Shown here: positions 1 through 64,000 of the stretch, piece after piece
Layout of the letters: the number at the start of each line of letters is the position of its first letter
How positions within the stretch are numbered: the stretch's first letter is position 1
NCBI GenBank assembly: GCA_024655905.1
Contig: JANLFP010000003.1
Coordinates: 248,001-312,000 of the forward strand
DNA length: 64,000 nucleotides
Direction: 5' to 3'
From: Tepidanaerobacteraceae bacterium
GTDB lineage: Bacteria; Bacillota; Thermosediminibacteria; Thermosediminibacterales; Tepidanaerobacteraceae
Translations under genes and position numbers: made by a program
Notes under the pieces: generated by a model
The model's database searches: none
Told to the model about the DNA's origin: nothing
What the model saw: the letters and a program-made list of their open reading frames with translations, nothing else

Positions 1-1
1 A

Positions 2-2011
2 CTCGTGGACAGCGGCCATCTTGTGGTCACAACGCCAAACTATTACACCATTGGCATTGTAAATGTCTATGTCATAAACCCAGACGGAGGCACGGCAAAA
101 GGAAAGTTTGAATACAAAAACCCTGCCAGCAGCCCGGTCATAGTAAATCTTCTCAAAGAAGGCAACGGTCCGCAGGATGTGAATATCAACGGGCGGGATG
201 TTAGAGTGATTTATCTTACATATAAAGGCGGCAATACCGTAAGCGTCATAGGCAGCGACTTTCGGGAAAATGCGAAGATTCAGGTTTCGGACCTCGCTGC
301 GATCGCGCCGAAAGACATAACTTATATGCTTCCCACAAAAATGACCTTTACCATGCCCGCGGTGCCTGAAAGCGCGGTTGGAAAACTGCACCGGCTGGTG
401 GTGGTCAATGAGGACGGAGGCACGGCATCCTCGGACGCAGCCAGCCCAAGACCAATATATATAATGTTTATAAAGGGGGAGACGGCTCCGACGATCGAAA
501 AAATCACTCCCGACCACGGTCCGGCTGCCGGAGGGACTACGGTTAAGATAACGGGCAAGGATTTCCGGGAGGGCCTGAAGGTGTATTTCGGCGGAGTCAC
601 CGTTCAGGATTCGAATGTTACTGTCGTGGACTACAAGACGATTACCGTGGTTGCACCGTCGCATGATGCCGGCAAAATTGAAGTCAAGGTTGAAAATCCC
701 GACGGCGAGCTTTCCAACTCCGTATATTTTACTTACATCAGCGGCCCGAAAATCACCGCGGTTGTGGACCCCGATGATTCCACGGAGACCAGCCGCATCA
801 CAAGCATTTCCATTGAGGGCGGTCAGGAAATAAAAATCAAGGGTTCCGGCTTTGTATCCGGAGCGAGGGTGGTGTTTTATCCCGAAATCGAAGAAACGGA
901 AGATGAATCCTCAGCCGTGGGCACTGTAATATATATTGACGGAGCACCATACGCCCTGACAGGCGGTGCGTATGGCAGCAGTGTCAGGTTTATAGATTCA
1001 GAGACATTGACGGTGGTGACACCGCAAGGAAAAGTAGGGGCAAAGGGTGTAATGATTATAAACCCCGACGGCGGGGCAACCGATATATATGAAAACCTCG
1101 TGTACGGCCTGCCCAAACTGGAGGCTCCTCTGAATGTAAGGGCAGAACTGGTTTACGATAGATACATCAGGATAAACTGGTCTAAAGTGGAAAATGCTGT
1201 GGAATACGAGATATACGTGGTGATAGACGAAAACGAGACGGAGTTTGTAGGCTCAACCAAGCTCACAAGCTATTTGTACACTGACCTGGAACCCAGCACA
1301 AAATATAAATTCATCGTTAAGGCCATAGGCCCCTTCGGATCCTCACAGCCATCCGATGTGAGCAATACGGTCAAGACGGGGTCTTCGGCAGGACCCGAGG
1401 ATGAAGACGGCAATCCGGTTGAAAACACGCGGATGATAAAGTCCGGCGACACGGTAAATGTGATCATAGGATACAGCGATTACAGGAAAGAAACCGTCAT
1501 AGATATTACCATAGGAGAACTGGCGGGTGCTAAAAAAGTGGTGGTGAGCATACCCGCGCAAGTCGTGGTAAAGAAGGATTCCGGGAACATAACCATTACA
1601 GGCGTAGACTTCACCGTAAAATTAAATCCCAGTGCATTCAACACCTCAAAACTCGCGGATAAAAGCAACAGGAACGATGCGGGCGTCAGATTCGAGATTT
1701 CTCCGTATGCGGAAAGCAGCGATATGGCGGGGAAAGTGGGGCTTTCCACACAGTACGAATTAAAGGCAGGGCTTTTCGTCGGGAATGAAGCGACTTCAAT
1801 GGAATATCTCGCTTCCAGAATCCAGCTGATTATGGAATACGATTCATCCAGGGCTGCTTTAAGAAAAGTGGATTCCATAGCCCTGAGCAGATACGACGAT
1901 TACAAGAACACATGGGAGCGGGTGGCTGAAAAGGCAGGGAATGGCGCCACATCGCTGGCGGCATATGTGGAAAGATTGGGGCGATACATGATAATAGGCA
2001 GCAGGAGGTAG
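2..2011 (+). CDS. IPT/TIG and fibronectin type III surface protein (5' partial)
   Basis: The reading frame is open to the left edge of the window, so the N-terminus and any signal peptide are missing. At least three immunoglobulin-like IPT/TIG modules are visible, roughly residues 55-150, 158-245 and 248-370. They are marked by recurrent segments such as PTIEKITPDHGPAAGGTTV and by repeated VxNPDGG-type ends. A fibronectin type III module follows at about 375-465 (LEAPLNVRAELV to SNTVKTG), then a beta-rich C-terminal part of about 200 residues with no motif I recognise. Such arrays are typical of secreted or wall-associated proteins. The next gene starts 4 bases after the stop and also encodes an exported protein, with an SLH protein after it, so the three probably form one surface operon. 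The exact function is unknown. Confidence 0.8.
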   Translation, partial: LVDSGHLVVTTPNYYTIGIVNVYVINPDGGTAKGKFEYKNPASSPVIVNLLKEGNGPQDVNINGRDVRVIYLTYKGGNTVSVIGSDFRENAKIQVSDLAAIAPKDITYMLPTKMTFTMPAVPESAVGKLHRLVVVNEDGGTASSDAASPRPIYIMFIKGETAPTIEKITPDHGPAAGGTTVKITGKDFREGLKVYFGGVTVQDSNVTVVDYKTITVVAPSHDAGKIEVKVENPDGELSNSVYFTYISGPKITAVVDPDDSTETSRITSISIEGGQEIKIKGSGFVSGARVVFYPEIEETEDESSAVGTVIYIDGAPYALTGGAYGSSVRFIDSETLTVVTPQGKVGAKGVMIINPDGGATDIYENLVYGLPKLEAPLNVRAELVYDRYIRINWSKVENAVEYEIYVVIDENETEFVGSTKLTSYLYTDLEPSTKYKFIVKAIGPFGSSQPSDVSNTVKTGSSAGPEDEDGNPVENTRMIKSGDTVNVIIGYSDYRKETVIDITIGELAGAKKVVVSIPAQVVVKKDSGNITITGVDFTVKLNPSAFNTSKLADKSNRNDAGVRFEISPYAESSDMAGKVGLSTQYELKAGLFVGNEATSMEYLASRIQLIMEYDSSRAALRKVDSIALSRYDDYKNTWERVAEKAGNGATSLAAYVERLGRYMIIGSRR

Positions 2012-2015
2012 GAAC

Positions 2016-3692
2016 ATGAAGAAACTTATCGCGGCTGTCGCTATAGCGGCAATATGCATAACATCGGTATTTTCCGTGTCGCAGGGTGCGCCGCAGGAAT
2101 TCCGTCCCGCCGCCGCTCCCCTTCGTGCGGGATACATCGAAGGATTTTTGAAAAGCAAGGGCCAGAATATACAAATCGAAGAATACAGCGGAAGAGTGCA
2201 GGTCTTTCCCCTCGCGTCCGGAGCCGTCATGGAAATAGATGGCATCCCTGCACTGCTGGGGGATTTTCAGCCAGGGATGGAAGTTTACGCAAAATATTCT
2301 GGCGGCAGCATTGTATACATGGAAGGATATTCCACCACAAACCCAGGCTACCTTGCCCCCGGTGCAAAGGTGAGAAGCGGAGTTGTGGGAAAAATAGACA
2401 GGAATCAGATAGTACTGAAACTTGCCACCGGAAAGCAAGAGGCGTATTTCACGTCACCCGCCACCATTGTCTTGAAAAAGGGCGAGAATGTCCCCTTGAG
2501 CACCTTGTGCGAGGGCGACAGCGTGAGGCTGTTTTTTGATGAAGCAAATTCAACGCTCGTCAGCAGGATAAATATTCAGGGGGAATCGGTGAAAATAAAA
2601 GGGGTATATCGGGGGGTTCTGCAATCTATTGATGCGCTGGGCGGCTCCATTTCCCTGAGCAATGCGGCGTGCCTGAATAGCGGAGAATGGGAAGAAACGG
2701 CAAAAGTCAAGAAAATAGACATTGCAGGGGATTTCAGAGCTTTTGCCGGAGGCTATGAAATTCCTTGCGAAAATCTAAAGTATTACAGGGGCAAAACCGT
2801 ATATCTTGCGGTAAAGGACTTTTTCGGCACGGATAAAATCGAGAAAATGATCATAAAGAATCAGAACGAGACCGCATATACCGGCAAAATAGAGGAAATA
2901 AACTGGTATGCCGGTGCGATGGAGCTTTCAAACAAAAAAAATATAGATTTTAATGACGGCACCATCATCGTGAAAAACGGCAGGATTGTGGACAAATACT
3001 CGCTCAACCCGGATTCAGACGCGCTGGTGGTGGCTGAAGGCAGCGGCAGCGGGAATACCGCCGACCTGGTTTATGTGTACAATGAAGACATTAACAATTC
3101 GAATATTGCGCAGAATTACCTTTACGCCGGAAGACTGGATGAAATCATTGAAGACAGGGTGACGCTCCGGGACTTTTATATACTCAACAAAAACGAATGG
3201 GAATCCTTCGACGAAGCAAAAGAACTGTACTACGACGACGACACATACATTTACGATGCAAAAAACAATGAACGGATATCGCGAAAAGAGTTCTATTCCG
3301 AGGAATACGCGGTAGATGAAAGCAGCTCATACGCCAAGAGAAACGGGTTGAAGGACTGGTACGGATATATATATGCCGATGGGGACAGGATAGTGGCCGT
3401 AACGGCGCAGAAAACCATGGATTCGGTGCTGAATCAGAGGGTAACCACGGGAATAGTGGAAACGGTAAAGGAAGATGAAACCCTGGGCCCCATGATTACG
3501 GTCTCGAACGCTGCGGACTGGAGCGCGCGCAAAGACAGCTGGGTGCCCAAGACGGTGCCAGTGAAAATACTTTTGGAGGATGCCGTAATAATTAAGGATG
3601 GGAAAGCTGCATCCTGGGAAGACATCAGACCGCAGGATACGGTTTATACCGTGAGGGATGACATATACGGCAAATTCGTTTTGGTGAAGTGA
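2016..3692 (+). CDS. Exported protein of unknown function, surface operon
   Basis: A protein of 558 residues with a clear Sec signal peptide: MKK, then a hydrophobic stretch, with likely cleavage near VSQGA. I do not recognise a catalytic family. The body has repeated beta-strand-like units of about 80-100 residues that alternate short hydrophobic strands with GKI/GVV-x-x-I turns. The S-layer protein near 58.6 kb has a similar texture. The start has a ribosome binding site (AGGAGG, just ahead of 2016) lying inside the end of the upstream gene, and the spacing of 4 bases implies translational coupling. The downstream SLH protein follows after 15 bases. I infer a structural or scaffold component of the cell surface. 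Confidence 0.7.
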   Translation: MKKLIAAVAIAAICITSVFSVSQGAPQEFRPAAAPLRAGYIEGFLKSKGQNIQIEEYSGRVQVFPLASGAVMEIDGIPALLGDFQPGMEVYAKYSGGSIVYMEGYSTTNPGYLAPGAKVRSGVVGKIDRNQIVLKLATGKQEAYFTSPATIVLKKGENVPLSTLCEGDSVRLFFDEANSTLVSRINIQGESVKIKGVYRGVLQSIDALGGSISLSNAACLNSGEWEETAKVKKIDIAGDFRAFAGGYEIPCENLKYYRGKTVYLAVKDFFGTDKIEKMIIKNQNETAYTGKIEEINWYAGAMELSNKKNIDFNDGTIIVKNGRIVDKYSLNPDSDALVVAEGSGSGNTADLVYVYNEDINNSNIAQNYLYAGRLDEIIEDRVTLRDFYILNKNEWESFDEAKELYYDDDTYIYDAKNNERISRKEFYSEEYAVDESSSYAKRNGLKDWYGYIYADGDRIVAVTAQKTMDSVLNQRVTTGIVETVKEDETLGPMITVSNAADWSARKDSWVPKTVPVKILLEDAVIIKDGKAASWEDIRPQDTVYTVRDDIYGKFVLVK

Positions 3693-3707
3693 TTTCTGGG
3701 AGTGAGC

Positions 3708-5207
3708 ATGGTGAAAAGATTTGCGGCTCTTTTAATAATAGCGGTACTTGCAATTCGCCCCTCCTTTGCGCTGGCGGTTCCGGCGGATTTTAACGGCGGC
3801 GTGAACAACGAATACAAGTATGAAGAAGTGGTGTTTGTAACCGGGGAGCCCATAATCTTCTCCGGCACAGTCAGTGTATCCGAACGGGAAAAGGACAATA
3901 CGAGGACAGTCTCATACCGCTTCGATCTCAAGGCCGATGGCCTGGATGAAAAAACTCAGCTCAAGAGGACGGTGACATACATCACCGAATACGAGCAAAA
4001 GACGGATAAAGGCCAGGCCATAGCGTCCACAAGGGTTAATGGCTGCAAAGAAACTATAGAGATAGGTAAAGATAAGTACGAGCTTGAGGATTACCAGTTT
4101 TCCAAGTCCGATGTGATTGATAAAAGGCCTGCCTCGGATTTTTATTCCGGAAATTTTAGGGGAAGAAAATATTATAAGATAAATAAGGATGAAGGGGAAA
4201 TAACGATAGATATATCCGGCGGGGATGTGGGGTATGAAAACTTCTGGGGAACCACCGAAACCCAAATAATCGAATATTCCATATCGTCAAAGAGAAATAT
4301 TCCGGATGAAAACGATTCTACTAAGAAAACCGAATATACTTGGGACGGAACCGCAAAAGTCCAGGTGTCCGACAGCCAGACCAAAACCTTGAGCTATGAA
4401 AAGAGCGACGTGGATTTATCCAGCTTTATCGGGGGATATATCAGGACCACCAACCGAGAGATGGTGTCGAAATATGAGTATGATTTGCCTGTGATGAAGG
4501 GCAACATACCGAACAATAATAAGAGAAATAAGGACGACACAAGCCTGTCATTGAAGATGGTGCCGAAAGTTGAGCGCCTCACTGTGCCCAAGTTCAGAGA
4601 CGTACAGGGCCATTGGGCGCAGGCCTATATTGAAAAGCTGTATTCTCTGGATGTCTTCGATTCGGGAGAGAATTTTTTTGTTCCGGAAGCTCCCATGACC
4701 AGAGAAAATTTCATAAGAGGCATAATCAGGGCGTGCAACATAAGAACTTCAGCGGAAAATCAGAAAAAAACCTCAAGCTCGCGCAAAAAAACCCCCGAAG
4801 TGTCCCCTTTTAAGGACGTGGGCGTCGACGACCCCAACTACGAATACATAAAGGAAGCGCTGAGCAAGGGCATTATAACAGGAGCTGCAAAGGACTTGTT
4901 CAAGCCCAAAGATCCCCTTACCAGAGCCCAAGCGGTTACAATTCTCATAAGGGCGCTTGGATTTGCAGGCAAAGCCCCCAATCCCGGATACTACACGGAT
5001 TTTTCCGATGACGACAAAATCCCCTCATGGGCCAAAGACAGCATATATGTGGCGAGGGAGATAAATCTCATAGAAGGCGACAGCTACAACCGCGTGAACC
5101 CGGACAAAACCATGACCCGGGCCGAAGCTTCGGCCATGCTGGTGCGCTTTCTCGAGTTCTTGCAGAAAGATTTGCAGAAAGATTACCGCGAAAACATCAT
5201 ATTCTGA
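3708..5207 (+). CDS. SLH-domain cell-wall protein
   Basis: An exported protein ending in three S-layer homology domains. A signal peptide covers about residues 1-25 (hydrophobic LLIIAVLAI, cleavage near FALA). The SLH domains lie near residues 295-345, 366-418 and 427-485, each with the FxDVxxHWA or TRAQA/TRAEA signatures (FRDVQGHWAQAYI, MTRAEASAMLV). SLH triplets bind pyruvylated secondary wall polymer, so this protein probably anchors the surface operon products to the wall. I chose ATG 3708 because GGGAG ends 5 bases before it. A GTG at 3702 in the same frame overlaps that site and is less likely. The middle region (about 30-290) is charged and beta-rich with no recognised family. It ends 5 bases before the convergent aminotransferase. 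Confidence 0.85.
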   Translation: MVKRFAALLIIAVLAIRPSFALAVPADFNGGVNNEYKYEEVVFVTGEPIIFSGTVSVSEREKDNTRTVSYRFDLKADGLDEKTQLKRTVTYITEYEQKTDKGQAIASTRVNGCKETIEIGKDKYELEDYQFSKSDVIDKRPASDFYSGNFRGRKYYKINKDEGEITIDISGGDVGYENFWGTTETQIIEYSISSKRNIPDENDSTKKTEYTWDGTAKVQVSDSQTKTLSYEKSDVDLSSFIGGYIRTTNREMVSKYEYDLPVMKGNIPNNNKRNKDDTSLSLKMVPKVERLTVPKFRDVQGHWAQAYIEKLYSLDVFDSGENFFVPEAPMTRENFIRGIIRACNIRTSAENQKKTSSSRKKTPEVSPFKDVGVDDPNYEYIKEALSKGIITGAAKDLFKPKDPLTRAQAVTILIRALGFAGKAPNPGYYTDFSDDDKIPSWAKDSIYVAREINLIEGDSYNRVNPDKTMTRAEASAMLVRFLEFLQKDLQKDYRENIIF

Positions 5208-5211
5208 TGGC

Positions 5212-6381
5212 CTAAAAGTATTGAACTTTTATTCGCCTAAACCCGAACATTTCAATGCGGTTTAAGGCTTCGTTTATATTTTCCATGGAAGTGGCGTAGG
5301 AGCACCGCACATGCCCGCGGCCGCTCGAGCCGAAGGCGCTGCCCGGCACTACAGCCACTTTTGCATTTTCAATAAGCCTTTCGGCGAATTCCTCATCAGT
5401 AAGCCCGGTATGGCTGATACTGGGGAAAACATAAAATGCCCCATGGGGTTCCGGCACATCAAAGCCCAAATCCCTCAACCCGCGGCAGATGACCTTTCTC
5501 CTTTTGTCATATTCGTCGGCCATGCGCCTTAGCTCCAGCTCCCCGCTGCACAGAGCTTCCAAAGCCGCATCCTGGCTTATGGTGGGAGGGCACATTACCC
5601 TGTACTGGTGAACCTTGCGGGCCTGCTGCACGCCGTCCAAGGGGCCGCAAAGGTATCCCACGCGCCATCCGGTCATTGCGAAAGCCTTTGAAAAACCGCC
5701 GATGAGAAAGGTGCGCTCTTTCATTCCCGGCAGGGAAGCAATGCTGGCATGCCTTATGCCGTACGTGAGTTCCGCATAAACCTCATCCGATACCACCGCC
5801 AAATCGTATTTTTTCACAAAATCCGCAATTGGCTCAAGATCCCCATACGTCATTGCAGCTCCCGTGGGATTGTTGGGATATGACAGCAGCAGCGCCACGG
5901 TCCTCGGGGTGACGTATTTTTCAAGTTCATCAGCCGTCAATTTGAAGCCCTGCTGAGCAAGAGTGGGCACCATCTTGGGCACGCCGCCGCATAGAACAGT
6001 GCACGGAGCATATGATACAAAGCACGGCTCAGGGATAAGGACCTCGTCTCCCGGAGAGATTATGGTGGCAAGGGAAATGTCTATAGCTTCGCTTGCACCA
6101 ACTGTTATTATAATTTCTCCATCGAAGTCATACTCGAGTCCAAAGCGGCTCTTCAGATATTCCGACAGTTTCCGCCGCAGGGCAAGACTTCCGTCATTGG
6201 ATGTATAATGCGTGTTTCCTGCGGCCATGTTTCTTTCCGCAGCGCGAAGTATCGGCCCTGGGGTCGCAAAGTCAGGCTCTCCCACCCCTAGGGAAATCAC
6301 TTCCGGGTCTTTTTCCGCCAAATCAAAGAATCTTCTTATGCCCGAAGGCTTTAAACTCTGAACCACACTTGAGATGCGCAT
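5212..6381 (-). CDS. PLP-dependent class I/II aminotransferase
   Basis: A fold-type I aminotransferase of 389 residues. It shows the N-terminal SLGVGEPDF substrate motif, the YPNNPTGA segment, the aspartate/tyrosine cofactor region (VVSDEVYAEL) and the Schiff-base lysine in GGFSKAFAMTGWRVGY, followed by the C-terminal arginine in GRGHVRCSYA. The family includes aspartate, alanine and aromatic aminotransferases. Sequence alone does not fix the amino acid, but the gene lies behind T-box leader elements, so an amino acid level sensed through tRNA charging controls it. An AGGAGG site sits just ahead of the ATG (bases 6387-6392 on the other strand). It is probably transcribed alone. The converging SLH gene ends 5 bases away. 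Confidence 0.88.
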   Translation of the reverse strand: MRISSVVQSLKPSGIRRFFDLAEKDPEVISLGVGEPDFATPGPILRAAERNMAAGNTHYTSNDGSLALRRKLSEYLKSRFGLEYDFDGEIIITVGASEAIDISLATIISPGDEVLIPEPCFVSYAPCTVLCGGVPKMVPTLAQQGFKLTADELEKYVTPRTVALLLSYPNNPTGAAMTYGDLEPIADFVKKYDLAVVSDEVYAELTYGIRHASIASLPGMKERTFLIGGFSKAFAMTGWRVGYLCGPLDGVQQARKVHQYRVMCPPTISQDAALEALCSGELELRRMADEYDKRRKVICRGLRDLGFDVPEPHGAFYVFPSISHTGLTDEEFAERLIENAKVAVVPGSAFGSSGRGHVRCSYATSMENINEALNRIEMFGFRRIKVQYF

Positions 6382-6548
6382 TTTGGATTCCTCCTAAATG
6401 ATTGGTAATTAAGCCCACACTATTTGCACTTAAACTTAGACGAATATAAAATCCTGAATCTGCTTCATAGCTGCTGAAGCCGATTATGTTATCCTTGAAT
6501 GCTTTTGATGTGCTTCCGGCCTGCATCGGGGCGCTGCAGCTTTTGGAT

Positions 6549-6605
6549 AAAAAAATCCGCCCCAAAAGGGACGGATTCCGCGGTACCACCCTAGTTGAGC
6601 CGCTC
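6549..6605 (-). promoter_or_regulatory. Second T-box expression platform (antiterminator/terminator only)
   Basis: Read on the minus strand, the 14-base T-box motif AGGGTGGTACCGCG is exact at 6592-6579. A terminator stem (AATCCGTCCC pairing with GGGGCGGATT) and a T-run follow it. No complete Stem I precedes it. The 80 bases between it and the upstream T-box are mostly a repeat element. It therefore looks like a duplicated or decapitated T-box in series with the complete one. Confidence 0.85.
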
Positions 6606-6633
6606 TATCAGGGCAAATCTGTCAAGAGCATCA

Positions 6634-6658
6634 TGTCAAGAGAACCGTCCCCGCGACA
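6634..6658 (-). repeat. GGGACGGTTC-core inverted repeat
   Basis: A 25-base element whose minus-strand core is GGGGACGGTTCTC, with imperfect arms TGTC/GACA. The arms are partly duplicated on both sides (TGTCGCGG twice before the core, CTTGACA twice after it). It lies exactly between the two T-box platforms. Confidence 0.75.
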
Positions 6659-6671
6659 ACCGCGACAACAG

Positions 6672-6895
6672 ACAAAAAAAACTCGCCCCTGAAGGGACGA
6701 GGTATTCTCGCGGTACCACCCTGGTTGAGCATAGCTCCACCTCATTTTGATAACGGTATAACATCCGGCCTGGCCTACTCGATAACCTTTCAACCCACAG
6801 CTCGGGAGCGGCCCGAAGTCTTCCACCTGCCGGCTTTCACCCTTCCCGGCTCTCTTTGAGGCTTTGCGACTCCTTCTTCTCCGTCATGGCTTTTG
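6672..6895 (-). promoter_or_regulatory. T-box leader (complete) upstream of the aminotransferase
   Basis: On the minus strand the leader runs from about 6895. It has AGAGAG and GGTG segments in Stem I, an exact T-box motif (AGGGTGGTACCGCG, 6720-6707), and a terminator (CTCGTCCCTTCAGGGGCGAG followed by a T-run near 6679-6672). T-box leaders bind an uncharged tRNA and then favour antitermination. The specifier codon cannot be assigned safely: GAC (Asp) and TTC (Phe) both sit in the candidate loop (GGAAGACTTCGGGCC, near 6815). Either would suit an aminotransferase. Confidence 0.88.
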
Positions 6896-6982
6896 ATAAT
6901 CTTTGATTTGCTATTGTGTTATTTAAAATATCATTTTATTTTTGAAATGTCAAGTATGAATTTTAATTTTAAACCTGTACTC

Positions 6983-8347
6983 TCAATTTGTCAGGCTCTG
7001 TATGGGCGGCGGTATCTGGCCTCCGCGCCTTATGAAAACAGAGGAATCAAAGGTGCTTACGGGCATAACCGGAGCGCGGCCAAGCAGGCCGCCGAACTCT
7101 ACGAAGTCGCCGGCTTTTTTGCCGGGAGCCGGAATTATCCGAACAGCAGTGGTCTTTTTATTGATGACCCCGATGGCCATCTCATCGGCGATTATGGCTG
7201 AAATGGTTTCCGCGGGCGTGTCTCCCGGTATGGCTATCATGTCCAGGCCCACCGAACACACGCAGGTCATCGCTTCCAGCTTCTCAAGCGTAAGGGCGCC
7301 GTCGGCTGCGGCCCGTATCATCCCGGCATCTTCGCTCACGGGGATGAAGGCTCCCGAAAGTCCGCCCACATAGGATGTGGCCATGGCGCCGCCCTTTTTT
7401 ACGGCGTCGTTGAGCAGGGCAAGCGCTGCTGTGGTGCCCGGCGCACCGCACCTTTCAAGGCCCATTGCTTCCAGTATGTTGGCGATGCTGTCGCCCACTG
7501 CCGGCGTGGGAGCAAGGGACAAATCGATGATGCCGAAAGAAGCCCCGAGCCTGCGGGCTGCCTCCCTGCCGATAAGCTCCCCAGCCCTGGTTATCTTGAA
7601 AGCCATGCGCTTTACGGCCTCAGACAGCTCTCCGAAATCCGCATTTTTCGGAAGTCTTCTAACCACCGTATTGACCACGCCCGGACCGCTGATGCCTATA
7701 TTAACCGCTGTTTCCGATTCTCCCGGACCGTGAAATGCTCCGGCCATAAAAGGGTTGTCCTCCACTGCATTGGCGAATACCACCAGTTTGGCGCAGCCTA
7801 TGCCGTCCTCTGCGGCGGTGAGGGCTGCGGTCCTTTTTATAATCTGCCCCATGGCCCTAACCGCATCCATGTTAATGCCCGCTCTGCTCGACGCCGCATT
7901 TACGGAGGAGCATACCTTGCGGGTGGAAGAAAGGGCTTCCGGGATGGAATTGAGCAGGTTCGTATCGCCCTTGGTGAAACCCTTCTGCACCAGTGAGGAA
8001 AAACCTCCAATGAAGTCTATTCCGAGTTCCTCCGCTGCCCTGTCCATGGCAAGCGCAATGGGGACATAGTCGTTTTCCCGCGCGCTTTCCGCCACCATGG
8101 CTATGGGGGTCACTGAAATCCTCTTGTTTATGATGGGGATTCCGAATTCGGCTTCCAGTTTCCGGGCTACCGGCACCAGTTCGCATCCTGCGGTCAAAAG
8201 CTTATCATAAACCTTTCGGGCGGCAGATTCAATACTATCCGCCGCACAATCGCGCAGACTGACACCCAGCGTGATGGTCCTTATATCAAGGTTTTCTGCT
8301 TGAACCATGCGGATGGTTTCGATTATCTCATCCCGAGTGAAATTCAA
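6983..8347 (-). CDS. UPF0210 (DUF711/PFL) family protein
   Basis: A protein of 454 residues matching the UPF0210 family in length and in its highly conserved glycine-rich segments ([50 protein letters not shown]). The family is conserved in anaerobes and some archaea, and its biochemical role is not established. It is classically encoded next to a small ACT-domain protein, as here (next gene upstream, 163 bases away). The start is TTG, chosen for AGGAGG 7 bases ahead. The cytosolic composition lacks membrane segments. The ACT partner suggests that an amino acid or small-molecule ligand regulates the pair. Confidence 0.9.
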
Positions 8348-8510
8348 TTATTATCCTCCTCATACAATATATTCGGCAAATACAGGCAAGGATAAACCTA
8401 GTAATTTAATATGGATGCCATTAAAAGGTTTGAATGGGAGATGACATACAAATAGGGACTTGGATTTATTGAATGAAAAGGCAAAGAAGAATGGCACCCG
8501 CTTCTCCGAC

Positions 8511-8960
8511 TCAAATTCTGTGCATGAAATGAAACACTTCTTCCCTTTGTGCGTCCACCCTAACGCATAGCTTTTCACCCCGCAATGAAAGCTGCTCTTT
8601 CAATTCCTCAAAGCTGATTGAGGCTTTGGCGATATCCACCACCATTATCATGGTAAATAGGCCTTCTATGGCTGTTTGGGTGATATCCAGAATATTGACG
8701 TTGTTTTTTGCCAGCACATCGGATATTCCCGCAATGATGCCCACCCTGTCTTCTCCCACCACAGAGATTACCGCCTTTTGGCCGGATGTGCCGTTCAAAA
8801 GCGAAGGCTGTGCGAGCCTTTCATCCCCCACGTATATTTCAATCCCTTTTTTGGCGGCATAAACCCTGGCCTCCCTTGTGACCAGGGTATCCGGCGGAAA
8901 ATGGAGAACCTTTTCCTCCTCCCGGTTTTTCAAAGAATCCAGTGTCACCAGTATTTCCAT
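8511..8960 (-). CDS. ACT domain protein (UPF0237-like) with N-terminal extension
   Basis: The C-terminal half (about residues 60-149) is an ACT regulatory domain of the UPF0237 type: VISVVGEDRVGIIAGISDVL, then NVNILDITQTAIEGLFTM and a final strand. The usual UPF0237 protein is about 90 residues. This one carries about 55 extra N-terminal residues with the segment DTLVTREARVYAAKKGIEI, which resembles the N-terminal helix motif of several microcompartment-linked proteins. I chose ATG 8960, which has GGAAAGGCGG ahead of it. An upstream in-frame TTG has no binding site. It probably partners UPF0210 as ligand sensor, an inference from the well-known gene pairing. Confidence 0.82.
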   Translation of the reverse strand: MEILVTLDSLKNREEEKVLHFPPDTLVTREARVYAAKKGIEIYVGDERLAQPSLLNGTSGQKAVISVVGEDRVGIIAGISDVLAKNNVNILDITQTAIEGLFTMIMVVDIAKASISFEELKEQLSLRGEKLCVRVDAQREEVFHFMHRI

Positions 8961-9157
8961 AACATTACCCGCCTTTCCAAGCAAATCGACTTTTTACTAG
9001 TATAAAATAAAAATAAGGTTCAGACAAGTTTTTTAATGGACAAATTCACAAGTTAGCATCATAAAAATTGCATTTGAAGCAAAAAATAAAAGTGGATTTT
9101 GCTATTGCTGAATCGGCAAAGGACTTTTAACACTATTTTGTGAAGGCAGTGAAATAT

Positions 9158-9379
9158 ATGGGCAAAATAATACATGCGCTGGCGGGATACCTGAAGGGAA
9201 ACATAACTATGGGAACGATGGCCGTATTTTTGGTGGCAGGCATTTATATTCTTGCGATCGACTGTGCTGACCTCAAAAACAAGGGGCTGAAGAAAGAACT
9301 TGCGGCTGCAAGAATAATTGGCGTGCTCTATATTTTCGGATCATTGATGGCGTTCGTAATATCAAAATACATACTGTAA
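9158..9379 (+). CDS. Small two-helix membrane protein ahead of the ger operon
   Basis: About 73 residues with two hydrophobic segments (GTMAVFLVAGIYILAI and IGVLYIFGSLMAFVI) separated by a charged loop (CADLKNKGLKKELAAAR). The layout resembles the short CLC_0170-type proteins found near clostridial germination genes. No catalytic motif is visible. I prefer ATG 9158, with GAAGG upstream, over the GTG at 9140. The stop lies 21 bases before the GerA-type gene, so the two are probably co-transcribed and the protein may act in the spore inner membrane. Confidence 0.65.
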   Translation: MGKIIHALAGYLKGNITMGTMAVFLVAGIYILAIDCADLKNKGLKKELAAARIIGVLYIFGSLMAFVISKYIL

Positions 9380-9400
9380 TGCAAAATAGCGGGTGATGGC

Positions 9401-11008
9401 ATGACGGATGTATTTTCAAAGCTTTTCTCAGGCAAAAAGCGGGATATTTATTTTGAGAGGGACATGTCCCCCGACAAGAGCAAAAAACTCAAAAAGGACA
9501 TAAAAGAAAACGAGAAAGAGATACATGAGTATCTGTACGACTGCGACGACGTCATAACGAGGGATTTTTACATGGGGCAGGCGCAGAAGCACGAGATGGC
9601 TCTTATGTATATCGACGGCATGGTGAACAAGGGAGATGTACAGGAAGAAATCATGAAATCGCTCATGCTCCTTTCCCGCCAGACGCCATTGGAATACAGC
9701 CTGGGCCAGAACTTTTTCAATATGGTGAAAGAAGGACTGCTGACCGCGGCCGATGTAAAGGAAGTGGACAACTTTGGTGAAGCGGTGCTGGGCATTCTCT
9801 CAGGTGACACAATACTTTTTATAGACAAATTTGAGAAGGCTCTTATAATCAGCACCCGCGGATGGGAAAAGCGCGGCGTGCAGGAGCCCACGACCGAGGC
9901 CGTAATTCGTGGCCCACGCGAAGGATTCACGGAGACTTACCGGGTGAATGTCGCGCTTATCCGCCGCCGAATCAAAGACCCCAATCTCAAGGTAAAGACC
10001 GTAAAGCTGGGGCGCCACACCCGCACCGATGTGGGCGTGCTCTTCATCCAGGGAGTTGCGAAGCCGACCGTAGTTGACGAAGTATTAAAGAGGCTCAACA
10101 CCATCGATATGGCGGGAGTGCTGGAGAGCGGGTATATTGAGCAGATGATAGAGGGAGATTGGCTTTCCCCTTTCCCGCAGCTCAGGCGCACCGAAAGGCC
10201 GGATGTGGTGGCTGCCGGGCTGATTGAAGGCAATGTCGCAATAGTCACCGACAACACACCTTTTGTACTCCTCTGCCCTACTACCTTTTTGAGCCTTTTT
10301 CAGTCTCCCGAAGACTATTATGAACGCTGGTACATCGCTTCAATGATAAGACTTTTGCGCTTTGCCGCAGCCTTTTTCGCCATGACGTTTCCGGCGCTGT
10401 ATATAGCCATGACCGCATTTCATCCCGGAATGCTTCCCACAGATCTGGCGCTGTCCATCGCTGCCACCAGGGAGGGGGTGCCCTTCTCGGCTGTGGTGGA
10501 GGCCGTGGTGATGGTGTTTTCCCTGGAGGTGCTGAGGGAGGCCGGAGTGAGGCTCCCCGGCCCTATAGGCCAGACAATAGGAATTGTGGGAGGCCTTGTA
10601 GTGGGTGAAGCGGCAGTCAGGGCGGGCATCGTGAGCCCCATCATGGTTATCGTTGTGGCGGTAAATGCCATATCTTCCTTTGCCATACCCAACTACAGCG
10701 TGGCCATAGGCTTTCGGCTGCTCACATTCATATTCATAATCCTCGCTGCCATTGCGGGCCTTTACGGTATAATGATGGGGCTTTTGTGGCTTACCATCCA
10801 CCTTGTGACTCTGAAGAGCTTCGGTTCCCATTACCTTTCGCCGTTTGTGTCTTTCAGATTTTCCGAAGTCAAAGACTCTTTTGTGCGCGGCCCCATGCCG
10901 TCGATGGAGATAAGGCCCGGATACACAAGGCCAGAAGACATGGACAGGATGAATGACAGGCGGCATGACAATATGGAGAAGGCAGAGGATGAAAATGCTG
11001 ACAAATAA
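9401..11008 (+). CDS. gerKA: Spore germination receptor subunit A (GerA/GerKA family)
   Basis: A 535-residue GerA-family subunit. A hydrophilic N-terminal domain (about 1-290) contains the conserved DCDDVITRDFYMG and STRGWEKRGVQEP regions. A membrane domain with about five helices follows (from RLLRFAAAFFAMTFPALYIA), including the signature SIAATREGVPFSAVVEA and the PIGQTIGIVGGLVVGEAAV segment. A charged cytoplasmic tail ends the protein. In the family, the A, B and C subunits together form the inner-membrane germinant receptor that opens ion release on nutrient binding. The next gene overlaps its end, showing tight coupling. The ligand cannot be predicted. Confidence 0.95.
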   Translation: MTDVFSKLFSGKKRDIYFERDMSPDKSKKLKKDIKENEKEIHEYLYDCDDVITRDFYMGQAQKHEMALMYIDGMVNKGDVQEEIMKSLMLLSRQTPLEYSLGQNFFNMVKEGLLTAADVKEVDNFGEAVLGILSGDTILFIDKFEKALIISTRGWEKRGVQEPTTEAVIRGPREGFTETYRVNVALIRRRIKDPNLKVKTVKLGRHTRTDVGVLFIQGVAKPTVVDEVLKRLNTIDMAGVLESGYIEQMIEGDWLSPFPQLRRTERPDVVAAGLIEGNVAIVTDNTPFVLLCPTTFLSLFQSPEDYYERWYIASMIRLLRFAAAFFAMTFPALYIAMTAFHPGMLPTDLALSIAATREGVPFSAVVEAVVMVFSLEVLREAGVRLPGPIGQTIGIVGGLVVGEAAVRAGIVSPIMVIVVAVNAISSFAIPNYSVAIGFRLLTFIFIILAAIAGLYGIMMGLLWLTIHLVTLKSFGSHYLSPFVSFRFSEVKDSFVRGPMPSMEIRPGYTRPEDMDRMNDRRHDNMEKAEDENADK

Positions 11009-12092
11009 TGACAAAATAACTGTTTCACAGACGGTGGCTTTGCTCATAACCACCATGCTGGCCACCGGCATACTGGCCCTTCCGCGAAACGTGGCAAACA
11101 AGGCGGGTTCCGACGGATGGCTGCTGGTGCTTTTTGCAGGGGTGCTTTCCTTTTTTTCCAGCATGATAGTGGGCGCTCTGGTTAAAAAGTTCCCCCGCGA
11201 CACCTTCATTGAATACTCGCAGAAAGTGCTGGGAAAGATTCCTGGGTATTTTCTGGGAATAATACTTATCCTGTATTTTTTGTTTATATCGGCCATGTCG
11301 GTCCGCGTGTTTTCGGAAGTCATGAACGCATTCATGCTCATTAACACGCCGCGGGGGTTCATCATAGCCACCATGCTCATAACTTCTGCATATATAATGC
11401 GCCATGGAATAGAACCCATCGCCCGGGCGGGAGAAATCCTCCTGCCGGTGCTCGTGTTTCCCATATTCGCCATGTACCTTACGGCGCTGCCCCGGGCGGA
11501 TTTCAGCGAGCTTTTGCCATTTCTTGATACTCCCGCTAAAACCCTGGCCATTGGGACAGTGCAGAACGCATACAATTTTTTGGGATTTGAGATACTGCTC
11601 ATGGTGGGGCCGTATATGCGGAGCCCCGAAAGAGTGATGTGGGCGCTGCTTTTTGCCATGGGGTTCATTACCTTGATGTATCTGTTTATAGTTGTAATAG
11701 TATTCGCTTCCATAGGGGTGGAGGATACGCGCATATTGCTGTGGCCAGCCATGTCCATCATAAGGACCATCATGGCTCCCGGCGGGGTGTTCGAACGGCT
11801 GGACGCGCTTGCCCTCGCTCTCTGGACCATTGCCTCCTTCACCACAATAAACGGAATGTATTATGCGGGGACCCTGGCGGCGGCTCATTTGGCAGGTGTA
11901 GGGGAATTCAAATTCTTCGTGACGATTTTTCTTCCATGGGTATACCTGATATCCACAATTCCGGGCAATCCGCTGGATACCATGAGATGGACGCAAATTT
12001 CGGGAGTAGCAGGCCTGGTCATAGCGGTTATAATCCCGGCGATAGTACTGGCTGCAAGCACCGTTAGAAAAAAGGGAGGCAGCGCCTCATGA
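10989..12092 (+). CDS. gerKB: Spore germination receptor subunit B (GerB/GerKB family)
   Basis: A protein of about 367 residues with ten or so predicted membrane helices, in the GerB branch of the amino acid transporter superfamily. It opens with the typical DKITVSQTVALLITTMLAT and then ILALPR. GerB subunits form the germinant-binding membrane component. The reading frame could begin at 10953, but GGAGAAGG lies 6 bases before ATG 10989 and GAGG lies 6 bases before ATG 10995, so one of these two is the likely start. It overlaps the tail of the A subunit by 20 bases and shares an ATGA overlap with the C subunit gene. Confidence 0.93.
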   Translation: MKMLTNNDKITVSQTVALLITTMLATGILALPRNVANKAGSDGWLLVLFAGVLSFFSSMIVGALVKKFPRDTFIEYSQKVLGKIPGYFLGIILILYFLFISAMSVRVFSEVMNAFMLINTPRGFIIATMLITSAYIMRHGIEPIARAGEILLPVLVFPIFAMYLTALPRADFSELLPFLDTPAKTLAIGTVQNAYNFLGFEILLMVGPYMRSPERVMWALLFAMGFITLMYLFIVVIVFASIGVEDTRILLWPAMSIIRTIMAPGGVFERLDALALALWTIASFTTINGMYYAGTLAAAHLAGVGEFKFFVTIFLPWVYLISTIPGNPLDTMRWTQISGVAGLVIAVIIPAIVLAASTVRKKGGSAS

Positions 12093-13243
12093 TTTTATCG
12101 GGGAAATTTTTTCGAAGATGCCTGCTGTTTCTCCTGGCAGCGCTTGCTTTCGCCTTTGCAACGGCATGCTGGGACTACAGAGACATAGATAAAAGGATCT
12201 TCGTCGGCGGCGTGGGGATAGATAAAAGCGCGCAGGATGGCAGGCTTGAAATATCGTTCCTGATACCAGTTGTTCGAGCCATAGCAGGTGGCGAAGGTGG
12301 AGGCGGAGGAGGCGGCGGAGGGGAAAAACCCGTTATTGTGGAAAGCACAATAGCCGACACCATTACCGAAGGAGCGAGGAACCTGGCCCTGCGCCTCAAC
12401 CGGGACTTGTTTTTTGAACACATGAGGATAGTGATAATAGGAGAAGAAGCGGCCAGGCAGGGCATGGAGGAGATTATAAACCCTTTCATGCGCCAGACTG
12501 AATTCAACCGCCGGAGCCGCATCGCCATTTCCGAAGGCGAAGCCGGAAAAATCATGGGAATTAAAACAACTATCGAAAAACTGCCTTCGGCGTATCTGGA
12601 ATCCATTTACGGAAATGCCTCGCTTTCCGGTAAATTCGTTGAAGGCGATCTCGGAGATTTTCTTCACCAGATTCATGAATCCGGCGGCAATGCGCTGGTG
12701 GGCAAGGTGATTCCTGGTGCCGATGAAGTGAATATAGGCGGAGGAGCCGTTGTAAAACACTTCAAACTGGCTGGATGGCTTTCGGAAGAAGAAATACAGG
12801 GAATAAACTTTTTTCTCGGGAAAATTACGGGCGGGAGCATAACCGTAGACGACCCCAGAGGCAAGGGCAAATGCACTTTTGTCATGCTGAATGCTCACCG
12901 CAGGCTCCAACTAATCTCGGCAGGAGCCGTGCCCGAGTTTCAACTGAAAGTATTGGCAGAGGGAAACGTTGTGGAAACTACTGAAGGCGTCAGCATGGAT
13001 GTTCAGGATGAGGAAATTATAGAAAGGCTTGTATCCGAAAAAATAAGAACAGAGATATTCAAGGGGATAGCCAGGCTTCAAAATGATTACCGGGTGGACC
13101 TGCTGAAACTCGGCGAATTTCTCCACAGATACCATCCGAAGCTCTGGAGAAATTATGAAGACAGATGGGAAGACATATTCCCCGATGTGAGGATTTCGGT
13201 TAGTGTGACAGCCGATATAAAAAATATCGGCGTTACAAAATGA
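12089..13243 (+). CDS. gerKC: Spore germination lipoprotein subunit C (GerC/GerKC family)
   Basis: A 384-residue Ger(x)C lipoprotein. The signal peptide ends in a lipobox (FATAC, cysteine near residue 27) followed by the family hallmark WDYRDIDKRIFVGGVGIDK. In the family the mature protein is lipid-anchored on the outer face of the spore inner membrane and completes the receptor. An oddity is an eight-glycine run near residue 73 (GGEGGGGGGGGGEKP), in a loop region where homologues are usually short. The gene begins inside the stop of the B subunit gene and is the last of the operon; spoIIR follows after about 100 bases. Confidence 0.93.
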   Translation: MILSGKFFRRCLLFLLAALAFAFATACWDYRDIDKRIFVGGVGIDKSAQDGRLEISFLIPVVRAIAGGEGGGGGGGGGEKPVIVESTIADTITEGARNLALRLNRDLFFEHMRIVIIGEEAARQGMEEIINPFMRQTEFNRRSRIAISEGEAGKIMGIKTTIEKLPSAYLESIYGNASLSGKFVEGDLGDFLHQIHESGGNALVGKVIPGADEVNIGGGAVVKHFKLAGWLSEEEIQGINFFLGKITGGSITVDDPRGKGKCTFVMLNAHRRLQLISAGAVPEFQLKVLAEGNVVETTEGVSMDVQDEEIIERLVSEKIRTEIFKGIARLQNDYRVDLLKLGEFLHRYHPKLWRNYEDRWEDIFPDVRISVSVTADIKNIGVTK

Positions 13244-13339
13244 TTTCATGCAGAGTGAATATTGCACAAAACTTTAAAAACATAATCTGAAATGATTATT
13301 TTGGGCCGCTTTCGGGAATAATGGTAAAGGAATCGATTA

Positions 13340-14089
13340 ATGAAAACAAAGGGAGAGATCGTAATGGGAAGGAAAATCGCCCTCGTGAAAAAAGTGATAA
13401 TGGCCACTTCGGGTCTAATAGTCCTTATGCTTCTTGCGGCAGTCCTCAGCTGCACTGGGATTGCCGGAGGCCCAGCGGAAAATATTGATGCAGGCGGCAA
13501 TGTCACTGCAGACGAGCTTTCGACAAAACTCATCAGGCTTCATATTATAGCAAACAGCGATAATCCGGAAGATCAGGCATTAAAGCTTCGGGTGCGGGAT
13601 GACATAATAAGGGCTTTGGACAGTGAAATGGAAGGGATTAATGATATCAACGCATCCCGGGAATATATAAAGGGGCATTTGAAGGACATTGAAGAAATCG
13701 CCCGGCAGGAAATAAAAAGGAGCGGAAGGGACTATGCGGTAAAAGCCATTTTCGGCAGATTCATGTTTCCGGTAAAGACATATGGATATGTGACCCTTCC
13801 CGCTGGAGAATATGAAGCCCTGCGCGTGATAATCGGAAAAGGTGAGGGAGCGAATTGGTGGTGCGTGCTTTTTCCGCCATTGTGCTTTGTCGACATCACG
13901 CACGGGCTCACCACTGAGGAAGCAAAGACCCGTCTAAGAAGCGTGCTCACCGAACGGGAGCTGGCAGCCGTTGAAACTGCCGCTTCACCGGAAGAAATCC
14001 CTGTTCAGGTGCGCTTTAAAATAGTGGAATGGTGGCAGACCGCCAAAGGCAAAATAAACAGGAGCATCAGGCTGGCATTCAAGCAATGA
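13340..14089 (+). CDS. spoIIR: Stage II sporulation protein R
   Basis: SpoIIR is secreted from the forespore and triggers SpoIIGA-dependent processing of pro-sigma-E in the mother cell. The protein has an N-terminal hydrophobic segment (about residues 20-40) and the diagnostic KLIRLHIIANSDNPEDQALKL, followed by the conserved VRDDIIRALDSEM and the aromatic-rich GEGANWWCVLFPPLCFVD. Length (249, or 241 from ATG 13364) is in the family's range. Two starts are possible: 13340 (AAAGGA ahead) and 13364 (GGGAGAG 6 bases ahead). It stands alone between the germination operon and a structured intergenic element whose left arm begins within the stop codon. Confidence 0.95.
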   Translation: MKTKGEIVMGRKIALVKKVIMATSGLIVLMLLAAVLSCTGIAGGPAENIDAGGNVTADELSTKLIRLHIIANSDNPEDQALKLRVRDDIIRALDSEMEGINDINASREYIKGHLKDIEEIARQEIKRSGRDYAVKAIFGRFMFPVKTYGYVTLPAGEYEALRVIIGKGEGANWWCVLFPPLCFVDITHGLTTEEAKTRLRSVLTERELAAVETAASPEEIPVQVRFKIVEWWQTAKGKINRSIRLAFKQ

Positions 14090-14184
14090 TTCGGGGGCTG
14101 TTTTTCGGCCTCATTTGCTTGAATCAAGCAACCATCACCTGGCCCTCGGGGCCGGGAGCTGAGTCAGGGAACGCCCCCCGAATC
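14088..14184 (+). other. Multi-branched inverted-repeat element after spoIIR
   Basis: Outer arms GATTCGGGGG (14088-14097) and CCCCCGAATC (14175-14184) are perfectly complementary and enclose two smaller hairpins: TTGCTTG/CAAGCAA (14115-14131) and GGCCC/GGGCC (14141-14153). A short outer stem, internal hairpins and a joining segment with TGAGTCAGGGAAC resemble a folded RNA or a mobile palindrome rather than a simple terminator, and there is no T-run. The remaining intergenic bases up to 14449 are AT-rich, and I see no gene in them. Confidence 0.55.
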
Positions 14185-14449
14185 GAGTCTGCCATCCCTT
14201 GAACCTTGTTCAAGCATTTGTATTTGATAAGCAACATCGGACATTCGAGTCCAACTATCCGTCGCTATCCGGGATTAATACATCCTATCAGCATCTATTC
14301 TCGATAATTCCCGTCTATTAAATTTGTTCTAGGTTTTTTCTCAATTTTTCTTTATACCTTCACAAAAAATTAACAAAAAAAGGGCGCCAGCATTATTGAA
14401 TTTTAATGTCAATTGTGCTTTAATTTATTTTGTTTAAAAAGAAGGGAGT

Positions 14450-15964
14450 GTGACTATCAAGATGAAAATTGAAGAACAGCAGGAAACGCCGCTTTTTGCC
14501 GCCTTAAAGAAGTACGTGGAAGACAAAACCATATCCTTCCATGTGCCGGGTCACAAAGGCGGCAGAGGCATACCGGAATTTTGCGATTATGTCGGTAGAA
14601 ATATCCTGGCCATTGATGTCACCGCAGGAATTCTGGACCTGGACACCATATGCAATCCGCTGGGGGTAATCCGTCAGGCGGAAGAACTGGCCGCCATAGC
14701 CTTTGGAGCGGATAGCGCCCATTTTCTGGTAAACGGTACAACCTCGGGCATCCAGGCTATGATACTGGCTGTGGCAGGTCCCGGCGATGAAATCATCCTT
14801 CCCAGGAATGCCCACCGTTCGGCCGTAGGTGGGCTCATCTTGAGCGGTGTAAGGCCGGTTTATATAAAGCCTGTCATTGACGATTATATGGGCATAGCAA
14901 TGGGCATAACTCCCGAAAGCGTCAGGAAAGCCCTTGTCGAGCATCCCAATGCCAAAGCGGTGTTTGTTATAAACCCGACTTATTACGGCGTTGCTTCAAA
15001 CCTTGAAGAGATTGTGGAGATAGCGCACTCCTTTGGCAAACCGGTAATTGTGGATGAAGCTCATGGGGCGCATTTCGGGTTTCACCCCGATCTGCCCCTT
15101 TCAGCCATGGAGGCTGGAGCGGACATGAGCGCCGCTAGCGTACACAAGCTCATCGGCTCCATGACTCAAAGCTCCATACTGCTGGTAAAAAGTCATTTGG
15201 TCGATGACAGGAAGGTAAAGGCCGCCATGAACCTGACGCAGACCACCAGCCCCTCCTACCCTCTGATGGCTTCTCTGGACGTGGCCCGCAAGCAGATGGC
15301 TCTCTCCGGCAGGCAAATGCTGGGCAGGACCCTGGAGCTGTGCGAAAGGGCCAGAAGAGAACTAAACGCCATTGACGGCGTCTATGTGATGGGTCGGGAC
15401 GTTGAAGGCACCGAAGGATGCTTCAGATACGACCTCACAAAACTTGCCATAAATGTCCGGGAACTGGGGCTTTCAGGATTTGAAATGGAAAAAATATTGA
15501 AATACGGCTATCACATCCAGGTGGAACTCTCGGATCTTTACAATGTGCTGGCCGTCGGGGCCATAGGCGATAACGAGGAAAGCATGAACGCTCTGGTAGC
15601 GGCGGTGAGGGACATCGCTGCAAACTACAGCCGCAAAAACGTCATCAAAATAACCTCCGATTTGCCTGAATCCCAGCAGCTTGTCGTCTCACCGCGCTTT
15701 GCCTTTTACAGCGAGAAGCGGGATGTGATGCTTGAGGACGCTGAGGGCGAGATTAGCGCTGAGATGCTCATGGCATATCCTCCGGGCATTCCCATAATCT
15801 GTCCGGGGGAACGCATCACAAGGGATATTATAGAATACGCCAGGGCATTGAAATCAGAAGGATGCCACCTCCAGGGCACCGAAGACCCGGAAGCCGAAGT
15901 AATAAAGGTGCTGGCAGATAAAGACGTGGGAGAATATTACCAGAAGGCTTCGGGCATGGCATAG
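14450..15964 (+). CDS. Orn/Lys/Arg decarboxylase family protein (arginine decarboxylase-like)
   Basis: A fold-type I PLP-dependent decarboxylase of about 500 residues, the short Gram-positive type lacking the N-terminal wing domain. It shows the entry motif FHVPGHKGGRG, the NGTTSGIQAM cofactor-phosphate region, VIVDEAHGAHFGFH, the catalytic lysine in SVHKLIGSMTQSS, and the C-terminal domain with PPGIPIICPGE. Family members decarboxylate arginine, lysine or ornithine; arginine decarboxylase (SpeA/YaaO-like) is most likely by length and motifs. GTG 14450 lies only one base after GGGAG and ATG 14462 lies 13 after it, so the start is uncertain. No polyamine genes are adjacent. A terminator follows. 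Confidence 0.9.
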   Translation: MTIKMKIEEQQETPLFAALKKYVEDKTISFHVPGHKGGRGIPEFCDYVGRNILAIDVTAGILDLDTICNPLGVIRQAEELAAIAFGADSAHFLVNGTTSGIQAMILAVAGPGDEIILPRNAHRSAVGGLILSGVRPVYIKPVIDDYMGIAMGITPESVRKALVEHPNAKAVFVINPTYYGVASNLEEIVEIAHSFGKPVIVDEAHGAHFGFHPDLPLSAMEAGADMSAASVHKLIGSMTQSSILLVKSHLVDDRKVKAAMNLTQTTSPSYPLMASLDVARKQMALSGRQMLGRTLELCERARRELNAIDGVYVMGRDVEGTEGCFRYDLTKLAINVRELGLSGFEMEKILKYGYHIQVELSDLYNVLAVGAIGDNEESMNALVAAVRDIAANYSRKNVIKITSDLPESQQLVVSPRFAFYSEKRDVMLEDAEGEISAEMLMAYPPGIPIICPGERITRDIIEYARALKSEGCHLQGTEDPEAEVIKVLADKDVGEYYQKASGMA

Positions 15965-15994
15965 GGCACTTGCTTGTTTGCTTATTTAAAAATT

Positions 15995-16017
15995 ATCCGG
16001 TCCATCCGGATTTTTTT
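15995..16017 (+). terminator. Terminator after the decarboxylase gene
   Basis: Stem ATCCGG/CCGGAT with loop TCCAT, then seven T's. It overlaps the 3' end of the convergent DUF1858 gene. Confidence 0.85.
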
Positions 16018-16228
16018 ATGATTTGTCGATTCTGGGTAGTTCAAGTTGCTTCAATTCTTTCACGAGCACTTCGGCATCAAGTTTATGGAAGGCCGCGCAT
16101 TCTTCCAGAGTGTTGTTGAGCATTCCGTCGCACGCCAGACACTTGATGCCGAACCTCGCAAGCATCTCGTAAGCTTCGGGATAAAACTCCACGATGTCCT
16201 TCATAAGCGTGTTTTTTGAGATAAACAT
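16016..16228 (-). CDS. DUF1858 domain protein
   Basis: A protein of 70 residues that is a stand-alone DUF1858 domain: KNTLMKDIVEFYPEAYEML, then GIKCLACDG with a cysteine pair, and a helical C-terminus. The domain is also found at the N-terminus of ScdA/RIC-type and hybrid-cluster-related proteins and is frequent in anaerobes; its role is unproved. The Cys-Leu-Ala-Cys pair may bind metal or be redox-active (inference). I chose ATG 16228 because AGGAG lies 9 bases ahead, whereas the frame upstream is only the leader. It is monocistronic and convergent with the decarboxylase. Confidence 0.82.
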   Translation of the reverse strand: MFISKNTLMKDIVEFYPEAYEMLARFGIKCLACDGMLNNTLEECAAFHKLDAEVLVKELKQLELPRIDKS

Positions 16229-16418
16229 CCGCAGCCGCTCCTTTCGCGCTTTTTTGAAAATCAAAGTCGGTGGCCGGAGTAGAAGGATGCCAATTCAAAC
16301 CCGTATATAAATCTTAATGTGAGTTTCGCATACGGCGTTCTGTTTGGGTAAAACCCGGCGATTTCCGGGCACCGGCCAGCAATAGAAGATATTAGCATCA
16401 TAAAATAATTTATTGATT

Positions 16419-16435
16419 GGCACAATAATATTGTG
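16419..16435 (+). promoter_or_regulatory. Palindrome upstream of the SASP gene
   Basis: A 17-base near-perfect palindrome (GCACAATAATATTGTGC) about 25 bases before the start. It could be an operator or a short leader hairpin. It does not match a sigma-54 promoter because the spacing is 7 rather than 5 bases. Confidence 0.5.
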
Positions 16436-16460
16436 CGTAAAAAGTGAAGGAGGTATGCAT

Positions 16461-16667
16461 ATGGCCCGTCGTAGCCGGAGTGTCATGTCCGAAGACCTCA
16501 AGTACGAACTTGCAAGGGAATTGGGAGTGGCAGACACGGTAGCGAAAGAGGGTTGGGGCAGTGTCTCCTCCAGGAATTGCGGCAATCTGGTGAGACTTGC
16601 CATTCAAAAGGCTGAAAAAGCCATGGCGGAAGAGTATGCCAGAACAAATGGAGGACCCCTCAGATAG
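16461..16667 (+). CDS. Alpha/beta-type small acid-soluble spore protein
   Basis: A 68-residue SASP that coats DNA in the spore core, stiffening it into an A-like form and protecting it from UV and heat. The two family signatures are present in slightly divergent form: KYELARELGV and, near the C-terminus, GNLVRLAIQKAEKAM. The germination protease site region is GVADTVAKEGWGS. ATG 16461 is preferred because AAGGAGG ends 7 bases before it; an in-frame ATG 6 bases earlier touches that site. The gene is monocistronic and shares a strong bidirectional terminator with the hydrogenase operon. Confidence 0.9.
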   Translation: MARRSRSVMSEDLKYELARELGVADTVAKEGWGSVSSRNCGNLVRLAIQKAEKAMAEEYARTNGGPLR

Positions 16668-16687
16668 CATCTCCTTTAGAAACGCAC

Positions 16688-16718
16688 AAAACCAGGGTGA
16701 AATTCTGGCCCTGGTTTT
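16688..16718. terminator. Bidirectional terminator between SASP and hydrogenase operon
   Basis: Perfect 10-base arms AAAACCAGGG/CCCTGGTTTT with an 11-base loop. It ends T-rich on the plus strand and A-rich arms give a T-run on the minus strand. It overlaps the stop codon of the cytochrome b gene. Confidence 0.9.
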
Positions 16719-17382
16719 AATTCTGCCCGTTCGAATCTTTGCGCGGCGACACCCTAACCCATCCGGTGAATATGGCCTGCATCCGGGCTATGTCTTCGGT
16801 GTGGGCAAGGTATATGTGCACGATTATTGTCGCAATCAAGTAAATGGTGACATGATACTTGATGAATCTATTGCGCTGGGGAGGCAGTGCTTTTTGAAAA
16901 AAAGTAAAAGGCCATCCCATCGTGTCAAAATAAGAATATAAAAGCAGCATGCCGGCCAGAGAAAGATATATGATGCATGCAAACCATGAGAGATATATTA
17001 ATTTCTGGCCTACGTTCAATTTTGTCCTCAAAGGCGGAGGTTCCTTTCTTAAAAAGAGGTAATACCCGAGCAGGGAAGGAATGGTCCTTATGTCCTGAGC
17101 GTTTATGGAAAAGTCTTTATAATCCCCCGAAACCAGGGCATAGCCGGTGCGAAAGATTACGGCCCCGAAGGCGATAAAACCGGCGGATGCGTGAATAAGC
17201 CGGACGTACCTCATGGCCAGAACGGGTCTTTCAAAGTGCAGCCCCAGCCCGGGCGCTATACCTGTTGCAATGGCGGCGGTGAGACTTGCTGCCAGCACAA
17301 AGTGAAAAATCCTCACTGGTGCGGGGAATAGTAGGAGTTTATTTTGAAAACTCGGTTTATAATCTTTTTTGTTCAGCTTCAT
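16717..17382 (-). CDS. Cytochrome b subunit of [NiFe] hydrogenase
   Basis: A membrane protein of 221 residues with four main hydrophobic helices and histidines placed as in b-type hydrogenase/formate dehydrogenase cytochromes: VRIFHFVLA in helix 1, VRLIHASAGF in helix 2, and YHVTIYLIATIIVHIYLA in the last helix. It would accept electrons from the small subunit on the outer face and pass them to the quinone pool. GGAGG lies 6 bases ahead of ATG 17382, fixing the start. It follows the large subunit gene by 19 bases. No hydrogenase maturation protease or hyp gene is present in this window, so maturation must be encoded elsewhere. Confidence 0.9.
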   Translation of the reverse strand: MKLNKKDYKPSFQNKLLLFPAPVRIFHFVLAASLTAAIATGIAPGLGLHFERPVLAMRYVRLIHASAGFIAFGAVIFRTGYALVSGDYKDFSINAQDIRTIPSLLGYYLFLRKEPPPLRTKLNVGQKLIYLSWFACIIYLSLAGMLLLYSYFDTMGWPFTFFQKALPPQRNRFIKYHVTIYLIATIIVHIYLAHTEDIARMQAIFTGWVRVSPRKDSNGQN

Positions 17383-17401
17383 TTGAAACCTCCGCGATGA
17401 A

Positions 17402-18808
17402 TTACGTCCCGATGTAAATATCCTTTTGCATGCCACGGGCATCTATGGCATGCACCGCACAGGCAAGACAGGGGTCAAAGCTTCTTGCCACCCTGCCCAC
17501 TTCCACCGGCTGATCGAAGTCTTCCACGGGAGTTCCCACGAGAGCTTCTTCGATGGGCCCCCGTATGCCGTTATTATCCCGGGGAGAACAGGCCCATGCA
17601 GAAGGGGTTATTATCTGATAATGGCTTATTCTACGGCCATTTGCCCGGAACCAGTGTCCGAGGCATCCGCGCATGGCTTCCACCATTCCGGCGCCTTCGA
17701 AATCGGAAGGCATTTCATAGGGTGCAAATACTGGTTTTCCTATTTCCAGCTCCATAACCCATTCTTCCATGAGTTCTGCCACCTTTTTTGCCTCGTATAC
17801 CCGCGCCAGAATCCGATGCATGGTGCCGTAAGCCTCCGGGTAATCGCCGCGTATGACGAGCCTTGCCAGAGGACCCATCTCCATTGGCAACCCTTTGTAT
17901 CGCGGGGCTTTCACCCAGGAATAAGCTCCAGGCTTTTTTGCATCGGGTTCGGTCAAGCCTTCTTCCGGAGCGAGAGGCGGAGCATCATCATACCAGGAAT
18001 ATTTCACATGCTCGGAAATGGCTTTTCTGTCGAGCTCCTCAGGCCTGCCGCCTATCATCACTCCCGGCCTGAAATAAAACTCGCCGCTCTTATCGGGATG
18101 CGAAAACATGCCGAAAGACATCAGATTCCTGTGCCCCGCGCCTATCTCAAAATAATCGCTGTATGCTTCCGCAATGAGCTCGGCATCCCTTATCATTTTG
18201 CTGTTGATGAAATCTTTAACGCGCTTAATTATGGAAAGAAACATCCTCACATTATCCCCATCGGGCGGCACGCTGGCACCCCCAGGCAGTATTCCGTGAT
18301 TGTGCGGAATCTTGGCGCCGAAGATGGTGACCATGTCGTGGGCAGCCCTTGATATATGTATGCTTTCCATATAGTTTTCATATATTTGGCTGCTCGTGTC
18401 TTTTGAAAGTCTGAAATCAACGTTGTACCCCGGAGTAAAAGGCGGGCGATCGGGGCCCTTCACATAGTCAGGCACAGTCAGGAAGTAAAAATGGCGGATA
18501 TGATTTTGCAAAAGATCGGCACCGAAAATTAAATTCCTGATAATGATGCCGTTCCGTGGAGGCATTATGCGTAAGGCATCCTCCATAGCATGGCTTGAAG
18601 CCAGGGCGTGGGCCGTGGAGCATATGCCGCATATGCGTTCGGTCAGGTAAACCGCATCCCTCGGGTCTCTGCCCAGGAGTATTTTTTCCAGGCCTCTGAA
18701 AAAAATGCCACCCGAAAAGGCGTCAACTATCCGGTGATTTTCGATTTTTGCATCCAATCTCCAGAACCCATTAATGCGGGTTATGGGACTGATGATTTTA
18801 ACCGGCAA
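17402..18808 (-). CDS. hydB: [NiFe] hydrogenase large subunit
   Basis: The catalytic subunit that splits H2 at the NiFe(CN)2CO centre. Both cysteine pairs that ligate nickel are visible: ERICGICSTAHALAS near residue 55, and DPCLACAVH near the C-terminus. After the histidine comes a 15-residue tail (AIDARGMQKDIYIGT), which an endoprotease removes after metal insertion in this family. The translation begins MPVKIISPITRINGFW when read from TTG 18808, which has GGAAGG 6 bases ahead. An in-frame ATG 30 bases upstream would place the binding site inside the coding region and is less likely. It is transcribed between the small subunit and cytochrome genes. Confidence 0.94.
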   Translation of the reverse strand: MPVKIISPITRINGFWRLDAKIENHRIVDAFSGGIFFRGLEKILLGRDPRDAVYLTERICGICSTAHALASSHAMEDALRIMPPRNGIIIRNLIFGADLLQNHIRHFYFLTVPDYVKGPDRPPFTPGYNVDFRLSKDTSSQIYENYMESIHISRAAHDMVTIFGAKIPHNHGILPGGASVPPDGDNVRMFLSIIKRVKDFINSKMIRDAELIAEAYSDYFEIGAGHRNLMSFGMFSHPDKSGEFYFRPGVMIGGRPEELDRKAISEHVKYSWYDDAPPLAPEEGLTEPDAKKPGAYSWVKAPRYKGLPMEMGPLARLVIRGDYPEAYGTMHRILARVYEAKKVAELMEEWVMELEIGKPVFAPYEMPSDFEGAGMVEAMRGCLGHWFRANGRRISHYQIITPSAWACSPRDNNGIRGPIEEALVGTPVEDFDQPVEVGRVARSFDPCLACAVHAIDARGMQKDIYIGT

Positions 18809-18883
18809 AAAAATCCTTCCTTTCGTTCGAATTCGCATTTATAAGCATTAAAAACTGATGCAGAAGCTGAAAGCAGATTTTGA

Positions 18884-20227
18884 TCAATCTTTCTCTTTGG
18901 AAGAAATTTTTTTGATAATCCTAATCTTTTTCGGTTTTACTACGGATACTTCACGGGGCGAAAGCTCATCGGAAGCATCCGCATCCATGCGCTTGCCGGA
19001 ATCCGGCCTTTTCCGCGATTTTTCACCATAATGCGCTTTGACGCCGGAATCATCGGCGCTTTCTTTACTCTTACCGGCAGCGTCTTTTATGGATGCAGCA
19101 CCGGATGCTTTCAGGGCTTCGGCCGTTGTTTTTTCCTCTTCCTGCAACATGCTGAGGGTTTTCTCGTCCACATGCCTGGTTTGGCTGCCGTTTACAAGAT
19201 GATTCTGAATGCGCCCTTTGAGAAGGCTTACCGCCGCATGCCCGGCCACACCCATTAAGGCCCCGCCGACAGCAACCTTTCCCACCAGTGACGAACTGGC
19301 GTTAATCCCAGGAAGGTCCACATCGGGAAGATGTGCAAAAAATGGCGACATGCCGTCCGGAAACTCGGGACTCACGCATCCGATGCAGTGGGTGTTTGCC
19401 TTAACCGGCCAGTTGATATGGGCGCTATTCCACATCCTGGTAGGGCAATCCACGAAAGTAACCGGTCCCTTGCACCCTATCTCGAAGAGACACCCGTAGT
19501 CGCCGGGGAATTTTGCAAATATGCTGTTTTCAAAATGCTGCCTTTTTGGGCAGAAGTCGTGGATTGAGTGCCGGTAAAACATGATAGGCCTTCCGAATGC
19601 ATCAAGTTCGGGCACACCATATAAAATCGCATGGGAAAGAGTTCCCACAAACCAATCGGGATGGCATGGGCATCCGGGAGTATTGATCACCTGGACGTCT
19701 TTTAAGATTTTATCCACCGGCAGTGAACCGGAAGGATTGGGGCTTGCGGCATATGGGCCTCCAAATGAGGCGCATGTGCCTATAGCGATGACGTATTTTG
19801 CCCTTGTTCCGAAATACTTGACGGCATCCAGATCGGTGACTGGCCTTCCGTCTTCAAAATATCCGATTTTTCCGTAAATGCCGTTATCCTTTGTAGGGAC
19901 CGTACCCTCGACCACCAGTATGTATTTGCCCTCTTGTTTCGACGCCGTTTCATACAGATGTTTTAAAGCCGTTTCTCCCTCGGCGGTCATAAGAGTATTC
20001 TGATACTCCAGCTTTATGGTATCCCGGATGAGCTGCTCCACATCCGGACTTAGGGTGTTGGCAAAGGACATAAAATCTCCCGTGCAGGTCATCAATTCAA
20101 GCCATATCACTGTGGCCTTCTCGCCGCGATCTCCAAGAGCTTCGGCCACTTTCGGCAGAAGGATTCCCGACAGGGACAGCGCGGCCGAAGAAAGGCACAG
20201 CTTTAAAAATTCCCGCCGTGTTAACAT
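18884..20227 (-). CDS. hydA: [NiFe] hydrogenase small subunit, Tat-exported, with long basic tail
   Basis: A 447-residue FeS electron-transfer subunit. The N-terminus is a Tat signal (TRREFLKLCLSSAALSLSG). Ligands of the proximal, distal and medial clusters are visible: MTCTGDF, GTCASFGG, NTPGCPCHPDW, HSIHDFCPKR, GDYGCLFEIGC, DCPTRMWN and THCIGC. A hydrophobic helix follows near residue 320-340 (VGKVAVGGALMGVAGHAAV). An unusual tail of about 100 charged residues then ends in PKKIRIIKKISSKEKD, where usual homologues stop soon after the anchor. It is the first gene of the three-gene hydrogenase operon, and the large subunit begins 75 bases later. I place it in the membrane-bound uptake (group 1) type. 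Confidence 0.94.
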   Translation of the reverse strand: MLTRREFLKLCLSSAALSLSGILLPKVAEALGDRGEKATVIWLELMTCTGDFMSFANTLSPDVEQLIRDTIKLEYQNTLMTAEGETALKHLYETASKQEGKYILVVEGTVPTKDNGIYGKIGYFEDGRPVTDLDAVKYFGTRAKYVIAIGTCASFGGPYAASPNPSGSLPVDKILKDVQVINTPGCPCHPDWFVGTLSHAILYGVPELDAFGRPIMFYRHSIHDFCPKRQHFENSIFAKFPGDYGCLFEIGCKGPVTFVDCPTRMWNSAHINWPVKANTHCIGCVSPEFPDGMSPFFAHLPDVDLPGINASSSLVGKVAVGGALMGVAGHAAVSLLKGRIQNHLVNGSQTRHVDEKTLSMLQEEEKTTAEALKASGAASIKDAAGKSKESADDSGVKAHYGEKSRKRPDSGKRMDADASDELSPREVSVVKPKKIRIIKKISSKEKD

Positions 20228-20400
20228 TGAAATTCACATCCGGAAATAATTTGGGCTGCAAATATTGACGCATGCGAACGCAAAACCCATTTTTATGATT
20301 CTCTTTACTTTATCGAAATATGTAAAACTGCACCACTTTTCATGTCGAAGAATAAAATATATATATATATCCGTATTTTTAGGTTGGGGATGATGGTTTG

Positions 20401-21645
20401 ATGAGACTTCAGGCTATAACCCTTGGCGAGCGGGTATTGAAAAGGCAGAAGCCCCTTATGGCAGGCGCCGATGTCAGAAACCTCCAGCAGATATTGAAAT
20501 GGCTGGGATTTTTCAATTTCGGGATTGATGGGGTTTTCGGCTATGAAACCGAATCAGCCGTAATCATGCTTCAAAGAGCACTCGGCATAAAACCCAGCGG
20601 AATTGTGGACGAACAACTGTTTGATATATTGCATAAAATGGAAAATGGCAGGGCGTTGCGCTGGCTGACTATGCAGAGGGATTATTGCCGTACGGCTCAT
20701 TCTCCGGTGCCGGTGCCTTTAGACCTAAAAGTGGCAGCAAAAAGAAGGATAAAAAGCGTGGAGGGGCTTTGCACCTTCGGCGATATTCTCATAGCATCTG
20801 CCCGGGACGGAATTTACGCCATGGATTTAATTAGCCTGAAAACCCGCTGGCAAAACCGAAGTCTATCCCCGGCCTCCATGCCTTCAATATGGGACGCGGC
20901 CCTGGTCGTGCCTGCAGAGAATCTCGTCATTCTGGATTTATATTCCGGAAAGCTCATGGCGACCGTTGATGCGGACACGTTTATAAGCCCTGTTGCTGCT
21001 TTGGAAGGCATTATAATAGCCCCGGCGGGAGGTTCGATATACGCTGTCGGCGAAAAGGGAAGCGCATTGTGGCGCTGCAAAACGGAAGGAGCGCTGTGTT
21101 CTCCTCCGGCTGCGGCTTACGACTTGATATATTTTGCTTCATCGGATGGGAATGTATACTGTGTGGATAAAAATGGCGATGTATACTGGAGGACCAGAGC
21201 AAACGACATCATATTGGAGCCGGTATCGATATGGAACGGCAGGATTTTTGCCGTATCCCGCACCTCCGTGTTTTACGCTTTCAACCCCCTCACCGGAGAA
21301 TTAATATGGAAAAAGAAGTTATCGGAAAGGGAATTTCTGGCCCCTGCCTTCCATAAGGATTTTATTCTTGCGGTGGATGCAGAAGGCGAAATATTTGCGT
21401 TAAGTCCCGGCCGGGCTGAAATTAAATGGCTGAAGGAATTAAATGCACGGCCGTCTGCCGTGCCGATTATTTGCGGCGATACTGCTTTTTTTGGAACGGA
21501 ACGCGGCATAGCTGCAATTAAAGTAAAAACCGGGGAAATGCGGACATTTTTAGAAAACAAGAAAGTAACGGCGCTGATACAGGCTCGATTTGGCGTTGCC
21601 GCAGCCGTTGGAGATGAGCTTGTGGTGCTATCTCCCGATATTTAA
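20401..21645 (+). CDS. Peptidoglycan-binding and PQQ-like beta-propeller protein
   Basis: A 414-residue protein with two parts. Residues about 18-85 form a PG_binding_1 domain (DVRNLQQILKWLGFF, then IDGVFGYETESAVIMLQRALG). From about 110 onward, eight or so blades of a PQQ/WD-like propeller are marked by repeats such as GALLWRCKTEG-type strands, SSDGNVYCVDKNGDVYWR and NPLTGELIWKKKL. No signal peptide is evident at the N-terminus. It could be a spore-coat or wall-associated scaffold, but the role is not known. The start is taken as ATG 20401; a TTG directly before it is also in frame, and the binding site is weak. Confidence 0.8.
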   Translation: MRLQAITLGERVLKRQKPLMAGADVRNLQQILKWLGFFNFGIDGVFGYETESAVIMLQRALGIKPSGIVDEQLFDILHKMENGRALRWLTMQRDYCRTAHSPVPVPLDLKVAAKRRIKSVEGLCTFGDILIASARDGIYAMDLISLKTRWQNRSLSPASMPSIWDAALVVPAENLVILDLYSGKLMATVDADTFISPVAALEGIIIAPAGGSIYAVGEKGSALWRCKTEGALCSPPAAAYDLIYFASSDGNVYCVDKNGDVYWRTRANDIILEPVSIWNGRIFAVSRTSVFYAFNPLTGELIWKKKLSEREFLAPAFHKDFILAVDAEGEIFALSPGRAEIKWLKELNARPSAVPIICGDTAFFGTERGIAAIKVKTGEMRTFLENKKVTALIQARFGVAAAVGDELVVLSPDI

Positions 21646-21808
21646 ACTTTGAAACTGTCAAAACTTTGTACAAAAAAATTAAAGATGTGGTTGGTGAAAG
21701 CCGCAAATACAATTTTTACATCTGTTATTTTTTTCTCCGCAGTGCTATAATCATTAAGCATATCATAATATTTTCCAAACGGATTTAATTTCGGCAGAGG
21801 TGAAAATC

Positions 21809-22630
21809 ATGGAGAACAGCATTAAGCCCATCGGAGTATTCGATTCCGGCATCGGCGGTCTCACCGTGGTCAGCGAAATAATGCGTCAGCTGCCTGAGGA
21901 AAGCATAATATATTTCGGGGACACAGCCAGGGTCCCCTACGGTTCCAAATCTCGGGAAACCGTTACCCGTTTCGCTTTTGAGGGATTGAACTTTCTGCTG
22001 GCTCGGGATGTGAAGATGGTGGTGGTGGCCTGCAATACCGTGAGCGCCACCTGCCTCGAAGAGCTTAGGGAATCATCGCCCGTGCCGGTGCTGGGCGTTA
22101 TCGAGCCGGGTGCAAAGGCTGCAGTTGGGGTTACCCGCAATAAATTGGTCGGAGTAATAGGAACGGAGCGCACCATAAAAAGCCAGGCATATGTCAGGGC
22201 CATCCGCAAAATCGACCCGGAAATCAATATCTTCTCCAAAGCCTGCCCGCTCTTTGTCCCCCTGGTGGAAGAAGGGTGGCTCGACAATGAGGCTGCTTTT
22301 TTCACGGCAAAAACGTATCTTCTGCCCTTAAAAAACGAGGGAATCGATACTCTTGTGCTGGCGTGCACCCATTATCCGCTGCTTGCGGCGACGCTGCAGG
22401 CGGTTATGGGCGAAAAAGTGCATCTGGTGGATTCGGCTTTCGAAACGGCAAGGGAAGTGGGAGGCGTCCTGGAAGCCGCGGGCCTGAAATGCTCTGTGGG
22501 AGACCGCCCCGTATACAGATATTTTGTCAGCGACAACCCTGCCAAATTTATTGAGGTGGGGGAGAGGTTTCTCCGGCGGCCCATAGATCCCATAAGCGTA
22601 ATCGACCCCGAAGTGCCGTTCGGCATATGA
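21809..22630 (+). CDS. murI: Glutamate racemase
   Basis: Converts L-glutamate to D-glutamate for peptidoglycan. The protein has 273 residues, the usual length. The two catalytic cysteines are in VVVACNTVSA and LVLACTHYPLL, with the N-terminal GVFDSGIGGLTV and the aspartate motif YFGDTARVPYG. ATG 21809 has AGAGGTGA 5 bases ahead; the GTG 9 bases earlier overlaps that site. It is monocistronic. A perfect 8-base-arm hairpin follows, shared with the converging lipoprotein gene. Confidence 0.97.
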   Translation: MENSIKPIGVFDSGIGGLTVVSEIMRQLPEESIIYFGDTARVPYGSKSRETVTRFAFEGLNFLLARDVKMVVVACNTVSATCLEELRESSPVPVLGVIEPGAKAAVGVTRNKLVGVIGTERTIKSQAYVRAIRKIDPEINIFSKACPLFVPLVEEGWLDNEAAFFTAKTYLLPLKNEGIDTLVLACTHYPLLAATLQAVMGEKVHLVDSAFETAREVGGVLEAAGLKCSVGDRPVYRYFVSDNPAKFIEVGERFLRRPIDPISVIDPEVPFGI

Positions 22631-22645
22631 AATGGAAAATTAAAC

Positions 22646-22671
22646 GGCCGGAACTCAAATCGTTTCCGGCC
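22646..22671. terminator. Hairpin between murI and the small lipoprotein gene
   Basis: Perfect arms GGCCGGAA/TTCCGGCC with a 10-base loop. There are short T-rich stretches on both strands, so it may work in both directions. Confidence 0.7.
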
Positions 22672-22679
22672 TTTGACAT

Positions 22680-22829
22680 TCAGCTTGCCCCTCCTGCGTC
22701 GATTACCTTCTTTTCCTGTTTCTGACCGCCGCCGCTTCCGCCGGAGCTCTTTTGCCCGCAGCCAACTATCAGCATGATTCCTATGAGAACAATCGCAATG
22801 GCGGCGAACAACTTTTTAAGCCTTCTCAT
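22680..22829 (-). CDS. Tiny lipoprotein (49 residues)
   Basis: A short gene with a strong site (GAGGAGG, 8 bases before the ATG). It encodes MRRLKKLF, then a hydrophobic stretch (IAIVLIGIMLIV) and a lipobox ending in Cys at residue 24. After the cysteine only 25 residues remain, rich in Ser, Gly, Lys and Gln (GQKSSGGSGGGQKQEKK). Such micro-lipoproteins have no assigned function. The position convergent with murI and the good signal peptide make this a real gene in my view, though it is below usual length cutoffs. Confidence 0.72.
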   Translation of the reverse strand: MRRLKKLFAAIAIVLIGIMLIVGCGQKSSGGSGGGQKQEKKVIDAGGAS

Positions 22830-22941
22830 TGAATATTTCCTCCTCTAAAATTTGGTTTTATCTATGCAACGAGGTCTTTTATTATATTTTTCTACATTTA
22901 TATGAAAAACCCTTTTATCTGAAAATTATGCGGCGTTGTCA

Positions 22942-22966
22942 TGTCACGGGGACGGTTCTTTTGACA
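22942..22966 (+). repeat. GGGACGGTTC-core inverted repeat, copy 1 of tandem pair
   Basis: 25 bases with arms TGTCA/TGACA and core CGGGGACGGTTCTTT. It is preceded by TGTCA and followed by TTGACA, giving doubled arms. An almost identical copy starts 45 bases downstream. Confidence 0.85.
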
Positions 22967-22986
22967 TCTCTTGACATGGTCGAGAA

Positions 22987-23011
22987 TGTCACGGGGACGG
23001 TTCTTTTGACA
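22987..23011 (+). repeat. GGGACGGTTC-core inverted repeat, copy 2 of tandem pair
   Basis: Identical over 25 bases to the copy at 22942. The two lie in the 308-base gap between the small lipoprotein and the asparaginase gene; apart from them I see only AT-rich sequence there. Confidence 0.85.
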
Positions 23012-23137
23012 CTTTTGACATGCGTCGAAAAAGAAGATTGAGGAAATCGCAGATTGTATAATGTGGAATAATGCTGCAGATTGTGGTAAAATCATCGTGG
23101 AGGTGGTTTAATCATTGAGGCAATAAACCGGATTTTA

Positions 23138-24214
23138 ATGAAAAAAAAGATCGCATTTCTGGCCACCGGCGGCACCATAGCTTCAACCCGGGGGCCTGAA
23201 GGCCTTCGACCAGCCTTCACCGAAAAAGAAATGATAGAGCTGGTGCCGGAACTTTCGCATATAGCCGATATTCAGGGAAAACTCATCATGAACATAGATA
23301 GCTCCAACATGCAGCCGGAAGACTGGAAGGTTATTGCCGCTGAGATTGTTGAGGCTCTAAAAAAATGTGACGGTGTAGTCCTTTCCCACGGCACCGACAC
23401 TTTGGCCTATACTTCTTCGGCTCTTACCTACATGCTCACGGACCTCAAAAAGCCCGTGGCCGTAACCGGCGCTCAAAAGTCCATAGGGGAAGAGCAAAGT
23501 GATGCAGCAAAAAACCTCGTGGATAGCTTCAAAGTGGCATCATCTGGAGTTCCGGGAGTTTTCGTGGTGTTCAACGGCAATATCATTATCGGCGACAGGG
23601 CCACCAAAATGAAGACCGCAAGTTTTGATGCATTCTCCAGCGTAAATGTGCCCATGGCGGGAAAAGTCCGTGAGTCAGGTGAGTCAGGGAGAGGTTGCGC
23701 TGACTCAAAAAAGTCAATCATAGAGTGGAATGATGAGATGCTCTGGCAGGAAACCAGAAGGATAAAGCAAGTCTGGGCCAAACTCAAAAATGAGTCGGGG
23801 AAATGTCGCATTGACTCAAGCATCGACCCACAATCCCACCCCATCAAAGGTCTGGAAGAGGAACCCGTATTACTCTATGATAACCTCGATCCCCGGGTTT
23901 TGCTGGTCAAGCTCTATCCCGGCATAGAGCCCGAAGTCCTGCTGCTGGCCAGGGAAAAAGGCTATCATTCTGTGCTCATAGAAAGTTTCGGTTCCGGCGG
24001 AGTGCCCTTCCGGGAGCCCCGAAATCTTCTGCCGGCCATAGAAGAGCTCATTTCATCCGGCATCACCGTGGCGGTTACTACGCAGGTGCCCTTCGAAGGA
24101 GTGAACCTCTCCCTCTACGAAGTGGGGGTCAAAGCCCTGGAAGCCGGTGCCATATCCATGGGGGATGCCACCAGAGAAGCTGCTCTGGTGAGGCTCATGA
24201 TGAAACTGATCTAG
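23138..24214 (+). CDS. ansA: L-asparaginase (type I, AnsA-like) with internal insertion
   Basis: Hydrolyses asparagine to aspartate and ammonia. The two threonine catalytic motifs are intact: TGGTIAST near residue 9, and SHGTDTLAYTSSALTYML near 88. The C-terminal domain (ESFGSGGVPFREP, TTQVPFEGVNL) is also complete. The 358 residues exceed the usual 325-335. The excess lies between residues about 180 and 235 (from VRESGESGRGCADS to SSIDPQSHPIKG), where the DNA holds two diverged copies of the inverted repeat. ATG 23138 lacks a good binding site. GGAGGTGG lies ahead of an in-frame ATT at 23114, an alternative rare start. It is monocistronic. Confidence 0.9.
   Translation: MKKKIAFLATGGTIASTRGPEGLRPAFTEKEMIELVPELSHIADIQGKLIMNIDSSNMQPEDWKVIAAEIVEALKKCDGVVLSHGTDTLAYTSSALTYMLTDLKKPVAVTGAQKSIGEEQSDAAKNLVDSFKVASSGVPGVFVVFNGNIIIGDRATKMKTASFDAFSSVNVPMAGKVRESGESGRGCADSKKSIIEWNDEMLWQETRRIKQVWAKLKNESGKCRIDSSIDPQSHPIKGLEEEPVLLYDNLDPRVLLVKLYPGIEPEVLLLAREKGYHSVLIESFGSGGVPFREPRNLLPAIEELISSGITVAVTTQVPFEGVNLSLYEVGVKALEAGAISMGDATREAALVRLMMKLI
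23680..23707 (+). repeat. Diverged inverted repeat inside ansA, copy A
   Basis: Arms TGAGTCA/TGACTCA are perfectly complementary and flank a 14-base core GGGAGAGGTTGCGC that resembles the GGGACGGTTC core. A second TGAGTCAGG lies just upstream, reproducing the doubled-arm pattern of the intergenic copies. It is translated in frame. Confidence 0.6.
23791..23818 (+). repeat. Diverged inverted repeat inside ansA, copy B
   Basis: Also 28 bases, with arms TGAGTC/GACTCA around GGGGAAATGTCGCAT. It lies 83 bases after copy A, within the same extra protein segment. Confidence 0.5.
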
Positions 24215-24313
24215 CATGGCGCTACATTCAGACCCATAATAGTGAAGTGCCTGTCAACAATGAGCGCAACATCTGCGGTAAAATTATTCATATCAAATTC
24301 GGCGAAAAATAAA

Positions 24314-24342
24314 TTGACAAGCGCATTTCTCCATGCTATACT
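24314..24342 (+). promoter_or_regulatory. Sigma-A promoter of the pyr operon
   Basis: TTGACA (24314-24319), a 17-base spacer, then TATACT (24337-24342). Transcription would start near 24350, just before the PyrR site. Confidence 0.88.
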
Positions 24343-24374
24343 TATAAAAACAAAAGAAAATCGAATATGGGCAA

Positions 24375-24483
24375 CCTTTAAACTGGTCCCGCGAGGCCGG
24401 TAAGGGAAGAAGCAGTCAGCTTTGGGCACGCAAGGTTTCATGCGACCGCAAGCCTTTCTCCGCCTCGGAGAAAGGCTTTTTTG
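24375..24483 (+). promoter_or_regulatory. PyrR-dependent attenuator of the pyr operon
   Basis: The binding-loop hairpin (24375-24406) contains GGTCCCGCGAGGCC, matching the PyrR consensus ARUCCNGNGAGGYU except at its paired ends. It is closed by CCTT/AAGG arms. A strong terminator (AAGCCTTTCTCC/GGAGAAAGGCTT plus T-run, 24450-24482) follows. In the known mechanism, UMP-loaded PyrR holds the hairpin and lets the terminator form. No pyrR gene is present in the window, so it lies elsewhere. Confidence 0.9.
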
Positions 24484-24566
24484 ATGCATAAGACAGCATC
24501 AGGCGTGCCGGGTTTGAAATAGACCAGAGCTGCCGGAAGCTTTGCAGCCAAGATGAATAATCCCCT

Positions 24567-24593
24567 CCTGCCGCCTCGACGGCAGGTTTTTTT
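24567..24593 (+). terminator. Second terminator in the pyr leader
   Basis: Perfect stem CCTGCCG/CGGCAGG with a six-base loop and seven T's. It lies between the PyrR attenuator and pyrB, so it must be bypassed for expression. No second PyrR consensus is visible ahead of it; AGCTGC/GCAGC near 24529 may form a competing stem. Confidence 0.8.
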
Positions 24594-24719
24594 ACATGCT
24601 TTTTTAATCGAATACAGAAAACAGTTTCAGGCAAAAAAATCAAATCCGGTGCGGACTGCATCCGGCATAAAGTGATTTTTAAACCTTTATCAATAGCATA
24701 TTTTAAAGGGAGGATTAGC

Positions 24720-24788
24720 TTGAAAAATAACTTTTCATTACTATTTGTGCCGCTAGCGGTAGCGGCGGAATGGAGGTTAAAATGCTAA
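24720..24788 (+). CDS. Putative leader peptide overlapping the pyrB start
   Basis: A TTG-started frame of 22 codons behind GGGAGG encodes [18 protein letters not shown] and four more residues. It ends at TAA 24786-24788, overlapping the pyrB start (24782) by seven bases. Translation through it would deliver ribosomes to pyrB. Its own site is stronger than expected by chance, but no protein evidence exists. Confidence 0.45.
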
Positions 24789-25705
24789 GCCGGAAACATC
24801 TTCTGGGCCTGGAAAATGCGACGCGTGAGGATATCGAATTAATTCTCGACACAGCAGATTCTTTTAAGGAAATAATCGACAGGGACGTGAAGAAAGTGCC
24901 CACCCTCCGGGGCAAGTGCGTGGTGAACCTTTTCTACGAACCCAGCACCAGGACCCGCACATCCTTCGAGCTGGCGGGCAAATACCTGAGCGCAGACACG
25001 ATAAATTTTTCTTCCTCCACCAGCAGCGTGCAGAAAGGGGAAACTTTGAAAGACACTGCAAAGACGCTGGAGATGATGGGGATAGATGCAGTGGTGATCC
25101 GCCACAGTTCCTCGGGAGCAGCAGAATATTTGAGCTGGCATATGAACGCAGCGGTTATAAATGCCGGCGACGGCACCCATGAGCATCCCACCCAGGCTCT
25201 CCTTGACATGCTAACGGTGCGGGAGAAAAAGGGGACCCTTGAAGGCCTGAAAGTGGCCATACTGGGGGACATCACTCACAGCAGGGTGGCCAGGTCAAAC
25301 ATCTTTGGCTTTGCGAAAATGGGTTGCGATGTATATGTGGCTGGGCCACAGACCCTCATGCCCAGGGAGATAGAGAAGATGGGGGCAAAGGCCGCAAGAA
25401 ACATGGATGAAGCCGTAGAAGGAGCGGATGTGGTAATGGCGCTGAGGATACAGCTGGAAAGGCAGAAAAAGGGGCTTTTTCCTTCCCAGCGGGAATATTC
25501 CAGGTTCTTCGGCATAGACAAAAAGAGGCTCTCGCTGGCAAAGCCCGATGCCCTGCTGCTCCATCCCGGGCCCGTAAACCGGGGAGTGGAAATAACGTCG
25601 GAAATAATGGACGGCGCTCAATCGGTGATAAATGAACAGGTGAAAAGCGGCGTGGCTGTGCGAATGGCAGTATTATATCTCTTGATGGGAGGAGCAGGCC
25701 GATGA
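24782..25705 (+). CDS. pyrB: Aspartate carbamoyltransferase catalytic subunit
   Basis: Condenses carbamoyl phosphate with aspartate, the committed pyrimidine step. The carbamoyl-phosphate loop [15 protein letters not shown], the HPTQALLD motif and [12 protein letters not shown] are present, in a 307-residue protein typical of Gram-positive trimeric PyrB. No regulatory PyrI follows. ATG 24782 has GGAGG 5 bases ahead; the upstream in-frame ATG 24770 is inside that site's context and is not needed. It is the first structural gene of the operon and overlaps pyrC by four bases. Confidence 0.97.
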
Positions 25706-27009
25706 AAAAAATATTGAAAAAAGCCAGGGTGATAGACCCGGCCTCAAATGTGGATGAAATAAGAGACGTTCTTGTGGTGGACGGCTGCATAGCCGCCGTA
25801 GAAAAAAGCATAGATATAAGCGGGGCCGAAGTCCTGGACCTTTCCGGCCTTGTGTTGACCTCCGGGCTCATCGACATGCACGTGCACTTCAGGGAGCCGG
25901 GGTATGAATACAAAGAAGATATCGAAACGGGAAGCCGCAGTGCCGCAGCAGGGGGATTTACTAGCGTGGCCTGCATGCCCAATACCGCGCCGCCAGTGGA
26001 CAATGCGGCCATGGTGGAATATATAAAAGCCAGGGCGTCAAAATCCGGCATTGTCAGGGTGCATCCGGTGGGATGCGTATCCAAGGGGCGGGAAGGCAGG
26101 GAAATGGCGGAAATGGGCGACATGGCCGAGGCCGGGGCTGTGGCTTTTTCAGATGACGGGAGTCCGGTGTACGATGGTTCCCTCATGAGGAAAGCCCTTC
26201 AGTATGCTTCAATGTTCGACAGAGTCATCATAAACCATTGCGAGGAACCGGGCCTTTTCGAAGGCGGTCAGATAAACGAAGGATATGTTTCAACGCTCAT
26301 GGGGCTGGCTGGCATTCCGGCATCCTGCGAGGAGATAATGGTGGCAAGGGATATTATTCTCTCAAGGGATACGGGCGCCAGGGTGCACTTGACCCATATC
26401 AGCACAAAGGGTTCTGTGGAACTCATCCGCAGAGCCAAAGCAGAGGGCATAAAAGTGACATGTGATGTCACCCCCCATCACCTGATTCTGACTCAGGAGG
26501 CTGTGCTGGGCTACAATACCAATGCCAAAATGAATCCCCCTCTCAGGACAGAGGAGGATATCGAAGCTCTGGTGGAAGGTTTGAAGGACGGCACCATAGA
26601 TGCCATAGCCACCGACCATGCGCCGCATTCCCGGGATGAAAAGGATGTGGAATTCGACAAGGCCGCCTTCGGCATAGTCGGCCTGGAAACCGCCCTGGGA
26701 CTTGTGATTACCCATATCGTGGGCAGACATAGGCTCTCGCTATCCGAGGCCATCCGGAAAATGACCGCAAACCCCGCGAAAATTCTGGGCATAGATGCAG
26801 GGAGGCTGGCTGCAGGAAAGCCTGCGGATATTACGGTGATGGATATCGATACGGAGTGGATTGTGGATAAAAATAGATTCCTTTCGAAGGGCCGCAACAC
26901 CCCGTTTCACGGATGGAAACTGCGGGGCAGGGCTGTAATGACCATGGTGGGAGGGAGAATTGTTTACGAGGTGCCAGACACTCACTTATTCCCCCATGTA
27001 AAATTCTGA
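25702..27009 (+). CDS. pyrC: Dihydroorotase
   Basis: Cyclises carbamoyl aspartate to dihydroorotate in a zinc-dependent amidohydrolase fold. Metal ligands are visible in [10 protein letters not shown] (HxH), the carbamylated-lysine/His region ([20 protein letters not shown]) and the aspartate in [12 protein letters not shown]. It has 435 residues, the type I dihydroorotase length. The start overlaps the pyrB stop (ATGA). carA follows after 68 bases that include GGAAAGGAG. Confidence 0.97.
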
Positions 27010-27077
27010 AACATACCCAGTGGCACGCAGCGACATTAAACAGATACATTCCGATAAGTCGGAAAGGAGCTGTTAAA

Positions 27078-28310
27078 ATGAAGGCAATCATTGCATTGAC
27101 AGATGGTACCGTGTACGAAGGAAGGGCCTTTGGCGCTTCCGGCACCGCCTGGGGAGAAGTGGTGTTCAACACCGGCATGACTGGTTACCAAGAAATTCTC
27201 ACGGATCCCTCCTACGCCGGGCAGATTGTGACCCTTACCTATCCGCTGGTGGGGAATTACGGCACTGCGGAGGAATTTGCGGAGTCGGATTCCCCGAAGG
27301 TGCGGGGGTTCATAGTGAGGGAAGCGTATATTCGAGGCTTAAAAAGATACAGGCATGATTCAGCGCTTGAATCGAAGTTTAATACCGAAATTTCGAAAGT
27401 AACGAAGGCCGAATCAAAGAATAATGCCGAAGGCCCAAATAAATGGCCTCAGGAGCGCAAAGCACTGGATGAATATTTGAGAAGCAGCAATATCGTTGCC
27501 GTTGAAGGCATAGACACCCGGAGCCTTACGAGGAAAATTAGGCAGCACGGAGTTATGAAGGGAGCGATTTCCACCGAGTTTTCCGGAAGAGAGCTTCTCG
27601 ACATGCTTAAAGAGTGGCCGGATGTGGAAACACAAGACCTGGTGAAAGAGGTGAGCACCAGAAAGGTTTATTCCCGCGCCAAAGGGGCGGGTCCGGAAGT
27701 GGCCCTTCTGGACCTGGGGGTAAAAAGAGATATAGTAGAATCCCTGGTGGAACGAGGCGCGCGGGTTACAGTATTTCCTGCGCAAACCCCCGCTGAAGAG
27801 ATCCTTTCCGGGAATTTCCGCGGGGTGCTGTTGTCGAACGGACCCGGCGATCCACAAAAAGCGGTATACGCCATAGAAACCACCCGCCGATTGCTGGGCA
27901 GGATTCCTATTTTCGGCATATGCCTCGGGCACCAGGTGCTGGCCCTGGCTCTCGGAGGCAAAACCTACAAGCTGAAGTTCGGCCACAGGGGAGTCAATCA
28001 CCCGGTTAAAGATTTAAAAAACGACACTGTTTTCATGACATCCCAGAATCACGGCTACGCCGTGGATGCTGCTTCCATAGCGGGCAAAGCGGCTGTGACA
28101 TTCGTAAACGCCAACGATGGCACGGTGGAAGGGCTTGAATTATCGGATGCGGCGGCATTTTCCGTGCAGTTCCACCCCGAAGCTTCTCCCGGTCCTTATG
28201 ATGCCGCATATTTATTCGATGAGTTTCTGAAGATGATTGAAAAATACGGCGGCACACGCGGCAAGATTCAGCAGAAAGGCTTAATAAGCTCTTGCGGATC
28301 AAAATCATGA
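27078..28310 (+). CDS. carA: Carbamoyl-phosphate synthase small subunit
   Basis: The glutamine amidotransferase subunit that feeds ammonia to CarB. The nucleophile is in GICLGHQVLALALGGKTYKL and the catalytic His-Glu in SVQFHPEASPGP. The N-terminal domain starts with the typical TDGTVYEGRAFG and NTGMTGYQEILTDPSY. At 410 residues it is longer than the usual 350-380. An extra charged segment of about 30 residues (YIRGLKRYRHDSALESKF and following) sits between GFIVREA and the LDEYL helix, where homologues have a short loop, and the tail past the His-Glu motif is long. ATG 27078 has AAAGGAG 7 bases ahead, although the frame is open further upstream. Confidence 0.95.
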   Translation: MKAIIALTDGTVYEGRAFGASGTAWGEVVFNTGMTGYQEILTDPSYAGQIVTLTYPLVGNYGTAEEFAESDSPKVRGFIVREAYIRGLKRYRHDSALESKFNTEISKVTKAESKNNAEGPNKWPQERKALDEYLRSSNIVAVEGIDTRSLTRKIRQHGVMKGAISTEFSGRELLDMLKEWPDVETQDLVKEVSTRKVYSRAKGAGPEVALLDLGVKRDIVESLVERGARVTVFPAQTPAEEILSGNFRGVLLSNGPGDPQKAVYAIETTRRLLGRIPIFGICLGHQVLALALGGKTYKLKFGHRGVNHPVKDLKNDTVFMTSQNHGYAVDAASIAGKAAVTFVNANDGTVEGLELSDAAAFSVQFHPEASPGPYDAAYLFDEFLKMIEKYGGTRGKIQQKGLISSCGSKS

Positions 28311-28476
28311 TGCAAAAATACTCGCTATAATGTATAATTATTCATAGATTCAAATCAAATTCGGGAACGATATCGGAGTCTGCGGTCAGAATTATTGACA
28401 GAACGTAAGAACTCCTCAAAATCTGACTTCTCAACTCTGATTCCTGACCTCTGATAAAACACAAAGGAGGAACATC

Positions 28477-31400
28477 ATGCCGAAAGAAAAAGCACTGAAA
28501 AAAGTCATGGTCATCGGCTCCGGCCCCATCATTATCGGCCAGGCAGCGGAGTTCGACTATGCGGGGACCCAGGCGTGCCTTTCCCTGAAGGAAGAGGGCC
28601 TTGAAGTAGTGCTCATAAACAGCAACCCCGCCACCATCATGACCGATTCCCATATAGCGGACCGGGTTTATATAGAGCCCCTCACTCTGGAATTTGCCGC
28701 CAGCGTAATTAGGCGTGAAAAGCCGGACGGCCTTCTTCCAACCCTGGGCGGTCAGGTTGGGCTCAATCTAGCTGTGGAACTTGCGGAGAAGGGCATCCTC
28801 GATAAAGAAGGAGTAAGGCTGCTGGGAACCCCCCTTACTTCCATAAAGAAAGCCGAAGACAGGGAGCTTTTCAAGAAACTGATGCAGGAAATAGGCGAGC
28901 CGGTGCCTGACAGCCGCATCGTGCACAGCCTAAAAGAGGCGAAGGCTTTCGCGCGGGAAGCGGGATACCCGCTCATAGTGCGGCCGGCTTATACTCTGGG
29001 GGGCACAGGCGGCGGCATAGCTCGCGATGAAGAAGAGCTGATGGAAATAACCGCCCACGGCCTGAAATTGAGCCGGATTCACCAGGTGCTTCTGGAAAAG
29101 AGCCTGCTCGGCATGAAGGAAATCGAATACGAGGTGATGAGGGACAGGAAGGATCAGTGCATCACCATATGCAACATGGAAAACATCGACCCTGTCGGCA
29201 TCCATACCGGCGACAGCATAGTTGTGGCACCCAGCCAGACCTTATCCGATATGGAATACCAAATGCTCCGTTCTGCTTCTCTTAGAATAATCCGGGCGCT
29301 GGGAATAGAAGGCGGCTGCAATGTGCAATACGCCCTTGACCAGAAGACCGGAAAATACTATGTCATCGAGGTGAACCCGAGGGTAAGCCGCTCCAGCGCC
29401 CTTGCTTCCAAAGCCACCGGCTACCCCATAGCCAAGATTGCTGCCAAAATAGCCATAGGCCTGACCCTCGACGAGATGAAAAACCCGGTTACCGGCAAGA
29501 CCAGCGCCTGCTTTGAGCCCGCCCTGGACTACGTGGTGGTCAAAATGCCCCGCTGGCCATTTGACAAATTCACCGATGCCGACAGGACCCTGGGCACGCA
29601 GATGAAAGCCACGGGCGAGGTCATGGCAATAGACAGGACTCTGGAAGGGGCCATGATGAAGGCGGTAAGGTCCCTGGAACAGGGAGTCATAGATTTTTCG
29701 CTTAAAAGCATGAAAAGCCAAACTCTTGAAGATATCAAAAAGCAAATCGAAAAAGCCACCGATGAACGCTTTTTCGCCATAGCAGAAGCCATTCGCCGCG
29801 GAATGAGCCCGGATGAAATATTTGAGATTAGCAGCATAGATTACTTCTTTCTGGAAAAAATCGAAAACATAATAAGAATGGAAGAGAAAATAAAGCGTGA
29901 AAAGCTTTCGCCGGAAATTTTAAGGCGTGCAAAACAGATGCAGTTCCCTGACAGGCTGATTGCGCGCCTGAAAGATATGGCCGAAGAAGATGTAAGGGCA
30001 CTGAGGCAAAGATATGGCATAACACCCACATACAAGATAGTTGACACATGCGCCGCTGAATTCGAAGCGGAGACGCCTTACTTTTACTCCACTTTTGAGG
30101 AGGAAAACGAAGCGGAAACAGCTCCTGAGCCGTCGGTGGTCATCATAGGCTCCGGCCCAATAAGGATAGGACAGGGCATTGAATTCGACTACTGCTGCGT
30201 GCATTCGGTATGGGCAGCAAAGGATGCAGGCTACAGGACCGTCATCATAAACAACAACCCGGAGACCGTGAGCACTGATTTCAACACTGCTGACCGGCTG
30301 TATTTCGAACCACTTTACATCGAGGACGTCATGGCGGTCATTGAACAGGAAAAGCCTGTGGGAGTCATAGTGCAGTTCGGAGGACAGACAGCGATAAACC
30401 TGGCTGGGCCCCTGCGGCAGAGGGGTGTCAAAATACTGGGGACCTCCGTGGATTCCATTGATGCAGCGGAAGACCGGGAGAAATTCGATGCCCTTTTGAG
30501 CGGGCTCAATATACCCCGGCCCAAAGCCGGCGCCGCCAGAAGCGTGCAGGAAGCCCTTCAGAAAGCCGGTGATATAGGTTTTCCGCTGCTGGTGAGGCCC
30601 TCCTATGTGCTGGGCGGCAGAGCCATGGAAATAGTATACAATATGGAAGAATTGAAAACCTATATAGAAGAGGCCGTGGAGGCTTCCCCGGAAAGGCCGG
30701 TGCTGATCGACAGGTACATCTGCGGCACCGAGGTGGAAGTGGATGCCATTTGCGACGGCAGGGAGGTGCTGATACCGGGCATAATGGAGCACATTGAAAG
30801 GGCGGGCATCCATTCAGGGGACAGCATAGCCGTGTATCCGCACCAAACCCTGAGCGATGCGGCTGTTGAAAAAATTGTGGCTTATACGGAGAAAATCGCC
30901 CTGAAGCTGAATGTCCGGGGGCTTATAAATATTCAATTTGTGGTGAGCGGTGATGATGTTTACATCATCGAGGTGAATCCTCGCTCCAGCCGTACTGTGC
31001 CATACCTCAGCAAAATAACGGGGGTGCCAATGGTGGACGTGGCCACGAAAATCGCTCTTGGGAAAAGCCTCGGGGAACTGGGGCACAAAGGAGGCCTCAT
31101 GCCAAAGCCCGATTTTGTCGCCATAAAAGCTCCCGTCTTCTCCTTCTCGAAGCTGCGCCAGGTGGAACCTTCACTGGGGCCCGAGATGAAATCCACCGGA
31201 GAGGTGCTGGGCATAGAAAAAACCTTCCAAAAAGCTCTTTATAAAGCGTTTACCGCATCCGGGCTCAAAGTCCCCACGGATGGCGCCATCCTAGCCACAA
31301 TAGCCGACCGGGATAAGCCAGAAGCCATAAGCCTGCTGAAGAAATTTTACAGGCTCGGATTTTCCATATACGCCACAGCCGGGACGGCCAGAGCGCTGCA

Positions 31401-31656
31401 TGAAGCCGGAGTCCCTGCGGCGGTTATAAAAAAGGTTGAGGAGGGTTCCCCCAACATACTGGACCTTCTGCGGGAAGGCAGGGTGGACATGATAATAAAT
31501 ACACTTACCCGGGGCAGGGCTCCCGAAAGGGATGGCTTTAAGATAAGGCGGGCCGCCGCCGAGGACGGCATTCCCTGCCTCACTTCACTGGATACCGCCC
31601 GAGCCCTTTACGAAGTGATAGAGGCTACCGCCATAAAGTTGATGCCGATAAAGTAG
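28477..31656 (+). CDS. carB: Carbamoyl-phosphate synthase large subunit
   Basis: A 1059-residue synthetase made of two homologous halves. The first ATP-grasp unit (about 120-340) includes [14 protein letters not shown]; the second (about 670-870) includes [16 protein letters not shown]. Each half begins with an IGSGPIxIGQ segment. The C-terminal domain (about 935-1059, with the [13 protein letters not shown] motif) is the allosteric methylglyoxal-synthase-like region that binds UMP or activators. AAAGGAGG lies ahead of the ATG. It follows carA by 166 bases of sequence with no gene. Confidence 0.97.
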
Positions 31657-31719
31657 GTTATGAGGTTTAAGCTCGGCGGCGAAGTTCCGCTGCCAAGATT
31701 ACCTGAGCTTGCTCCGGGC

Positions 31720-31761
31720 GAATTCAAACTCGCTCGCTTTGCTCGCTCGGACAGTGAATTT
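31720..31761 (+). repeat. Palindrome-flanked GCTCGCT repeat in the carB-pyrK gap
   Basis: Outer arms GAATTCA/TGAATT enclose two direct GCTCGCT copies. The 248-base gap (31657-31904) between carB and pyrK also has GGCGGC/GCCGC-like palindromic pieces. A 64-codon open frame spans it, but its composition is that of the repeats and it has no binding site. I regard the gap as an intergenic repeat unit. Confidence 0.55.
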
Positions 31762-31904
31762 GCTTATCCTTCGCTTCATAAAGGGAATCTCGGCAGCTTC
31801 ATAACGCCTCTCGCTTTTAACCTTGTGGACCAGAAAGCCTTGCTGCCGCACTAGGCCGGGCCATCTCCGGCAATTAATTAAAGCATAGGAAAGAAGGAGT
31901 CCGG

Positions 31905-32792
31905 ATGTCGCTTTTTTGTGGCTCTGTGAAAATAATAGACAATGTGGAGATAGCCCCCGGCATTTTCCGCATGGGGCTGGAGTGCCCGGAAGCAGCGGAA
32001 AGCGCCTCGCCGGGGCAATTTTTGCAAATACGCTGTTTTGAAGGGCTTGCCCCACTGCTCCGCCGCCCGATCAGCATCGCCGCGGCGGATAAAGATTCAG
32101 GCATGATAGAGATAATATACCGTGTCGTGGGGGAGGGAACCGGAATCCTCGCCCGGAAAACGAAAAAAGATATGCTTGACATAATGGGCCCCTTGGGCAA
32201 AGGTTTTCCCGTACCGCGGGGCTTGAGACGCCCGGTTATCGTGGGAGGAGGCATCGGCGTGGCGCCCCTGCTCTTTCTGGCGAAATCATTAAAGGAAAAT
32301 TCATCGCGCGATTCTTACGGCAGGGAAAGTGACTTTTGCGGCTTGGCTTTTGTGGGATTTTCCTCCGGAGAGGAAGTCTTCGGCATGCAATTTTTGGAGG
32401 ATTGCTGTTTCAATGTGGAAATATGCACCGACGATGGGAGCGAGGGTCATAAGGGATTTCCGACAGATCTGCTGGAAGAATATTTGAAACACATCATGCC
32501 TATTCCGGCATCAAACCGCGAAAACGCAAAGTCGGCAGGCGATTCGGAATGCACTTCGGCCTCTTCAGCCATTCTGCCCGAAGCAGTTTATGCATGCGGT
32601 CCTGAACCGCTGCTGAAAAAAGTGAAGCAGATAGCTTCCATGACAAAAATCCCTACGTATATATCCGTAGAGCAGCGCATGGCATGCGGAGTGGGTGCGT
32701 GCCTGGGCTGTGCAGTAAAATCTTCCGGTGGCGGATACCTGAGAGCTTGCAGGGACGGGCCGGTGTTTGAAGCACATCAGCTTATTTTATGA
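31905..32792 (+). CDS. pyrK: Dihydroorotate dehydrogenase electron-transfer subunit
   Basis: Passes electrons from PyrD to NAD+ through FAD and a [2Fe-2S] cluster. The FAD motif RRPISIAAAD, the NAD region (VGGGIGVAPLLFLAKSL) and the cluster cysteines MACGVGACLGC...C are all visible. At 295 residues it is longer than the common 255-265. The excess is a loop (MPIPASNRENAKSAGDSE and following) just before VYACGPEPLLKKV, plus an insertion after LAKSL. GAAGGAG lies 5 bases before the ATG. It partners PyrD to form the class 1B heterotetramer. Confidence 0.95.
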   Translation: MSLFCGSVKIIDNVEIAPGIFRMGLECPEAAESASPGQFLQIRCFEGLAPLLRRPISIAAADKDSGMIEIIYRVVGEGTGILARKTKKDMLDIMGPLGKGFPVPRGLRRPVIVGGGIGVAPLLFLAKSLKENSSRDSYGRESDFCGLAFVGFSSGEEVFGMQFLEDCCFNVEICTDDGSEGHKGFPTDLLEEYLKHIMPIPASNRENAKSAGDSECTSASSAILPEAVYACGPEPLLKKVKQIASMTKIPTYISVEQRMACGVGACLGCAVKSSGGGYLRACRDGPVFEAHQLIL

Positions 32793-32796
32793 GCCG

Positions 32797-32823
32797 TGAG
32801 CCAAGGAACCGTCTCCTGACTCA
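32797..32823 (-). repeat. GGGACGGTTC-type inverted repeat, pyrK-pyrD gap, copy 1
   Basis: Minus-strand core GAGACGGTTCCT (plus-strand AGGAACCGTCTC) with arms TGAGCCA/TGACTCA, one mismatch. A second, perfect-armed copy follows at 32845. They fill most of the 125-base gap between pyrK and pyrD. Confidence 0.8.
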
Positions 32824-32844
32824 TCATCCCCCAAACCCGAGCCG

Positions 32845-32871
32845 TGAGTCAAGGAACCGTCCTCTGACTCA
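32845..32871 (-). repeat. GGGACGGTTC-type inverted repeat, pyrK-pyrD gap, copy 2
   Basis: 27 bases with perfect arms TGAGTCA/TGACTCA and plus-strand core AGGAACCGTCCTC. A third TGACTCA follows at the right. Arms differ from those at 22942 (TGTCA/TGACA) but remain complementary. Confidence 0.85.
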
Positions 32872-32917
32872 AACCTTGACTCAAAGCAAGGGAAGCATTT
32901 TATAAAGGGAGTTTTTT

Positions 32918-33910
32918 ATGGATGACAGATTTTTTGAAAGGGAATACAATCCGTATGAAAGCGATGCATCTTTGATGGAGTCAAAAAGCCGACATGCCGA
33001 TTTTGCCGACATATCTGTAAACATATGCGGTATTGCGATGAAAAACCCGGTTATGGCTGCATCCGGCACTTTCGGTTTCGGAGAGGAATATGCGGGATTG
33101 TATGACATAAGCCGGCTGGGCGCCGTGGTGACCAAGGGTTTGACATTGGAACGAAGATGCGGCAATCCTCCGCCAAGGATATACGAGACCCCGGCGGGCA
33201 TATTGAACTCCATAGGTCTGGAAAATCCCGGCGTTGAAGGTTTCATACGCTGGGAATGGCCACGCCTTTGCCGGTCGGGCATACCGGTTATCGCGAACAT
33301 AGATGGGGATAACGCAAATGATTATTACCGTATGGCGAGGCGCCTGTCGGAACTGGACGGTCTTGCGGCAATTGAGGCAAATATTTCCTGCCCCAATGTA
33401 GAAAAAGGAGGCATGGCTTTCGGCCAGCACCCCGAAAGTGCATATGAAGCCATAAAAGCCGTGCGGGAAGGCACCAATCTTCCGGTCATAGCCAAACTTT
33501 CGCCCAATGTCACCGACATACGGCAGATTGCCGAGGCTGCGGTGAATGCCGGGGCAGATGCCATCTCTCTAATAAACACCCTGCAGGGCATGGCAATAGA
33601 CATACACAAAAAAAAGCCCGTCTTTCACCGCACTTTCGCGGGCCTTTCGGGGCCTGCCGTAAAGCCGGTGGCCCTTCGCATGGTGTGGGAGGTATTTGAA
33701 GCGGTAAGGGTGCCGATAATAGGCATGGGAGGCATCGCATCCTGGCAGGATGCGGTGGAATTCATGCTCGCAGGTGCTTCGGCTGTCGCCGTGGGGACAG
33801 CAAACTTCATAGATCCCTTCGCCCCGCTCAAAATCATATCCGGGCTGAAAAAATATCTAATTGGTCAGGGCATAAGGGCTCTGAATGAAATAATAGGTTC
33901 GGCCCATTGA
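32918..33910 (+). CDS. pyrD: Dihydroorotate dehydrogenase, class 1B catalytic subunit
   Basis: Oxidises dihydroorotate to orotate with FMN. KNPVMAASGTFGFG, the base cysteine in EANISCPNVEKGG, and the FMN-phosphate region GMGGIASWQDAVEFMLAGA are the class 1B signatures. The 330 residues include about 35 extra at the N-terminus (MDDRFFEREYNPYESDASLM and following) before the usual start near VNICGIAMKNPV. That extension is acidic and unlike the domain. The ribosome binding site AAAGGGAG precedes the ATG. It works with the pyrK product. Confidence 0.95.
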   Translation: MDDRFFEREYNPYESDASLMESKSRHADFADISVNICGIAMKNPVMAASGTFGFGEEYAGLYDISRLGAVVTKGLTLERRCGNPPPRIYETPAGILNSIGLENPGVEGFIRWEWPRLCRSGIPVIANIDGDNANDYYRMARRLSELDGLAAIEANISCPNVEKGGMAFGQHPESAYEAIKAVREGTNLPVIAKLSPNVTDIRQIAEAAVNAGADAISLINTLQGMAIDIHKKKPVFHRTFAGLSGPAVKPVALRMVWEVFEAVRVPIIGMGGIASWQDAVEFMLAGASAVAVGTANFIDPFAPLKIISGLKKYLIGQGIRALNEIIGSAH

Positions 33911-34036
33911 TGTGCGGGCGGCTCGGGGAGCAGCACCCTGCTCAGCGGGGCAAACCGGACTGCACAAAACCCGCGGAATTATGAAGTTGTGGGCAAAATT
34001 AAAAAAACCCCAACTTGTGAAAGGAGCATATAAATC

Positions 34037-34630
34037 ATGGATAGACAAGAAATTTTATCGATTTTCAGCGATGCCGGAGCCATGCTGTCCGGCCATTTCA
34101 TCCTCACTTCCGGCCGCCACAGCGACAGATACATGCAGTGTGCGAGACTTCTGCAGCATCCCGAGGCTGCGGAAAAAGTATGCCGGGAACTCGCAGATAA
34201 ATTTAAAGATGCAGGCATCGAAACGGTCATAGGCCCGGCGCTGGGAGGCATAATCGTTTCATACGAAGTGGCGCGGGCATTGAGAGCCCGAGCCATCTTT
34301 GCAGAGAGGGAAGACGGGGTGATGAGCCTTCGCCGCGGCTTTGCTTTAAAACCCGGAGAAAGGGTGCTGGTGGTGGAAGATGTGGTTACTACGGGAGGTT
34401 CCGTAAAAGAGGTCATAGACCTTGCTTTATCCTGTGGCGCCGAGGTGGTGGCAGTGGGAGCCCTGGTGGACCGCAGCGGGGGTAAGGTCGACTTTAATGT
34501 CCCGGCACATTATCTTCTGGAACTCGAGATAAAATCATATCTGCCCGAAGAATGCCCCCTGTGCAAGCTCGCAATACCGGCGGTCAAGCCCGGCAGCAGG
34601 CCCGGAATCGGTCCCGGAGGAGATATATAG
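34037..34630 (+). CDS. pyrE: Orotate phosphoribosyltransferase
   Basis: Transfers the ribose-phosphate of PRPP to orotate. The PRPP motif is [17 protein letters not shown] near residue 112, with [17 protein letters not shown] at the N-terminus. It has 197 residues, a common length for the short Gram-positive type. AAAGGAG lies 10 bases before the ATG. It precedes pyrF here, the reverse of the Bacillus subtilis order. The 126-base gap after pyrD has GC-rich inverted repeats near 33915-33975 but no gene. Confidence 0.95.
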
Positions 34631-34705
34631 AGCAGATATGCTTGGATGCATCATAGAGAAATTGCAGCATAATGCAGAAAAAATGCCGAGAATGGAGAGA
34701 TTTCA

Positions 34706-35422
34706 ATGCAACGCAAATTTGACAGCGTAATTATAGCCCTGGACACCCCGGATGGGCAAAGAGCACTTGAGATGGTAAGGCTTCTCAAAAATAAAATATC
34801 CATCTTTAAAGTGGGCCTGGAACTTTTTTGCTCTGCCGGTCCATCCATCATAAAAAAGATAAATGAGGAGGGCTGCAAAGTATTTCTGGATTTGAAATTC
34901 CTCGATATCCCCACAACGGTGGCCGGCGCCGTAAGGGCTTCCGCAAGCACAGGCGCTTTCATGCTCAACATACACGCTTCCGGCGGAAGGGAAATGATGA
35001 TGAAAGCAAAAGAAGCCGCCAATGCGGTCTTTTTTGATGAAATAAAAAAAGGCGTCGGCCTCAAACCCCTGCTTATAGCGGTCACGGTCCTCACAAGCCT
35101 TTCTGACCGGGACCTGCTGGAAACCAACATCGAAAAATCGACGCGCGAACAGGCGGTGGCTCTTGCGAAGCTGGCAAAGGATTGCGGCATGGACGGCGTG
35201 GTGGCTTCGCCGAAGGAAATTGCGGCCATAAGGCGTGAACTGGGGCCGGACTTTGTCATAGTGACGCCCGGGGTTCGCCCCTCCTGGGCCGATGCCAACG
35301 ATCAGAAGCGCGTCGCAACGCCGGGGGAGGCACTGGCCGCCGGCGCCGACTACATCGTCATCGGACGGCCCGTCACAGCGGCTTCAGACCCAGCCAAAGC
35401 CCTGGAGGATATATTTGAATAA
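34706..35422 (+). CDS. pyrF: Orotidine 5'-phosphate decarboxylase
   Basis: Decarboxylates OMP to UMP, the final step of the operon's pathway. The catalytic Asp-Lys-Asp network is in FLDLKFLDIPTTVAGAV, with the N-terminal IIALDTPDGQRAL and the C-terminal phosphate motif VTPGVRPSWA and YIVIGRPVTAA. It has 238 residues, the bacterial class I length. GAGAG precedes the ATG. It is the last pyr gene, followed by a long-arm terminator at 35477. Confidence 0.96.
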   Translation: MQRKFDSVIIALDTPDGQRALEMVRLLKNKISIFKVGLELFCSAGPSIIKKINEEGCKVFLDLKFLDIPTTVAGAVRASASTGAFMLNIHASGGREMMMKAKEAANAVFFDEIKKGVGLKPLLIAVTVLTSLSDRDLLETNIEKSTREQAVALAKLAKDCGMDGVVASPKEIAAIRRELGPDFVIVTPGVRPSWADANDQKRVATPGEALAAGADYIVIGRPVTAASDPAKALEDIFE

Positions 35423-35476
35423 GACCGGCCGCAGAAGCGGAAGTGTTCGCTTTTGAATTTTCTATCTTAACATTCC

Positions 35477-35519
35477 ACCCCTTCGCCTCATATAATAAAA
35501 TGAGGAGGAGGGGTTTTTC
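35477..35519 (+). terminator. Terminator of the pyr operon, overlapping the next ribosome binding site
   Basis: Fifteen-base arms (35477-35491 and 35500-35514, one mismatch and one G-T pair) around AATAATAA-type loop, then TTTTTC. The right arm contains GAGGAGGAGGGG, the only binding site for the ATG at 35520. The hairpin would both end pyr transcripts and hide that site. Confidence 0.88.
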
Positions 35520-35873
35520 ATGGATTGGGCATGGCTGAAGTTTATTGCGGGCGTACTTACGAACGAAGCGGTGATGGAGCCCATTATCGCGGTGGTTCTG
35601 GGATACGGCGTAAACGTTTATGCCAGAAACCGGCGCTACCGCATAATCATGGACCTCGCCGCGGATATCGTTGACTATATTGAAGAGCACTACAAGGAAT
35701 GGGGAATTAAGGGAAACGCCAAAATGGACAAATTCCTGGATATTTTTTCAAAGGAATATAAGAAACAGATGGGGCGAAAGCCGAAGCAGAATGAACTGGA
35801 GACCGCCAGAATCCGTGCAGAGGCACTGGTGCAGCGCGCCCGCCGCTCGGCACTGGCCGGGCATTATAAATGA
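35520..35873 (+). CDS. Holin-like small membrane protein (LLH type)
   Basis: A 117-residue protein with one N-terminal hydrophobic segment (MEPIIAVVLGYGVNVYA) followed by a long charged helical part (about 40-117, ending ARRSALAGHYK). Size, single anchor and helical tail resemble phage holins of the LLH superfamily, which are often found in host chromosomes outside prophages. No phage genes surround it. Its only ribosome binding site lies in the stem of the upstream terminator, so expression probably requires a read-through transcript with the stem opened. Function not established. Confidence 0.55.
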   Translation: MDWAWLKFIAGVLTNEAVMEPIIAVVLGYGVNVYARNRRYRIIMDLAADIVDYIEEHYKEWGIKGNAKMDKFLDIFSKEYKKQMGRKPKQNELETARIRAEALVQRARRSALAGHYK

Positions 35874-35907
35874 CATTGCAAATTAAAAAGGAAAAAACTG
35901 TTTGTCC

Positions 35908-35936
35908 TTGCACAGATTGACATGAAATTATATAAT
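35908..35936 (+). promoter_or_regulatory. Sigma-A promoter of argS
   Basis: TTGCAC, 17 bases, then a perfect TATAAT. The next gene downstream is argS (start 35992). Confidence 0.75.
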
Positions 35937-35991
35937 AGTAGTGAAATTGGGATTAGTTAGTCTGCAGCATTTTCAATCACAGGAGGGGCTT

Positions 35992-37698
35992 ATGAAAGAT
36001 ATTAAGGCAAGGACGCAGCAGATGCTGAAAGCAAAAACCGTGGAAGCCATAGAGAGGGCAATCGGGCAAAAGGCCATACCGCTGGAAAAAGTGCCGGATT
36101 TTTACCTGGAAGTGCCCCAGGACCCCGGCCACGGCGATTTTGCTGCCAACGTGGCCATGCTGATGGCGCGGGAAGCCCGTATGGCGCCGAGAAAAATAGG
36201 TGAAATCATTGCGGCGAACATGGATATTTCCGCCGCCCCGCTGGAAAAAGTGGAAGTAGCGGGTCCGGGATTTATCAACTTCCACCTGAAGCCAACGTGG
36301 GCCAATGGCGTTATTCTCGACATATTGAGAGAGGGGTGCGATTTTGGGCGTCAGGAATTCGGAAAAGGCATAAGGGTTCAGGTAGAGTTCGTCAGCGCAA
36401 ATCCAACGGGCCCCATGCATATGGGCAATGCCCGGGGGGCCGCGCTGGGGGATGCCCTCGCGTCCGTTTTGAAAATTTCGGGATACGATGTGACAAAAGA
36501 GTTTTATATAAACGATGCGGGAAATCAGATAGAAAATTTCGGCCTTTCCTTGGAGGCGCGCTATCTTGAGCTGCTGGGCCTGGAAGGCAGCATTCCGGAA
36601 GGAGGCTACCATGGAGAAGATATAAAGGAGCACATGAAGGCCCTCATTGATGAGGAGGGCGATCGCTTTTTGAATATGGACTCCAAAAGCCGCAGGGAAT
36701 ATTTTATAAAGTATGCGCTGGAGAAAAATATTCATCGGATGAAGAAAGACCTGTCAAATTTCGGAGTCGAGTTTGACGTTTGGTTTTCGGAACAAAGCCT
36801 CCACGACGCCGGAAAGGTGAAGGATGTGATAAAGCTTCTTAAAGAGAAAGGCTGCACCTATGAAAAGGACGGCGCCCTGTGGTTCAAAGCTTCGGATTAC
36901 GGAGGCGGGAAGGACGAGGTGCTCATCCGAGCAAACGGTCTTCCCACATATTTCGCTTCCGACATTGCATACCACAAAGACAAGTTCGACCGAGGATTCG
37001 ACAGGGTAATAGACATCTGGGGGGCCGACCATCACGGCCACGTGGCCAGGGTCAAGGGAGCCCTCAAAGCCCTGGGTTACGATCCCGAAAAATTGACGGT
37101 TATACTCATGCAGCTGGTGAGACTTTACAGGAATGGAGAAATCGCCCGCATGTCCAAGCGGACCGGCAGGGCCGTTACCTTGGCGGACATAGTGGAAGAA
37201 GTGGGCAGGGATGCGGCCAGATTCTTCTTCAACATGAGAAGCGCCGATACACACCTGGACTTCGACCTGGACCTTGCCATAAGGAAGTCGGATGAAAATC
37301 CGGTATACTACGTGCAGTACGCTCATGCCCGCATATGCAGCATTTTGAGACAGGCATCGGAACAGGGGGTCGCACTGCCGGATATCGGTGCCGCTTCAGG
37401 CGATTTGATGGATAAATATTTAAATCTGCTCACCGAAAAAAATGAAATCGAACTCATAAAAAAACTGGCGGATTTCCCTGGAGAAGTAAGGCTTTCAGCA
37501 GAAAACCTTTCCCCGTACCGCATAACCAATTACTGCTTGGAGCTTGCATCCGCGTTTCACTCCTTTTACAACAGTTGCCGGGTGCTGACAGGGGATGGGG
37601 AATTAACCGCAGCAAGGCTCATGCTGGTGGAAGCCGTCAGGCAGGTTCTGAAAAACGCCTTTTATATTCTTGGCATCAGCGCGCCCGAGCGCATGTAA
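35992..37698 (+). CDS. argS: Arginyl-tRNA synthetase
   Basis: A 568-residue class I synthetase. The N-terminal arginyl add-on domain is present (about 1-100), the HIGH-type motif is SANPTGPMHMGNARG near 133, and the KMSKS-type motif is ARMSKRTGRAVTL near 385. The DALR anticodon domain ends the protein. AGGAGG lies just ahead of ATG 35992; the frame extends upstream without need. Separate promoter, and a sigma-54 activator gene follows about 120 bases later. Confidence 0.96.
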   Translation: MKDIKARTQQMLKAKTVEAIERAIGQKAIPLEKVPDFYLEVPQDPGHGDFAANVAMLMAREARMAPRKIGEIIAANMDISAAPLEKVEVAGPGFINFHLKPTWANGVILDILREGCDFGRQEFGKGIRVQVEFVSANPTGPMHMGNARGAALGDALASVLKISGYDVTKEFYINDAGNQIENFGLSLEARYLELLGLEGSIPEGGYHGEDIKEHMKALIDEEGDRFLNMDSKSRREYFIKYALEKNIHRMKKDLSNFGVEFDVWFSEQSLHDAGKVKDVIKLLKEKGCTYEKDGALWFKASDYGGGKDEVLIRANGLPTYFASDIAYHKDKFDRGFDRVIDIWGADHHGHVARVKGALKALGYDPEKLTVILMQLVRLYRNGEIARMSKRTGRAVTLADIVEEVGRDAARFFFNMRSADTHLDFDLDLAIRKSDENPVYYVQYAHARICSILRQASEQGVALPDIGAASGDLMDKYLNLLTEKNEIELIKKLADFPGEVRLSAENLSPYRITNYCLELASAFHSFYNSCRVLTGDGELTAARLMLVEAVRQVLKNAFYILGISAPERM

Positions 37699-37818
37699 AG
37701 CTAAAAGGCGGAAGACAAGCACATGACAGAGTCCGAAGGCCGGGCCTCAGATTAAGTTGGATTTTTGCCGCCGCATATCATTCCTGGCCTCCGGCATCTG
37801 CTCAAGGAGGAGCGGGAA

Positions 37819-39237
37819 ATGAAGCAGCTTGCCGCTATGAAGGCACAGCTCGAACTTCTTCTGTCCCATGTGGGGGAAGGCATCCACATGGTGGACGGGA
37901 AGGGCATTTCCATTTATTACAATAATGCCGCGTCAAATATTGAAGGTCTGTCACCGGAAGAAGTGGTGGGAAGACACATACTGGAAGTTTTCCCCTCGCT
38001 TTCCGAACAGGACAGCACACTGCTCACGGTCCTCAGGACGGGGGCGCCCATATACGAAAGGCAACAGACATTTACCAATTACAAAGGCAAAAAAATAACC
38101 ACCATCAATACCACCATACCCGTAGAAGTGGGCGGGAGAATAATTGGAGCCATGGAGATATCCCGGGACGTGACAACGGTAAAGGATATGACCGAGAGGA
38201 TTTCTGACCTTCAGGCAATCCTTTATGGGCATGTCCCGAAGGCAGGCGGGAAAAAAACCGGCGCCGCCCGCTTCACATTCAGCGACATCATAGGGGAAAG
38301 CCGATGCATTAGAGATTTGAAGAACCTTGCCCGCCGCGCGGCGTCCAGCTCCTCTCCCGTGCTGGTATGGGGGGAAACCGGCACCGGAAAGGAACTCATC
38401 GTCCAGGCTATACACAACGAAAGCCCCCGCAAAATCTCTCCATTTATTGCCCAGAACTGCGCCGCCCTTCCTGCAGCTCTGCTGGAAGGCATACTTTTCG
38501 GCACCATTCGGGGAGGCTTCACGGGAGCCGAAGACAGACCCGGCCTTTTTGAGCTGGCCGACGGCGGCACAATTTTTCTGGATGAGATAAACTCAATGCC
38601 CGTGGAACTGCAGGCAAAACTATTGAGAGTGCTTCAGGAGGGAGCGGTGCGCCGCATAGGCGATACCCGCATGCGAAGTGTTGACGCCAGGGTGATAACA
38701 GCCTGCAGCGAAAACCCCATGGACGCATTGGAGAAGCGGCAGCTTCGGGAGGACCTTTTTTACAGGATAAACGTTGTGAGCCTTGAAATACCGCCGCTTC
38801 GGGAGCGCAGGGAAGATATCCCCCCTCTTGTGGAACATTTTATAAATCGATACTCTGAAAAAGCATACCGCAGGGTGAAAGTATCGGAAGAAGTTATGGA
38901 CATATTCATGAAATACCCGTGGCCCGGCAATGTGCGCGAACTGGAACACGCCATAGAAGGGGCAGTGATAATGATGGAGGGCGACGTCATAAAGCCCGTT
39001 CATCTTCCCATTCAGATAAGGGCCTATTTTTCTCATTCGCAGGGCAATGCTTGGAATCATGACAATCTGAACCTCAACGACGCCCTGGATAAGCTGGAAA
39101 TGGACCTCATAAGGAAAGCGCTGAAAAAATCTAAGGGCAACGTGTCCATGGCTGCCAGGATTCTCGGCATACCCCGGCAGACCCTCCAGTATAAGCTCAG
39201 AAACAAAGGGATTGATTCGGTTTATGCAGGGGATTAA
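37819..39237 (+). CDS. Sigma-54-dependent transcriptional activator (PAS-AAA-Fis, RocR-like)
   Basis: About 472 residues. A PAS sensor domain covers about 15-115 (LLLSHVGEGIHMVDGKGIS). The AAA+ domain (about 150-390) has Walker A GETGTGKE near 184, the sigma-54 contact loop as GGFTGA (canonical GAFTGA, with the RocR-like change) near 232, and Walker B GGTIFLDEIN. A Fis-type helix-turn-helix is at the C-terminus (KGNVSMAARILGIPRQTLQ). The regulator would activate a sigma-54 promoter when its PAS ligand is present; the target is not identifiable here. AAGGAGGAG precedes ATG 37819, which is preferred over an in-frame TTG at 37765. Confidence 0.9.
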   Translation: MKQLAAMKAQLELLLSHVGEGIHMVDGKGISIYYNNAASNIEGLSPEEVVGRHILEVFPSLSEQDSTLLTVLRTGAPIYERQQTFTNYKGKKITTINTTIPVEVGGRIIGAMEISRDVTTVKDMTERISDLQAILYGHVPKAGGKKTGAARFTFSDIIGESRCIRDLKNLARRAASSSSPVLVWGETGTGKELIVQAIHNESPRKISPFIAQNCAALPAALLEGILFGTIRGGFTGAEDRPGLFELADGGTIFLDEINSMPVELQAKLLRVLQEGAVRRIGDTRMRSVDARVITACSENPMDALEKRQLREDLFYRINVVSLEIPPLRERREDIPPLVEHFINRYSEKAYRRVKVSEEVMDIFMKYPWPGNVRELEHAIEGAVIMMEGDVIKPVHLPIQIRAYFSHSQGNAWNHDNLNLNDALDKLEMDLIRKALKKSKGNVSMAARILGIPRQTLQYKLRNKGIDSVYAGD

Positions 39238-39408
39238 CTTAAAAACAAATGGTTAAAATATTAAAGTCAAGCAGGAATTTCACTATTTTCCAAGAATATA
39301 TATAAGGTTAGAATATTTTTTTCTGACGCAGGCTGAATACTTAAGAGAAAGAAAATTGAAAGACAGAGCGCAAAACATAATCCTTTGAAAGAAAGGGAGG
39401 TCATTGTT

Positions 39409-40047
39409 GTGAAAATCCGGTGGCTGGGTCATGCCAGCTTTCTTCTGGAATCGCAGAGCGGAACCAGGATAGTCACCGACCCCTTCGACGGCAGCGTCGG
39501 CTACAGGATACCGAAGATTGAAGCGGATATAGTGACAGTAAGTCACGATCATTACGACCACAACTATGTTGAAGGGGTGCAGGGTGACCCGGAAGTAGTG
39601 AAAACTGCAGGAGAGTTCAACATAAGCGGAGTGGGCATAAAAAGCATTCCCGCCTTCCATGACGAGGTGAAAGGCGCCAAAAGGGGTCCCAACCTTATTT
39701 TCGTTTTTGAAATCGACGGGCTGAGAATCTGCCATGTGGGTGATTTGGGGCACCTGCTGTCGAAAGCCCAGGAGGAGCAAATAGGAAGGCCGGATGTGCT
39801 GCTGATCCCGGTGGGCGGCACATTTACCCTGGATGCGGAAGGAGCCGCTGAAATGGTAAATCAGCTGTCTCCCAGAATGGTAATCCCCATGCACTTTAAA
39901 ACCCCCGCCGTCAGCATGCCCATCGATTCGGTGGATAATTTCCTGGAAAAAGTGGGCGGAGGGGAGCGCATGGAATCCACCACAATAGAAGTAACCCCGG
40001 AAACCCTGGGCGAAAAGATGCGGGTTGTGGTACTGAACTACGAATAA
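39409..40047 (+). CDS. Metallo-beta-lactamase-fold hydrolase (UPF0173)
   Basis: A 212-residue metal-dependent hydrolase of the UPF0173/YtkL type. Metal ligands are visible in SHDHYDHN (HxHxDH) and in HVGDLGH, and the C-terminal HFKTP completes the site. The start is GTG 39409 with GGGAGG 8 bases ahead; the TTG 24 bases upstream lies before that site. The substrate is unknown. Adjacent to the activator above but separated by 171 bases, so probably transcribed apart. A strong terminator follows. Confidence 0.9.
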   Translation: MKIRWLGHASFLLESQSGTRIVTDPFDGSVGYRIPKIEADIVTVSHDHYDHNYVEGVQGDPEVVKTAGEFNISGVGIKSIPAFHDEVKGAKRGPNLIFVFEIDGLRICHVGDLGHLLSKAQEEQIGRPDVLLIPVGGTFTLDAEGAAEMVNQLSPRMVIPMHFKTPAVSMPIDSVDNFLEKVGGGERMESTTIEVTPETLGEKMRVVVLNYE

Positions 40048-40103
40048 AACACCTGCCCGAGATTTGCCTTATCATCGCCGAAAATAGAAGACATGTAGCC
40101 CGT

Positions 40104-40139
40104 AAAACAGCGGTTATGCGCCGCTGTTTTCATTTTTTT
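40104..40139 (+). terminator. Terminator after the UPF0173 gene
   Basis: Perfect ten-base arms AAAACAGCGG/CCGCTGTTTT, a seven-base loop, and a run of seven T's after CA. Confidence 0.92.
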
Positions 40140-40265
40140 GAGCGGAAAAAGTTTTTTTGAGTGGAAAAATTTTTTTGGGCAAAAGTTTTAAGATAGTGGA
40201 ACAAAAGAAGGAAAATCAAAAAGTGTGTCGAATATTATATCTAAAATCGAATAATTAAAATCAAA

Positions 40266-40350
40266 CGATAAAGGCAAACCCACCGAAAGGCGGGGGCGCA
40301 AAGCTGCGGGCCTAAAGTCGATAAGACTATGGCAGCCGGGTTGCCGAATC
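40266..40350 (+). promoter_or_regulatory. Cyclic-di-GMP class I riboswitch, copy 1
   Basis: The GEMM-I aptamer: GGCAAACC, a GAAA tetraloop (CACCGAAAGGCGG), GGGGCGCAAAGC, then CGGGCCTAAAG, and the second-arm ATGGCAGCCGGGTTGCC. The tetraloop-receptor contact and the G of the ligand pocket are in place. It is followed 30 bases later by a terminator, so it probably controls transcript elongation. Confidence 0.93.
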
Positions 40351-40379
40351 TTTATGTTTTATGCTTATGAATTGGACAG

Positions 40380-40421
40380 GCCCCTCCGGCAGCATCGGCA
40401 GGGGCTTATTTAATTGCTTTT
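40380..40421 (+). terminator. Terminator between the two class I riboswitches
   Basis: Arms GCCCCT/AGGGGC with an inner CCG/CGG pair and a T-rich tail (TTATTTAATTGCTTTT). The loop-side CGGCAG can pair with TTGCCG at the end of the first aptamer, a possible antiterminator, so ligand binding may favour termination (inference). Confidence 0.7.
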
Positions 40422-40453
40422 AGAATTGTTTTTTGCGGTTGATGTCTTCCTTT

Positions 40454-40536
40454 CGATAAAGGCAAACCCGCCGAAAGGCGGGGGCGCAAAGCCACGGGTC
40501 TAAAGCAGGATGCAATGACGGCCGGGCTGCCGAAAA
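40454..40536 (+). promoter_or_regulatory. Cyclic-di-GMP class I riboswitch, copy 2
   Basis: The same GEMM-I aptamer signature as copy 1: GGCAAACC, CGCCGAAAGGCGG, GGGGCGCAAAGC, and ATGACGGCCGGGCTGCC. It ends only about 15 bases before the ATG at 40552. The GGGGG binding site directly follows the aptamer, so this copy could act on translation rather than termination. Confidence 0.93.
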
Positions 40537-40551
40537 AGGGGGTCTTAAAAA

Positions 40552-41391
40552 ATGAAAAAGAGCCCGAAAGGGATTTTCCCCGTGCTGCTCGCTTGTTTGA
40601 TTTTTCTCAACCAGAGCACAGCTTTTGCCGCCGGCAGCGAATACATAGAAAAAAACGGCGTTGCCCTTCTTAAGCCGCCATCGGAGGTTTGCGGCAAGGT
40701 GCGCATCGCCGGGAGCACCTCGAAGGCAAAGATAAAACTCATGGTAAATAAAGGGGACAGCCGTACATGGTACGATGTTTCCCTGAACAACGGTGAATTT
40801 GACACCGAGCTTTGGCTGGTGCAGGGAGAAGGGCGCTATACCGTGTCTGTAATGGTGCATGAATACGACAGGAAATACAGCTACGGTCCCACAGTAACCG
40901 TAAACAATACTGAAGAAGTGGACAGGTTCTCGGTGCCCACAAAGGAAGTGGAAAGCGATGCTCCAGAAATCGTCGCGCTGGCGGGAAAGCTCGCACAAGA
41001 CAAAAAGACCGACATGGAAAAAATGAGGGCAATCTATGACTGGATCGTGAAAAACATCGATTATGATTATGAAAAATACGCAAAGCACCGCAGCGGAGAT
41101 TATGACAATACTTACGGTGCATTGAACACCCTCAGGACAAAAAAGGGCGTGTGTTATGACTATGCGGCTCTGGCGGCGGCTTTGGGCAGAGCCGCCGGGG
41201 TCAGGGTAAAGCTGGTGAAAGGGGAAGGCAAAATGGGCACATTTGAAGGCCTTCATGCATGGAACGAATTCTACAGCTCCGAAGAACAAAGGTGGGTCTG
41301 CATGGATGCGACCTTCGGAGCTATAGGGCAGGAAGCGTACTTCGACAACAAAGACTTCGAGGATACCCACAAAAAGATTGATGAATATTGA
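40552..41391 (+). CDS. Exported transglutaminase-like protein
   Basis: A 279-residue protein with a Sec signal peptide (residues 1-28, ending TAFAAG). The N-terminal part (about 30-125) is a beta-sandwich-like segment. A transglutaminase/protease-like domain follows with the Cys-His-Asp triad: KKGVCYDYAALAAALGRAAG (Cys), GLHAWNEF (His), and RWVCMDATFG (Asp). Bacterial members cleave or cross-link wall peptides or surface proteins; which applies here is unknown. It is the gene directly controlled by the tandem class I c-di-GMP riboswitches. A small stretch after the stop leads to the sigma-A promoter of the next unit. Confidence 0.88.
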   Translation: MKKSPKGIFPVLLACLIFLNQSTAFAAGSEYIEKNGVALLKPPSEVCGKVRIAGSTSKAKIKLMVNKGDSRTWYDVSLNNGEFDTELWLVQGEGRYTVSVMVHEYDRKYSYGPTVTVNNTEEVDRFSVPTKEVESDAPEIVALAGKLAQDKKTDMEKMRAIYDWIVKNIDYDYEKYAKHRSGDYDNTYGALNTLRTKKGVCYDYAALAAALGRAAGVRVKLVKGEGKMGTFEGLHAWNEFYSSEEQRWVCMDATFGAIGQEAYFDNKDFEDTHKKIDEY

Positions 41392-41421
41392 AAAGTTTAA
41401 CAAAATTTGCGACAAAATACG

Positions 41422-41450
41422 TTGACAGCCAGCAAAACGTATGCTATAAT
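41422..41450 (+). promoter_or_regulatory. Consensus sigma-A promoter of the sipW operon
   Basis: Exact TTGACA, a 17-base spacer and exact TATAAT, an unusually strong promoter. Transcription would start about 15 bases before the first class II riboswitch, so control must occur after initiation. Confidence 0.92.
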
Positions 41451-41475
41451 CTTACTCACAAGAGAAATATTTACA

Positions 41476-41550
41476 TTTGGGTGACGATGCGGTATGTTCT
41501 TAAAGATGGGCACCTGGAACATACTGAGTCAGTGGTGCAACCGACCCAAT
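41476..41550 (+). promoter_or_regulatory. Cyclic-di-GMP class II riboswitch, copy 1
   Basis: It contains the class II signatures GGGCACCTGG and GTCAGTGGTGCAACCGACC. The GCACC/GGTGC pseudoknot pairs across the P2 stem (TATGTTC/GAACATA). P1 is TTGGGT (41477-41482) with ACCCAA (41544-41549). The right P1 strand is also the left arm of the terminator that follows, so ligand binding should prevent termination (an ON switch). The assignment is from memory of the Clostridium acetobutylicum aptamer. Confidence 0.9.
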
Positions 41551-41585
41551 CTATTTCCGAAGATAGATTGGGTTAAATTATTTTT
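41544..41585 (+). terminator. Riboswitch-controlled terminator, copy 1
   Basis: Perfect eleven-base arms ACCCAATCTAT/ATAGATTGGGT (41544-41554 and 41563-41573), then AAATTATTTTT. It shares bases with P1 of the riboswitch, so the two structures exclude one another. Confidence 0.88.
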
Positions 41586-41683
41586 CGAAGAAAAAATTTT
41601 ATGTTGCCGCCTGTTCCGAATTTTTTTTTCAAAAATAGCATAGTATTGAAAAGTGATGAATATGATATCGATATAATGGTTTT

Positions 41684-41758
41684 CGAGGGAGATAATGACG
41701 CTTGTTCCGTATTTGGGGCACCTGGGGGCAAGCCGAGTCAGTGGTGCAACCGACCCTA
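41684..41758 (+). promoter_or_regulatory. Cyclic-di-GMP class II riboswitch, copy 2
   Basis: The same signatures as copy 1: GGGGCACCTGG and GTCAGTGGTGCAACCGACC. Here P2 is GCTTG/CAAGC, different in sequence from copy 1 but again complementary, which supports the fold by covariation. It is followed by its own terminator. Confidence 0.9.
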
Positions 41759-41781
41759 TCTTTTCTAAGATGGGGTTTTTT
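41753..41781 (+). terminator. Riboswitch-controlled terminator, copy 2
   Basis: Arms ACCCTATCTT/AAGATGGGGT (one T-G pair) with loop TTCT and a T-run. The left arm overlaps the aptamer's right P1 strand. Confidence 0.86.
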
Positions 41782-41882
41782 ATTGGACATAAGATTTTTA
41801 TATGATCTACAAATAATTTTTGGATTTATTGGATATATATACTTAAGAATCAAAAATCAGGGAAAAAATTAAGGAGGGTCCG

Positions 41883-42476
41883 ATGAAGACCGCATTAAAA
41901 TGGTTAAACAGCATATTGACGGTTGTGCTTCTGCTAATGGTCGCATGCTCCTTTTTTCTGATATACCAGTCCAGGATGGAACCCAACAGGGCGGCTTCCA
42001 TCATGGGCTATAAACCCCTCACGGTGCTTTCCGGCAGCATGAGCCCCTTCCTGGAGCCCGGTGACATGATAGTGGTTCACCGGGTAGATCCGGCAAGCAT
42101 AAAGGTGGGCGATGTTATAACGTTCCGTGTGGATGACCGGACCCTGGTCACCCATCGCGTGGCGGAAGTCATACCGCAGGACGGGCGCATGGCTTTCAGG
42201 ACGAAAGGTGACGCCAACAACACCGAAGATATAGATTTGGTGACCCAGGACAGGGTTGTGGGCTCCATGGCATTCAAAATACCTTATGCGGGGTACATAG
42301 GCAGGTTTGCCAGAACGCCAAAAGGATTCGTGGCGATGATAGTTTTCCCCGGAGTGCTGCTAATCGCCGGAGAGATAAAAAACATACTGAACGAGCTGTC
42401 GAAAGAACAAAAACAAAGAAAGGCCCATGACTCAGACCCGGAGCAGGACTCCTCGGGAGATGACATGAAAGCATAG
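41883..42476 (+). CDS. sipW: Signal peptidase I, SipW (ER) type
   Basis: A 197-residue type I signal peptidase of the SipW/archaeal class. The catalytic serine is in TVLSGSMSPFLEPGDMIVV and a histidine replaces the usual lysine (TLVTHRVAEV). Hydrophobic segments at both ends anchor it (ILTVVLLLMVACSFFLIY; GFVAMIVFPGVLLIAG). SipW enzymes process biofilm proteins of the TasA family, two of which follow directly. AAGGAGG precedes the ATG. It is the first gene under the tandem class II riboswitches. Confidence 0.95.
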   Translation: MKTALKWLNSILTVVLLLMVACSFFLIYQSRMEPNRAASIMGYKPLTVLSGSMSPFLEPGDMIVVHRVDPASIKVGDVITFRVDDRTLVTHRVAEVIPQDGRMAFRTKGDANNTEDIDLVTQDRVVGSMAFKIPYAGYIGRFARTPKGFVAMIVFPGVLLIAGEIKNILNELSKEQKQRKAHDSDPEQDSSGDDMKA

Positions 42477-42553
42477 TTTTTTTTGATAAGGAATTTTCTC
42501 AAAACAAAAAATATTGGGAGGTGGTCGCCAAGATCTCGCGCTTGAATCAAAAT

Positions 42554-42580
42554 GGGTTATCCCGCTGCAATGGATAACCC
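42554..42580 (+). other. Hairpin between sipW and the first TasA-like gene
   Basis: Perfect nine-base arms GGGTTATCC/GGATAACCC without a T-run. It could be a processing or stabilising hairpin that raises the level of the fibre transcript over sipW. The remaining bases to 42685 hold no gene. Confidence 0.6.
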
Positions 42581-42685
42581 GGCAAAAACAATAATCATCC
42601 ACTCTCATTCTACCACAAAACGGGGGATAATAAAATCCCAAAACAAAAACATCACAAAAAAATCAAATTTTAGGAGGAAAATGAC

Positions 42686-43204
42686 ATGAGAAGAAACATC
42701 ATCATCAGTTTGGTGCTCATCGGATTGCTTGCATTTGGAATCGGCTTCGGCACATTTGCATACTTCACCAGCCAGGCGACAAGCCAGAACAATACCTTTA
42801 CTGCCGGCACCCTTACAATCGACAGCCCGGGGCAATTGACAGCAAGCCTAGCTGTAGGAAACATTTATCCAGGCTGGACTACCAGCAAGACCATAACCGT
42901 TCACAACTCGGGTTCCCTCGACTTCAAATACAGAATCAGCGTGCAGCCCCTTGCCGGAAACATGCTCTATGACGGTGCCACGCCCCTTCAGGTCAGCATA
43001 AACGGAGGAGCGTACACCAATATCAATTCCCTGGGATATGTGGAATTGGGCAATATAGCCGCTGGGCAGGACGGCACTTTCACGATAGCGTTCAAGCTGC
43101 CCGAAGCCGCAGACAATTCTTATCAGGGCGCTTCAGGAACATTCACATTCGTGTTTGACGCCACTCAGACGTCAAATCCCGGCTATTCTGAGGCCGGCCA
43201 GTAA
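42686..43204 (+). CDS. TasA/camelysin-family fibre protein
   Basis: A 172-residue secreted protein. The N-terminal signal peptide ends in the SipW-type junction FGTFAYFTSQATSQ, followed by NTFTAGTLTID, which is the hallmark of TasA/CalY proteins. The mature part is a beta-sandwich (VHNSGSLDFKYRISVQPL, FTFVFDAT). In Bacillus, such proteins form surface fibres in the biofilm matrix. The site TAGGAGG lies ahead of the ATG. It is probably the major subunit because it is the shortest and simplest of the cluster. Confidence 0.93.
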   Translation: MRRNIIISLVLIGLLAFGIGFGTFAYFTSQATSQNNTFTAGTLTIDSPGQLTASLAVGNIYPGWTTSKTITVHNSGSLDFKYRISVQPLAGNMLYDGATPLQVSINGGAYTNINSLGYVELGNIAAGQDGTFTIAFKLPEAADNSYQGASGTFTFVFDATQTSNPGYSEAGQ

Positions 43205-43218
43205 ATCCATGAACATGT

Positions 43219-43242
43219 CAGCCGGGCTCCAAAGCCCGGCTG
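43219..43242 (+). terminator. Hairpin between the two TasA-like genes
   Basis: Perfect nine-base arms CAGCCGGGC/GCCCGGCTG with loop TCCAAA and AAATTG after it. It may be a partial terminator or a stabiliser that makes the first subunit more abundant than the second. Confidence 0.6.
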
Positions 43243-43317
43243 AAATTGATGGATTAAGCCATTATTCAAAGCCCGGAATTAATTAAGGGAGCTTTGAAAA
43301 TAAAAGGAGGGCCATTA

Positions 43318-44286
43318 ATGAATAAAAAGCTCATAGTGGGAATACTGGCCGTGACCCTCGTGTGTGCCTTTGCGGGTGCTGGTACCATGGCGTATTTTAC
43401 CAGCCGCGCAACCAGCGAAGCGAACACCTTTGTAGCAGGCACCCTGGTGCTGGGCGGAGTAATAGACGGCTCCGACGTGGCCAATCGCTTTGCCACATTG
43501 AATATGGCAAATCTGAAACCCGGCGACCCCGTTCATCTGGGTTCTACCCTGCTAAAAAATGTGGGAACACTTCCCTTTAAGCTGTACCGCATGACCGCGT
43601 CCAATATAGTTGACGCTTCGGGGTTGGACGGCGTGCTTACGCTTAATGTGACAATAGGCGGGGAGCAGGTGTTTTCCGGGAAATTAAGCCAGCTGGTGCA
43701 GGAAAACGGAGGTTACTTCGATCCCATTTACAACGTCCAGCCCGGTGAGGAAAAGGCCATGGACCTTTATGTCATGATGGATGCCGCAGCCGGCAACGCC
43801 TATCAGGGCAAATCAATGACCTGCGACCTCACCGTATATGCGGCACAGAATGAAATGCCATCAAACGGCGAACCCCAGGGAAGCCAGGTAAATCTTGGCA
43901 CGGCTCCCGGTGGAAGGCCAACCTTCTCCGTAGCGGGCTACAATACCCCGAGCCAGGTGTGTTTTGACTGGAACTGGGACCCGGAAGATGCGGGATACGA
44001 GTATTATAAGCTGGAAATAAAACATGAGACCGGGACTCCGACGACCACTATCGAAGAAGAAAGGATGGTCATAATCATATTGCCGATTACCAGGGAGATC
44101 GTGGTTTCGGGAGACGGCATAGATGGAAACGATGTAAATGTCGACTGGAACGGTGATGTGGTGAAAATTGATAAGTCCGCGTTCCCCAGCGACTGGACCG
44201 GATTTGAGGTAAGACTTTCCGGGAAGCAGCGCTTAACGGGCACGGTAAAATCCATACCCTATCAGTGGTGGTCCCTTAACAGATAA
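43318..44286 (+). CDS. Second TasA/camelysin-like protein with C-terminal extension
   Basis: A 322-residue protein. It has the same N-terminal pattern as the previous gene: a hydrophobic signal ending in GAGTMAYFTSRATSEANTFV, then AGTLVLGGVIDG. A TasA-like beta-sandwich covers about residues 30-190. The additional 130 residues (from QVNLGTAPGGRPTF) form a beta-rich domain I do not recognise, containing DWNWDPEDAGYEYYKLEI and a DGNDVNVDWNGDVV stretch. It may be an accessory or cap subunit. AAGGAGGG lies ahead of ATG 43318; the frame is open upstream but no site supports it. A terminator follows. Confidence 0.9.
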   Translation: MNKKLIVGILAVTLVCAFAGAGTMAYFTSRATSEANTFVAGTLVLGGVIDGSDVANRFATLNMANLKPGDPVHLGSTLLKNVGTLPFKLYRMTASNIVDASGLDGVLTLNVTIGGEQVFSGKLSQLVQENGGYFDPIYNVQPGEEKAMDLYVMMDAAAGNAYQGKSMTCDLTVYAAQNEMPSNGEPQGSQVNLGTAPGGRPTFSVAGYNTPSQVCFDWNWDPEDAGYEYYKLEIKHETGTPTTTIEEERMVIIILPITREIVVSGDGIDGNDVNVDWNGDVVKIDKSAFPSDWTGFEVRLSGKQRLTGTVKSIPYQWWSLNR

Positions 44287-44316
44287 TCCTTCAGATGGCA
44301 AAACCTCTGAAACATT

Positions 44317-44345
44317 CCGCAGCCGGGCATAAAATCCGGCTGCGG
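44317..44345 (+). terminator. Terminator after the second TasA-like gene
   Basis: Perfect ten-base arms CCGCAGCCGG/CCGGCTGCGG, then a T-rich tail. Confidence 0.82.
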
Positions 44346-44538
44346 TGTGCTCTTGCTATTTTAAATTTCTGAAAGCAACCGATGGAATTAATTGCTGGGG
44401 ATGATTTAATCACTCTCTCAATATCATGCCTTTCTTATAGCGGTTTTACGGCATCCAAAAGGGTTCCGAAATTTGACTCCACCCGGAACATTTTTGGATC
44501 CCGTAAAAAAAGAACTTCATCGGTCTGCGAAAGGGGGG

Positions 44539-45747
44539 ATGAGGAATTTGAAGCGAAGAAACAAGATGAAATCGGGTATGTTGCTCATGGCGGCCATCTT
44601 TATATTCATTTCGACTTTTTGGGGAGCCGCCGCGTCGCTCGCGACCAACGCCGATCCGGATGTGACGCTGGATGTATCCGGGCAGGGTTCCAGCGGCGGA
44701 GCCATGTTCGGGAACGGGATCTGGGCTCCCGGGGCAAGCCGGGCGGGCACCATCAGGCTTTACAATAATCATTCCGAAAGGGTGCGCGTGAACAGCTTCG
44801 GCATTTCCATGAAGCTGGAAAGGACTCTTGGCGGAGAGCCTGAAGCCATAGCTCCGCACAGCGGCTTATACGAATCTTTTGCAAAAAGCATGAAGCTTAC
44901 CATAAAAAAAGGCAGGCTACTGGTATTTTCGGATACAGTCTTTGAAGGCAGCTTTTTTGAACTGCTCTATGGCAGCGGGGATGAAACTTACCGGGGATAT
45001 GCCCTGCCGCAGGGCGATGGGTTCAATATTGATGAAGGCGGCTCTGCAGATTTGGAATATGCGGTGCGCATGGATGAGCGGGCAGGCAACGACATGCAGG
45101 GATTGAAAGCAACCGTGGCGTTCCTTGTAAACATGGATGAAAATCCCGTACCCGAGCATAGAGACAGGAACAACAACAATCAGTTGGTGGAAGAACCGCT
45201 GGAGGAGTATCCCGACATCGGCGGCCACTGGGCCCACGATTGCATAGTTGCACTGCTGCAGCACGGAATAATCCACGGTTATCCCGACGGCACGATAAGG
45301 CCTGACAACTACATCACCAGGGCCGAAGCCGCAGTTCTTGCGGCGAACGCACTCAATCTGGGCGAGACGGCGGGCGCGCCCTCATATGCAGATGCTATTC
45401 TCCCATGGGCTCAGGGATACATATTGTCGACTACCGGCAAGGGCATATTCGAAGGCTATCCCGGAAACGTGTTCAAACCCGAAAATTATATTACGAGGGA
45501 AGAAATGGCCGCGGCCCTGATGCGCGCTTTCGGCAAAAAAGCGCAAGAGGATGTGCGGCTTGCATTCAGGGATAAGGACGATATAGGCGCATGGGCGGCG
45601 GAATATGTTAAGGCGGGCATATACAACGATATTATAACTGGCTATCCTGACAATACCTTCAAGCCAAAAGCCCAGGTCACTAGGGCCGAAGCATTTACCA
45701 TGATATGCAAATTGCTGGGTTATCACGCAGAACATGCCAAGCAGTGA
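44539..45747 (+). CDS. SLH-domain anchor protein of the fibre cluster
   Basis: About 403 residues with an N-terminal signal segment (KSGMLLMAAIFIFISTFW), a beta-sandwich middle part (about 40-220, GIWAPGASRAGTIRLYNNHS), and three SLH domains at the C-terminus (near 223-275, 290-340, 350-400). Their signatures include DIGGHWAHDCIVALLQHGII and ITRAEAAVLAANAL. The middle part looks like a distant TasA-type sandwich (inference), so this protein could fasten the fibres to the wall. The start is uncertain: ATG 44539 touches GGGGGG and TTG 44548 has better spacing. It lies between a terminator and the coiled-coil gene, 40 bases away. Confidence 0.85.
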   Translation: MRNLKRRNKMKSGMLLMAAIFIFISTFWGAAASLATNADPDVTLDVSGQGSSGGAMFGNGIWAPGASRAGTIRLYNNHSERVRVNSFGISMKLERTLGGEPEAIAPHSGLYESFAKSMKLTIKKGRLLVFSDTVFEGSFFELLYGSGDETYRGYALPQGDGFNIDEGGSADLEYAVRMDERAGNDMQGLKATVAFLVNMDENPVPEHRDRNNNNQLVEEPLEEYPDIGGHWAHDCIVALLQHGIIHGYPDGTIRPDNYITRAEAAVLAANALNLGETAGAPSYADAILPWAQGYILSTTGKGIFEGYPGNVFKPENYITREEMAAALMRAFGKKAQEDVRLAFRDKDDIGAWAAEYVKAGIYNDIITGYPDNTFKPKAQVTRAEAFTMICKLLGYHAEHAKQ

Positions 45748-45787
45748 TATGCCAAAAATAAATATATACCCGGGGAGGTGAAAATGA

Positions 45788-47542
45788 TTGGGACATAAGG
45801 CAAAAGTCATAAAGGGCATCCTTTTTAAAGCAGCAGGCTTTTTTCTGGCAGGGGTGCTCGTGAGCATGGCCCTGCTTACCGATACCAGCACCCTTGCATG
45901 GTTTTCTTCCAGGGTCGCCGGCAGCATTCAGGTCCAGGCGGCTTCCGGCGAAGACATCATCGAAGATTTTTATACGCTCAGCGGCGGCTCCAGGAGCAGC
46001 CGGAACCCGGACACCATTGTGGTGAAAAAGGCTCCGAACATGAAGGGAAATATGATAGTATATTTTTCCCTGGATGAAAAAATTTCCGGCAAAAATTCCG
46101 GGCACGGCCTGGCAGGCTACATGCTGCACTTGAATCCGATTGAAATAAAGGATAACGGCCAAGGCGAATTTCGCGCGCAGATTGAAATGAAATTCAACTG
46201 GAGGGATCTGGTTTACCTCTGGGACAATTTCGACAAGACCGAGTCGGGGACGCTGACACTCCGCTATCTAAACGGCTTCGTCATAAAAGAATATCCGGTG
46301 ACTTTTGACAACGGCTATCTTTGGAGCCGCGCCGTAGCTTCTCTGACGGGTATGCCGGACATGAAGTATGCGAAAAAGAATAAGGACGACCTCGAAAACC
46401 AGATGAATGCATACATAGCACAAATAATAGCCGATCTGGCCCAGAGCGTCCACTGGAACCAAATTATTTCATCGGGAAGGACGGCGCTCTTTAGTGCATC
46501 CATTATGGCTTATGACGATAAAACAGCGCCAGAACAGGCATCAGACCAGTTAAAAACCGGCTCTGTAACGACCGCCGCCATGGCCCGCGCAAGGATGAAC
46601 GGTGTTGTAAACCCCTTCGAAAGAATTCAGCTGACCGGAGAGCAGCAATCCATAGTCGACATAGTGGCGCCGGGGCTTACGGCATATATCGAAAATATCT
46701 ACAATTTCGTCGAGGAACTCATAGCACGGCTCAACGAAAAGATGGCAGAAATTGATAAGCTCAATCTTGCAATCGATGGCATGAATGCGCAGATACAGGG
46801 GCTCAACGCCGCCATAGACGATTTGACTCAAAAATACACCGCCCTTGAACAGGAAAAGGCTGCACTGCTGGAAGAAAAAATGAATCTTGAGCAGGATAAT
46901 ATGAAACTGAAGGCTAAAATCGACGACCTGAAGGATGAGATAGACAGCCTCATTGAAAAAAATGCCGGATTGAAAGATGAAATTAAGGATTTGGAGTTGA
47001 GAAATACTTCTCTTGAGCAGGAAATCCAGAAAATGAAAGACGAAAACGATAACCTGCGAAAAGAAATTGAAAACCTGAAACATTCTTCTATATCCGGCGG
47101 ATCCGGAAATACGTCTTCTGGAGGATCAGGGGCCCCTTCGGATGAGATTGAGCCTCCGGCGGGAACACAACCCCCATCTGCAGAACCGCCTGATGGAGGG
47201 TTTGGAGATACGGGCACAGTGCAGCCGCCGACGCAGGAAGCCGGGGAACAACCCCCGGCTGGGCAGGAACCCGCGGTAGAAGAGCCCGGGGCACCATCAT
47301 CAGGCGGAAAGCAACCGGTCGGAAATTCCACCCAGCAAGATTCTCCTTCTGCAAAATCGCAGGACGGCCTAGGAAATGAAGATTCCATAGACAGCGCAAA
47401 CCCGTCTGGTGGAGAAGGGCCATCGCTGCAGCAGGGCGCATCAGGCGCAGATTCACAAAAAGAACAGGCCGGTGCAGCGGCGTCGCAGGAAAACCAGCCT
47501 TCGACACAGCAGGATGGCCAGGATGTGCTGATAGCTCCATAA
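45788..47542 (+). CDS. Secreted coiled-coil protein of the fibre cluster
   Basis: 584 residues from TTG 45788 (GGAGG lies 9 bases ahead; the nearby ATG runs into a stop). A signal segment ends in the SipW-like junction STLAWFSSRVAGSIQVQAAS. A globular domain covers about 50-300. A long heptad coiled coil (about 304-435) follows, with repeats such as EEKMNLEQDNMKLKAKIDDL. A low-complexity Gly/Pro/Ser/Gln tail (about 436-584) ends the protein. The junction suggests it is processed by SipW like the TasA-like proteins. The tail and coiled coil fit a long spacer or adhesin stalk. No SLH or sortase motif is seen. Confidence 0.82.
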   Translation: MGHKAKVIKGILFKAAGFFLAGVLVSMALLTDTSTLAWFSSRVAGSIQVQAASGEDIIEDFYTLSGGSRSSRNPDTIVVKKAPNMKGNMIVYFSLDEKISGKNSGHGLAGYMLHLNPIEIKDNGQGEFRAQIEMKFNWRDLVYLWDNFDKTESGTLTLRYLNGFVIKEYPVTFDNGYLWSRAVASLTGMPDMKYAKKNKDDLENQMNAYIAQIIADLAQSVHWNQIISSGRTALFSASIMAYDDKTAPEQASDQLKTGSVTTAAMARARMNGVVNPFERIQLTGEQQSIVDIVAPGLTAYIENIYNFVEELIARLNEKMAEIDKLNLAIDGMNAQIQGLNAAIDDLTQKYTALEQEKAALLEEKMNLEQDNMKLKAKIDDLKDEIDSLIEKNAGLKDEIKDLELRNTSLEQEIQKMKDENDNLRKEIENLKHSSISGGSGNTSSGGSGAPSDEIEPPAGTQPPSAEPPDGGFGDTGTVQPPTQEAGEQPPAGQEPAVEEPGAPSSGGKQPVGNSTQQDSPSAKSQDGLGNEDSIDSANPSGGEGPSLQQGASGADSQKEQAGAAASQENQPSTQQDGQDVLIAP

Positions 47543-47574
47543 ATAAGGATTCATAAACGAGGATCCAAACAAAA

Positions 47575-47601
47575 CCTCTGCCACACGGGCAGAGGCTTTT
47601 T
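47575..47601 (+). terminator. Terminator after the coiled-coil gene
   Basis: Perfect arms CCTCTGCC/GGCAGAGG, five-base loop, then CTTTTT. Confidence 0.88.
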
Positions 47602-47638
47602 ACATGGGCTGGCTGGAATGAAAATTCTTCACCTTCTA

Positions 47639-47668
47639 TTGACAACATCCTTTTAAATTGAATAAAAT
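47639..47668 (+). promoter_or_regulatory. Putative sigma-A promoter of pyrG
   Basis: TTGACA, an 18-base spacer and TAAAAT. pyrG starts 50 bases downstream. Confidence 0.6.
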
Positions 47669-47706
47669 AAAATGTATGGGTTTTTTTATGTACGGAGAAA
47701 CTCTAA

Positions 47707-49338
<1,632 letters not shown>

Positions 49339-49402
49339 AGGTTTTCAGCATAAGAGCAGCAGACGAAAAAATAATGAAACGACAATCGAGGATTAATAAA
49401 AG

Positions 49403-49429
49403 CCCCTGAATAAGCGTTCGGGGGTTTTT
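49403..49429 (+). terminator. Terminator after pyrG
   Basis: CCCCTGAA/TTCGGGG arms (one T-G pair), six-base loop, then TTTTT. The rest of the gap up to 49628 is AT-rich with no gene. Confidence 0.85.
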
Positions 49430-49628
49430 AACGCAATATAGATTCAATAACACCTTGAAACGGTCTTGAACCTCGCATGCCTTAGGCAAGACTAAATTTA
49501 AATTTATTTTCGACATATTTTTGATTTTCCGGCAGGAATAAGTCAAAAAATGTCTAATATATATTATATAATTTTCCAGCATTGCCTTATATTGCTTTTT
49601 AATTAAATTTAAGAAGGAGGCACAAAGC

Positions 49629-50885
49629 TTGAAAGGCATTCAGTTCAGAATGGTTATTACAACAATTCTCCTGGTCGTGCTCTCGCTGGGCGCATTTATC
49701 TTAATATTCCATCCGCAGGATGCGGCAAAACAGGATGTAATCGCAATGGCTGCTGCAGCCGCGATCATATCCGGCCTAATCTCATTTGTGGTGGCAAAGA
49801 CCGTTTCCGCGCCGGTTGGGGCCGTAGCCCGCGGCCTGCAAGCCATAGCAATGGGGGACTTCACGGTAAAGGCGCGGAAGATCACCGGCGACGAAGTAGG
49901 CAGGCTGGCGGACGTTTTCAACGACTCGGTATCGAAGCTGAAACTCACTCTGGCAGAGGTAAAGAATTCCATAGACGAAATGGTGTCGTCCGCTGACTCC
50001 ATTAAGGAAATAGCAAAGCAAAGCGAAGAGGCGTCCAACGTATTCACCGCTTCCATAGAGGAAAACATCCAGAAAAATTCAGAAAAAATGGAAGAAATAA
50101 AAAACCTAGTGAGCTCCATATCGGACATGCTATCCCAGATGAGCGCCGGCGTTGAACAGATCGCCTCAAGCGCATCGGATGCTTCCGCCACTGCCGTCAA
50201 TGCCGCCCAACTGGCCGATGCCGGAGAAGGCGCCATGCGTCAGGTGATAGATCAGATGAAGAAGATTGATGAGTCCAGCGCGAGCACGGGCGAAGTCATA
50301 AGAAAGCTCGGCGAAAGCTCAGAAACAATCGGCCAGATAGTGGAAACCATCACTGGCATTGCAGACCAGACCAACCTTTTGGCATTAAATGCAGCCATAG
50401 AAGCTGCCAGAGCAGGAGAGCAGGGAAGGGGCTTCGCGGTGGTGGCGGACGAGATCAGGAAACTGGCCGAGCAATCGGGCAATGCAGCCAAACAAATAGC
50501 CGACCTCATATCATCTGTCCAGCATGAAACCGCCAGTGCCGTATCCGCCATGAGTGAAGGCAGGGAGAACGTCAAGAAAGGAATAGAAGCCGTAAAAACC
50601 GCAGGAGAGACATTCGACAAAATACTTGCTGCAGTGCAGAAAGTTTCGGAGCAGATGCAGGAGATTTCCGCTGCAACGCAGCAGATGGCAGCCAGCACAG
50701 AAGATACCCACGAATCCTTCAAGAAAATGACAGAGATTACGGTGGATACCTCCAACCAGGCCCATGACATCGCGGAGTCGGTGGAAAAACAGCACATGCT
50801 CCTGGGCGAAATAGCATCTTCCGCCGAAATGCTGAGCCAGATTGCGGACAAACTCAAAAAATCATTCCACACCATGAAAATCTAG
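49629..50885 (+). CDS. Methyl-accepting chemotaxis protein without external sensor domain
   Basis: 418 residues. Two transmembrane helices (about 6-24 and 36-57) are separated by only about 10 residues ([10 protein letters not shown]), so there is no extracellular ligand domain. A HAMP domain (about 58-110) and the MCP signalling region follow, with the hairpin tip [21 protein letters not shown] that binds CheA/CheW. The tail lacks a CheR pentapeptide. It could sense membrane state or a partner protein. TTG start, with AGGAGG 8 bases ahead. No other chemotaxis or motility gene is in the window. Confidence 0.93.
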
Positions 50886-50898
50886 TTTCATGTCAAGG

Positions 50899-50923
50899 TG
50901 TCAAGGGGACGGAGAACTTGACA
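50899..50923 (+). repeat. GGGACGG-core inverted repeat after the chemoreceptor gene
   Basis: 25 bases with seven-base arms TGTCAAG/CTTGACA around GGGACGGAGAA. TGTCAAGG is duplicated just before it. Same length as the copies at 22942 but with the core's second half changed. Confidence 0.78.
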
Positions 50924-50990
50924 ACTTTCAACTTCAAGTTTGATAGTTGATGCATAGATGTTTTGAATCTGCATTATCTATGCTTCATAT

Positions 50991-51030
50991 AAACGGCAGG
51001 CCGAAAACAATCGGTCCTGCCGTTTGGTTT
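50991..51030 (+). terminator. Terminator before the FemX-like gene
   Basis: Arms AAACGGCAGG/CCTGCCGTTT with an inner CCGA/TCGG stem, then GGTTTTT. Confidence 0.9.
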
Positions 51031-51117
51031 TTAAGCCAAAATATCTTTTCTCTTTGGCGCAAAATAATGTATAATTAATTATAACAGCAGAAAATATTTT
51101 CGGAGGATATTCATACA

Positions 51118-52203
51118 ATGGAATTAAAAGTAATCGAGGATAAAGATAGGCATATTTTCGACAAATTCATGGCATACGGCCCCAAAGGGCATGTGCTCCA
51201 ATCTTACGAATGGGGCGAAGTAAAGCGCCGCACCGGATGGCAGCCCATAAGGATGCTGGTGACGGAAAATGCTGAGCCGGTGGCGGGCATTTCAATTTTA
51301 AAGAGGCGGCTGCCAATCCCCGGGTTTAAAAAATGCATATTTTACGCTCCCCGGGGACCGGTGGCGGACTTTTCCGACAGAGAAACTCTAAAATTTCTTT
51401 TATCAAAAATAAAGGAGCTTGCCGCAATGCATGGCGCCATTATGCTCAAGATAGACCCCGATATAAAATCCCCTGACGAAAATGCCTCAAATGCATTGAA
51501 ATCCCTGGGCTTTATTTTGCGCGAAGGCGGCAAAAATTTCGAAGGGGTCCAGCCCAGATTCGTGTTTCGCCTGCCGCTGGATAAGCCTTTGGACGACATC
51601 TTTGCTTCCTTCCACGAAAAAACGCGCTACAACATCCGCCTCGCATCGAGAAAGGGCGTCGCCGTCAAAGAAGGTTCCCGCGAGGACCTAAAGCCCTTTT
51701 ACGAAATCCTTCAGGAGACATGCATAAGGGACAAATTCCTGGTGAGAGGTTTCGATTACTTTGAAGCCCTGTGGGATGAAATGGTGGAAAAGGGCCTGGC
51801 GAAGCTATTCATGGCAGAATACGAGGGCAGATACATCGCCGGAACAATAGCTTTCATATTCGGCGACAAAGCCTGGTACATCTACGGCGCCTCCTCCAAT
51901 GAGCACCGCAACGTCATGCCCAACTACGCCCTGCAATGGGAGATGATTAAATGGGCCAAACAAAACGGCTGCACGATGTATGATTTCAGAGGCGTCTCCG
52001 GAGACCTTTCCCCCGACAATCCCCTCTACGGCCTTTACCGCTTCAAGAAAGGCTTCAACGCCGAGTTTACCGAATTTATCGGGGAATTCGATCTTCCCCT
52101 TTCTCCGCTTTTCTATCATCTGTGGGAACATGCCATTCCGGGATACAGGACCATGAGAAGGAATATAGTTAACCTTATTAGGGGGATGAGGAAAAAAATA
52201 TAA
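51118..52203 (+). CDS. FemABX-family peptidoglycan bridge aminoacyltransferase
   Basis: A 361-residue protein of the FemX/FemAB family, which adds amino acids from charged tRNA to the lipid II stem peptide. Typical segments include the N-terminal GHVLQSYEWGEVKRRTGW, the middle FHEKTRYNIRLASRKGVAV, and the C-terminal WAKQNGCTMYDFRGVSGDL, followed by GLYRFKKGFNAEFTEFIGEF. GGAGG lies 11 bases before the ATG. It is monocistronic. Substrate residue cannot be predicted, and the window has no dedicated tRNA gene. Confidence 0.9.
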   Translation: MELKVIEDKDRHIFDKFMAYGPKGHVLQSYEWGEVKRRTGWQPIRMLVTENAEPVAGISILKRRLPIPGFKKCIFYAPRGPVADFSDRETLKFLLSKIKELAAMHGAIMLKIDPDIKSPDENASNALKSLGFILREGGKNFEGVQPRFVFRLPLDKPLDDIFASFHEKTRYNIRLASRKGVAVKEGSREDLKPFYEILQETCIRDKFLVRGFDYFEALWDEMVEKGLAKLFMAEYEGRYIAGTIAFIFGDKAWYIYGASSNEHRNVMPNYALQWEMIKWAKQNGCTMYDFRGVSGDLSPDNPLYGLYRFKKGFNAEFTEFIGEFDLPLSPLFYHLWEHAIPGYRTMRRNIVNLIRGMRKKI

Positions 52204-52287
52204 AAAGAGTGGTTATTCAGGCATGTCCGGAATATTCAACTACTTTGATGGAGGGGTTATTATAAGGAAGAAAAAATTATAGTATAA

Positions 52288-52403
52288 AGAATCATTGTTG
52301 ATCCAGAAATAATATGCGGGGGCAACCGGTAATAAAAGGCACGCGCATAACTGTTTTTTTACTTGAGTTATTAGCCGGAGTATATACCATAGAAATACCA
52401 TAG
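52288..52403 (+). pseudogene. Frameshifted remnant of a DUF433 antitoxin gene
   Basis: One frame reads RIIVDPEIICGG. After one base is skipped, the next reads QPVIKGTRITVFLLELLAGV and then stops (52401-52403). Together these match the core of DUF433 small helix-turn-helix proteins, which are commonly paired with DUF5615 toxins. The C-terminal half and any partner are missing. It is inactive as read. Confidence 0.72.
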
Positions 52404-52478
52404 AAAAAATAATTGGTTTAAAATATAAACAATATTTTTATTGGCGTTTCTAAATTTACTCATAAAGGAGGCTGCACC

Positions 52479-54856
52479 ATGCTGCATAAACTTACCTCCG
52501 CCGAGCTGCGTGAGACCTGCAACCCAACCATGTTTTCCTTCCGCTCTACCGAAGACCTGGAACCACTCTCCGACATCATAGGACAGGAGAGGGCTGTGAG
52601 GGCCATGGAATTCGGCCTGAAAATCGACCACAAGGGCTACAACATATTTATGACCGGGCTCACCGGTACCGGCAAGACCAGCTATGCCCGGGCCGTGGTG
52701 AAAAAAGCGGCGAGGCAAAACCGATCCCAGACGACATCCTGTACGTATACAATTTTACAAAGCCCGAAAAGCCCATCGCCATAAACCTCCCAGCGGGCAA
52801 GGGCTCCGAAATTTCGAAAGACATGGAAAAACTCATATCGGAAGTTCGACGGGAGATAATCCGCATCTTTGACGACGAAAATTTTGAGAACCAGAAGCAG
52901 GCCCTCATAGACAGATACCAGCGGGCTTCCCTGGAGCTTTTTGAGAAGCTGGATGAGATTGCAAAAGCCGAGGGCTTCACTCTTCAGAGGACACCCCAGG
53001 GCATAATAACCATACCTTTAAAAGACGGCAAACCAATGAGCCAGGAGGAGTTTGAAGCCCTGTCGGATGAAGATAGAAAAGCCCTGGAAGAAAAGGGCCG
53101 CAGCCTGCAGGCGAGAATCGATGAAACCATGCGCAAGGTGAGAGCCCTGGACAAACAGGCGCGGGAAGAACTGGGCCGCCTGGAGAGGAATGCCGCACTT
53201 GCCGCCGTAAACCCCCTCTTCGAAGAAGCGGCGGTAAAATATGCCGCATTCGATGAAATCATATCATACCTGAAATCCGTGAAGGAAGACATCATTAAAA
53301 ACCTGACGCTGTTCCGCACCGACCGCCGGGAAAAACCGGAGGGGGACGACCGGCAGATATTGAACATCGCCCAAAACGCGTCCCAGGAAGACTTTTTTCT
53401 GCGCTACAGGATCAACGTCTTCGTTGACAACAGAGCAACAAAAGGCGCGCCCGTTGTCTTTGAGGCAAACCCCACGTATTACAACCTGTTCGGCAAAATC
53501 GAGGGCAAAGCCCAGTTCGGCGCCATAACCACCGACTTCACCATGATAAAAAGCGGAGCCATACACAGGGCGAACGGAGGCTACCTCATGCTGCAGGCAT
53601 CGGATCTTTTCAAAGACCCCTATGCATGGGACACCCTGAAGCGCACATTGAAAAACGGCGAAGCCTGGGTGGAAAACATAGGGGAGCAGTACCGCACCGT
53701 GCCTACTGTGACCATAAAGCCCGAACCCATACCCGTGAAGGTGAAGGTCGTCCTCATCGGCACCCCGTATATCTATTCCCTGCTGAACGCCTATGACGAA
53801 GATTTCCGCAAACTTTTCAAAATAAAGGTGGACTTCGACGTAGAGATGGACCGCACACCGGAAAACCTGAAACGTTACGCGGCCTTCATTTGCCACATAT
53901 GCCAGAACGAGGGGCTCATACACTTTGAGCCCAGCGGAGTGGCGCGTGTGGTTGATTACAGTTCGCGCCTGGCTGAAGACAAAAAGAAGCTTTCCACACG
54001 TTTCAACGAAATAGTGGAAGTGCTTTACGAAGCCGCCGCCTGGGCCGCCATAGACGGAAGATCCTCCGTCACCGGCGAATACGTGGATAAGGCCATCGAA
54101 GAAAAAATCTACCGTTCCAACCGGGTGGAGGAAAAACTGTTTTCCATGATAGAGCGCGGCGAAATCCTGGTGGAGACCAGTGGAACCGCCGTGGGCCAGA
54201 TAAACGGGCTATCGGTGCTGGACGTTGGGGATTACATATTCGGTCAGCCTTCCCGCATCACTGCAAGGACCTACCTGGGGGACGAGGGCGTCATAAACAT
54301 AGAGCGGGAGGCCAAGATGAGCGGCCACATCCACGACAAGGCCGTCATGATACTTGCGGGATTCCTGGGCGAGCGCTACGCCAGAGAAATGCCCCTTGCC
54401 ATATCCGCCAGCATAGCCTTCGAGCAAAACTACGGCGGCATCGAGGGCGACAGCGCTACCTGCGCCGAGCTCATAGCGCTGTTATCCAGCATATCCGGCA
54501 TCCCGGTGCGCCAGGATCTTGCCATCACCGGCTCGCTTGACCAGCAGGGCCATGTCCAGCCCGTGGGCGGCACCACCTACAAGATAGAGGGTTTCTACCA
54601 CGCCTGCAAGATTAAAGGCTTCACCGGAACCCAGGGCGTGGTCATACCATGCCAGAACGTCGACAACCTGATGCTCAAGCCCGAAGTGGTAGAGGCTGTG
54701 GAACAGGGCAGATTCCACATATATTCCGTCCAGACCATCGACGATGCCATAGAGATAATGACCGGCATGAGCGCAGAAAAATTCCATGCAAAAGTCATGG
54801 AATCCCTTGCGAAAATGGCCGAGACCGCCCGAGAATTCGCGGACGGAGAAAGATAA
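52479..54856 (+). pseudogene. Lon-family (LonB/LonC-like) ATP-dependent protease, disrupted by a frameshift
   Basis: The first frame (52479-52784) gives an ATPase N-terminus with Walker A GLTGTGKTS near residue 60. About base 52716 the frame must shift by one to continue with PIPDDILYVYNFTKPEKPIA and the rest (up to 54856), including the S16 protease domain: serine in GIEGDSATCAEL and lysine in TYKIEGF. The break is at a short A-run (GGCAAAACC), where one missing A would restore the frame. Sequence quality or a real mutation could be the cause. The rest of the 677-residue part is well preserved, so a recent event or an error is likely. AAAGGAGG precedes the ATG. Confidence 0.82.
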
Positions 54857-54858
54857 GA

Positions 54859-54878
54859 GAGCCGGATAAAACCGGCTC
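54859..54878 (+). terminator. Hairpin after the Lon-like gene
   Basis: Perfect seven-base arms GAGCCGG/CCGGCTC with a short loop; only a weak T tail follows. Confidence 0.55.
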
Positions 54879-54929
54879 AATTACTATCTTCTCACACATC
54901 TTCTAAAGCTCAAATAAGCATAAATGGGG

Positions 54930-55088
54930 TTAAAGCACATTATTCTTGAGCTTTAAATCTCGTTTCGCTTTTTTCGCCTTTTCATTGAAATACTGCGCCA
55001 TTTCTTTCGAAGACATGTGTTTCGTCTCCTCATATATTTTCTCTCTGATTTCATGAAGCTCCTTCATCATTTTGGATTCTTCAAACAC
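54930..55088 (-). CDS. Small partner protein of the PIN toxin (putative antitoxin)
   Basis: A 52-residue, highly charged helical protein (MFEESKMMKELHEIREKIYE and following, ending in AKKAKRDLKLKNNVL) with no membrane segment. Its GTG start overlaps the stop codon of the PIN gene by one base, and GGAGGAGG precedes it. Tight overlap with a PIN-domain toxin points to an antitoxin. It lies downstream of the toxin, unlike most VapBC pairs in which the antitoxin comes first. It is too short for default gene finders. Confidence 0.65.
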   Translation of the reverse strand: MFEESKMMKELHEIREKIYEETKHMSSKEMAQYFNEKAKKAKRDLKLKNNVL

Positions 55089-55567
55089 TATTCTTCCTCC
55101 TCCTTTACAATACTCATAGGACTGACAATTTCTATTTCTTTATATCCGAGCCTTAGATTGATACTGTTAACACCAATAATGGTCTTGAGCTTCACCATAT
55201 GGGTGAAGTTCCATGAAACGATTGCACTACAGTCAAGAACTGTGGCCAATGCTATATGGAATGCATCATCTTGATATTTTGCAGGTATGATTCCCTCAGC
55301 AACATATTGTTTCGCAAGATCAACCGCTTCATCAACCATAGTAGATTCAGTATAGCTTATATCTTCAATATATCTGATCAAGCTGGTTCTCTTTGGCTCA
55401 GGGCAAGCATCGATTTCTGCAAAAACAACGTTAGAGATATAGACATCATATAACCCTTCTTTTATTTCACTCCATAGCCTTAAAGAATATTCCATCATTT
55501 TGGGCGCATCATCCGCTATCAGGTTACTTATAACGGACGTGTCAAGATATATCCTCAACTTGCGCAA
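55088..55567 (-). CDS. PIN-domain toxin-like ribonuclease
   Basis: About 159 residues of the PIN nuclease fold. Acidic metal-binding residues are in RIYLDTSVISNLI, VVFAEIDAC, and QDDAFHIALATVLDC, and the final strand VSWNFTHMVKL is typical. I place the start at TTG 55567, which has GGAAGGTGG ahead; the frame is open upstream with a start near 55618, so about 17 extra residues are possible. The overlapping downstream gene is its probable partner. The region is more AT-rich than neighbours, which fits horizontal acquisition. Confidence 0.85.
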   Translation of the reverse strand: MRKLRIYLDTSVISNLIADDAPKMMEYSLRLWSEIKEGLYDVYISNVVFAEIDACPEPKRTSLIRYIEDISYTESTMVDEAVDLAKQYVAEGIIPAKYQDDAFHIALATVLDCSAIVSWNFTHMVKLKTIIGVNSINLRLGYKEIEIVSPMSIVKEEEE

Positions 55568-55813
55568 TTTAAGTTCCACCTTCCGTATCTCTATATTTAT
55601 AGTATACCACAAAGTCACGAAATAAGGCAGACTATAAGTATATGTTTTAAAGTATAAAATGTTTTAAAAACAACTCTCCTTAAAATAGCTCTTGCTTGCC
55701 TGCGTTAAAGCTATATTGTAATTTAGTTAGATATTTTCGGCCAAAATCCTCTTTATTTCTACAAAATATTTGGATATAATTTTTTGATGAAAGGACAAGA
55801 GGAGGGAAAGATA

Positions 55814-56044
55814 ATGAATAAATGTCAGTATTGTAATGGTAAACTTATAAAAAATAAGGGAAGAACAGAAAAATGGGTGAATAATAGACTTATAATCATT
55901 GAAAATGTTCCTTTTCTTGTATGCGAAGATTGCGGCGAAAAATATTATGATGCGGAGACTTCCCTAAAATTAGACGAATATCTTTATGAAGCCAAACCTG
56001 AAAAAATAATAGAAGTGCCTGTTTTTGTATATAAAGAAGGATAG
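55814..56044 (+). CDS. YgiT-type zinc finger protein (MqsA-like), apparently orphan
   Basis: A 76-residue protein. Two CxxC pairs (KCQYCNGKL and LVCEDCGEKYY) form the zinc finger of YgiT/MqsA-type antitoxins, with the linking strand RLIIIENVPF. In known pairs a DUF4258 toxin gene stands next to it; none is present. The helix-turn-helix part of MqsA is also lacking, so this is the short form. GAGGAGGG precedes ATG 55814, chosen over an earlier in-frame ATG at 55784. AT-rich like the PIN gene. Confidence 0.88.
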   Translation: MNKCQYCNGKLIKNKGRTEKWVNNRLIIIENVPFLVCEDCGEKYYDAETSLKLDEYLYEAKPEKIIEVPVFVYKEG

Positions 56045-56064
56045 ATTAATGGCTTAAAAACAAT

Positions 56065-56092
56065 CCGGCCCGCGATGGTCGGTATTTTTATT
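56065..56092 (+). terminator. Terminator after the YgiT-type gene
   Basis: CCGGCC/GGTCGG arms with one G-T pair, then TATTTTTAT. Confidence 0.65.
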
Positions 56093-56163
56093 CATATAAT
56101 GCATACCTTATGACAGAAGGATAAAAAGACAAATAAAAATCTTATCTGAAAGGAGCGATACCA

Positions 56164-57156
56164 TTGAAGCGAACCATAACCATCATCCTTATCATTATTG
56201 TCGCCGTCTCCCTCATCGCTGCCCTGGCGATAGCACCGGCAATCCCAGGCCGAAAGGCCGCGCTCGCGCAAAAAAAGGTAGGCGTAATAACCCTGGAGGG
56301 CATCATCATGTCCGGTTCCTCGGGCCTTCTTTCCGCCGCCGGCACCGGCGATATATTGAGCAAGCTCCATGACGCCGCCGAAGATCCCGAAATATCCGCC
56401 CTGGTCATCAGGATAAACAGCCCCGGCGGCACCGTGGCCGCATCCCAGGAGCTCTATGAAGAAGCCCTCAGGGTAAAGGAATCGGGCAAGAAACTGGTGG
56501 TATCCATGGGCGATGTGGCGGCATCCGGCGGGTATATGGTATCCTGCGCCGCCGACAAAATAGTGGCAAACCCCGGCACCACCACCGGCAGCATAGGAGT
56601 TATCATGGAGTTTCAAAACGTAGAAGGGCTGTACGACAAACTGGGCCTCAAGGAAAATGTCGTCAAAAGCGCCCCCCACAAAGACATCGGTTCCCCCACG
56701 CGCCCCATGACCGAAGACGAAAGGGCCATATTTCAAGACATGGTTGACGAAATGTACAACCAGTTCGTGGAAATAGTGGCAAAAGGCCGCCACATGAGCG
56801 TGGACCAGGTGAAAAAACTCGCCGACGGCAGGGTCTACACCGGCACCCGGGCAAAAGAGCTGGGCCTCGTGGATGAAGTTGGCGACTTTTACGATGCAGT
56901 AAAGATTGCCGCCGATATGGCGGGCATAAAAGGGAAGCCCGTCATAAAAGAATACGGTAAAAAGTTCGCCCTGGAAGCCCTGCTCTCCGGAGCAATATCG
57001 ATGGTGAGCACTATTGTGAATCAGGTACTCGGCGCACGCCTGCCTGAAAATCCGGGTACCGGCATGACTGCGCCAGCCGGACAGAATTTTTCCCACCTTT
57101 CTTATTTTCCTGATTACCTTCCGGATAAAGTTGCATTAAGCATCCTTTATCCGTAA
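56164..57156 (+). CDS. sppA: Signal peptide peptidase SppA
   Basis: A 330-residue membrane serine protease that degrades cleaved signal peptides. It has an N-terminal anchor (TIILIIIVAVSLIAALAIA), the catalytic serine in DVAASGGYMVSCAAD near 121, and the general-base lysine in SAPHKDIGSPTRPM near 172, the short bacterial SppA architecture. A start at TTG 56164 is supported by GAAAGGAG 8 bases ahead. The C-terminal 60 residues (ISMVSTIVNQVLGARLP) look unusual for SppA and may form a second membrane contact. The YIP1-like gene follows after 57 bases. Confidence 0.93.
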   Translation: MKRTITIILIIIVAVSLIAALAIAPAIPGRKAALAQKKVGVITLEGIIMSGSSGLLSAAGTGDILSKLHDAAEDPEISALVIRINSPGGTVAASQELYEEALRVKESGKKLVVSMGDVAASGGYMVSCAADKIVANPGTTTGSIGVIMEFQNVEGLYDKLGLKENVVKSAPHKDIGSPTRPMTEDERAIFQDMVDEMYNQFVEIVAKGRHMSVDQVKKLADGRVYTGTRAKELGLVDEVGDFYDAVKIAADMAGIKGKPVIKEYGKKFALEALLSGAISMVSTIVNQVLGARLPENPGTGMTAPAGQNFSHLSYFPDYLPDKVALSILYP

Positions 57157-57213
57157 AATCAGCCGCATGCCGTCATTTGCGCAATCAAATCAACCCGAGG
57201 AGATGAATAAAAG

Positions 57214-58032
57214 ATGAGAGAGCAATTCAAAAGCTTTCTGGACGACATAGCAGGAGTGCTTTTTTCACCTATGGCCGCCCTGAAAAAGATATCCGAAGAA
57301 AAGAAAGTGGCGCAGTCCCTCATCGTCCTGATCCTCTCCAGCATCCTGCCGGAAATCGCGGGCATAAGGCATTCCCTGAACGAAAGCATACTTGGTACTT
57401 TTGCGGGCCGGGATGCATTGCCGGGCATGGATGTGGCGCATGGCGCTTTGACCCGTGCCGTGCCGTACATCGCCGCCCTTATGATAACAGGCGCCATCCT
57501 CATAATCCCCCTTGTGCACTTCATATTCACCGCCGTGGTGGAGCTGGCATGCCAATTCCTCATGCCCAGGCACCCTCGCCCTGCGGCGTTTGTCGACAAA
57601 TCCGCCCGCCAGGAAGATGCCGGGCAATCTCATGACGGGGGTGCAGCGGTTTCTGATGCAGGTGATGCCGAAGACAACGAAAAAAATTCAACCCTTCGAA
57701 TACAGGGAGAATCTTGCGTGCTCTCAGCGCCAGCATCCGGCGTGGGCCTTTTCGCAGCCATGGCTTTTTCCACCCTTCCCATGCTCTTCATGGTGCCCGT
57801 GAACCTGTTATCCGCGCTCGCCGGAAAAAACTTGGGACTTGTCTTAGGCATACCGCTCCGCATCTGGGTCATGGTGCTGCAGATAATTTCAGTGAGGCAA
57901 ACCCACGGATTCACAGCCGGACGGGCGGCACTGGCCTACTTTGCACTGCCCGCGGCAGCCGTAGTGGCCGCCCTGGTTTTTGCAATCTTCCTGGCAGCTT
58001 TACTGGCGCCATATATTCCCATGCTGCCCTGA
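57214..58032 (+). CDS. YIP1-family membrane protein with acidic insert
   Basis: 272 residues with several hydrophobic helices (LIVLILSSILPEIAG, VPYIAALMITGAILIIPLVHF, GLFAAMAFSTLPMLFMVPV, ALAYFALPAAAVVAALVFA) consistent with the bacterial YIP1/YrbE-like membrane families. Between the second and third helices lies a polar segment of about 45 residues (DKSARQEDAGQSHDGGAAVS and following), probably cytoplasmic and absent from typical homologues. The function is unknown. The proximity to sppA suggests membrane or secretion quality control, which is inference. GAGGAG precedes the ATG. Confidence 0.72.
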   Translation: MREQFKSFLDDIAGVLFSPMAALKKISEEKKVAQSLIVLILSSILPEIAGIRHSLNESILGTFAGRDALPGMDVAHGALTRAVPYIAALMITGAILIIPLVHFIFTAVVELACQFLMPRHPRPAAFVDKSARQEDAGQSHDGGAAVSDAGDAEDNEKNSTLRIQGESCVLSAPASGVGLFAAMAFSTLPMLFMVPVNLLSALAGKNLGLVLGIPLRIWVMVLQIISVRQTHGFTAGRAALAYFALPAAAVVAALVFAIFLAALLAPYIPMLP

Positions 58033-58221
58033 AAAAATTTATTAAATTGAGGAGGACTTTTCCCATTTTCCCTAGAATATATATACACTGGTATTTTAAT
58101 ACGCTCAACCCCACTTCCCATTTTATGTCATATATAAAAAATGGCGGCATATAATGAAAAATGTAGCTGCGTGGATTGTTTCGGCCAATATTACATTTAT
58201 ATTACAATTCAACCAATTATA

Positions 58222-58250
58222 TTGACGTATATAAGCCCCTGAGCTATAAT
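58222..58250 (+). promoter_or_regulatory. Sigma-A promoter of the S-layer gene
   Basis: TTGACG, a 17-base spacer, then TATAAT. The start codon lies about 380 bases downstream, so the transcript has a long leader. Confidence 0.85.
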
Positions 58251-58278
58251 AGCTATAGAATCCGAACTTTGACAACTA

Positions 58279-58391
58279 AATAATGAGTTCAAAAGACTCA
58301 TACTCAAATCCGGGAGTAAGGCGAAAAGAACTCATTATTAGATAAAATTTTCTATAAAATTATTAAATAAAGCAGGAAATTTTAGCCTGCT
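58279..58391 (+). other. Structured 5' leader of the S-layer mRNA
   Basis: Perfect twelve-base arms AATAATGAGTTC (58279-58290) and GAACTCATTATT (58328-58339) enclose a TACTC/GAGTA stem. A second hairpin AGCAGG/CCTGCT (58371-58391) follows. A GC-rich inverted repeat (about 58410-58520) completes the leader. I recognise no riboswitch class. Long structured leaders are known to stabilise S-layer transcripts. Confidence 0.65.
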
Positions 58392-58635
58392 ATAGAAATT
58401 AAGAACAGAAGTATTTCCCTAGCCTGCAATCTTTCAACCCTCCTCATGCCCGCAGCCGCTTCCGGGTTAAACTTTCAAAATGGCGGCTTTTGCGGCAGCG
58501 ATGGGGATTGAAGGACAAGGATAAAATTAAATTCCCATAAAATCCTTTGAAAGGGGTGATGAACACCAGGAGGATAGGAAAAGCCTTTTGCAGTTAAAAT
58601 CGTTTTGTTTCAAAATCAAAAAGGAGGATTTGAGT

Positions 58636-61524
58636 ATGAAGAAAGCCAAGAAACTACTTATAACCCTGCTCGTGCTGACATTCGTCCTCAGCACAGTGAG
58701 CGTAGGGTTTGCAGCAACAGGCTTCAGCGATGTAAAAGATTCGAAACTCGCCGAAGCTCTTACCAGACTTACAACATTGAACATTATCAATGGCTATCCA
58801 GACGGAACATTCAAACCTGACAATGCCATAACCAGAGCAGAATTTGCGAAGATAGTTGTAACTGCTGTAGGCGTCGGCTCAGCTGCCGAATACGCTAAAG
58901 GTATTACTCAGTTCAAGGATGTTCCTGCGGATTACTGGGCATCAGGCTACATAAAGGTAGCATCCGACATGAAGATAGTCAACGGCAGGGGCAACGGCGT
59001 ATTTGATCCCAATGCCAACGTAACATATGCCGAAGCTATCACCATGATCGTGAGAGCTTTAGGATACGAGCCCAAAGCCCAGGCTTTAGGCGGATATCCC
59101 GGCGGTTATCTTGCAATCGCTGCCGAAAAAGACATTACAAAAGATGTCAATGTAGTCAATACATTGGCTGCAACCCGCGGCGATATTGCCAAGATGATCG
59201 ACAACTCCCTCGAAGTCAATTTGATGGAGCAGACAGGTTATGGAACAAATACCACATATGAAGAAGTAAACAAGACATTGTTGGAGAATAAGCTGAGCAT
59301 GACCGTTGTGAAAGGTCAGGTAACAGCTACTCCCGATACTTCTTCAGCCTTGAAGAGCACCCAGATTAAGATCGACAGCAAGACTTATGATGTCATTTCA
59401 GGCATCGATGTTGAAAAATTCCTGGGGCAGTCAGTAAAAGCATGGGAAAATAATGATAATAAGATAATCTATATCGAAATCGATACAGACAACCAGGAAA
59501 CAGTATCTGATGTGTTAGATCAAAATACAGATGATCTGTATTATAGCGATGCCGCATCAGCTGTTGGTTATAAGAACAGCAGTTTGACCGGCACACCAAG
59601 ATTATATGTAACCAATGGTGACACGGAATATGATGTAGCCGATAATGTAGTTGTATATATCAACAAAACGAAAAAGTCTTTGTCAGACCTTGAAGCTGGC
59701 ATGTATGCAAACATAGTCATAACCGGAAATGAAGTGACATTTGTTGATGCTTACGACTGGGACGGCGCCGATATGGTGGTGACTGATGTCAATAAGTCAG
59801 ATGAAACCATCGATTATTACAATTCAAACGGCGATACCGATACATTGGATTTGACAGATGCTGACAGTTATAAGATAACATTGGACGGAAAGGAAATATC
59901 TTTGTCTGATGTTAAACCATATGATGTATTGTATTATGTGGAAATCAATAATAAATACATCATTATGGATGTGAGAAACTCTGTTGAAGGTAAACTGACA
60001 AAAGTTAAAAATGCTACCGTATATATTGATGGTACAAGTTATGATGTAAGTGATAATGCTATAGCCACGCTGAATGACGGAAAAGATGTTAAAGCGTGGA
60101 CAAAAGATGCCTCAGATTATGATGATGCAGTGAATGCAAAGGTAATGGTCGCTCTTGATCTAAAAGGCGAAGTCGTCTTCTTCTCTACCGATGTAAAATC
60201 CACAACCAATGATATTTATGGCGTAGTGACAGGTGTAAGCACATTCAACGATCAGATCAAGATATACGCTAATGGAGAAAAGGTAACCTACGATTTCAAC
60301 GGTGATGTGTATTATGATTATGTCAATAGTGCATGGAAGACAAAAGATAATCTAAAGGATATTTTTGATGGCACTCCACCTATTGAAACTAATACATCGG
60401 CAATTCCTGTAATGTTCAGACTTGACAAAAACGGTGACATATCTGAGTTATATCTATTAGATAATAATAATGTTGTTGCAGGATTAGATTTAGGTAAATA
60501 TAATAATTCATTGTCGTCAAGCGGAGCATTGGTATTTGATAAAGACAAAGATATTATTAAACTGGCTGGAACAACTTACTATCCGGATGATAATATAGTA
60601 ATTCTTGATTCAGCAACGGATCCTGACAGTGTTGCTTGGGAATCAGTAAAAGCCAGCGATGCAACTGTCACTCATGGGACAATTACATTGTTCTATGATT
60701 TAGACAATAAAAATGTTAAATTTATGATTTTTGATGACGATTCCTATGCAGAGGTTCAAGCTACCAATAAAGTCGCCATAGTCACAGATTACTATTATGA
60801 CGGCGATTGGAAGATGGATGTAAAATCATATAGTGATTCAACCACAACATATGTAGTAAAGAATGGAAACAAGAGTTATGTTAAGAAAGGCGATATAGTA
60901 ATATTCAAAGTAAACGCCGATGGTGATGCTACAAATATTCAACGCGCATACATTGGCCAGGACTATCCCAGCAGTTCAGTTACCGGAGATGCAGATAATA
61001 TTGCAATTAGCGCAACACTAGATGGTAATACTACAAAGAGAGATGGTGCATATCTAACAGTAAATGGTTCAGTATATAAGTTCACAAGCGATTCAATCGT
61101 GTATGAACTTAAGATTACCGATAATGGAGCCTATGATACCATAGCTTCTTCCAGCTATACCAAGATACTTTCTGGCTACACAGTATATGGTTTGGCTGAT
61201 AACGACAACAATGAAATTGAAGTAATGTTCTATGTAAAACCCGGAAAATCATCCAGCAATGTTCCCTCAACAAGCAGCATTTCAGCTGCATGGGATAGCA
61301 CAAATAATGCAGTAAATGTTACTGTTGCTAATATTACTGGTGCATATGCAGTAAGAATTTACGATTATGATAGCGGAGCTGCATTGGGCGGGTTCACAAC
61401 ATTGAGCAGTGGAACAGCAAGTATTTCCCTAGGCACTGGTGCCGTAAATCCAGTGTTTATAACCGTAAAAGTTTATGATAATAAAGGCAATGTATTAGTA
61501 ACACAAAAAGTGGCAGTACAATAA
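58636..61524 (+). CDS. Major S-layer protein
   Basis: A 962-residue secreted protein. The signal peptide (KKLLITLLVLTFVLSTVSVG, cleavage near FAATG) is followed by SLH domains near residues 28-80 (FSDVKDSKLAEALTRLTTL, AITRAEFAKIVV) and 88-145, and a degenerate third one to about 205. The long remainder consists of acidic, Asp- and Tyr-rich beta units typical of lattice proteins, repeated about every 90 residues. AAGGAGG precedes ATG 58636. The promoter is strong and the leader long. Codon use is AT-rich relative to the pyr region, and Thr/Asp/Tyr are overrepresented. The terminator at 61537 closes it. Confidence 0.92.
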   Translation: MKKAKKLLITLLVLTFVLSTVSVGFAATGFSDVKDSKLAEALTRLTTLNIINGYPDGTFKPDNAITRAEFAKIVVTAVGVGSAAEYAKGITQFKDVPADYWASGYIKVASDMKIVNGRGNGVFDPNANVTYAEAITMIVRALGYEPKAQALGGYPGGYLAIAAEKDITKDVNVVNTLAATRGDIAKMIDNSLEVNLMEQTGYGTNTTYEEVNKTLLENKLSMTVVKGQVTATPDTSSALKSTQIKIDSKTYDVISGIDVEKFLGQSVKAWENNDNKIIYIEIDTDNQETVSDVLDQNTDDLYYSDAASAVGYKNSSLTGTPRLYVTNGDTEYDVADNVVVYINKTKKSLSDLEAGMYANIVITGNEVTFVDAYDWDGADMVVTDVNKSDETIDYYNSNGDTDTLDLTDADSYKITLDGKEISLSDVKPYDVLYYVEINNKYIIMDVRNSVEGKLTKVKNATVYIDGTSYDVSDNAIATLNDGKDVKAWTKDASDYDDAVNAKVMVALDLKGEVVFFSTDVKSTTNDIYGVVTGVSTFNDQIKIYANGEKVTYDFNGDVYYDYVNSAWKTKDNLKDIFDGTPPIETNTSAIPVMFRLDKNGDISELYLLDNNNVVAGLDLGKYNNSLSSSGALVFDKDKDIIKLAGTTYYPDDNIVILDSATDPDSVAWESVKASDATVTHGTITLFYDLDNKNVKFMIFDDDSYAEVQATNKVAIVTDYYYDGDWKMDVKSYSDSTTTYVVKNGNKSYVKKGDIVIFKVNADGDATNIQRAYIGQDYPSSSVTGDADNIAISATLDGNTTKRDGAYLTVNGSVYKFTSDSIVYELKITDNGAYDTIASSSYTKILSGYTVYGLADNDNNEIEVMFYVKPGKSSSNVPSTSSISAAWDSTNNAVNVTVANITGAYAVRIYDYDSGAALGGFTTLSSGTASISLGTGAVNPVFITVKVYDNKGNVLVTQKVAVQ

Positions 61525-61536
61525 AATCCTTTAAAA

Positions 61537-61564
61537 AAGGAGAGGAGAAATCCTCTCCTTTTTT
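61537..61564 (+). terminator. Terminator after the S-layer gene
   Basis: Perfect ten-base arms AAGGAGAGGA/TCCTCTCCTT with a GAAA loop and T-run. The further 295 bases to 61859 are AT-rich and without a supported gene. Confidence 0.92.
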
Positions 61565-61859
61565 GGTGAGTACGGTATGGGCAAAATTTAAACAATTTAA
61601 GTATGCTAAAGGAACGGTAAATGAAATCCAGCTTTTTTGTTTTGATTGCCATAAACTCTTTTGATATGAATGCCGCAATATAGATTATATTTTAAAGAAA
61701 AAACTATTAATAATGAGGATTTAATAAATATAAATAGATTAACGGAAATTCCCTGAATAAGAATATAAATTTTGATTACAAAACTAATAGTATTTTAGCA
61801 AAAAAGGTGTATATTATAAGGTAAATGTTATATTTGTAGAAAGGATAAGGGGCGGTATT

Positions 61860-63260
61860 TTGAAAAGGATATTTGCAATTATCATTTCTAAAGTCATTAT
61901 GAAATTAGCAAGATTTCTGGGACACAATGGGACAAATTTTTGTGGAGAGGCTGCCGTCAAAATTTATCCCGATCTTTTAGAATGGTTCAGTTCTCAGGTG
62001 AAGAAAGGCATTATATTGGTTGCAGGCACCAACGGCAAAACCTCAGTCAATAACATGATAAATGCAATATTGAAAGAAGCGGGTTATTCAGTTGTATGCA
62101 ATGAGCTTGGAGCGAACCTGGATTCCGGCATAGTTTCTGCTTTTATAGGCTCTTCTGATGTACTGGGTAATATCAATGCGGATTTTGCCTGTCTTGAAAT
62201 AGACGAGGCTGTTCTGCCTAAAATATTGAAATTTATAAAACCGGATTTCATAATATTTACAAATATATTTAGAGATCAATTGGACCGATATTGTGAAATA
62301 GAAATGATTTTAAACAAAATTAAAACTGCCTTAAAGGATAATAGCGGGGCAAGGCTTATCATAAATGCTGATGATCCTTCTCTTGTTGAAATGGGAGAAT
62401 CAGTGCCCAATTTAAAATACTATTATGGTATGAATGAGTCCATGGATACTACTGACAATCATGTTGGTGCAGACTCGAAAAATGAATTGATAAAAGACAG
62501 CATTTTTTGCAGGAGATGCGGAAATCGGCTTCAATATGAAAGGTATTACTATGGTCAATTAGGCTATTATTTCTGCCGAAATTGCGGGTTTAAAAGGCCG
62601 GTGCCCGATTTCTGCGCCAGCATAGAAAAAACCCCCATGCATTTAAAGGTTTCCGGCAGAGATTTTTTCAGGGCAAATATATTTACCGGTTTCATAAATT
62701 CTTATACGGCTTACAATACACTGGCTGCCGTATCGTGTGCCGCATTGCTTGACATACCGACAGCCGTTATAGAAAAGGGGCTGTTAGGTTATAAACCTCA
62801 GATTGGTAGGATGGAAAAGTTCTTTATAAATAAGCCCATCGTGTTTAATTTGGTTAAAAATCCAGTGGGATTCAATGAAACATTGAAAGCAATTGGACAG
62901 GATAATAGGGAGAAAACCATTGCCATCGGCATAAATGATTACGTTCAGGATGGCAGGGATGTATCATGGCTCTGGGACACAAACTTTGAGATATTGCTTG
63001 ATTTTGATGACAAAATTATAAAATATATAGTTTTCGGCAGGAGAAGGCATGATATGGCCCTTAGGTTAAAATATGCCGGAATACAGATGAATAAGATAAA
63101 ATTGGCCGATAGCCCGAAGCTGGCCGTTCATTATATGGTAAGCGATAGAAGTTCTGTTGCATATATATTTGCAAACTACAGCCTTTTGTTTGAAACACGC
63201 AGCATCTTGAAAAGGAGAAGTAAAGATGTTTCAGATTACCATATGCCATCTGTATCCTGA
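61860..63260 (+). CDS. murT: Lipid II isoglutaminyl synthase, ligase subunit MurT
   Basis: A 466-residue Mur ligase-family protein. The ATP-binding loop is VAGTNGKTSVNNMI near residue 56. A zinc ribbon with four cysteines (CRRCGNRLQYERYYYG and YFCRNCGFKRP) is inserted in the middle, the mark of MurT. The protein aminates the D-glutamate of lipid II together with GatD. TTG start, with GGATAAGGGG upstream. GatD overlaps its end by 35 bases, so the two are coupled. AT-rich codon use compared with the pyr operon. Confidence 0.94.
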   Translation: MKRIFAIIISKVIMKLARFLGHNGTNFCGEAAVKIYPDLLEWFSSQVKKGIILVAGTNGKTSVNNMINAILKEAGYSVVCNELGANLDSGIVSAFIGSSDVLGNINADFACLEIDEAVLPKILKFIKPDFIIFTNIFRDQLDRYCEIEMILNKIKTALKDNSGARLIINADDPSLVEMGESVPNLKYYYGMNESMDTTDNHVGADSKNELIKDSIFCRRCGNRLQYERYYYGQLGYYFCRNCGFKRPVPDFCASIEKTPMHLKVSGRDFFRANIFTGFINSYTAYNTLAAVSCAALLDIPTAVIEKGLLGYKPQIGRMEKFFINKPIVFNLVKNPVGFNETLKAIGQDNREKTIAIGINDYVQDGRDVSWLWDTNFEILLDFDDKIIKYIVFGRRRHDMALRLKYAGIQMNKIKLADSPKLAVHYMVSDRSSVAYIFANYSLLFETRSILKRRSKDVSDYHMPSVS

Positions 63261-63954
63261 ATTGTTGAACCTTTACGGTGATACAGGGAACATAACTGCC
63301 CTGGTGAAAAGATGTCAATGGAGAAATATTCAAGCAAATGTTGTAAAATACAATGTTGGCGACCATATAAAATTTACTGATATCGATATATTTTTTATAG
63401 GCGGAGGAGCAGATAGTGAACAGGGCATAGCCAGTTCAGACATGAATAAAATCAAACCCTATCTACAACAAGCTGTAGAAGAATGCAAAGCATTGCTTGC
63501 AATCTGCGGCGGATATCAGCTTTTAGGAAAGTTTTACCATACAAGGCAAGGCCCCATTGAAGGCCTTGGAATCCTGGATCTTCATACAGAGTCAGGAGAG
63601 AAAAGACTTGTAGGCAATATAGTTGTAAAGATGACAGCAGAAAAACCCTATTTTTTGGTTGGATTTGAAAACCACACCGGCCGAACCTTTCTCCATGGCT
63701 TAAAACCTTTGGGATATGTAGTATCGGGTTATGGCAATAATGGAATAGATAAAACGGAAGGTATACGGTATAAGAATGTATTTGGCACATATTTGCACGG
63801 TCCTATTCTTCCCAAAAATCCTGTTTTATGCGATGAGTTAATCCGAATAGCCCTGAAAAACAAATATGGAGTTGAAATTCTTTCAGAACTGGACGATTCG
63901 ATTGAGGAAATGGCAAGGCGTCATATTTTAAAATCTCAGCATATCTTGTCATAA
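63226..63954 (+). CDS. gatD: Lipid II isoglutaminyl synthase, glutaminase subunit GatD
   Basis: A 242-residue cobyric-acid-synthase-like glutamine amidotransferase. The nucleophile is in LLAICGGYQLLGKFYH and the catalytic His in TYLHGPILPKNP. It supplies ammonia to MurT, which converts D-glutamate to D-isoglutamine in the peptidoglycan precursor. The site AAAGGAGAAG lies within the MurT coding end. A conserved arginine region is represented by TGRTFLHGLKPLG. Complete, ending 46 bases before the window edge. Confidence 0.94.
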   Translation: MFQITICHLYPELLNLYGDTGNITALVKRCQWRNIQANVVKYNVGDHIKFTDIDIFFIGGGADSEQGIASSDMNKIKPYLQQAVEECKALLAICGGYQLLGKFYHTRQGPIEGLGILDLHTESGEKRLVGNIVVKMTAEKPYFLVGFENHTGRTFLHGLKPLGYVVSGYGNNGIDKTEGIRYKNVFGTYLHGPILPKNPVLCDELIRIALKNKYGVEILSELDDSIEEMARRHILKSQHILS

Positions 63955-63982
63955 ACCAACATACAATGGATTTTCTGACGCC

Positions 63983-64000
63983 GCGCGACACAGGGGACGG
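63983..64000 (+). repeat. GGGACGG-core inverted repeat, cut by the window end
   Basis: GCGCGACACAGGGGACGG is the left arm and half-core of another copy of the repeat. The right arm would lie beyond the window, where a GTGTCGCGC-like sequence would confirm it. Confidence 0.6.

Follow-up and report, generated by a model that had tools for sequence, protein, structure and literature searches.

The two hairpins inside the ansA reading frame of this Tepidanaerobacteraceae genome are probably REP-type palindromes of a TGAGTCA-armed repeat family that were taken up in frame, one by an old capture and the other by later copying within the gene. They lie in a 64,000-nucleotide stretch of DNA (the window), whose genome we call G000, and in which ansA occupies positions 23138..24214 on the forward strand as an open reading frame of 358 codons plus stop. 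The encoded protein scores above the cut-off of the TIGR00519 profile (281.5 versus 260.5 bits) and matches the domains PF00710 and PF17763. Residues T13, H84, G85, T86, D87, T88 and K157, which we take to be the catalytic motif residues of AnsA, are invariant in 12 close and 47 wide-ranging homologues. Judged by its family profile and catalytic residues, the product is a type I L-asparaginase (AnsA), and the invariance of the motif confirms the original prediction that the catalytic motifs on both sides of the repeats are intact.

Both 28-nt inverted repeats can be read directly from the DNA and lie in the forward frame of ansA, 83 nt apart, as first described. Copy 1 (23680..23707, forward strand) has perfect 7-nt arms, TGAGTCA/TGACTCA, around a 14-nt core and encodes the peptide ESGRGCADS. 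Copy 2 (23791..23818, forward strand) encodes ESGKCRIDS in the same frame, and here the earlier description needs a correction, its arms being TGAGTCG/TGACTCA, with one synonymous mismatch to TGAGTCA on the left. A third arm, TGAGTCAGG (23671..23679, forward strand), adjoins copy 1 as a 9-bp tandem duplication of the first arm that adds three residues; it is present in the window only and missing from the related genome G005 and from the seven other DNA sequences aligned. RNA folding of the two 28-nt copies gave z-scores of -3.0 and -2.6.

The region had first been described as a segment of 50-odd residues absent from typical AnsA. Compared with 46 distant AnsA proteins, drawn from the best 80 loci listed (those 80 are 33-42% identical), this description is apt: the linker at residues 176-253 comprises 78 residues in the window and 27-42 in the distant proteins (28-30 in 38 of the 46), and is thus about 48 residues longer. 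Roughly half of this excess, however, is an order-wide extension, since the linker has 51-53 residues in eight other proteins of the same order, so that only about 25 residues of the window protein exceed the order's own form. The inter-repeat stretch of roughly 30 residues (IEW...RI..VW) is found in 12 of 12 aligned AnsA proteins of the order, and on this alignment these residues, including a helix at 199-219 (codons 23732..23794, forward strand, in a region that belongs to no insert), are ancestral to the order. A single repeat-derived insert of 50 residues is ruled out by the same alignment, the middle part being common to all.

On the upstream side of this middle part, net insertion 1 (23681..23719, forward strand; boundaries uncertain to within a few codons) contributes 13 in-frame codons in the window and 10 in G005 and is absent from the other 10 of the 12 aligned proteins; by eye, an incomplete AnsA from G007 appears to lack it too. 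With these empty sites in relatives, copy 1 is a clean in-frame insertion. The sequence AAAAGTC stands on both sides of copy 1 and was considered as a target-site duplication, but deleting one of the two together with the repeat (38 nt) restores neither the frame nor the relatives' sequence, and the alignment, read by eye, revealed no clean frame-keeping target-site duplication at insertion 1.

Copy 2 lies within a variable segment 2 (23789..23863, forward strand; about residues 218-242), which is long in G000, in G001 (a genome of the same genus as the window) and in G005, G009 and G007, and shorter in G003, G011 and six genomes of family f2. Alignment with close relatives, which yielded empty sites for copy 1, yielded none for copy 2 among the relatives aligned. 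The original prediction had named the occurrence of the segment in distant AnsA proteins without the repeat pattern as evidence against itself; this was found in part for segment 2, which in G009 and G007 is of similar length and holds no recognisable repeat. At the homologous place in G001, and with the same frame offset, positions L015:2127-2154 match copy 2 of G005 at 18 of 28 nt without gaps. This is the best match on both strands of the 4-kb locus L015; in a 20-kb stretch of G001 (L171), the homologous place is surpassed by one other place, with a score of 20, and equalled by others at 18, and a covariance model of the repeat scores the homologous place weakly (8.1 bits, E 5.4). Segment 2 of G009 gave no match to copy 2 like that of G001. 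Copy 2 was thus likely captured in frame as well, with a decayed homologous trace in G001, and because this trace sits at the homologous place and in the same frame, copy 2 probably predates the split between G000 and G001.

An AlphaFold model, computed from an input alignment of the window protein and 46 loci of the distant AnsA set, reached a mean pLDDT of 90.3 and a pTM of 0.89, and its best Foldseek matches are the archaeal type I asparaginases 5ot0 and 4q0m. All runs of at least three residues with pLDDT below 50 fall at 183-187, 222-226 and 229-234, and between these low-confidence runs stands the helix 199-219, in blocks at pLDDT 69-80. Model confidence drops mainly at the repeat-encoded loops, and the helix between them is a confident one. 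The repeat-encoded parts are predicted to form floppy loops, presumably at the surface, and to leave the enzyme core intact. Between window and G005, the core of AnsA evolves under purifying selection, with a dN/dS of 0.089 over 311 core codons, and the loops are relaxed, with 0.50 over 42 insert-region codons (a small sample with 11 differences). We would expect the functional effect of the loops to be near-neutral. The 28-mer is read in this frame as ESGxxxxDS without a stop and the loops lie between two domains, so the enzyme would tolerate them. The fast evolution of the insert regions, with a dN/dS of about 0.5, might also be taken to mean that ansA is decaying and that the inserts mark a pseudogene. 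We consider this extremely improbable in view of the open 358-codon frame, the invariant catalytic residues, the low dN/dS of the core (0.089) and a confident predicted fold close to solved type I asparaginases.

The arms of the hairpins recur throughout the genome. The canonical unit of the family, TGAGTCAGGGGACGGTTCCTTGACTCA, is 27 nt long and REP-like and has 39 strand matches with at most three mismatches in G000, one place being matched on both strands; at the same threshold there are 27 in G005, 11 in G009, 7 in G001 and none in G003, G006, G013 and G015. The arm pattern (TGAGTC, a variable-length gap and TGACTCA, 26-30 nt in all) has 31 forward and 30 reverse matches in G000, and its reversed control has none in each of four genomes, which shows that the pattern exceeds chance. 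By hand count, these matches represent 33 distinct places; among these are both ansA copies and C31:353659, a place whose core is unrelated. The four genomes with the canonical family have AnsA linkers of 69-78 residues (window 78, G005 75, G009 70, G001 69) and the family-free genomes G003, G013 and G015 linkers of 53; no AnsA match was obtained for the fourth family-free genome, G006.

Two canonical copies in the window, both on the reverse strand, are intergenic, with no spanning ORF of at least 90 aa (32845..32871, 45.5 bits, L064; 32797..32823, 41.4 bits, L071). Throughout G000, spanning ORFs of this minimum length occur at 4 of 41 repeat loci, some of which overlap, namely ansA and three short predicted ORFs of 93-143 aa, in which the repeat falls inside the first 15 codons; none occurs at 10 repeat loci from other genomes. 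Some of 40 further loci from G005, G009 and G000 have spanning predicted ORFs of at least 80 aa, most of which are short or have the repeat close to one of their ends. The single one confirmed as a gene encodes a DeoR-type regulator that in both G005 and G009 ends in repeat-encoded residues. The TGAGTCA family hence lies mostly outside genes, and ansA is the sole confirmed case here in which a repeat lies away from the ends of a conserved gene. In the DeoR-type regulators (L182:606-1439, forward strand, and L201:1829-2728, reverse strand) the peptide derived from the repeat is the C-terminal ESENRHLTH.

A sister repeat has TGTCA arms and shares the core GGGGACGGTTC with the canonical family. 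Its strand matches number 25 in G000, 9 in G005 and 15 in G009, and the search of five other genomes gave none. Two copies of it lie upstream of ansA in the window (22937..23020, forward strand). They occupy the site at which G005 (L169:8022-9281) and G009 (L170:8072-9331, coordinates as reoriented in both) carry a 420-aa open frame, presumably a dicarboxylate symporter, that the window lacks.

How closely the ansA hairpins belong to the TGAGTCA family depends on which part of the repeat is compared. A covariance model built from 53 other repeat copies gave 23.3 bits for copy 1 of the window with the extra arm and 19.6 without it, and 19.2 and 19.1 bits for copy 2, with rough E values of 0.0024 to 0.024. 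In an ungapped hand alignment, copy 1 agrees with the consensus at 14 of 14 arm positions and at 8 of 13 core positions (Fisher p 0.016). As plain decay is expected to strike arms and core equally, the pattern points either to favoured arms or to an origin from another repeat that has these arms. A REP origin of the hairpins is likely, judging from the arms, the presence of the family in the same genomes and an insertion that closely matches the repeat. The in-frame repeat capture of the original prediction is supported for copy 1 and is likely for copy 2, but not as one 50-residue insert, and with cores that differ from the usual repeat. An origin outside the family, by which a coding motif ESG...DS was duplicated in a flexible linker and the arms resemble the repeat by chance or were otherwise selected, would account for ansA cores that do not fit the REP core, for arms that coincide with ES and DS codons, and for the long segment 2 of G009 and G007 without a repeat. 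It appears distinctly unlikely, given that 14 arm bases agree with a family that has about 30 copies in this genome and that the long form is missing from all three REP-free genomes in which the linker was measured.

As to the relation between the copies, the two ansA copies of G005 differ at only 1 of 28 positions, and the ansA 28-mer has no other place within three mismatches in eight genomes, a pattern that favours intragenic copying; the likeness of the G005 copies could also reflect a variant family that has since been lost. Alternatively, both copies might be separate REP insertions, mobilised by a RAYT from elsewhere in the genome and later decayed. G000 has four Y1_Tnp matches, two of them with long frames (275 and 319 aa) that match the REP-associated tyrosine transposase NF047646, one over and one under the cut-off, and each of these two is flanked by inverted REPs with arms of their own and the shared GGGGACGGTTC core. 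G001 has one NF047646 match over the cut-off and G009 one at 79.9 versus a cut-off of 80, both flanked likewise; in G005, the search turned up nothing beyond one match of IS200 size and a short one that contains an internal stop. These RAYT genes, flanked by inverted REPs with the canonical family's core, and the presence/absence pattern of copy 1 would suit two independent insertions. We nevertheless regard this as unlikely, since the arms of the REP-type transposases in G000, G001 and G009 are TGTCA, TGCGACA or CAAGT-type and a RAYT with TGAGTCA arms was not found in these three genomes or G005, since the 28-mer shared by the ansA copies is absent elsewhere in eight genomes, and since the G005 copies are so nearly identical though both are unlike the family core. 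Across the loci L153, L154, L227 and L228, the arms of the transposase-flanking REPs differ (those of L154 and L228 are the same) and the GGGGACGGTTC core is constant.

REPs are described, in the surveyed passages of PMC12306157, as short palindromic stem-loops (14-40 nt in E. coli) with a common consensus motif and a usually extragenic location. The ansA copies fit in size and palindromic form (28 nt, 7-nt arms); their arms agree with the family but their cores differ (19-23 bits versus 41 and 46 for canonical copies). The arm family occupies 33 places in G000, and the ansA 28-mer itself is confined, in the eight genomes searched, to the ansA genes of G000 and G005. Both copies lie inside a gene, and we therefore call them REP-derived rather than REPs. 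REPs of the GTAG and CGTC superfamilies bear an unpaired tag of these letters at one end; inspection of the consensus found no GTAG, and a CGTC on the reverse strand in the middle of the unit, not at its end; a cognate RAYT, that is, one flanked by REPs with the same arms, was not found for TGAGTCA.

Under the preferred reading of one old capture followed by copying within the gene, the capture would have placed copy 2 in a variable part of the interdomain linker, after which its core would have drifted and its arms persisted. Copy 1 would then have arisen as a duplicate of the 28-mer, placed some 111 nt upstream without a change of frame and yielding a 10-residue insertion, and a 9-bp slippage duplication of the arm would have contributed three further residues to the protein of the window lineage. 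More speculatively, and we hold this to be rather doubtful, a REP-type palindrome deprived of its mobile core may persist as coding sequence and spread within ansA, with its arms kept as hairpin templates for local copying and slippage, such that the linker keeps gaining in-frame peptides.

The history of the ansA allele may differ from that of its genome. The ansA of the window is 93% identical to that of G005 and 72% to that of the same-genus G001, and the order is reversed for murI (79 for G005 versus 86 for G001) and pyrC (79 versus 85). This suggests that the ansA allele moved horizontally between the lineages of the window and G005, which would explain why insertion 1 is common to two genera. 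Along the DNA, window positions 23141-24217 (ansA) are 91% identical to G005, most flanks about 66-84%, and positions 22680-22933 88%. Between G000 and G009, two tracts of L207 (1384-1827 and 2212-3001), separated by a gap of ~380 nt, are 96-97% identical, compared with roughly 70-85% around ansA, which suggests recent gene exchange between these two genomes.

Several known systems resemble the ansA case. Rickettsia palindromic elements (RPE) are in-frame palindromes that add short peptides to conserved proteins, as the ansA copies do; RPE-1 is longer than the ansA repeat, RPE are not known to share its sequence, and the case at hand concerns two related copies in one gene. RPE in coding genes are mentioned in PMC3733652 (Di Nocera et al. 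2013), whose surveyed passages describe intragenic REPs of the GTAG/CGTC superfamilies as dispersed palindromes translated inside real ORFs, with double insertions in one gene for uvrA and uvrB, and whose authors suggest that linkers or loops tolerate them. The ansA hairpins share with the REPs of these passages that they are short family palindromes, translated, and two in one gene, but their CGTC-like bases are not at the hairpin end and their cores are unlike their own genome's family. Firmicutes do not appear among the phyla in the surveyed passages of PMC3733652, and the words Firmicutes and Clostridi are absent from its main text. The enterobacterial RU are likewise small mobile sequences read as part of annotated proteins (PMC2759123, surveyed passages), but their units measure 103-168 bp versus 28 nt in ansA. 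As in the REP/RAYT (TnpA-REP) system, REPs with the canonical family's core flank NF047646-matching genes as inverted pairs; unlike in that system, the TGAGTCA arms are without a RAYT found and the ansA cores have diverged.

A literature search with the core as letter strings returned no title on bacterial repeats among the matches listed, and searches on RAYT in Firmicutes/Clostridi and on asparaginase with palindromes returned no report of the ansA case among the matches listed. Since captures of repeats in genes are known in other bacteria, ansA is a new example rather than a new kind, an instance of translated REP-type repeats in a lineage unnamed in the surveyed passages. As a stepwise case, with a decayed trace, a second copy and slippage, it illustrates a possible route from short mobile palindromes to extra peptides in a conserved enzyme, and close relatives with empty sites make the steps testable.

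The window also contains several predicted RNA elements. A PyrR binding site (RF00515) is predicted between ansA and pyrB (24371-24485), a T-box leader lies on the reverse strand at 6690-6896, and on the forward strand at 40264-41764 two c-di-GMP-I-GGC aptamers are followed by two c-di-GMP-II aptamers within 1.2 kb.

Follow-up and report, generated by a model that had tools for sequence, protein, structure and literature searches.

In the 64,000-nucleotide stretch of DNA analysed here (the window), a gene for an exported transglutaminase-like protein is preceded by two class I cyclic-di-GMP (c-di-GMP) aptamers and followed by two class II c-di-GMP aptamers, which in turn lie in front of genes for a SipW-like signal peptidase, TasA/camelysin-like surface proteins and an S-layer-homology protein. 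We consider it probable that the class I pair represses the enzyme at two levels of expression and that the class II pair opens the surface operon. The transcription-then-translation layout that the initial annotation had proposed for the class I pair agrees with Rfam matches, with folding and with the arrangement in relatives, although the computed change in access to the ribosome binding site (RBS) is small.

Four aptamers around an exported enzyme gene

Both class I aptamers claimed upstream of the gene were matched over their full length in an Rfam search. The distal aptamer (copy 1, 40264–40349, + strand) scored 84.5 bits with RF01051 and 72.7 bits (E 2.6e-15) with RF03167, and the proximal aptamer (copy 2, 40452–40535, +) scored 87.8 bits and 81.6 bits (E 7.7e-18) with the same two models, RF01051 covering positions 1–87 in each copy. 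The GAAA loop, the GCGCAAAGC core and the CCGGG..TGCC arm are present as had been described.

The gene that follows (40552–41391, +) encodes a protein of 279 aa which, as claimed, is transglutaminase-like (PF01841, E 9.8e-23) and predicted to be exported. In the structure model, an N-terminal helix resembling a signal peptide is followed by a beta domain and a transglutaminase fold, and the profile match together with the residues C201, H235 and D252 as the Cys-His-Asp triad places the protein in the Transglutaminase-like superfamily. C201 and H235 are invariant in both alignments, while D252 is invariant in that of 8 sequences and nearly invariant in that of 14. The best structural match of the model in the PDB is S. 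pyogenes TglA (Z 16.9, rmsd 2.0, 136 residues aligned), other matches being the putative cysteine protease 3isr (Z 13.1) and the BTLCP-type protease LapG (Z 11.6), the latter level with animal and human transglutaminases. Because LapG and the human transglutaminases tie, the modelled fold does not tell a protease from a cross-linker and fits either alike.

Beyond the enzyme gene, we found a putative sigma-70-type promoter (TTGACA-17-TATAAT, 41422–41450, +; 12/12 matches, the second hexamer being preceded by TG) and two class II aptamers which were absent from the initial annotation. Both exceed the RF01786 cut-off of 53.5 (aptamer 1, 41471–41554, +, 66.2 bits, E 1.3e-12; aptamer 2, 41679–41764, +, 57.3 bits, E 4.5e-10), and the genome (3.2 Mb) has no other class II match. 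Aptamer 1 shares its 3′ P1 strand with a terminator-like hairpin of 14 pairs and an imperfect U-tract (41543–41574, +, z −5.64), and aptamer 2 shares its own with a terminator of 11 pairs followed by a U-tract (41752–41777, +, z −5.16). Both hairpins are stable and take the 3′ P1 strand as their 5′ arm, so that the class II pair is arranged, on sequence, like an ON switch.

The genes downstream of the class II pair, which we infer to form one operon, are all on the + strand and begin with a SipW-like signal peptidase I (41883–42476; TIGR02228 127 bits, cut-off 51.85; NF046067 150.6, under its cut-off of 190). Two SipW-dependent TasA/camelysin-like surface proteins follow (42686–43204, PF12389 E 1.9e-13, and 43318–44286, PF12389 E 4.1e-10). 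In both, the signal peptide and the domain looked for in SipW-dependent matrix proteins are found, at scores over the cut-offs of TIGR04088 and PF12389; in the profile search neither reached the TasA equivalog cut-off of 450. An S-layer-homology surface protein (44563–45747, PF00395 E 1.1e-40) precedes a predicted coiled-coil protein (45788–47542), an open frame with only coiled-coil-type matches, below cut-offs, which may be the end of the operon.

Direction of the class I switches

In order to compare the leader with those of related genes, class I aptamers were sought up to 1300 nt upstream of the best 80 of 312 Bacillota relatives of the enzyme. An aptamer was present at 46 of these loci and two or three at 26 of the 46, not counting a minus-strand match (L104) and a match cut by a contig end (L135). 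A relative from another genus, G002, matches the window in the order of its genes and aptamers, and served as an orthologous leader for folding.

The initial annotation had placed a terminator after copy 1. A stable hairpin does lie at 40378–40407 (+; −18.6 kcal/mol, z −3.16), its energy being matched by 0 of 200 shuffles, but its stem is bulged, its U-tract is interrupted (CUUAUUUAAUU) and it was not listed by a consensus terminator scan of the window. The orthologous hairpin of G002 carries a clean U6 tract. The pairing of TTGCCG (40341–40346) with CGGCAG (40387–40392), which had been suggested as the basis of an OFF switch, can form and gains five more pairs on folding, so that strand GCCGGGUUGCCG of copy 1 pairs with CGGCAGCAUCGGC of the hairpin over 11 pairs in the window and 10 in G002. 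The 5′ strand of this candidate antiterminator (GCCGGGTTGCCG, 40335–40346, +) lies inside copy 1 and its 3′ strand (CGGCAGCATCGGC) at 40387–40399 (+). The antiterminator is in the minimum-energy fold, in the window as in G002, when the transcript stops before the hairpin is complete (near 40400 in the window), and antiterminator and aptamer are mutually exclusive. A duplex as good was reached by 20 of 500 shuffled hairpins in the window and by 68 of 500 in G002. When full-length leaders were folded, aptamer plus terminator was 1.8 kcal/mol more stable than the antiterminator in the window (−53.8 versus −52.0) and 4.4 kcal/mol less stable in G002 (−61.5 versus −65.9), and since these energies are close in one leader and opposed in the other, ligand binding could decide between the two states. 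The OFF direction read from this pairing is plausible, as antiterminator and aptamer compete and the two states lie within 2 kcal/mol in the window; folding of copy 1 gives moderate support for OFF, which the predicted energetics mildly favour. The distal unit would, on these folds, have both its own terminator and a competing antiterminator, as expected of the first unit of a bi-mechanism tandem.

The layout of other Bacillota, with P1 running straight into the terminator stem, was rejected for copy 1, where the flank duplex is weak (only −2.0 kcal/mol, rank 0.81) and the terminator is detached instead. Upstream of copy 1, the sigma-H-like promoter motif AGGAAAA-N14-GAAT (40209–40233, +) was found in the window and in G002 and was absent from a second relative, G001, in a pattern search of the three.

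Distal aptamers were compared as a set of 26, made up of those of the window, G002 and 24 of the 26 multi-aptamer loci from the best 80 of 312 relatives (L134 and L137 were left out). A U-run within 16 nt follows 25 of these 26 aptamers, versus 5 of 78 upstream stretches, and composition shuffles gave 0.43; given this value and a U-run also at 23 of 48 proximal copies, we rejected the U-run as proof of distal termination and take it as suggestive only. Of 24 distal copies tested for a duplex from flank to U-run, 13 reached −7 kcal/mol. A terminator between aptamers was found at 2 of the 26 multi-aptamer loci (L137 and L145) by a finder which is partly blind, missing stems that enclose the aptamer.

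Copy 2 abuts the RBS, as the initial annotation had stated: 16 nt lie between the end of the aptamer and the ATG at 40552, and the RBS GGGGG (40538–40542, +) is directly 3′ of P1. The same spacing recurs in relatives, as a class I aptamer ends 11–16 nt before the start in 8 of 8 transglutaminase homologues from 22 genomes of the order, and the last aptamer lies 7–15 nt before the chosen start at 39 of the 46 aptamer-bearing Bacillota loci among the best 80 of 312 relatives. A strand upstream of copy 2 (40446–40455, +) is able both to extend P1 and to pair with the RBS, with a flank-RBS duplex of −9.8 kcal/mol in the window. We asked how well such flanks fit their own RBS in a set of 48 proximal aptamers (the window, eight relatives of the order including G001, and the 39 Bacillota loci, the seven with longer leaders being left out), reduced to 47 for the swap and accessibility calculations by leaving out L128, which is short of upstream sequence. 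The mean duplex was −9.75 kcal/mol for a flank with its own RBS region versus −7.05 kcal/mol after swapping, and 0 of 2000 permutations were as low, a count that is not a strict probability, as the aptamers of close relatives are not independent. The window's own pair, at rank 0.26 among swaps, is not outstanding. As a flank fits its own RBS region better than a swapped one, the comparison supports a conserved helix that would cover the RBS when P1 of copy 2 is closed, that is, OFF with ligand.

Computed RBS accessibility averaged 0.31 with P1 allowed and 0.41 with P1 blocked, and was lower with P1 allowed in 29 of 42 proximal sequences, the other 5 of the 47 having been dropped for want of the core motif. 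The corresponding values for the window are 0.34 and 0.41, with 0.31 in two states in which the aptamer was unconstrained. This difference is too small to serve as proof of OFF, and we set the calculation aside for that purpose; for the OFF direction at copy 2, co-variation of the upstream strand with the RBS region holds, while the accessibility difference is small.

The class I pair could instead be an ON switch, in which ligand-bound aptamers would free the RBS and the enzyme and the surface operon would rise together, as would suit a cross-linker; we regard this as unlikely. Left unconstrained, the copy 2 leader to 40545 does fold so that the RBS pairs with the aptamer's 3′ end, which excludes the aptamer, and the enzyme's closest structural match is TglA. 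Class I switches can also be ON, as in Bc2 of B. thuringiensis, both directions being found in V. cholerae (PMC6366702). However, flank-RBS co-variation would be superfluous for an ON hairpin located inside the aptamer, and at copy 1 antiterminator and aptamer cannot coexist.

Less probable still is a plain pseudo-cooperative doublet, in which both copies would act on transcription and copy 2, though near the start codon, would play no part in translation. Doublets of c-di-GMP-I are placed under digital, pseudo-cooperative control in PMC9481103, and at the 23 of 48 proximal aptamers with a U-rich run within 16 nt an extended P1 could also terminate. In the window, however, copy 2 is followed only by AAAAAGGGGGUCUUAAAAAAUG, with no U-tract, and the RBS lies at P1 at 39 of the 46 Bacillota loci and at 8 of 8 in the order.

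In the reading that we prefer, with repression by the class I pair and activation by the class II pair, absence of ligand would leave the 3′ part of copy 1 (GCCGGGUUGCCG) paired with the terminator region, and transcription would continue into the enzyme gene. With c-di-GMP bound, the aptamer of copy 1 would keep this strand, the terminator would form and transcription would stop. In transcripts that pass the terminator, ligand-bound copy 2 would close its P1, extended into the RBS, and translation would be blocked. The separate promoter beyond the enzyme gene would feed both class II aptamers, whose 3′ P1 strands double as 5′ terminator strands, so that c-di-GMP would favour read-through into the SipW/TasA/SLH operon. 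At high c-di-GMP two switches would turn the enzyme off and two would turn the surface operon on.

Ligand class and history of the locus

By E-value the best Rfam family for both class I copies is RF03167, the c-di-GMP-I-GGC variant, whose cut-off of 59 both exceed, but the canonical RF01051 (cut-off 35) gives more bits. The GGC model has the consensus CGCGAAGC, with G at position 47, whereas both window copies read CGCAAAGC, with A at this position, and both carry G at position 20. An A at position 47 was also found in 83 of 83 related class I aptamers with a readable motif (89 examined). Positions 20 and 47 are presumably ligand-contact bases of the class I aptamer, A20 being the base of the c-AMP-GMP type. 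In view of the A at the variant position in both copies and the higher RF01051 score, we rejected the GGC label as misleading and regard both copies as canonical class I aptamers. That the class I ligand is c-AMP-GMP or another dinucleotide is very improbable, since the GGC label and the A20 of 13 of the 89 related aptamers, Geosporobacter orthologues among them, are set against G20 and A47 in both window copies and the better score of the canonical model.

Examples of A20 aptamers are L092:3837-3924, L093:3826-3912, L091:1474-1557, L081:11600-11684 and L003:1501-1585. Four doublets in front of transglutaminase-like genes (L099, L145, L146 and L161) have G at position 20 in the distal and A in the proximal aptamer, and such mixed doublets might, judging from this base, each read two dinucleotides.

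The genome encodes eight GGDEF domains. Further class I aptamers of the same genome lie before chemoreceptor-like genes and a flgB/flgC-like operon (L003, L008 and L009) and before short sigma-factor-like genes (L004, L005 and L006, some of these sites being close to contig ends or masked stretches), all gene names having been assigned by eye. Elsewhere in the window, Rfam matches include a T-box leader (6690–6896, −) and a PyrR binding site (24371–24485, +).

Between the window and G002, identity is 92% for the distal class I copies and 84% for the proximal ones, against 79% for the two copies of the window compared with each other. As orthologous copies are closer than the two copies within one leader, the doublet, judged by these identities, predates the split of the genera and both copies have been kept since. 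The first class II aptamer of G002 is degenerate (35.6 bits); at L080:9058-9149 (minus strand) it is without most of its 5′ half, and the terminator-like hairpin is kept. G001 retains a short remnant of the enzyme gene, and terminator 1 stands there without its aptamer and is followed by copy 2. In the resulting leader (L081:11398-11727, minus strand), which was apparently made by deletion, copy 2 (class I) and a single class II aptamer precede the SipW-like gene.

The order of class I aptamer, enzyme gene and class II aptamer recurs in G002 and in Geosporobacter ferrireducens and G. subterraneus. Both Geosporobacter loci continue with histidine-kinase-like and response-regulator-like genes (named by eye from translations), and in G. 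ferrireducens a SipW-like signal peptidase, also named by eye, is next after the two-component genes in the stretch fetched. At another locus, a class II aptamer (L131:5407-5490) lies about 750 nt after a transglutaminase-like gene for which no class I aptamer was found, and precedes the gene for a protein that looks secreted and carries long Asp-Ala repeats.

Known systems and biological meaning

Tandem c-di-GMP-I aptamers before a transglutaminase-like gene are already known, and the bi-mechanism tandem is already a named class. In a 2025 survey, COG1305 (yebA) transglutaminase-like genes of Bacillota are significant targets of tandem c-di-GMP-I aptamers, 94% of these tandems being doublets and 6% triplets (PMC12452182). 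The locus described here shares with them two class I aptamers in series, a transglutaminase-like gene and a terminator after the first aptamer; the available text of that survey gives counts, without expression platforms for COG1305 genes, and names no class II aptamer after the gene. An earlier study counted 347 class I and 59 class II doublets and defined bi-mechanism tandems; it lists no bi-mechanism cases other than those for SAM and states that tandems were not comprehensively evaluated for dual mechanisms (PMC9481103). The SAM-II/SAM-V tandem of that study resembles our proposal in having a terminator on the first unit and RBS access on the second, with one ligand for both, and differs in that two aptamer classes sense SAM, in place of two class I aptamers predicted to sense c-di-GMP. 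Dual control of transcription and translation has also been described for Bc1, a single class I riboswitch (PMC11218506). In the thuringiensis system, too, whole class I units follow one another on a single leader; three units of similar structure are described there and the available text mentions no class II units (PMC4759541). Searches of the open-licence literature, which leaves most subscription papers outside, turned up neither a gene flanked by pairs of both classes nor a class I doublet of the bi-mechanism kind. The present analysis adds an arrangement of four aptamers from two classes, which is found again in relatives, and a co-variation that links proximal aptamers to the RBS.

The closest precedent for opposite signs is C. 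difficile, where the functional switches are OFF in class I and ON in class II, and where PPEP-1 (zmpI; class I, negative) and its adhesins CD2831 and CD3246 (class II, ON) are regulated oppositely (PMC6366702). The same opposition of classes is predicted here, with a transglutaminase fold in place of a metalloprotease, a SipW/TasA-type operon in place of sortase-anchored adhesins, and doublets of both classes. By this analogy, high c-di-GMP would most likely mean enzyme off and surface operon on, and the combination of the two classes probably constitutes push-pull control. LapG offers a second parallel, being a transglutaminase-like cysteine protease which releases the adhesin LapA (PMC3032545): in both cases an exported enzyme of transglutaminase fold with a Cys-His-Asp triad is expected to be inactive at high c-di-GMP, yet LapG is held back at the protein level by LapD, unlike the control at the RNA level proposed here. 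A fuller version, in which one ligand acts through two copies each of two non-homologous aptamer classes as a push-pull device and the enzyme acts on the fibres of the operon at low c-di-GMP, is one that we put forward tentatively, at clearly lower confidence than the signs of the two pairs.

If the signs are as we infer, one second messenger would act through two unrelated RNA receptors in one place with opposite outputs, and one receptor class would act at two levels of expression. A common orphan enzyme, of the COG1305 type, would then be off while matrix is being made, which would make it likelier to release or remodel matrix than to cross-link it. Should the push-pull reading be true, the locus would be an RNA-level counterpart of LapG/LapA, in a module that recurs outside the family, in two Geosporobacter genomes.

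Follow-up and report, generated by a model that had tools for sequence, protein, structure and literature searches.

Two adjacent transcription units, found in a 64,000-nucleotide window (the whole stretch of DNA that was analysed), carry between them four c-di-GMP aptamers, two of class I and two of class II. The first unit encodes an exported transglutaminase-fold enzyme (tgl), and the second a SipW-type signal peptidase together with TasA-like, S-layer homology (SLH) domain and coiled-coil proteins. We think it moderately probable that these units read c-di-GMP inversely and that, at low c-di-GMP, exported tgl acts on the fibre or surface layer to release or remodel it.

Aptamers, promoters and transcription units

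All window features described here lie on the plus strand. Rfam covariance matches place the class I aptamers at 40264-40349 (class I #1) and 40452-40535 (class I #2) and the class II aptamers at 41471-41554 (class II #1) and 41679-41764 (class II #2). The initial annotation had claimed four c-di-GMP aptamers of two classes inside 1.6 kb, and all four indeed score above the Rfam cut-offs, with 84.5 and 87.8 bits for class I #1 and #2 (RF01051, cut-off 35) and 66.2 and 57.3 bits for class II #1 and #2 (RF01786, cut-off 53.5). Across the whole 3.2 Mb genome there are ten class I hits, nine of them above the cut-off, and two class II hits, both at this locus; under uniform placement, a class II locus would be expected within 1.6 kb of any of the approximately eight class I loci in about 0.8% of cases.

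The position two before the conserved CAAA of class I aptamers is linked to cGAMP selectivity when it holds A instead of G. It is very improbable, in our estimate, that the class I aptamers of this locus sense another cyclic dinucleotide, as a GGC-type variant or a cGAMP-responsive aptamer would, such that the two halves of the locus answer different signals. Such a reading could draw on the fact that the GGC-variant model RF03167 (72.7 and 81.6 bits for class I #1 and #2, cut-off 59) is the reported clan winner for both aptamers, and on the presence of A at the selectivity position in some relatives. However, RF01051 gives more bits than RF03167, both window aptamers have G two positions before CAAA, and both carry the CAAA of standard class I rather than the CGAA of the GGC model consensus; moreover, the genome encodes eight GGDEF domains.

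A single operon under the control of all four aptamers was considered and rejected. Judged by its promoter sequences, the locus is two transcription units, because a sigmaA-type promoter with a 12/12 match to the consensus (TTGACA-17-TATAAT, 41422-41450) sits between the tgl stop codon and class II #1 and so separates tgl from the fibre genes, which are closed by a terminator before pyrG (47575-47595). Upstream of class I #1 lies a perfect sigmaH-type promoter (40207-40235) by the B. subtilis consensus RNAGGAWWW-N11-RNNGAATWW, the single match in 64 kb (0.23 expected). This promoter is kept in relative G002 (L030 14297-14323, minus strand), and a sigH gene is found in the genome. It also contains a 0A-box-like motif, TGTCGAA; the 0A-box upstream of tgl is conserved in G000 and G002 only and is absent from more distant relatives, for which reason it was given no weight.

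Predicted expression platforms

Expression platforms were assigned from thermodynamic folds, which ignore ligand and co-transcriptional kinetics, and by these folds both class II leaders are predicted ON switches. In both, an intrinsic terminator (41543-41574 for class II #1 and 41752-41777 for class II #2) takes its 5' arm from the P1 3' strand, so that a bound aptamer would prevent termination. P1 and the terminator are mutually exclusive in both window leaders as well as in most class II sites checked. Since the two switches stand in series, both would have to be bound for the fibre genes to be transcribed.

The class I leaders are predicted to work in the opposite sense, by two different routes. 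Class I #1 precedes an intrinsic terminator (40379-40412) composed of a stem at 40379-40405 and a U-rich tract that is weak in the window, and the 5' arm of this terminator can alternatively pair with the aptamer 3' strand as an antiterminator. The two structures are predicted at -18.6 (terminator) and -17.1 kcal/mol (antiterminator duplex), as compared with -20.8 and -17.2 kcal/mol at the equivalent leader of G002; the terminator is still found in relative G001. In its folds, class I #1 has the look of an OFF switch that works by antiterminator and terminator, the arrangement studied experimentally in Cd1 (PMC9262584).

Class I #2, for its part, is predicted to extend its P1 over the tgl ribosome-binding site and so to bury it. 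The tgl Shine-Dalgarno sequence (AAGGGGG, 40536-40542) abuts P1 and occurs at the equivalent position in about 33 relatives, and a pyrimidine tract at 40446-40455 can pair with it and thereby extend P1. The pairing, formed by CUUCC-UUUCG on the 5' side of the aptamer and CGAAA-AA-GGGGG on the 3' side, is kept both in G002 and in what remains of this leader and gene in G001. Among a test set of 37 class I sites, 35 of which lie directly before tgl homologues or a tgl remnant, the duplex between the 5' flank and the ribosome-binding site averaged -11.6, as compared with -10.2 (sd 0.38) when flanks were permuted among loci, and 0 of 300 permutations were as low as observed. Because a ligand-stabilised P1 would hide the ribosome-binding site, class I #2 is predicted to be an OFF switch. 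Elsewhere in the genome, a class I aptamer lies upstream of a flgB-flgC-type flagellar operon, a placement that fits class I acting as OFF. The opposite senses that the initial annotation expected at one locus if class II is ON and class I OFF are thus backed by the predicted platforms.

Fibre genes, the exported enzyme and their order in relatives

The gene content first annotated (a transglutaminase-like enzyme, SipW, two TasA/camelysin-like proteins, an SLH protein and a coiled-coil protein) is borne out by domain and family matches. The SipW-type (ER-type) signal peptidase (41883-42476) scores 127 bits with TIGR02228 (cut-off 51.85) and falls below the cut-off of the Bacillus SipW equivalog NF046067 (150.6 vs 190 bits). 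TasA1 (42686-43204; PF12389, TIGR04088) and TasA2 (43318-44286; reading frame open from 43294) carry SipW-type signal peptides by TIGR04088 (30.6 and 34.1 bits, cut-off 19), and with 25.3 and 31.1 bits are far under the cut-off of 450 for the B. subtilis TasA equivalog NF046066. Across genera, TasA1 hardly varies over its first 43 residues and has diverged strongly in its mature part; the best PDB matches of an AlphaFold model of TasA1 (pLDDT 69) include TasA (5of1/5of2), at a moderate TM-score.

The next gene (44539-45747; reading frame open from 44473) combines a TasA-like domain with three SLH domains (137 bits). Its N-terminal region matches the TasA-like profile at E 8e-7, and TasA (5of2) is the only PDB match under 1e-3 for its model, of which the beta domain alone was used, given a low overall confidence (mean pLDDT 53). 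Profile and model together suggest that this protein probably joins a TasA-like subunit to a wall anchor. The unit ends with a secreted coiled-coil, proline-rich protein (45788-47542) whose N-terminus looks by eye like a SipW-type signal peptide, gave no model match, and was found in 3 of 26 genomes searched class-wide. We infer that fibres are assembled by products of the locus.

The enzyme tgl (40552-41391) scores 80.9 bits with the transglutaminase core family PF01841 (cut-off 23), and its catalytic triad, C201-H235-D252, is invariant. Its association with class I aptamers is widespread. In the order, which was sampled by 22 genomes, all eight near-full homologues have a class I aptamer just upstream, and four of these eight sit in sipW-tasA-sortase clusters. 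Among 80 tgl loci on genome contigs, 39 have a class I aptamer within 700 nt upstream of tgl. These loci contain 63 class I hits altogether, and 56 lie in that upstream region; about half of the distant homologues have no class I aptamer that can be seen.

Gene order at this locus is conserved and not accidental. In G002 the whole block is retained, as argS-regulator-MBL-[I,I-tgl]-[II,II-sipW]-tasA1-tasA2-slh-coil-pyrG; the GGGCAC core is gone from the first of its class II aptamers (35.6 bits), so the class II doubling is not conserved there. In another order, Geosporobacter ferrireducens and G. subterraneus carry I-tgl-II-histidine kinase-response regulator-sipW-tasA-like-slh, to which G. 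ferrireducens adds coil. Further variants are found in Clostridium sp. ZS2-4 and C. aestuarii (II-sipW ... I,I-tgl), in Anaerovirgula multivorans (I,II,II-surface protein-sortase-I,I-tgl) and in Paenibacillus sp. H1-7; in all these genera, as in Geosporobacter, class II stands ahead of surface genes and lies beside class I-tgl. Chance adjacency of the two aptamer classes was rejected because the arrangement is conserved in another order. Nor are these genes always separated in relatives, a case that the initial annotation had set against its own proposal: the order is kept in G002, Geosporobacter and others.

G001 is informative in a different way. It retains the fibre genes and one class II aptamer before sipW, and all that is left of its tgl is a short reading frame (MKGKGSYTISFMVHEY...) behind one class I aptamer, with no close tgl anywhere else in the G001 genome. 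Because the fibre genes outlast the loss of tgl, the enzyme is unlikely to be required for building fibres and a part in their release or remodelling accords better, and the idea that cross-linking by tgl is essential for fibres was rejected on the same evidence. The transglutaminase fold of tgl and its physical linkage to the fibre genes would accord with an enzyme that stabilises the fibre by cross-linking, in which case the two would be needed at the same time and the opposite senses would be an artefact of structure prediction. We regard this as very improbable, however, in view not only of G001 but also of the Shine-Dalgarno sequences embedded in P1 at dozens of loci and the overlap of the class II terminators with P1. 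Where the initial annotation suggested that the locus may both build and remodel fibres, then, the remodelling role of tgl stands as a plausible interpretation and its requirement for building does not.

Precedents and proposed mechanism

The initial annotation knew of no described system with this combination, which proved wrong. In C. difficile, zmpI/PPEP-1 (CD2830) is under a class I OFF switch and the adjacent CD2831 under a class II ON switch (PMC4591827, PMC6447587, PMC11477304), and the PPEP-1 protease sheds the adhesin CD2831 (PMC4591827). Both loci therefore pair an exported enzyme with a neighbouring surface gene under inverse class I/class II control. They differ in that C. difficile has a zinc metalloprotease and a sortase-anchored collagen-binding protein, each behind a single aptamer, whereas here a transglutaminase-fold enzyme stands beside SipW/TasA/SLH genes, the aptamers are doubled, and the predicted target of class I #2 is the ribosome-binding site. 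A second precedent is LapG of Pseudomonas fluorescens, a transglutaminase-like cysteine protease that sheds the adhesin LapA at low c-di-GMP (PMC3032545). tgl may work like LapG in the LapG/LapD/LapA circuit, but it does not match the LapG family (BTLCP; no Pfam match at E up to 0.1), and control of LapG runs through a c-di-GMP receptor protein instead of a riboswitch.

Parts of the arrangement have also been described separately. Tandem c-di-GMP-I aptamers, usually doublets, are enriched upstream of COG1305 transglutaminase-like genes in Bacillota according to a survey, which concerns the same aptamer class and enzyme family as here and gives the gene association alone, its main text describing neither a neighbouring class II surface operon nor a Shine-Dalgarno sequence in P1 (PMC12452182). 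Tandem c-di-GMP-II aptamers with a predicted steep response precede COG4932 surface anchor genes in Paraclostridium (PMC9481103); class II is thus doubled before surface genes in both cases, but the genes and taxa differ and no class I partner is described. Finally, tapA-sipW-tasA of B. subtilis and sipW-tasA-calY of B. cereus (PMC9674648, PMC10151520, PMC4292775) have in common with this locus a SipW-type peptidase with TasA-like secreted subunits. To our knowledge, these Bacillus systems have neither a c-di-GMP riboswitch nor an SLH-fused TasA-like protein. In the literature searched, which mostly excluded subscription papers, we found no account of a class II-controlled SipW/TasA operon next to a transglutaminase-fold enzyme under class I control. 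What is new here is the TasA-like fibre genes, the TasA-domain/SLH anchor, the different enzyme and the doubled switches. The comparison suggests that inverse control of enzyme and substrate in C. difficile is one case of a wider Bacillota rule in which the enzyme and the surface structure are exchanged, and it offers a function for a common pairing that has so far had no explanation, that of COG1305 genes with tandem class I aptamers. It also opens c-di-GMP control of TasA-type fibres to direct testing.

At high c-di-GMP, each class II aptamer would hold P1 and block its own terminator, and with both bound, transcription would reach sipW-tasA1-tasA2-slh-coil. SipW would process the TasA-like subunits for assembly on the SLH-anchored TasA-like base, and tgl would be shut off twice, by the class I #1 terminator and by burial of the ribosome-binding site at class I #2. 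At low c-di-GMP, fibre synthesis would end and tgl would be made and exported to act as a transglutaminase-fold protease or remodeller. By analogy with PPEP-1 and LapG, it most likely releases the fibre or surface layer, or reshapes it, when c-di-GMP falls, as PPEP-1 acts on CD2831. The doubled switches would keep enzyme and fibre from simultaneous production.

Inverse regulation could also hold if tgl does not act on the fibre and is instead a cross-linking transglutaminase or a general wall remodeller for the low-c-di-GMP (motile or sporulating) state. PF01841 takes in true, cross-linking transglutaminases, the sigmaH-type promoter suggests a transition-phase role, and tgl homologues with class I aptamers adjoin sortase and large surface-protein genes without TasA in genera that include Paenibacillus and Bacillus, such that the substrate need not be TasA. 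We nevertheless judge this alternative unlikely, if still a serious contender, given that tgl repeatedly adjoins SipW/TasA or sortase-linked surface operons that carry the other riboswitch class, and given the released-substrate precedents of PPEP-1 and LapG.

Release of the fibre layer by tgl can be taken a step further. We tentatively entertain, as possible rather than probable, that the locus is a riboswitch-only Gram-positive counterpart of the Lap adhesin-release circuit, in which the doubled class II switches would build SLH-anchored TasA-like fibres and the doubled class I OFF pair, one predicted to be transcriptional and the other translational, would release the tgl protease when c-di-GMP is low, with a dead band that yields neither product. 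By calculation, if the two aptamers in each leader are independent and of like affinity, doubling lowers the maximum overlap between the outputs from 1/4 to 1/16.

c-di-GMP leaders at other surface and motility genes

A leader in Anaerovirgula multivorans (L069 4316-4797) is, by its sequence, a mixed-class c-di-GMP leader: one class I aptamer is followed by two class II aptamers upstream of a gene for a surface protein of 1293 aa, and the terminator-like hairpin of the first class II aptamer is overlapped by P1 of the second. In the genome from which the window derives, further class I aptamers (loci L011, L005 and L010) lie upstream of an operon of the flgB-flgC flagellar type and of genes for methyl-accepting chemotaxis proteins. 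In the relatives G001 (L035) and G002 (L036), a class II riboswitch precedes a type IV pilus operon with pilB-like genes, and a sigmaH-type promoter, perfect when scored against the B. subtilis consensus, stands immediately 5' of the riboswitch. Together with the match at window 40207-40235, upstream of the first class I aptamer and scored in the same way, these promoters raise the possibility that coupling between sigmaH and c-di-GMP is recurrent. At three further loci (L042 11012-13592, L043 11006-13547 and L044 1631-4268), sipW adjoins a pair of genes, for a histidine kinase and a response regulator of the LuxR type, that a class II leader precedes; the fibre locus in the window lacks such a pair.

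Variation of the fibre locus among relatives

The TasA1 signal peptide region (window 42686-42814) is near-identical between genera in comparison with the orthologues at L029 and L030, whereas the mature domain has strongly diverged. The G002 locus also carries a decayed class II aptamer (L030 13058-13149), which has lost its GGGCAC core and retained its terminator.

At the site beside argS and the MBL gene, one surface-fibre cluster seems to be exchanged for another. In G008, of the same genus, a different sipW/tasA cluster adjoins these two genes (L034 4809-11123), accompanied by a sortase-like gene that lies on the opposite strand.

Other features of the window

Rfam matches also include a T-box leader (6690-6896, minus strand) and a PyrR-binding RNA element (24371-24485, plus strand). 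The stretch at 58001-64000 has 35-40% G+C, as against ~50% in the rest of the window.
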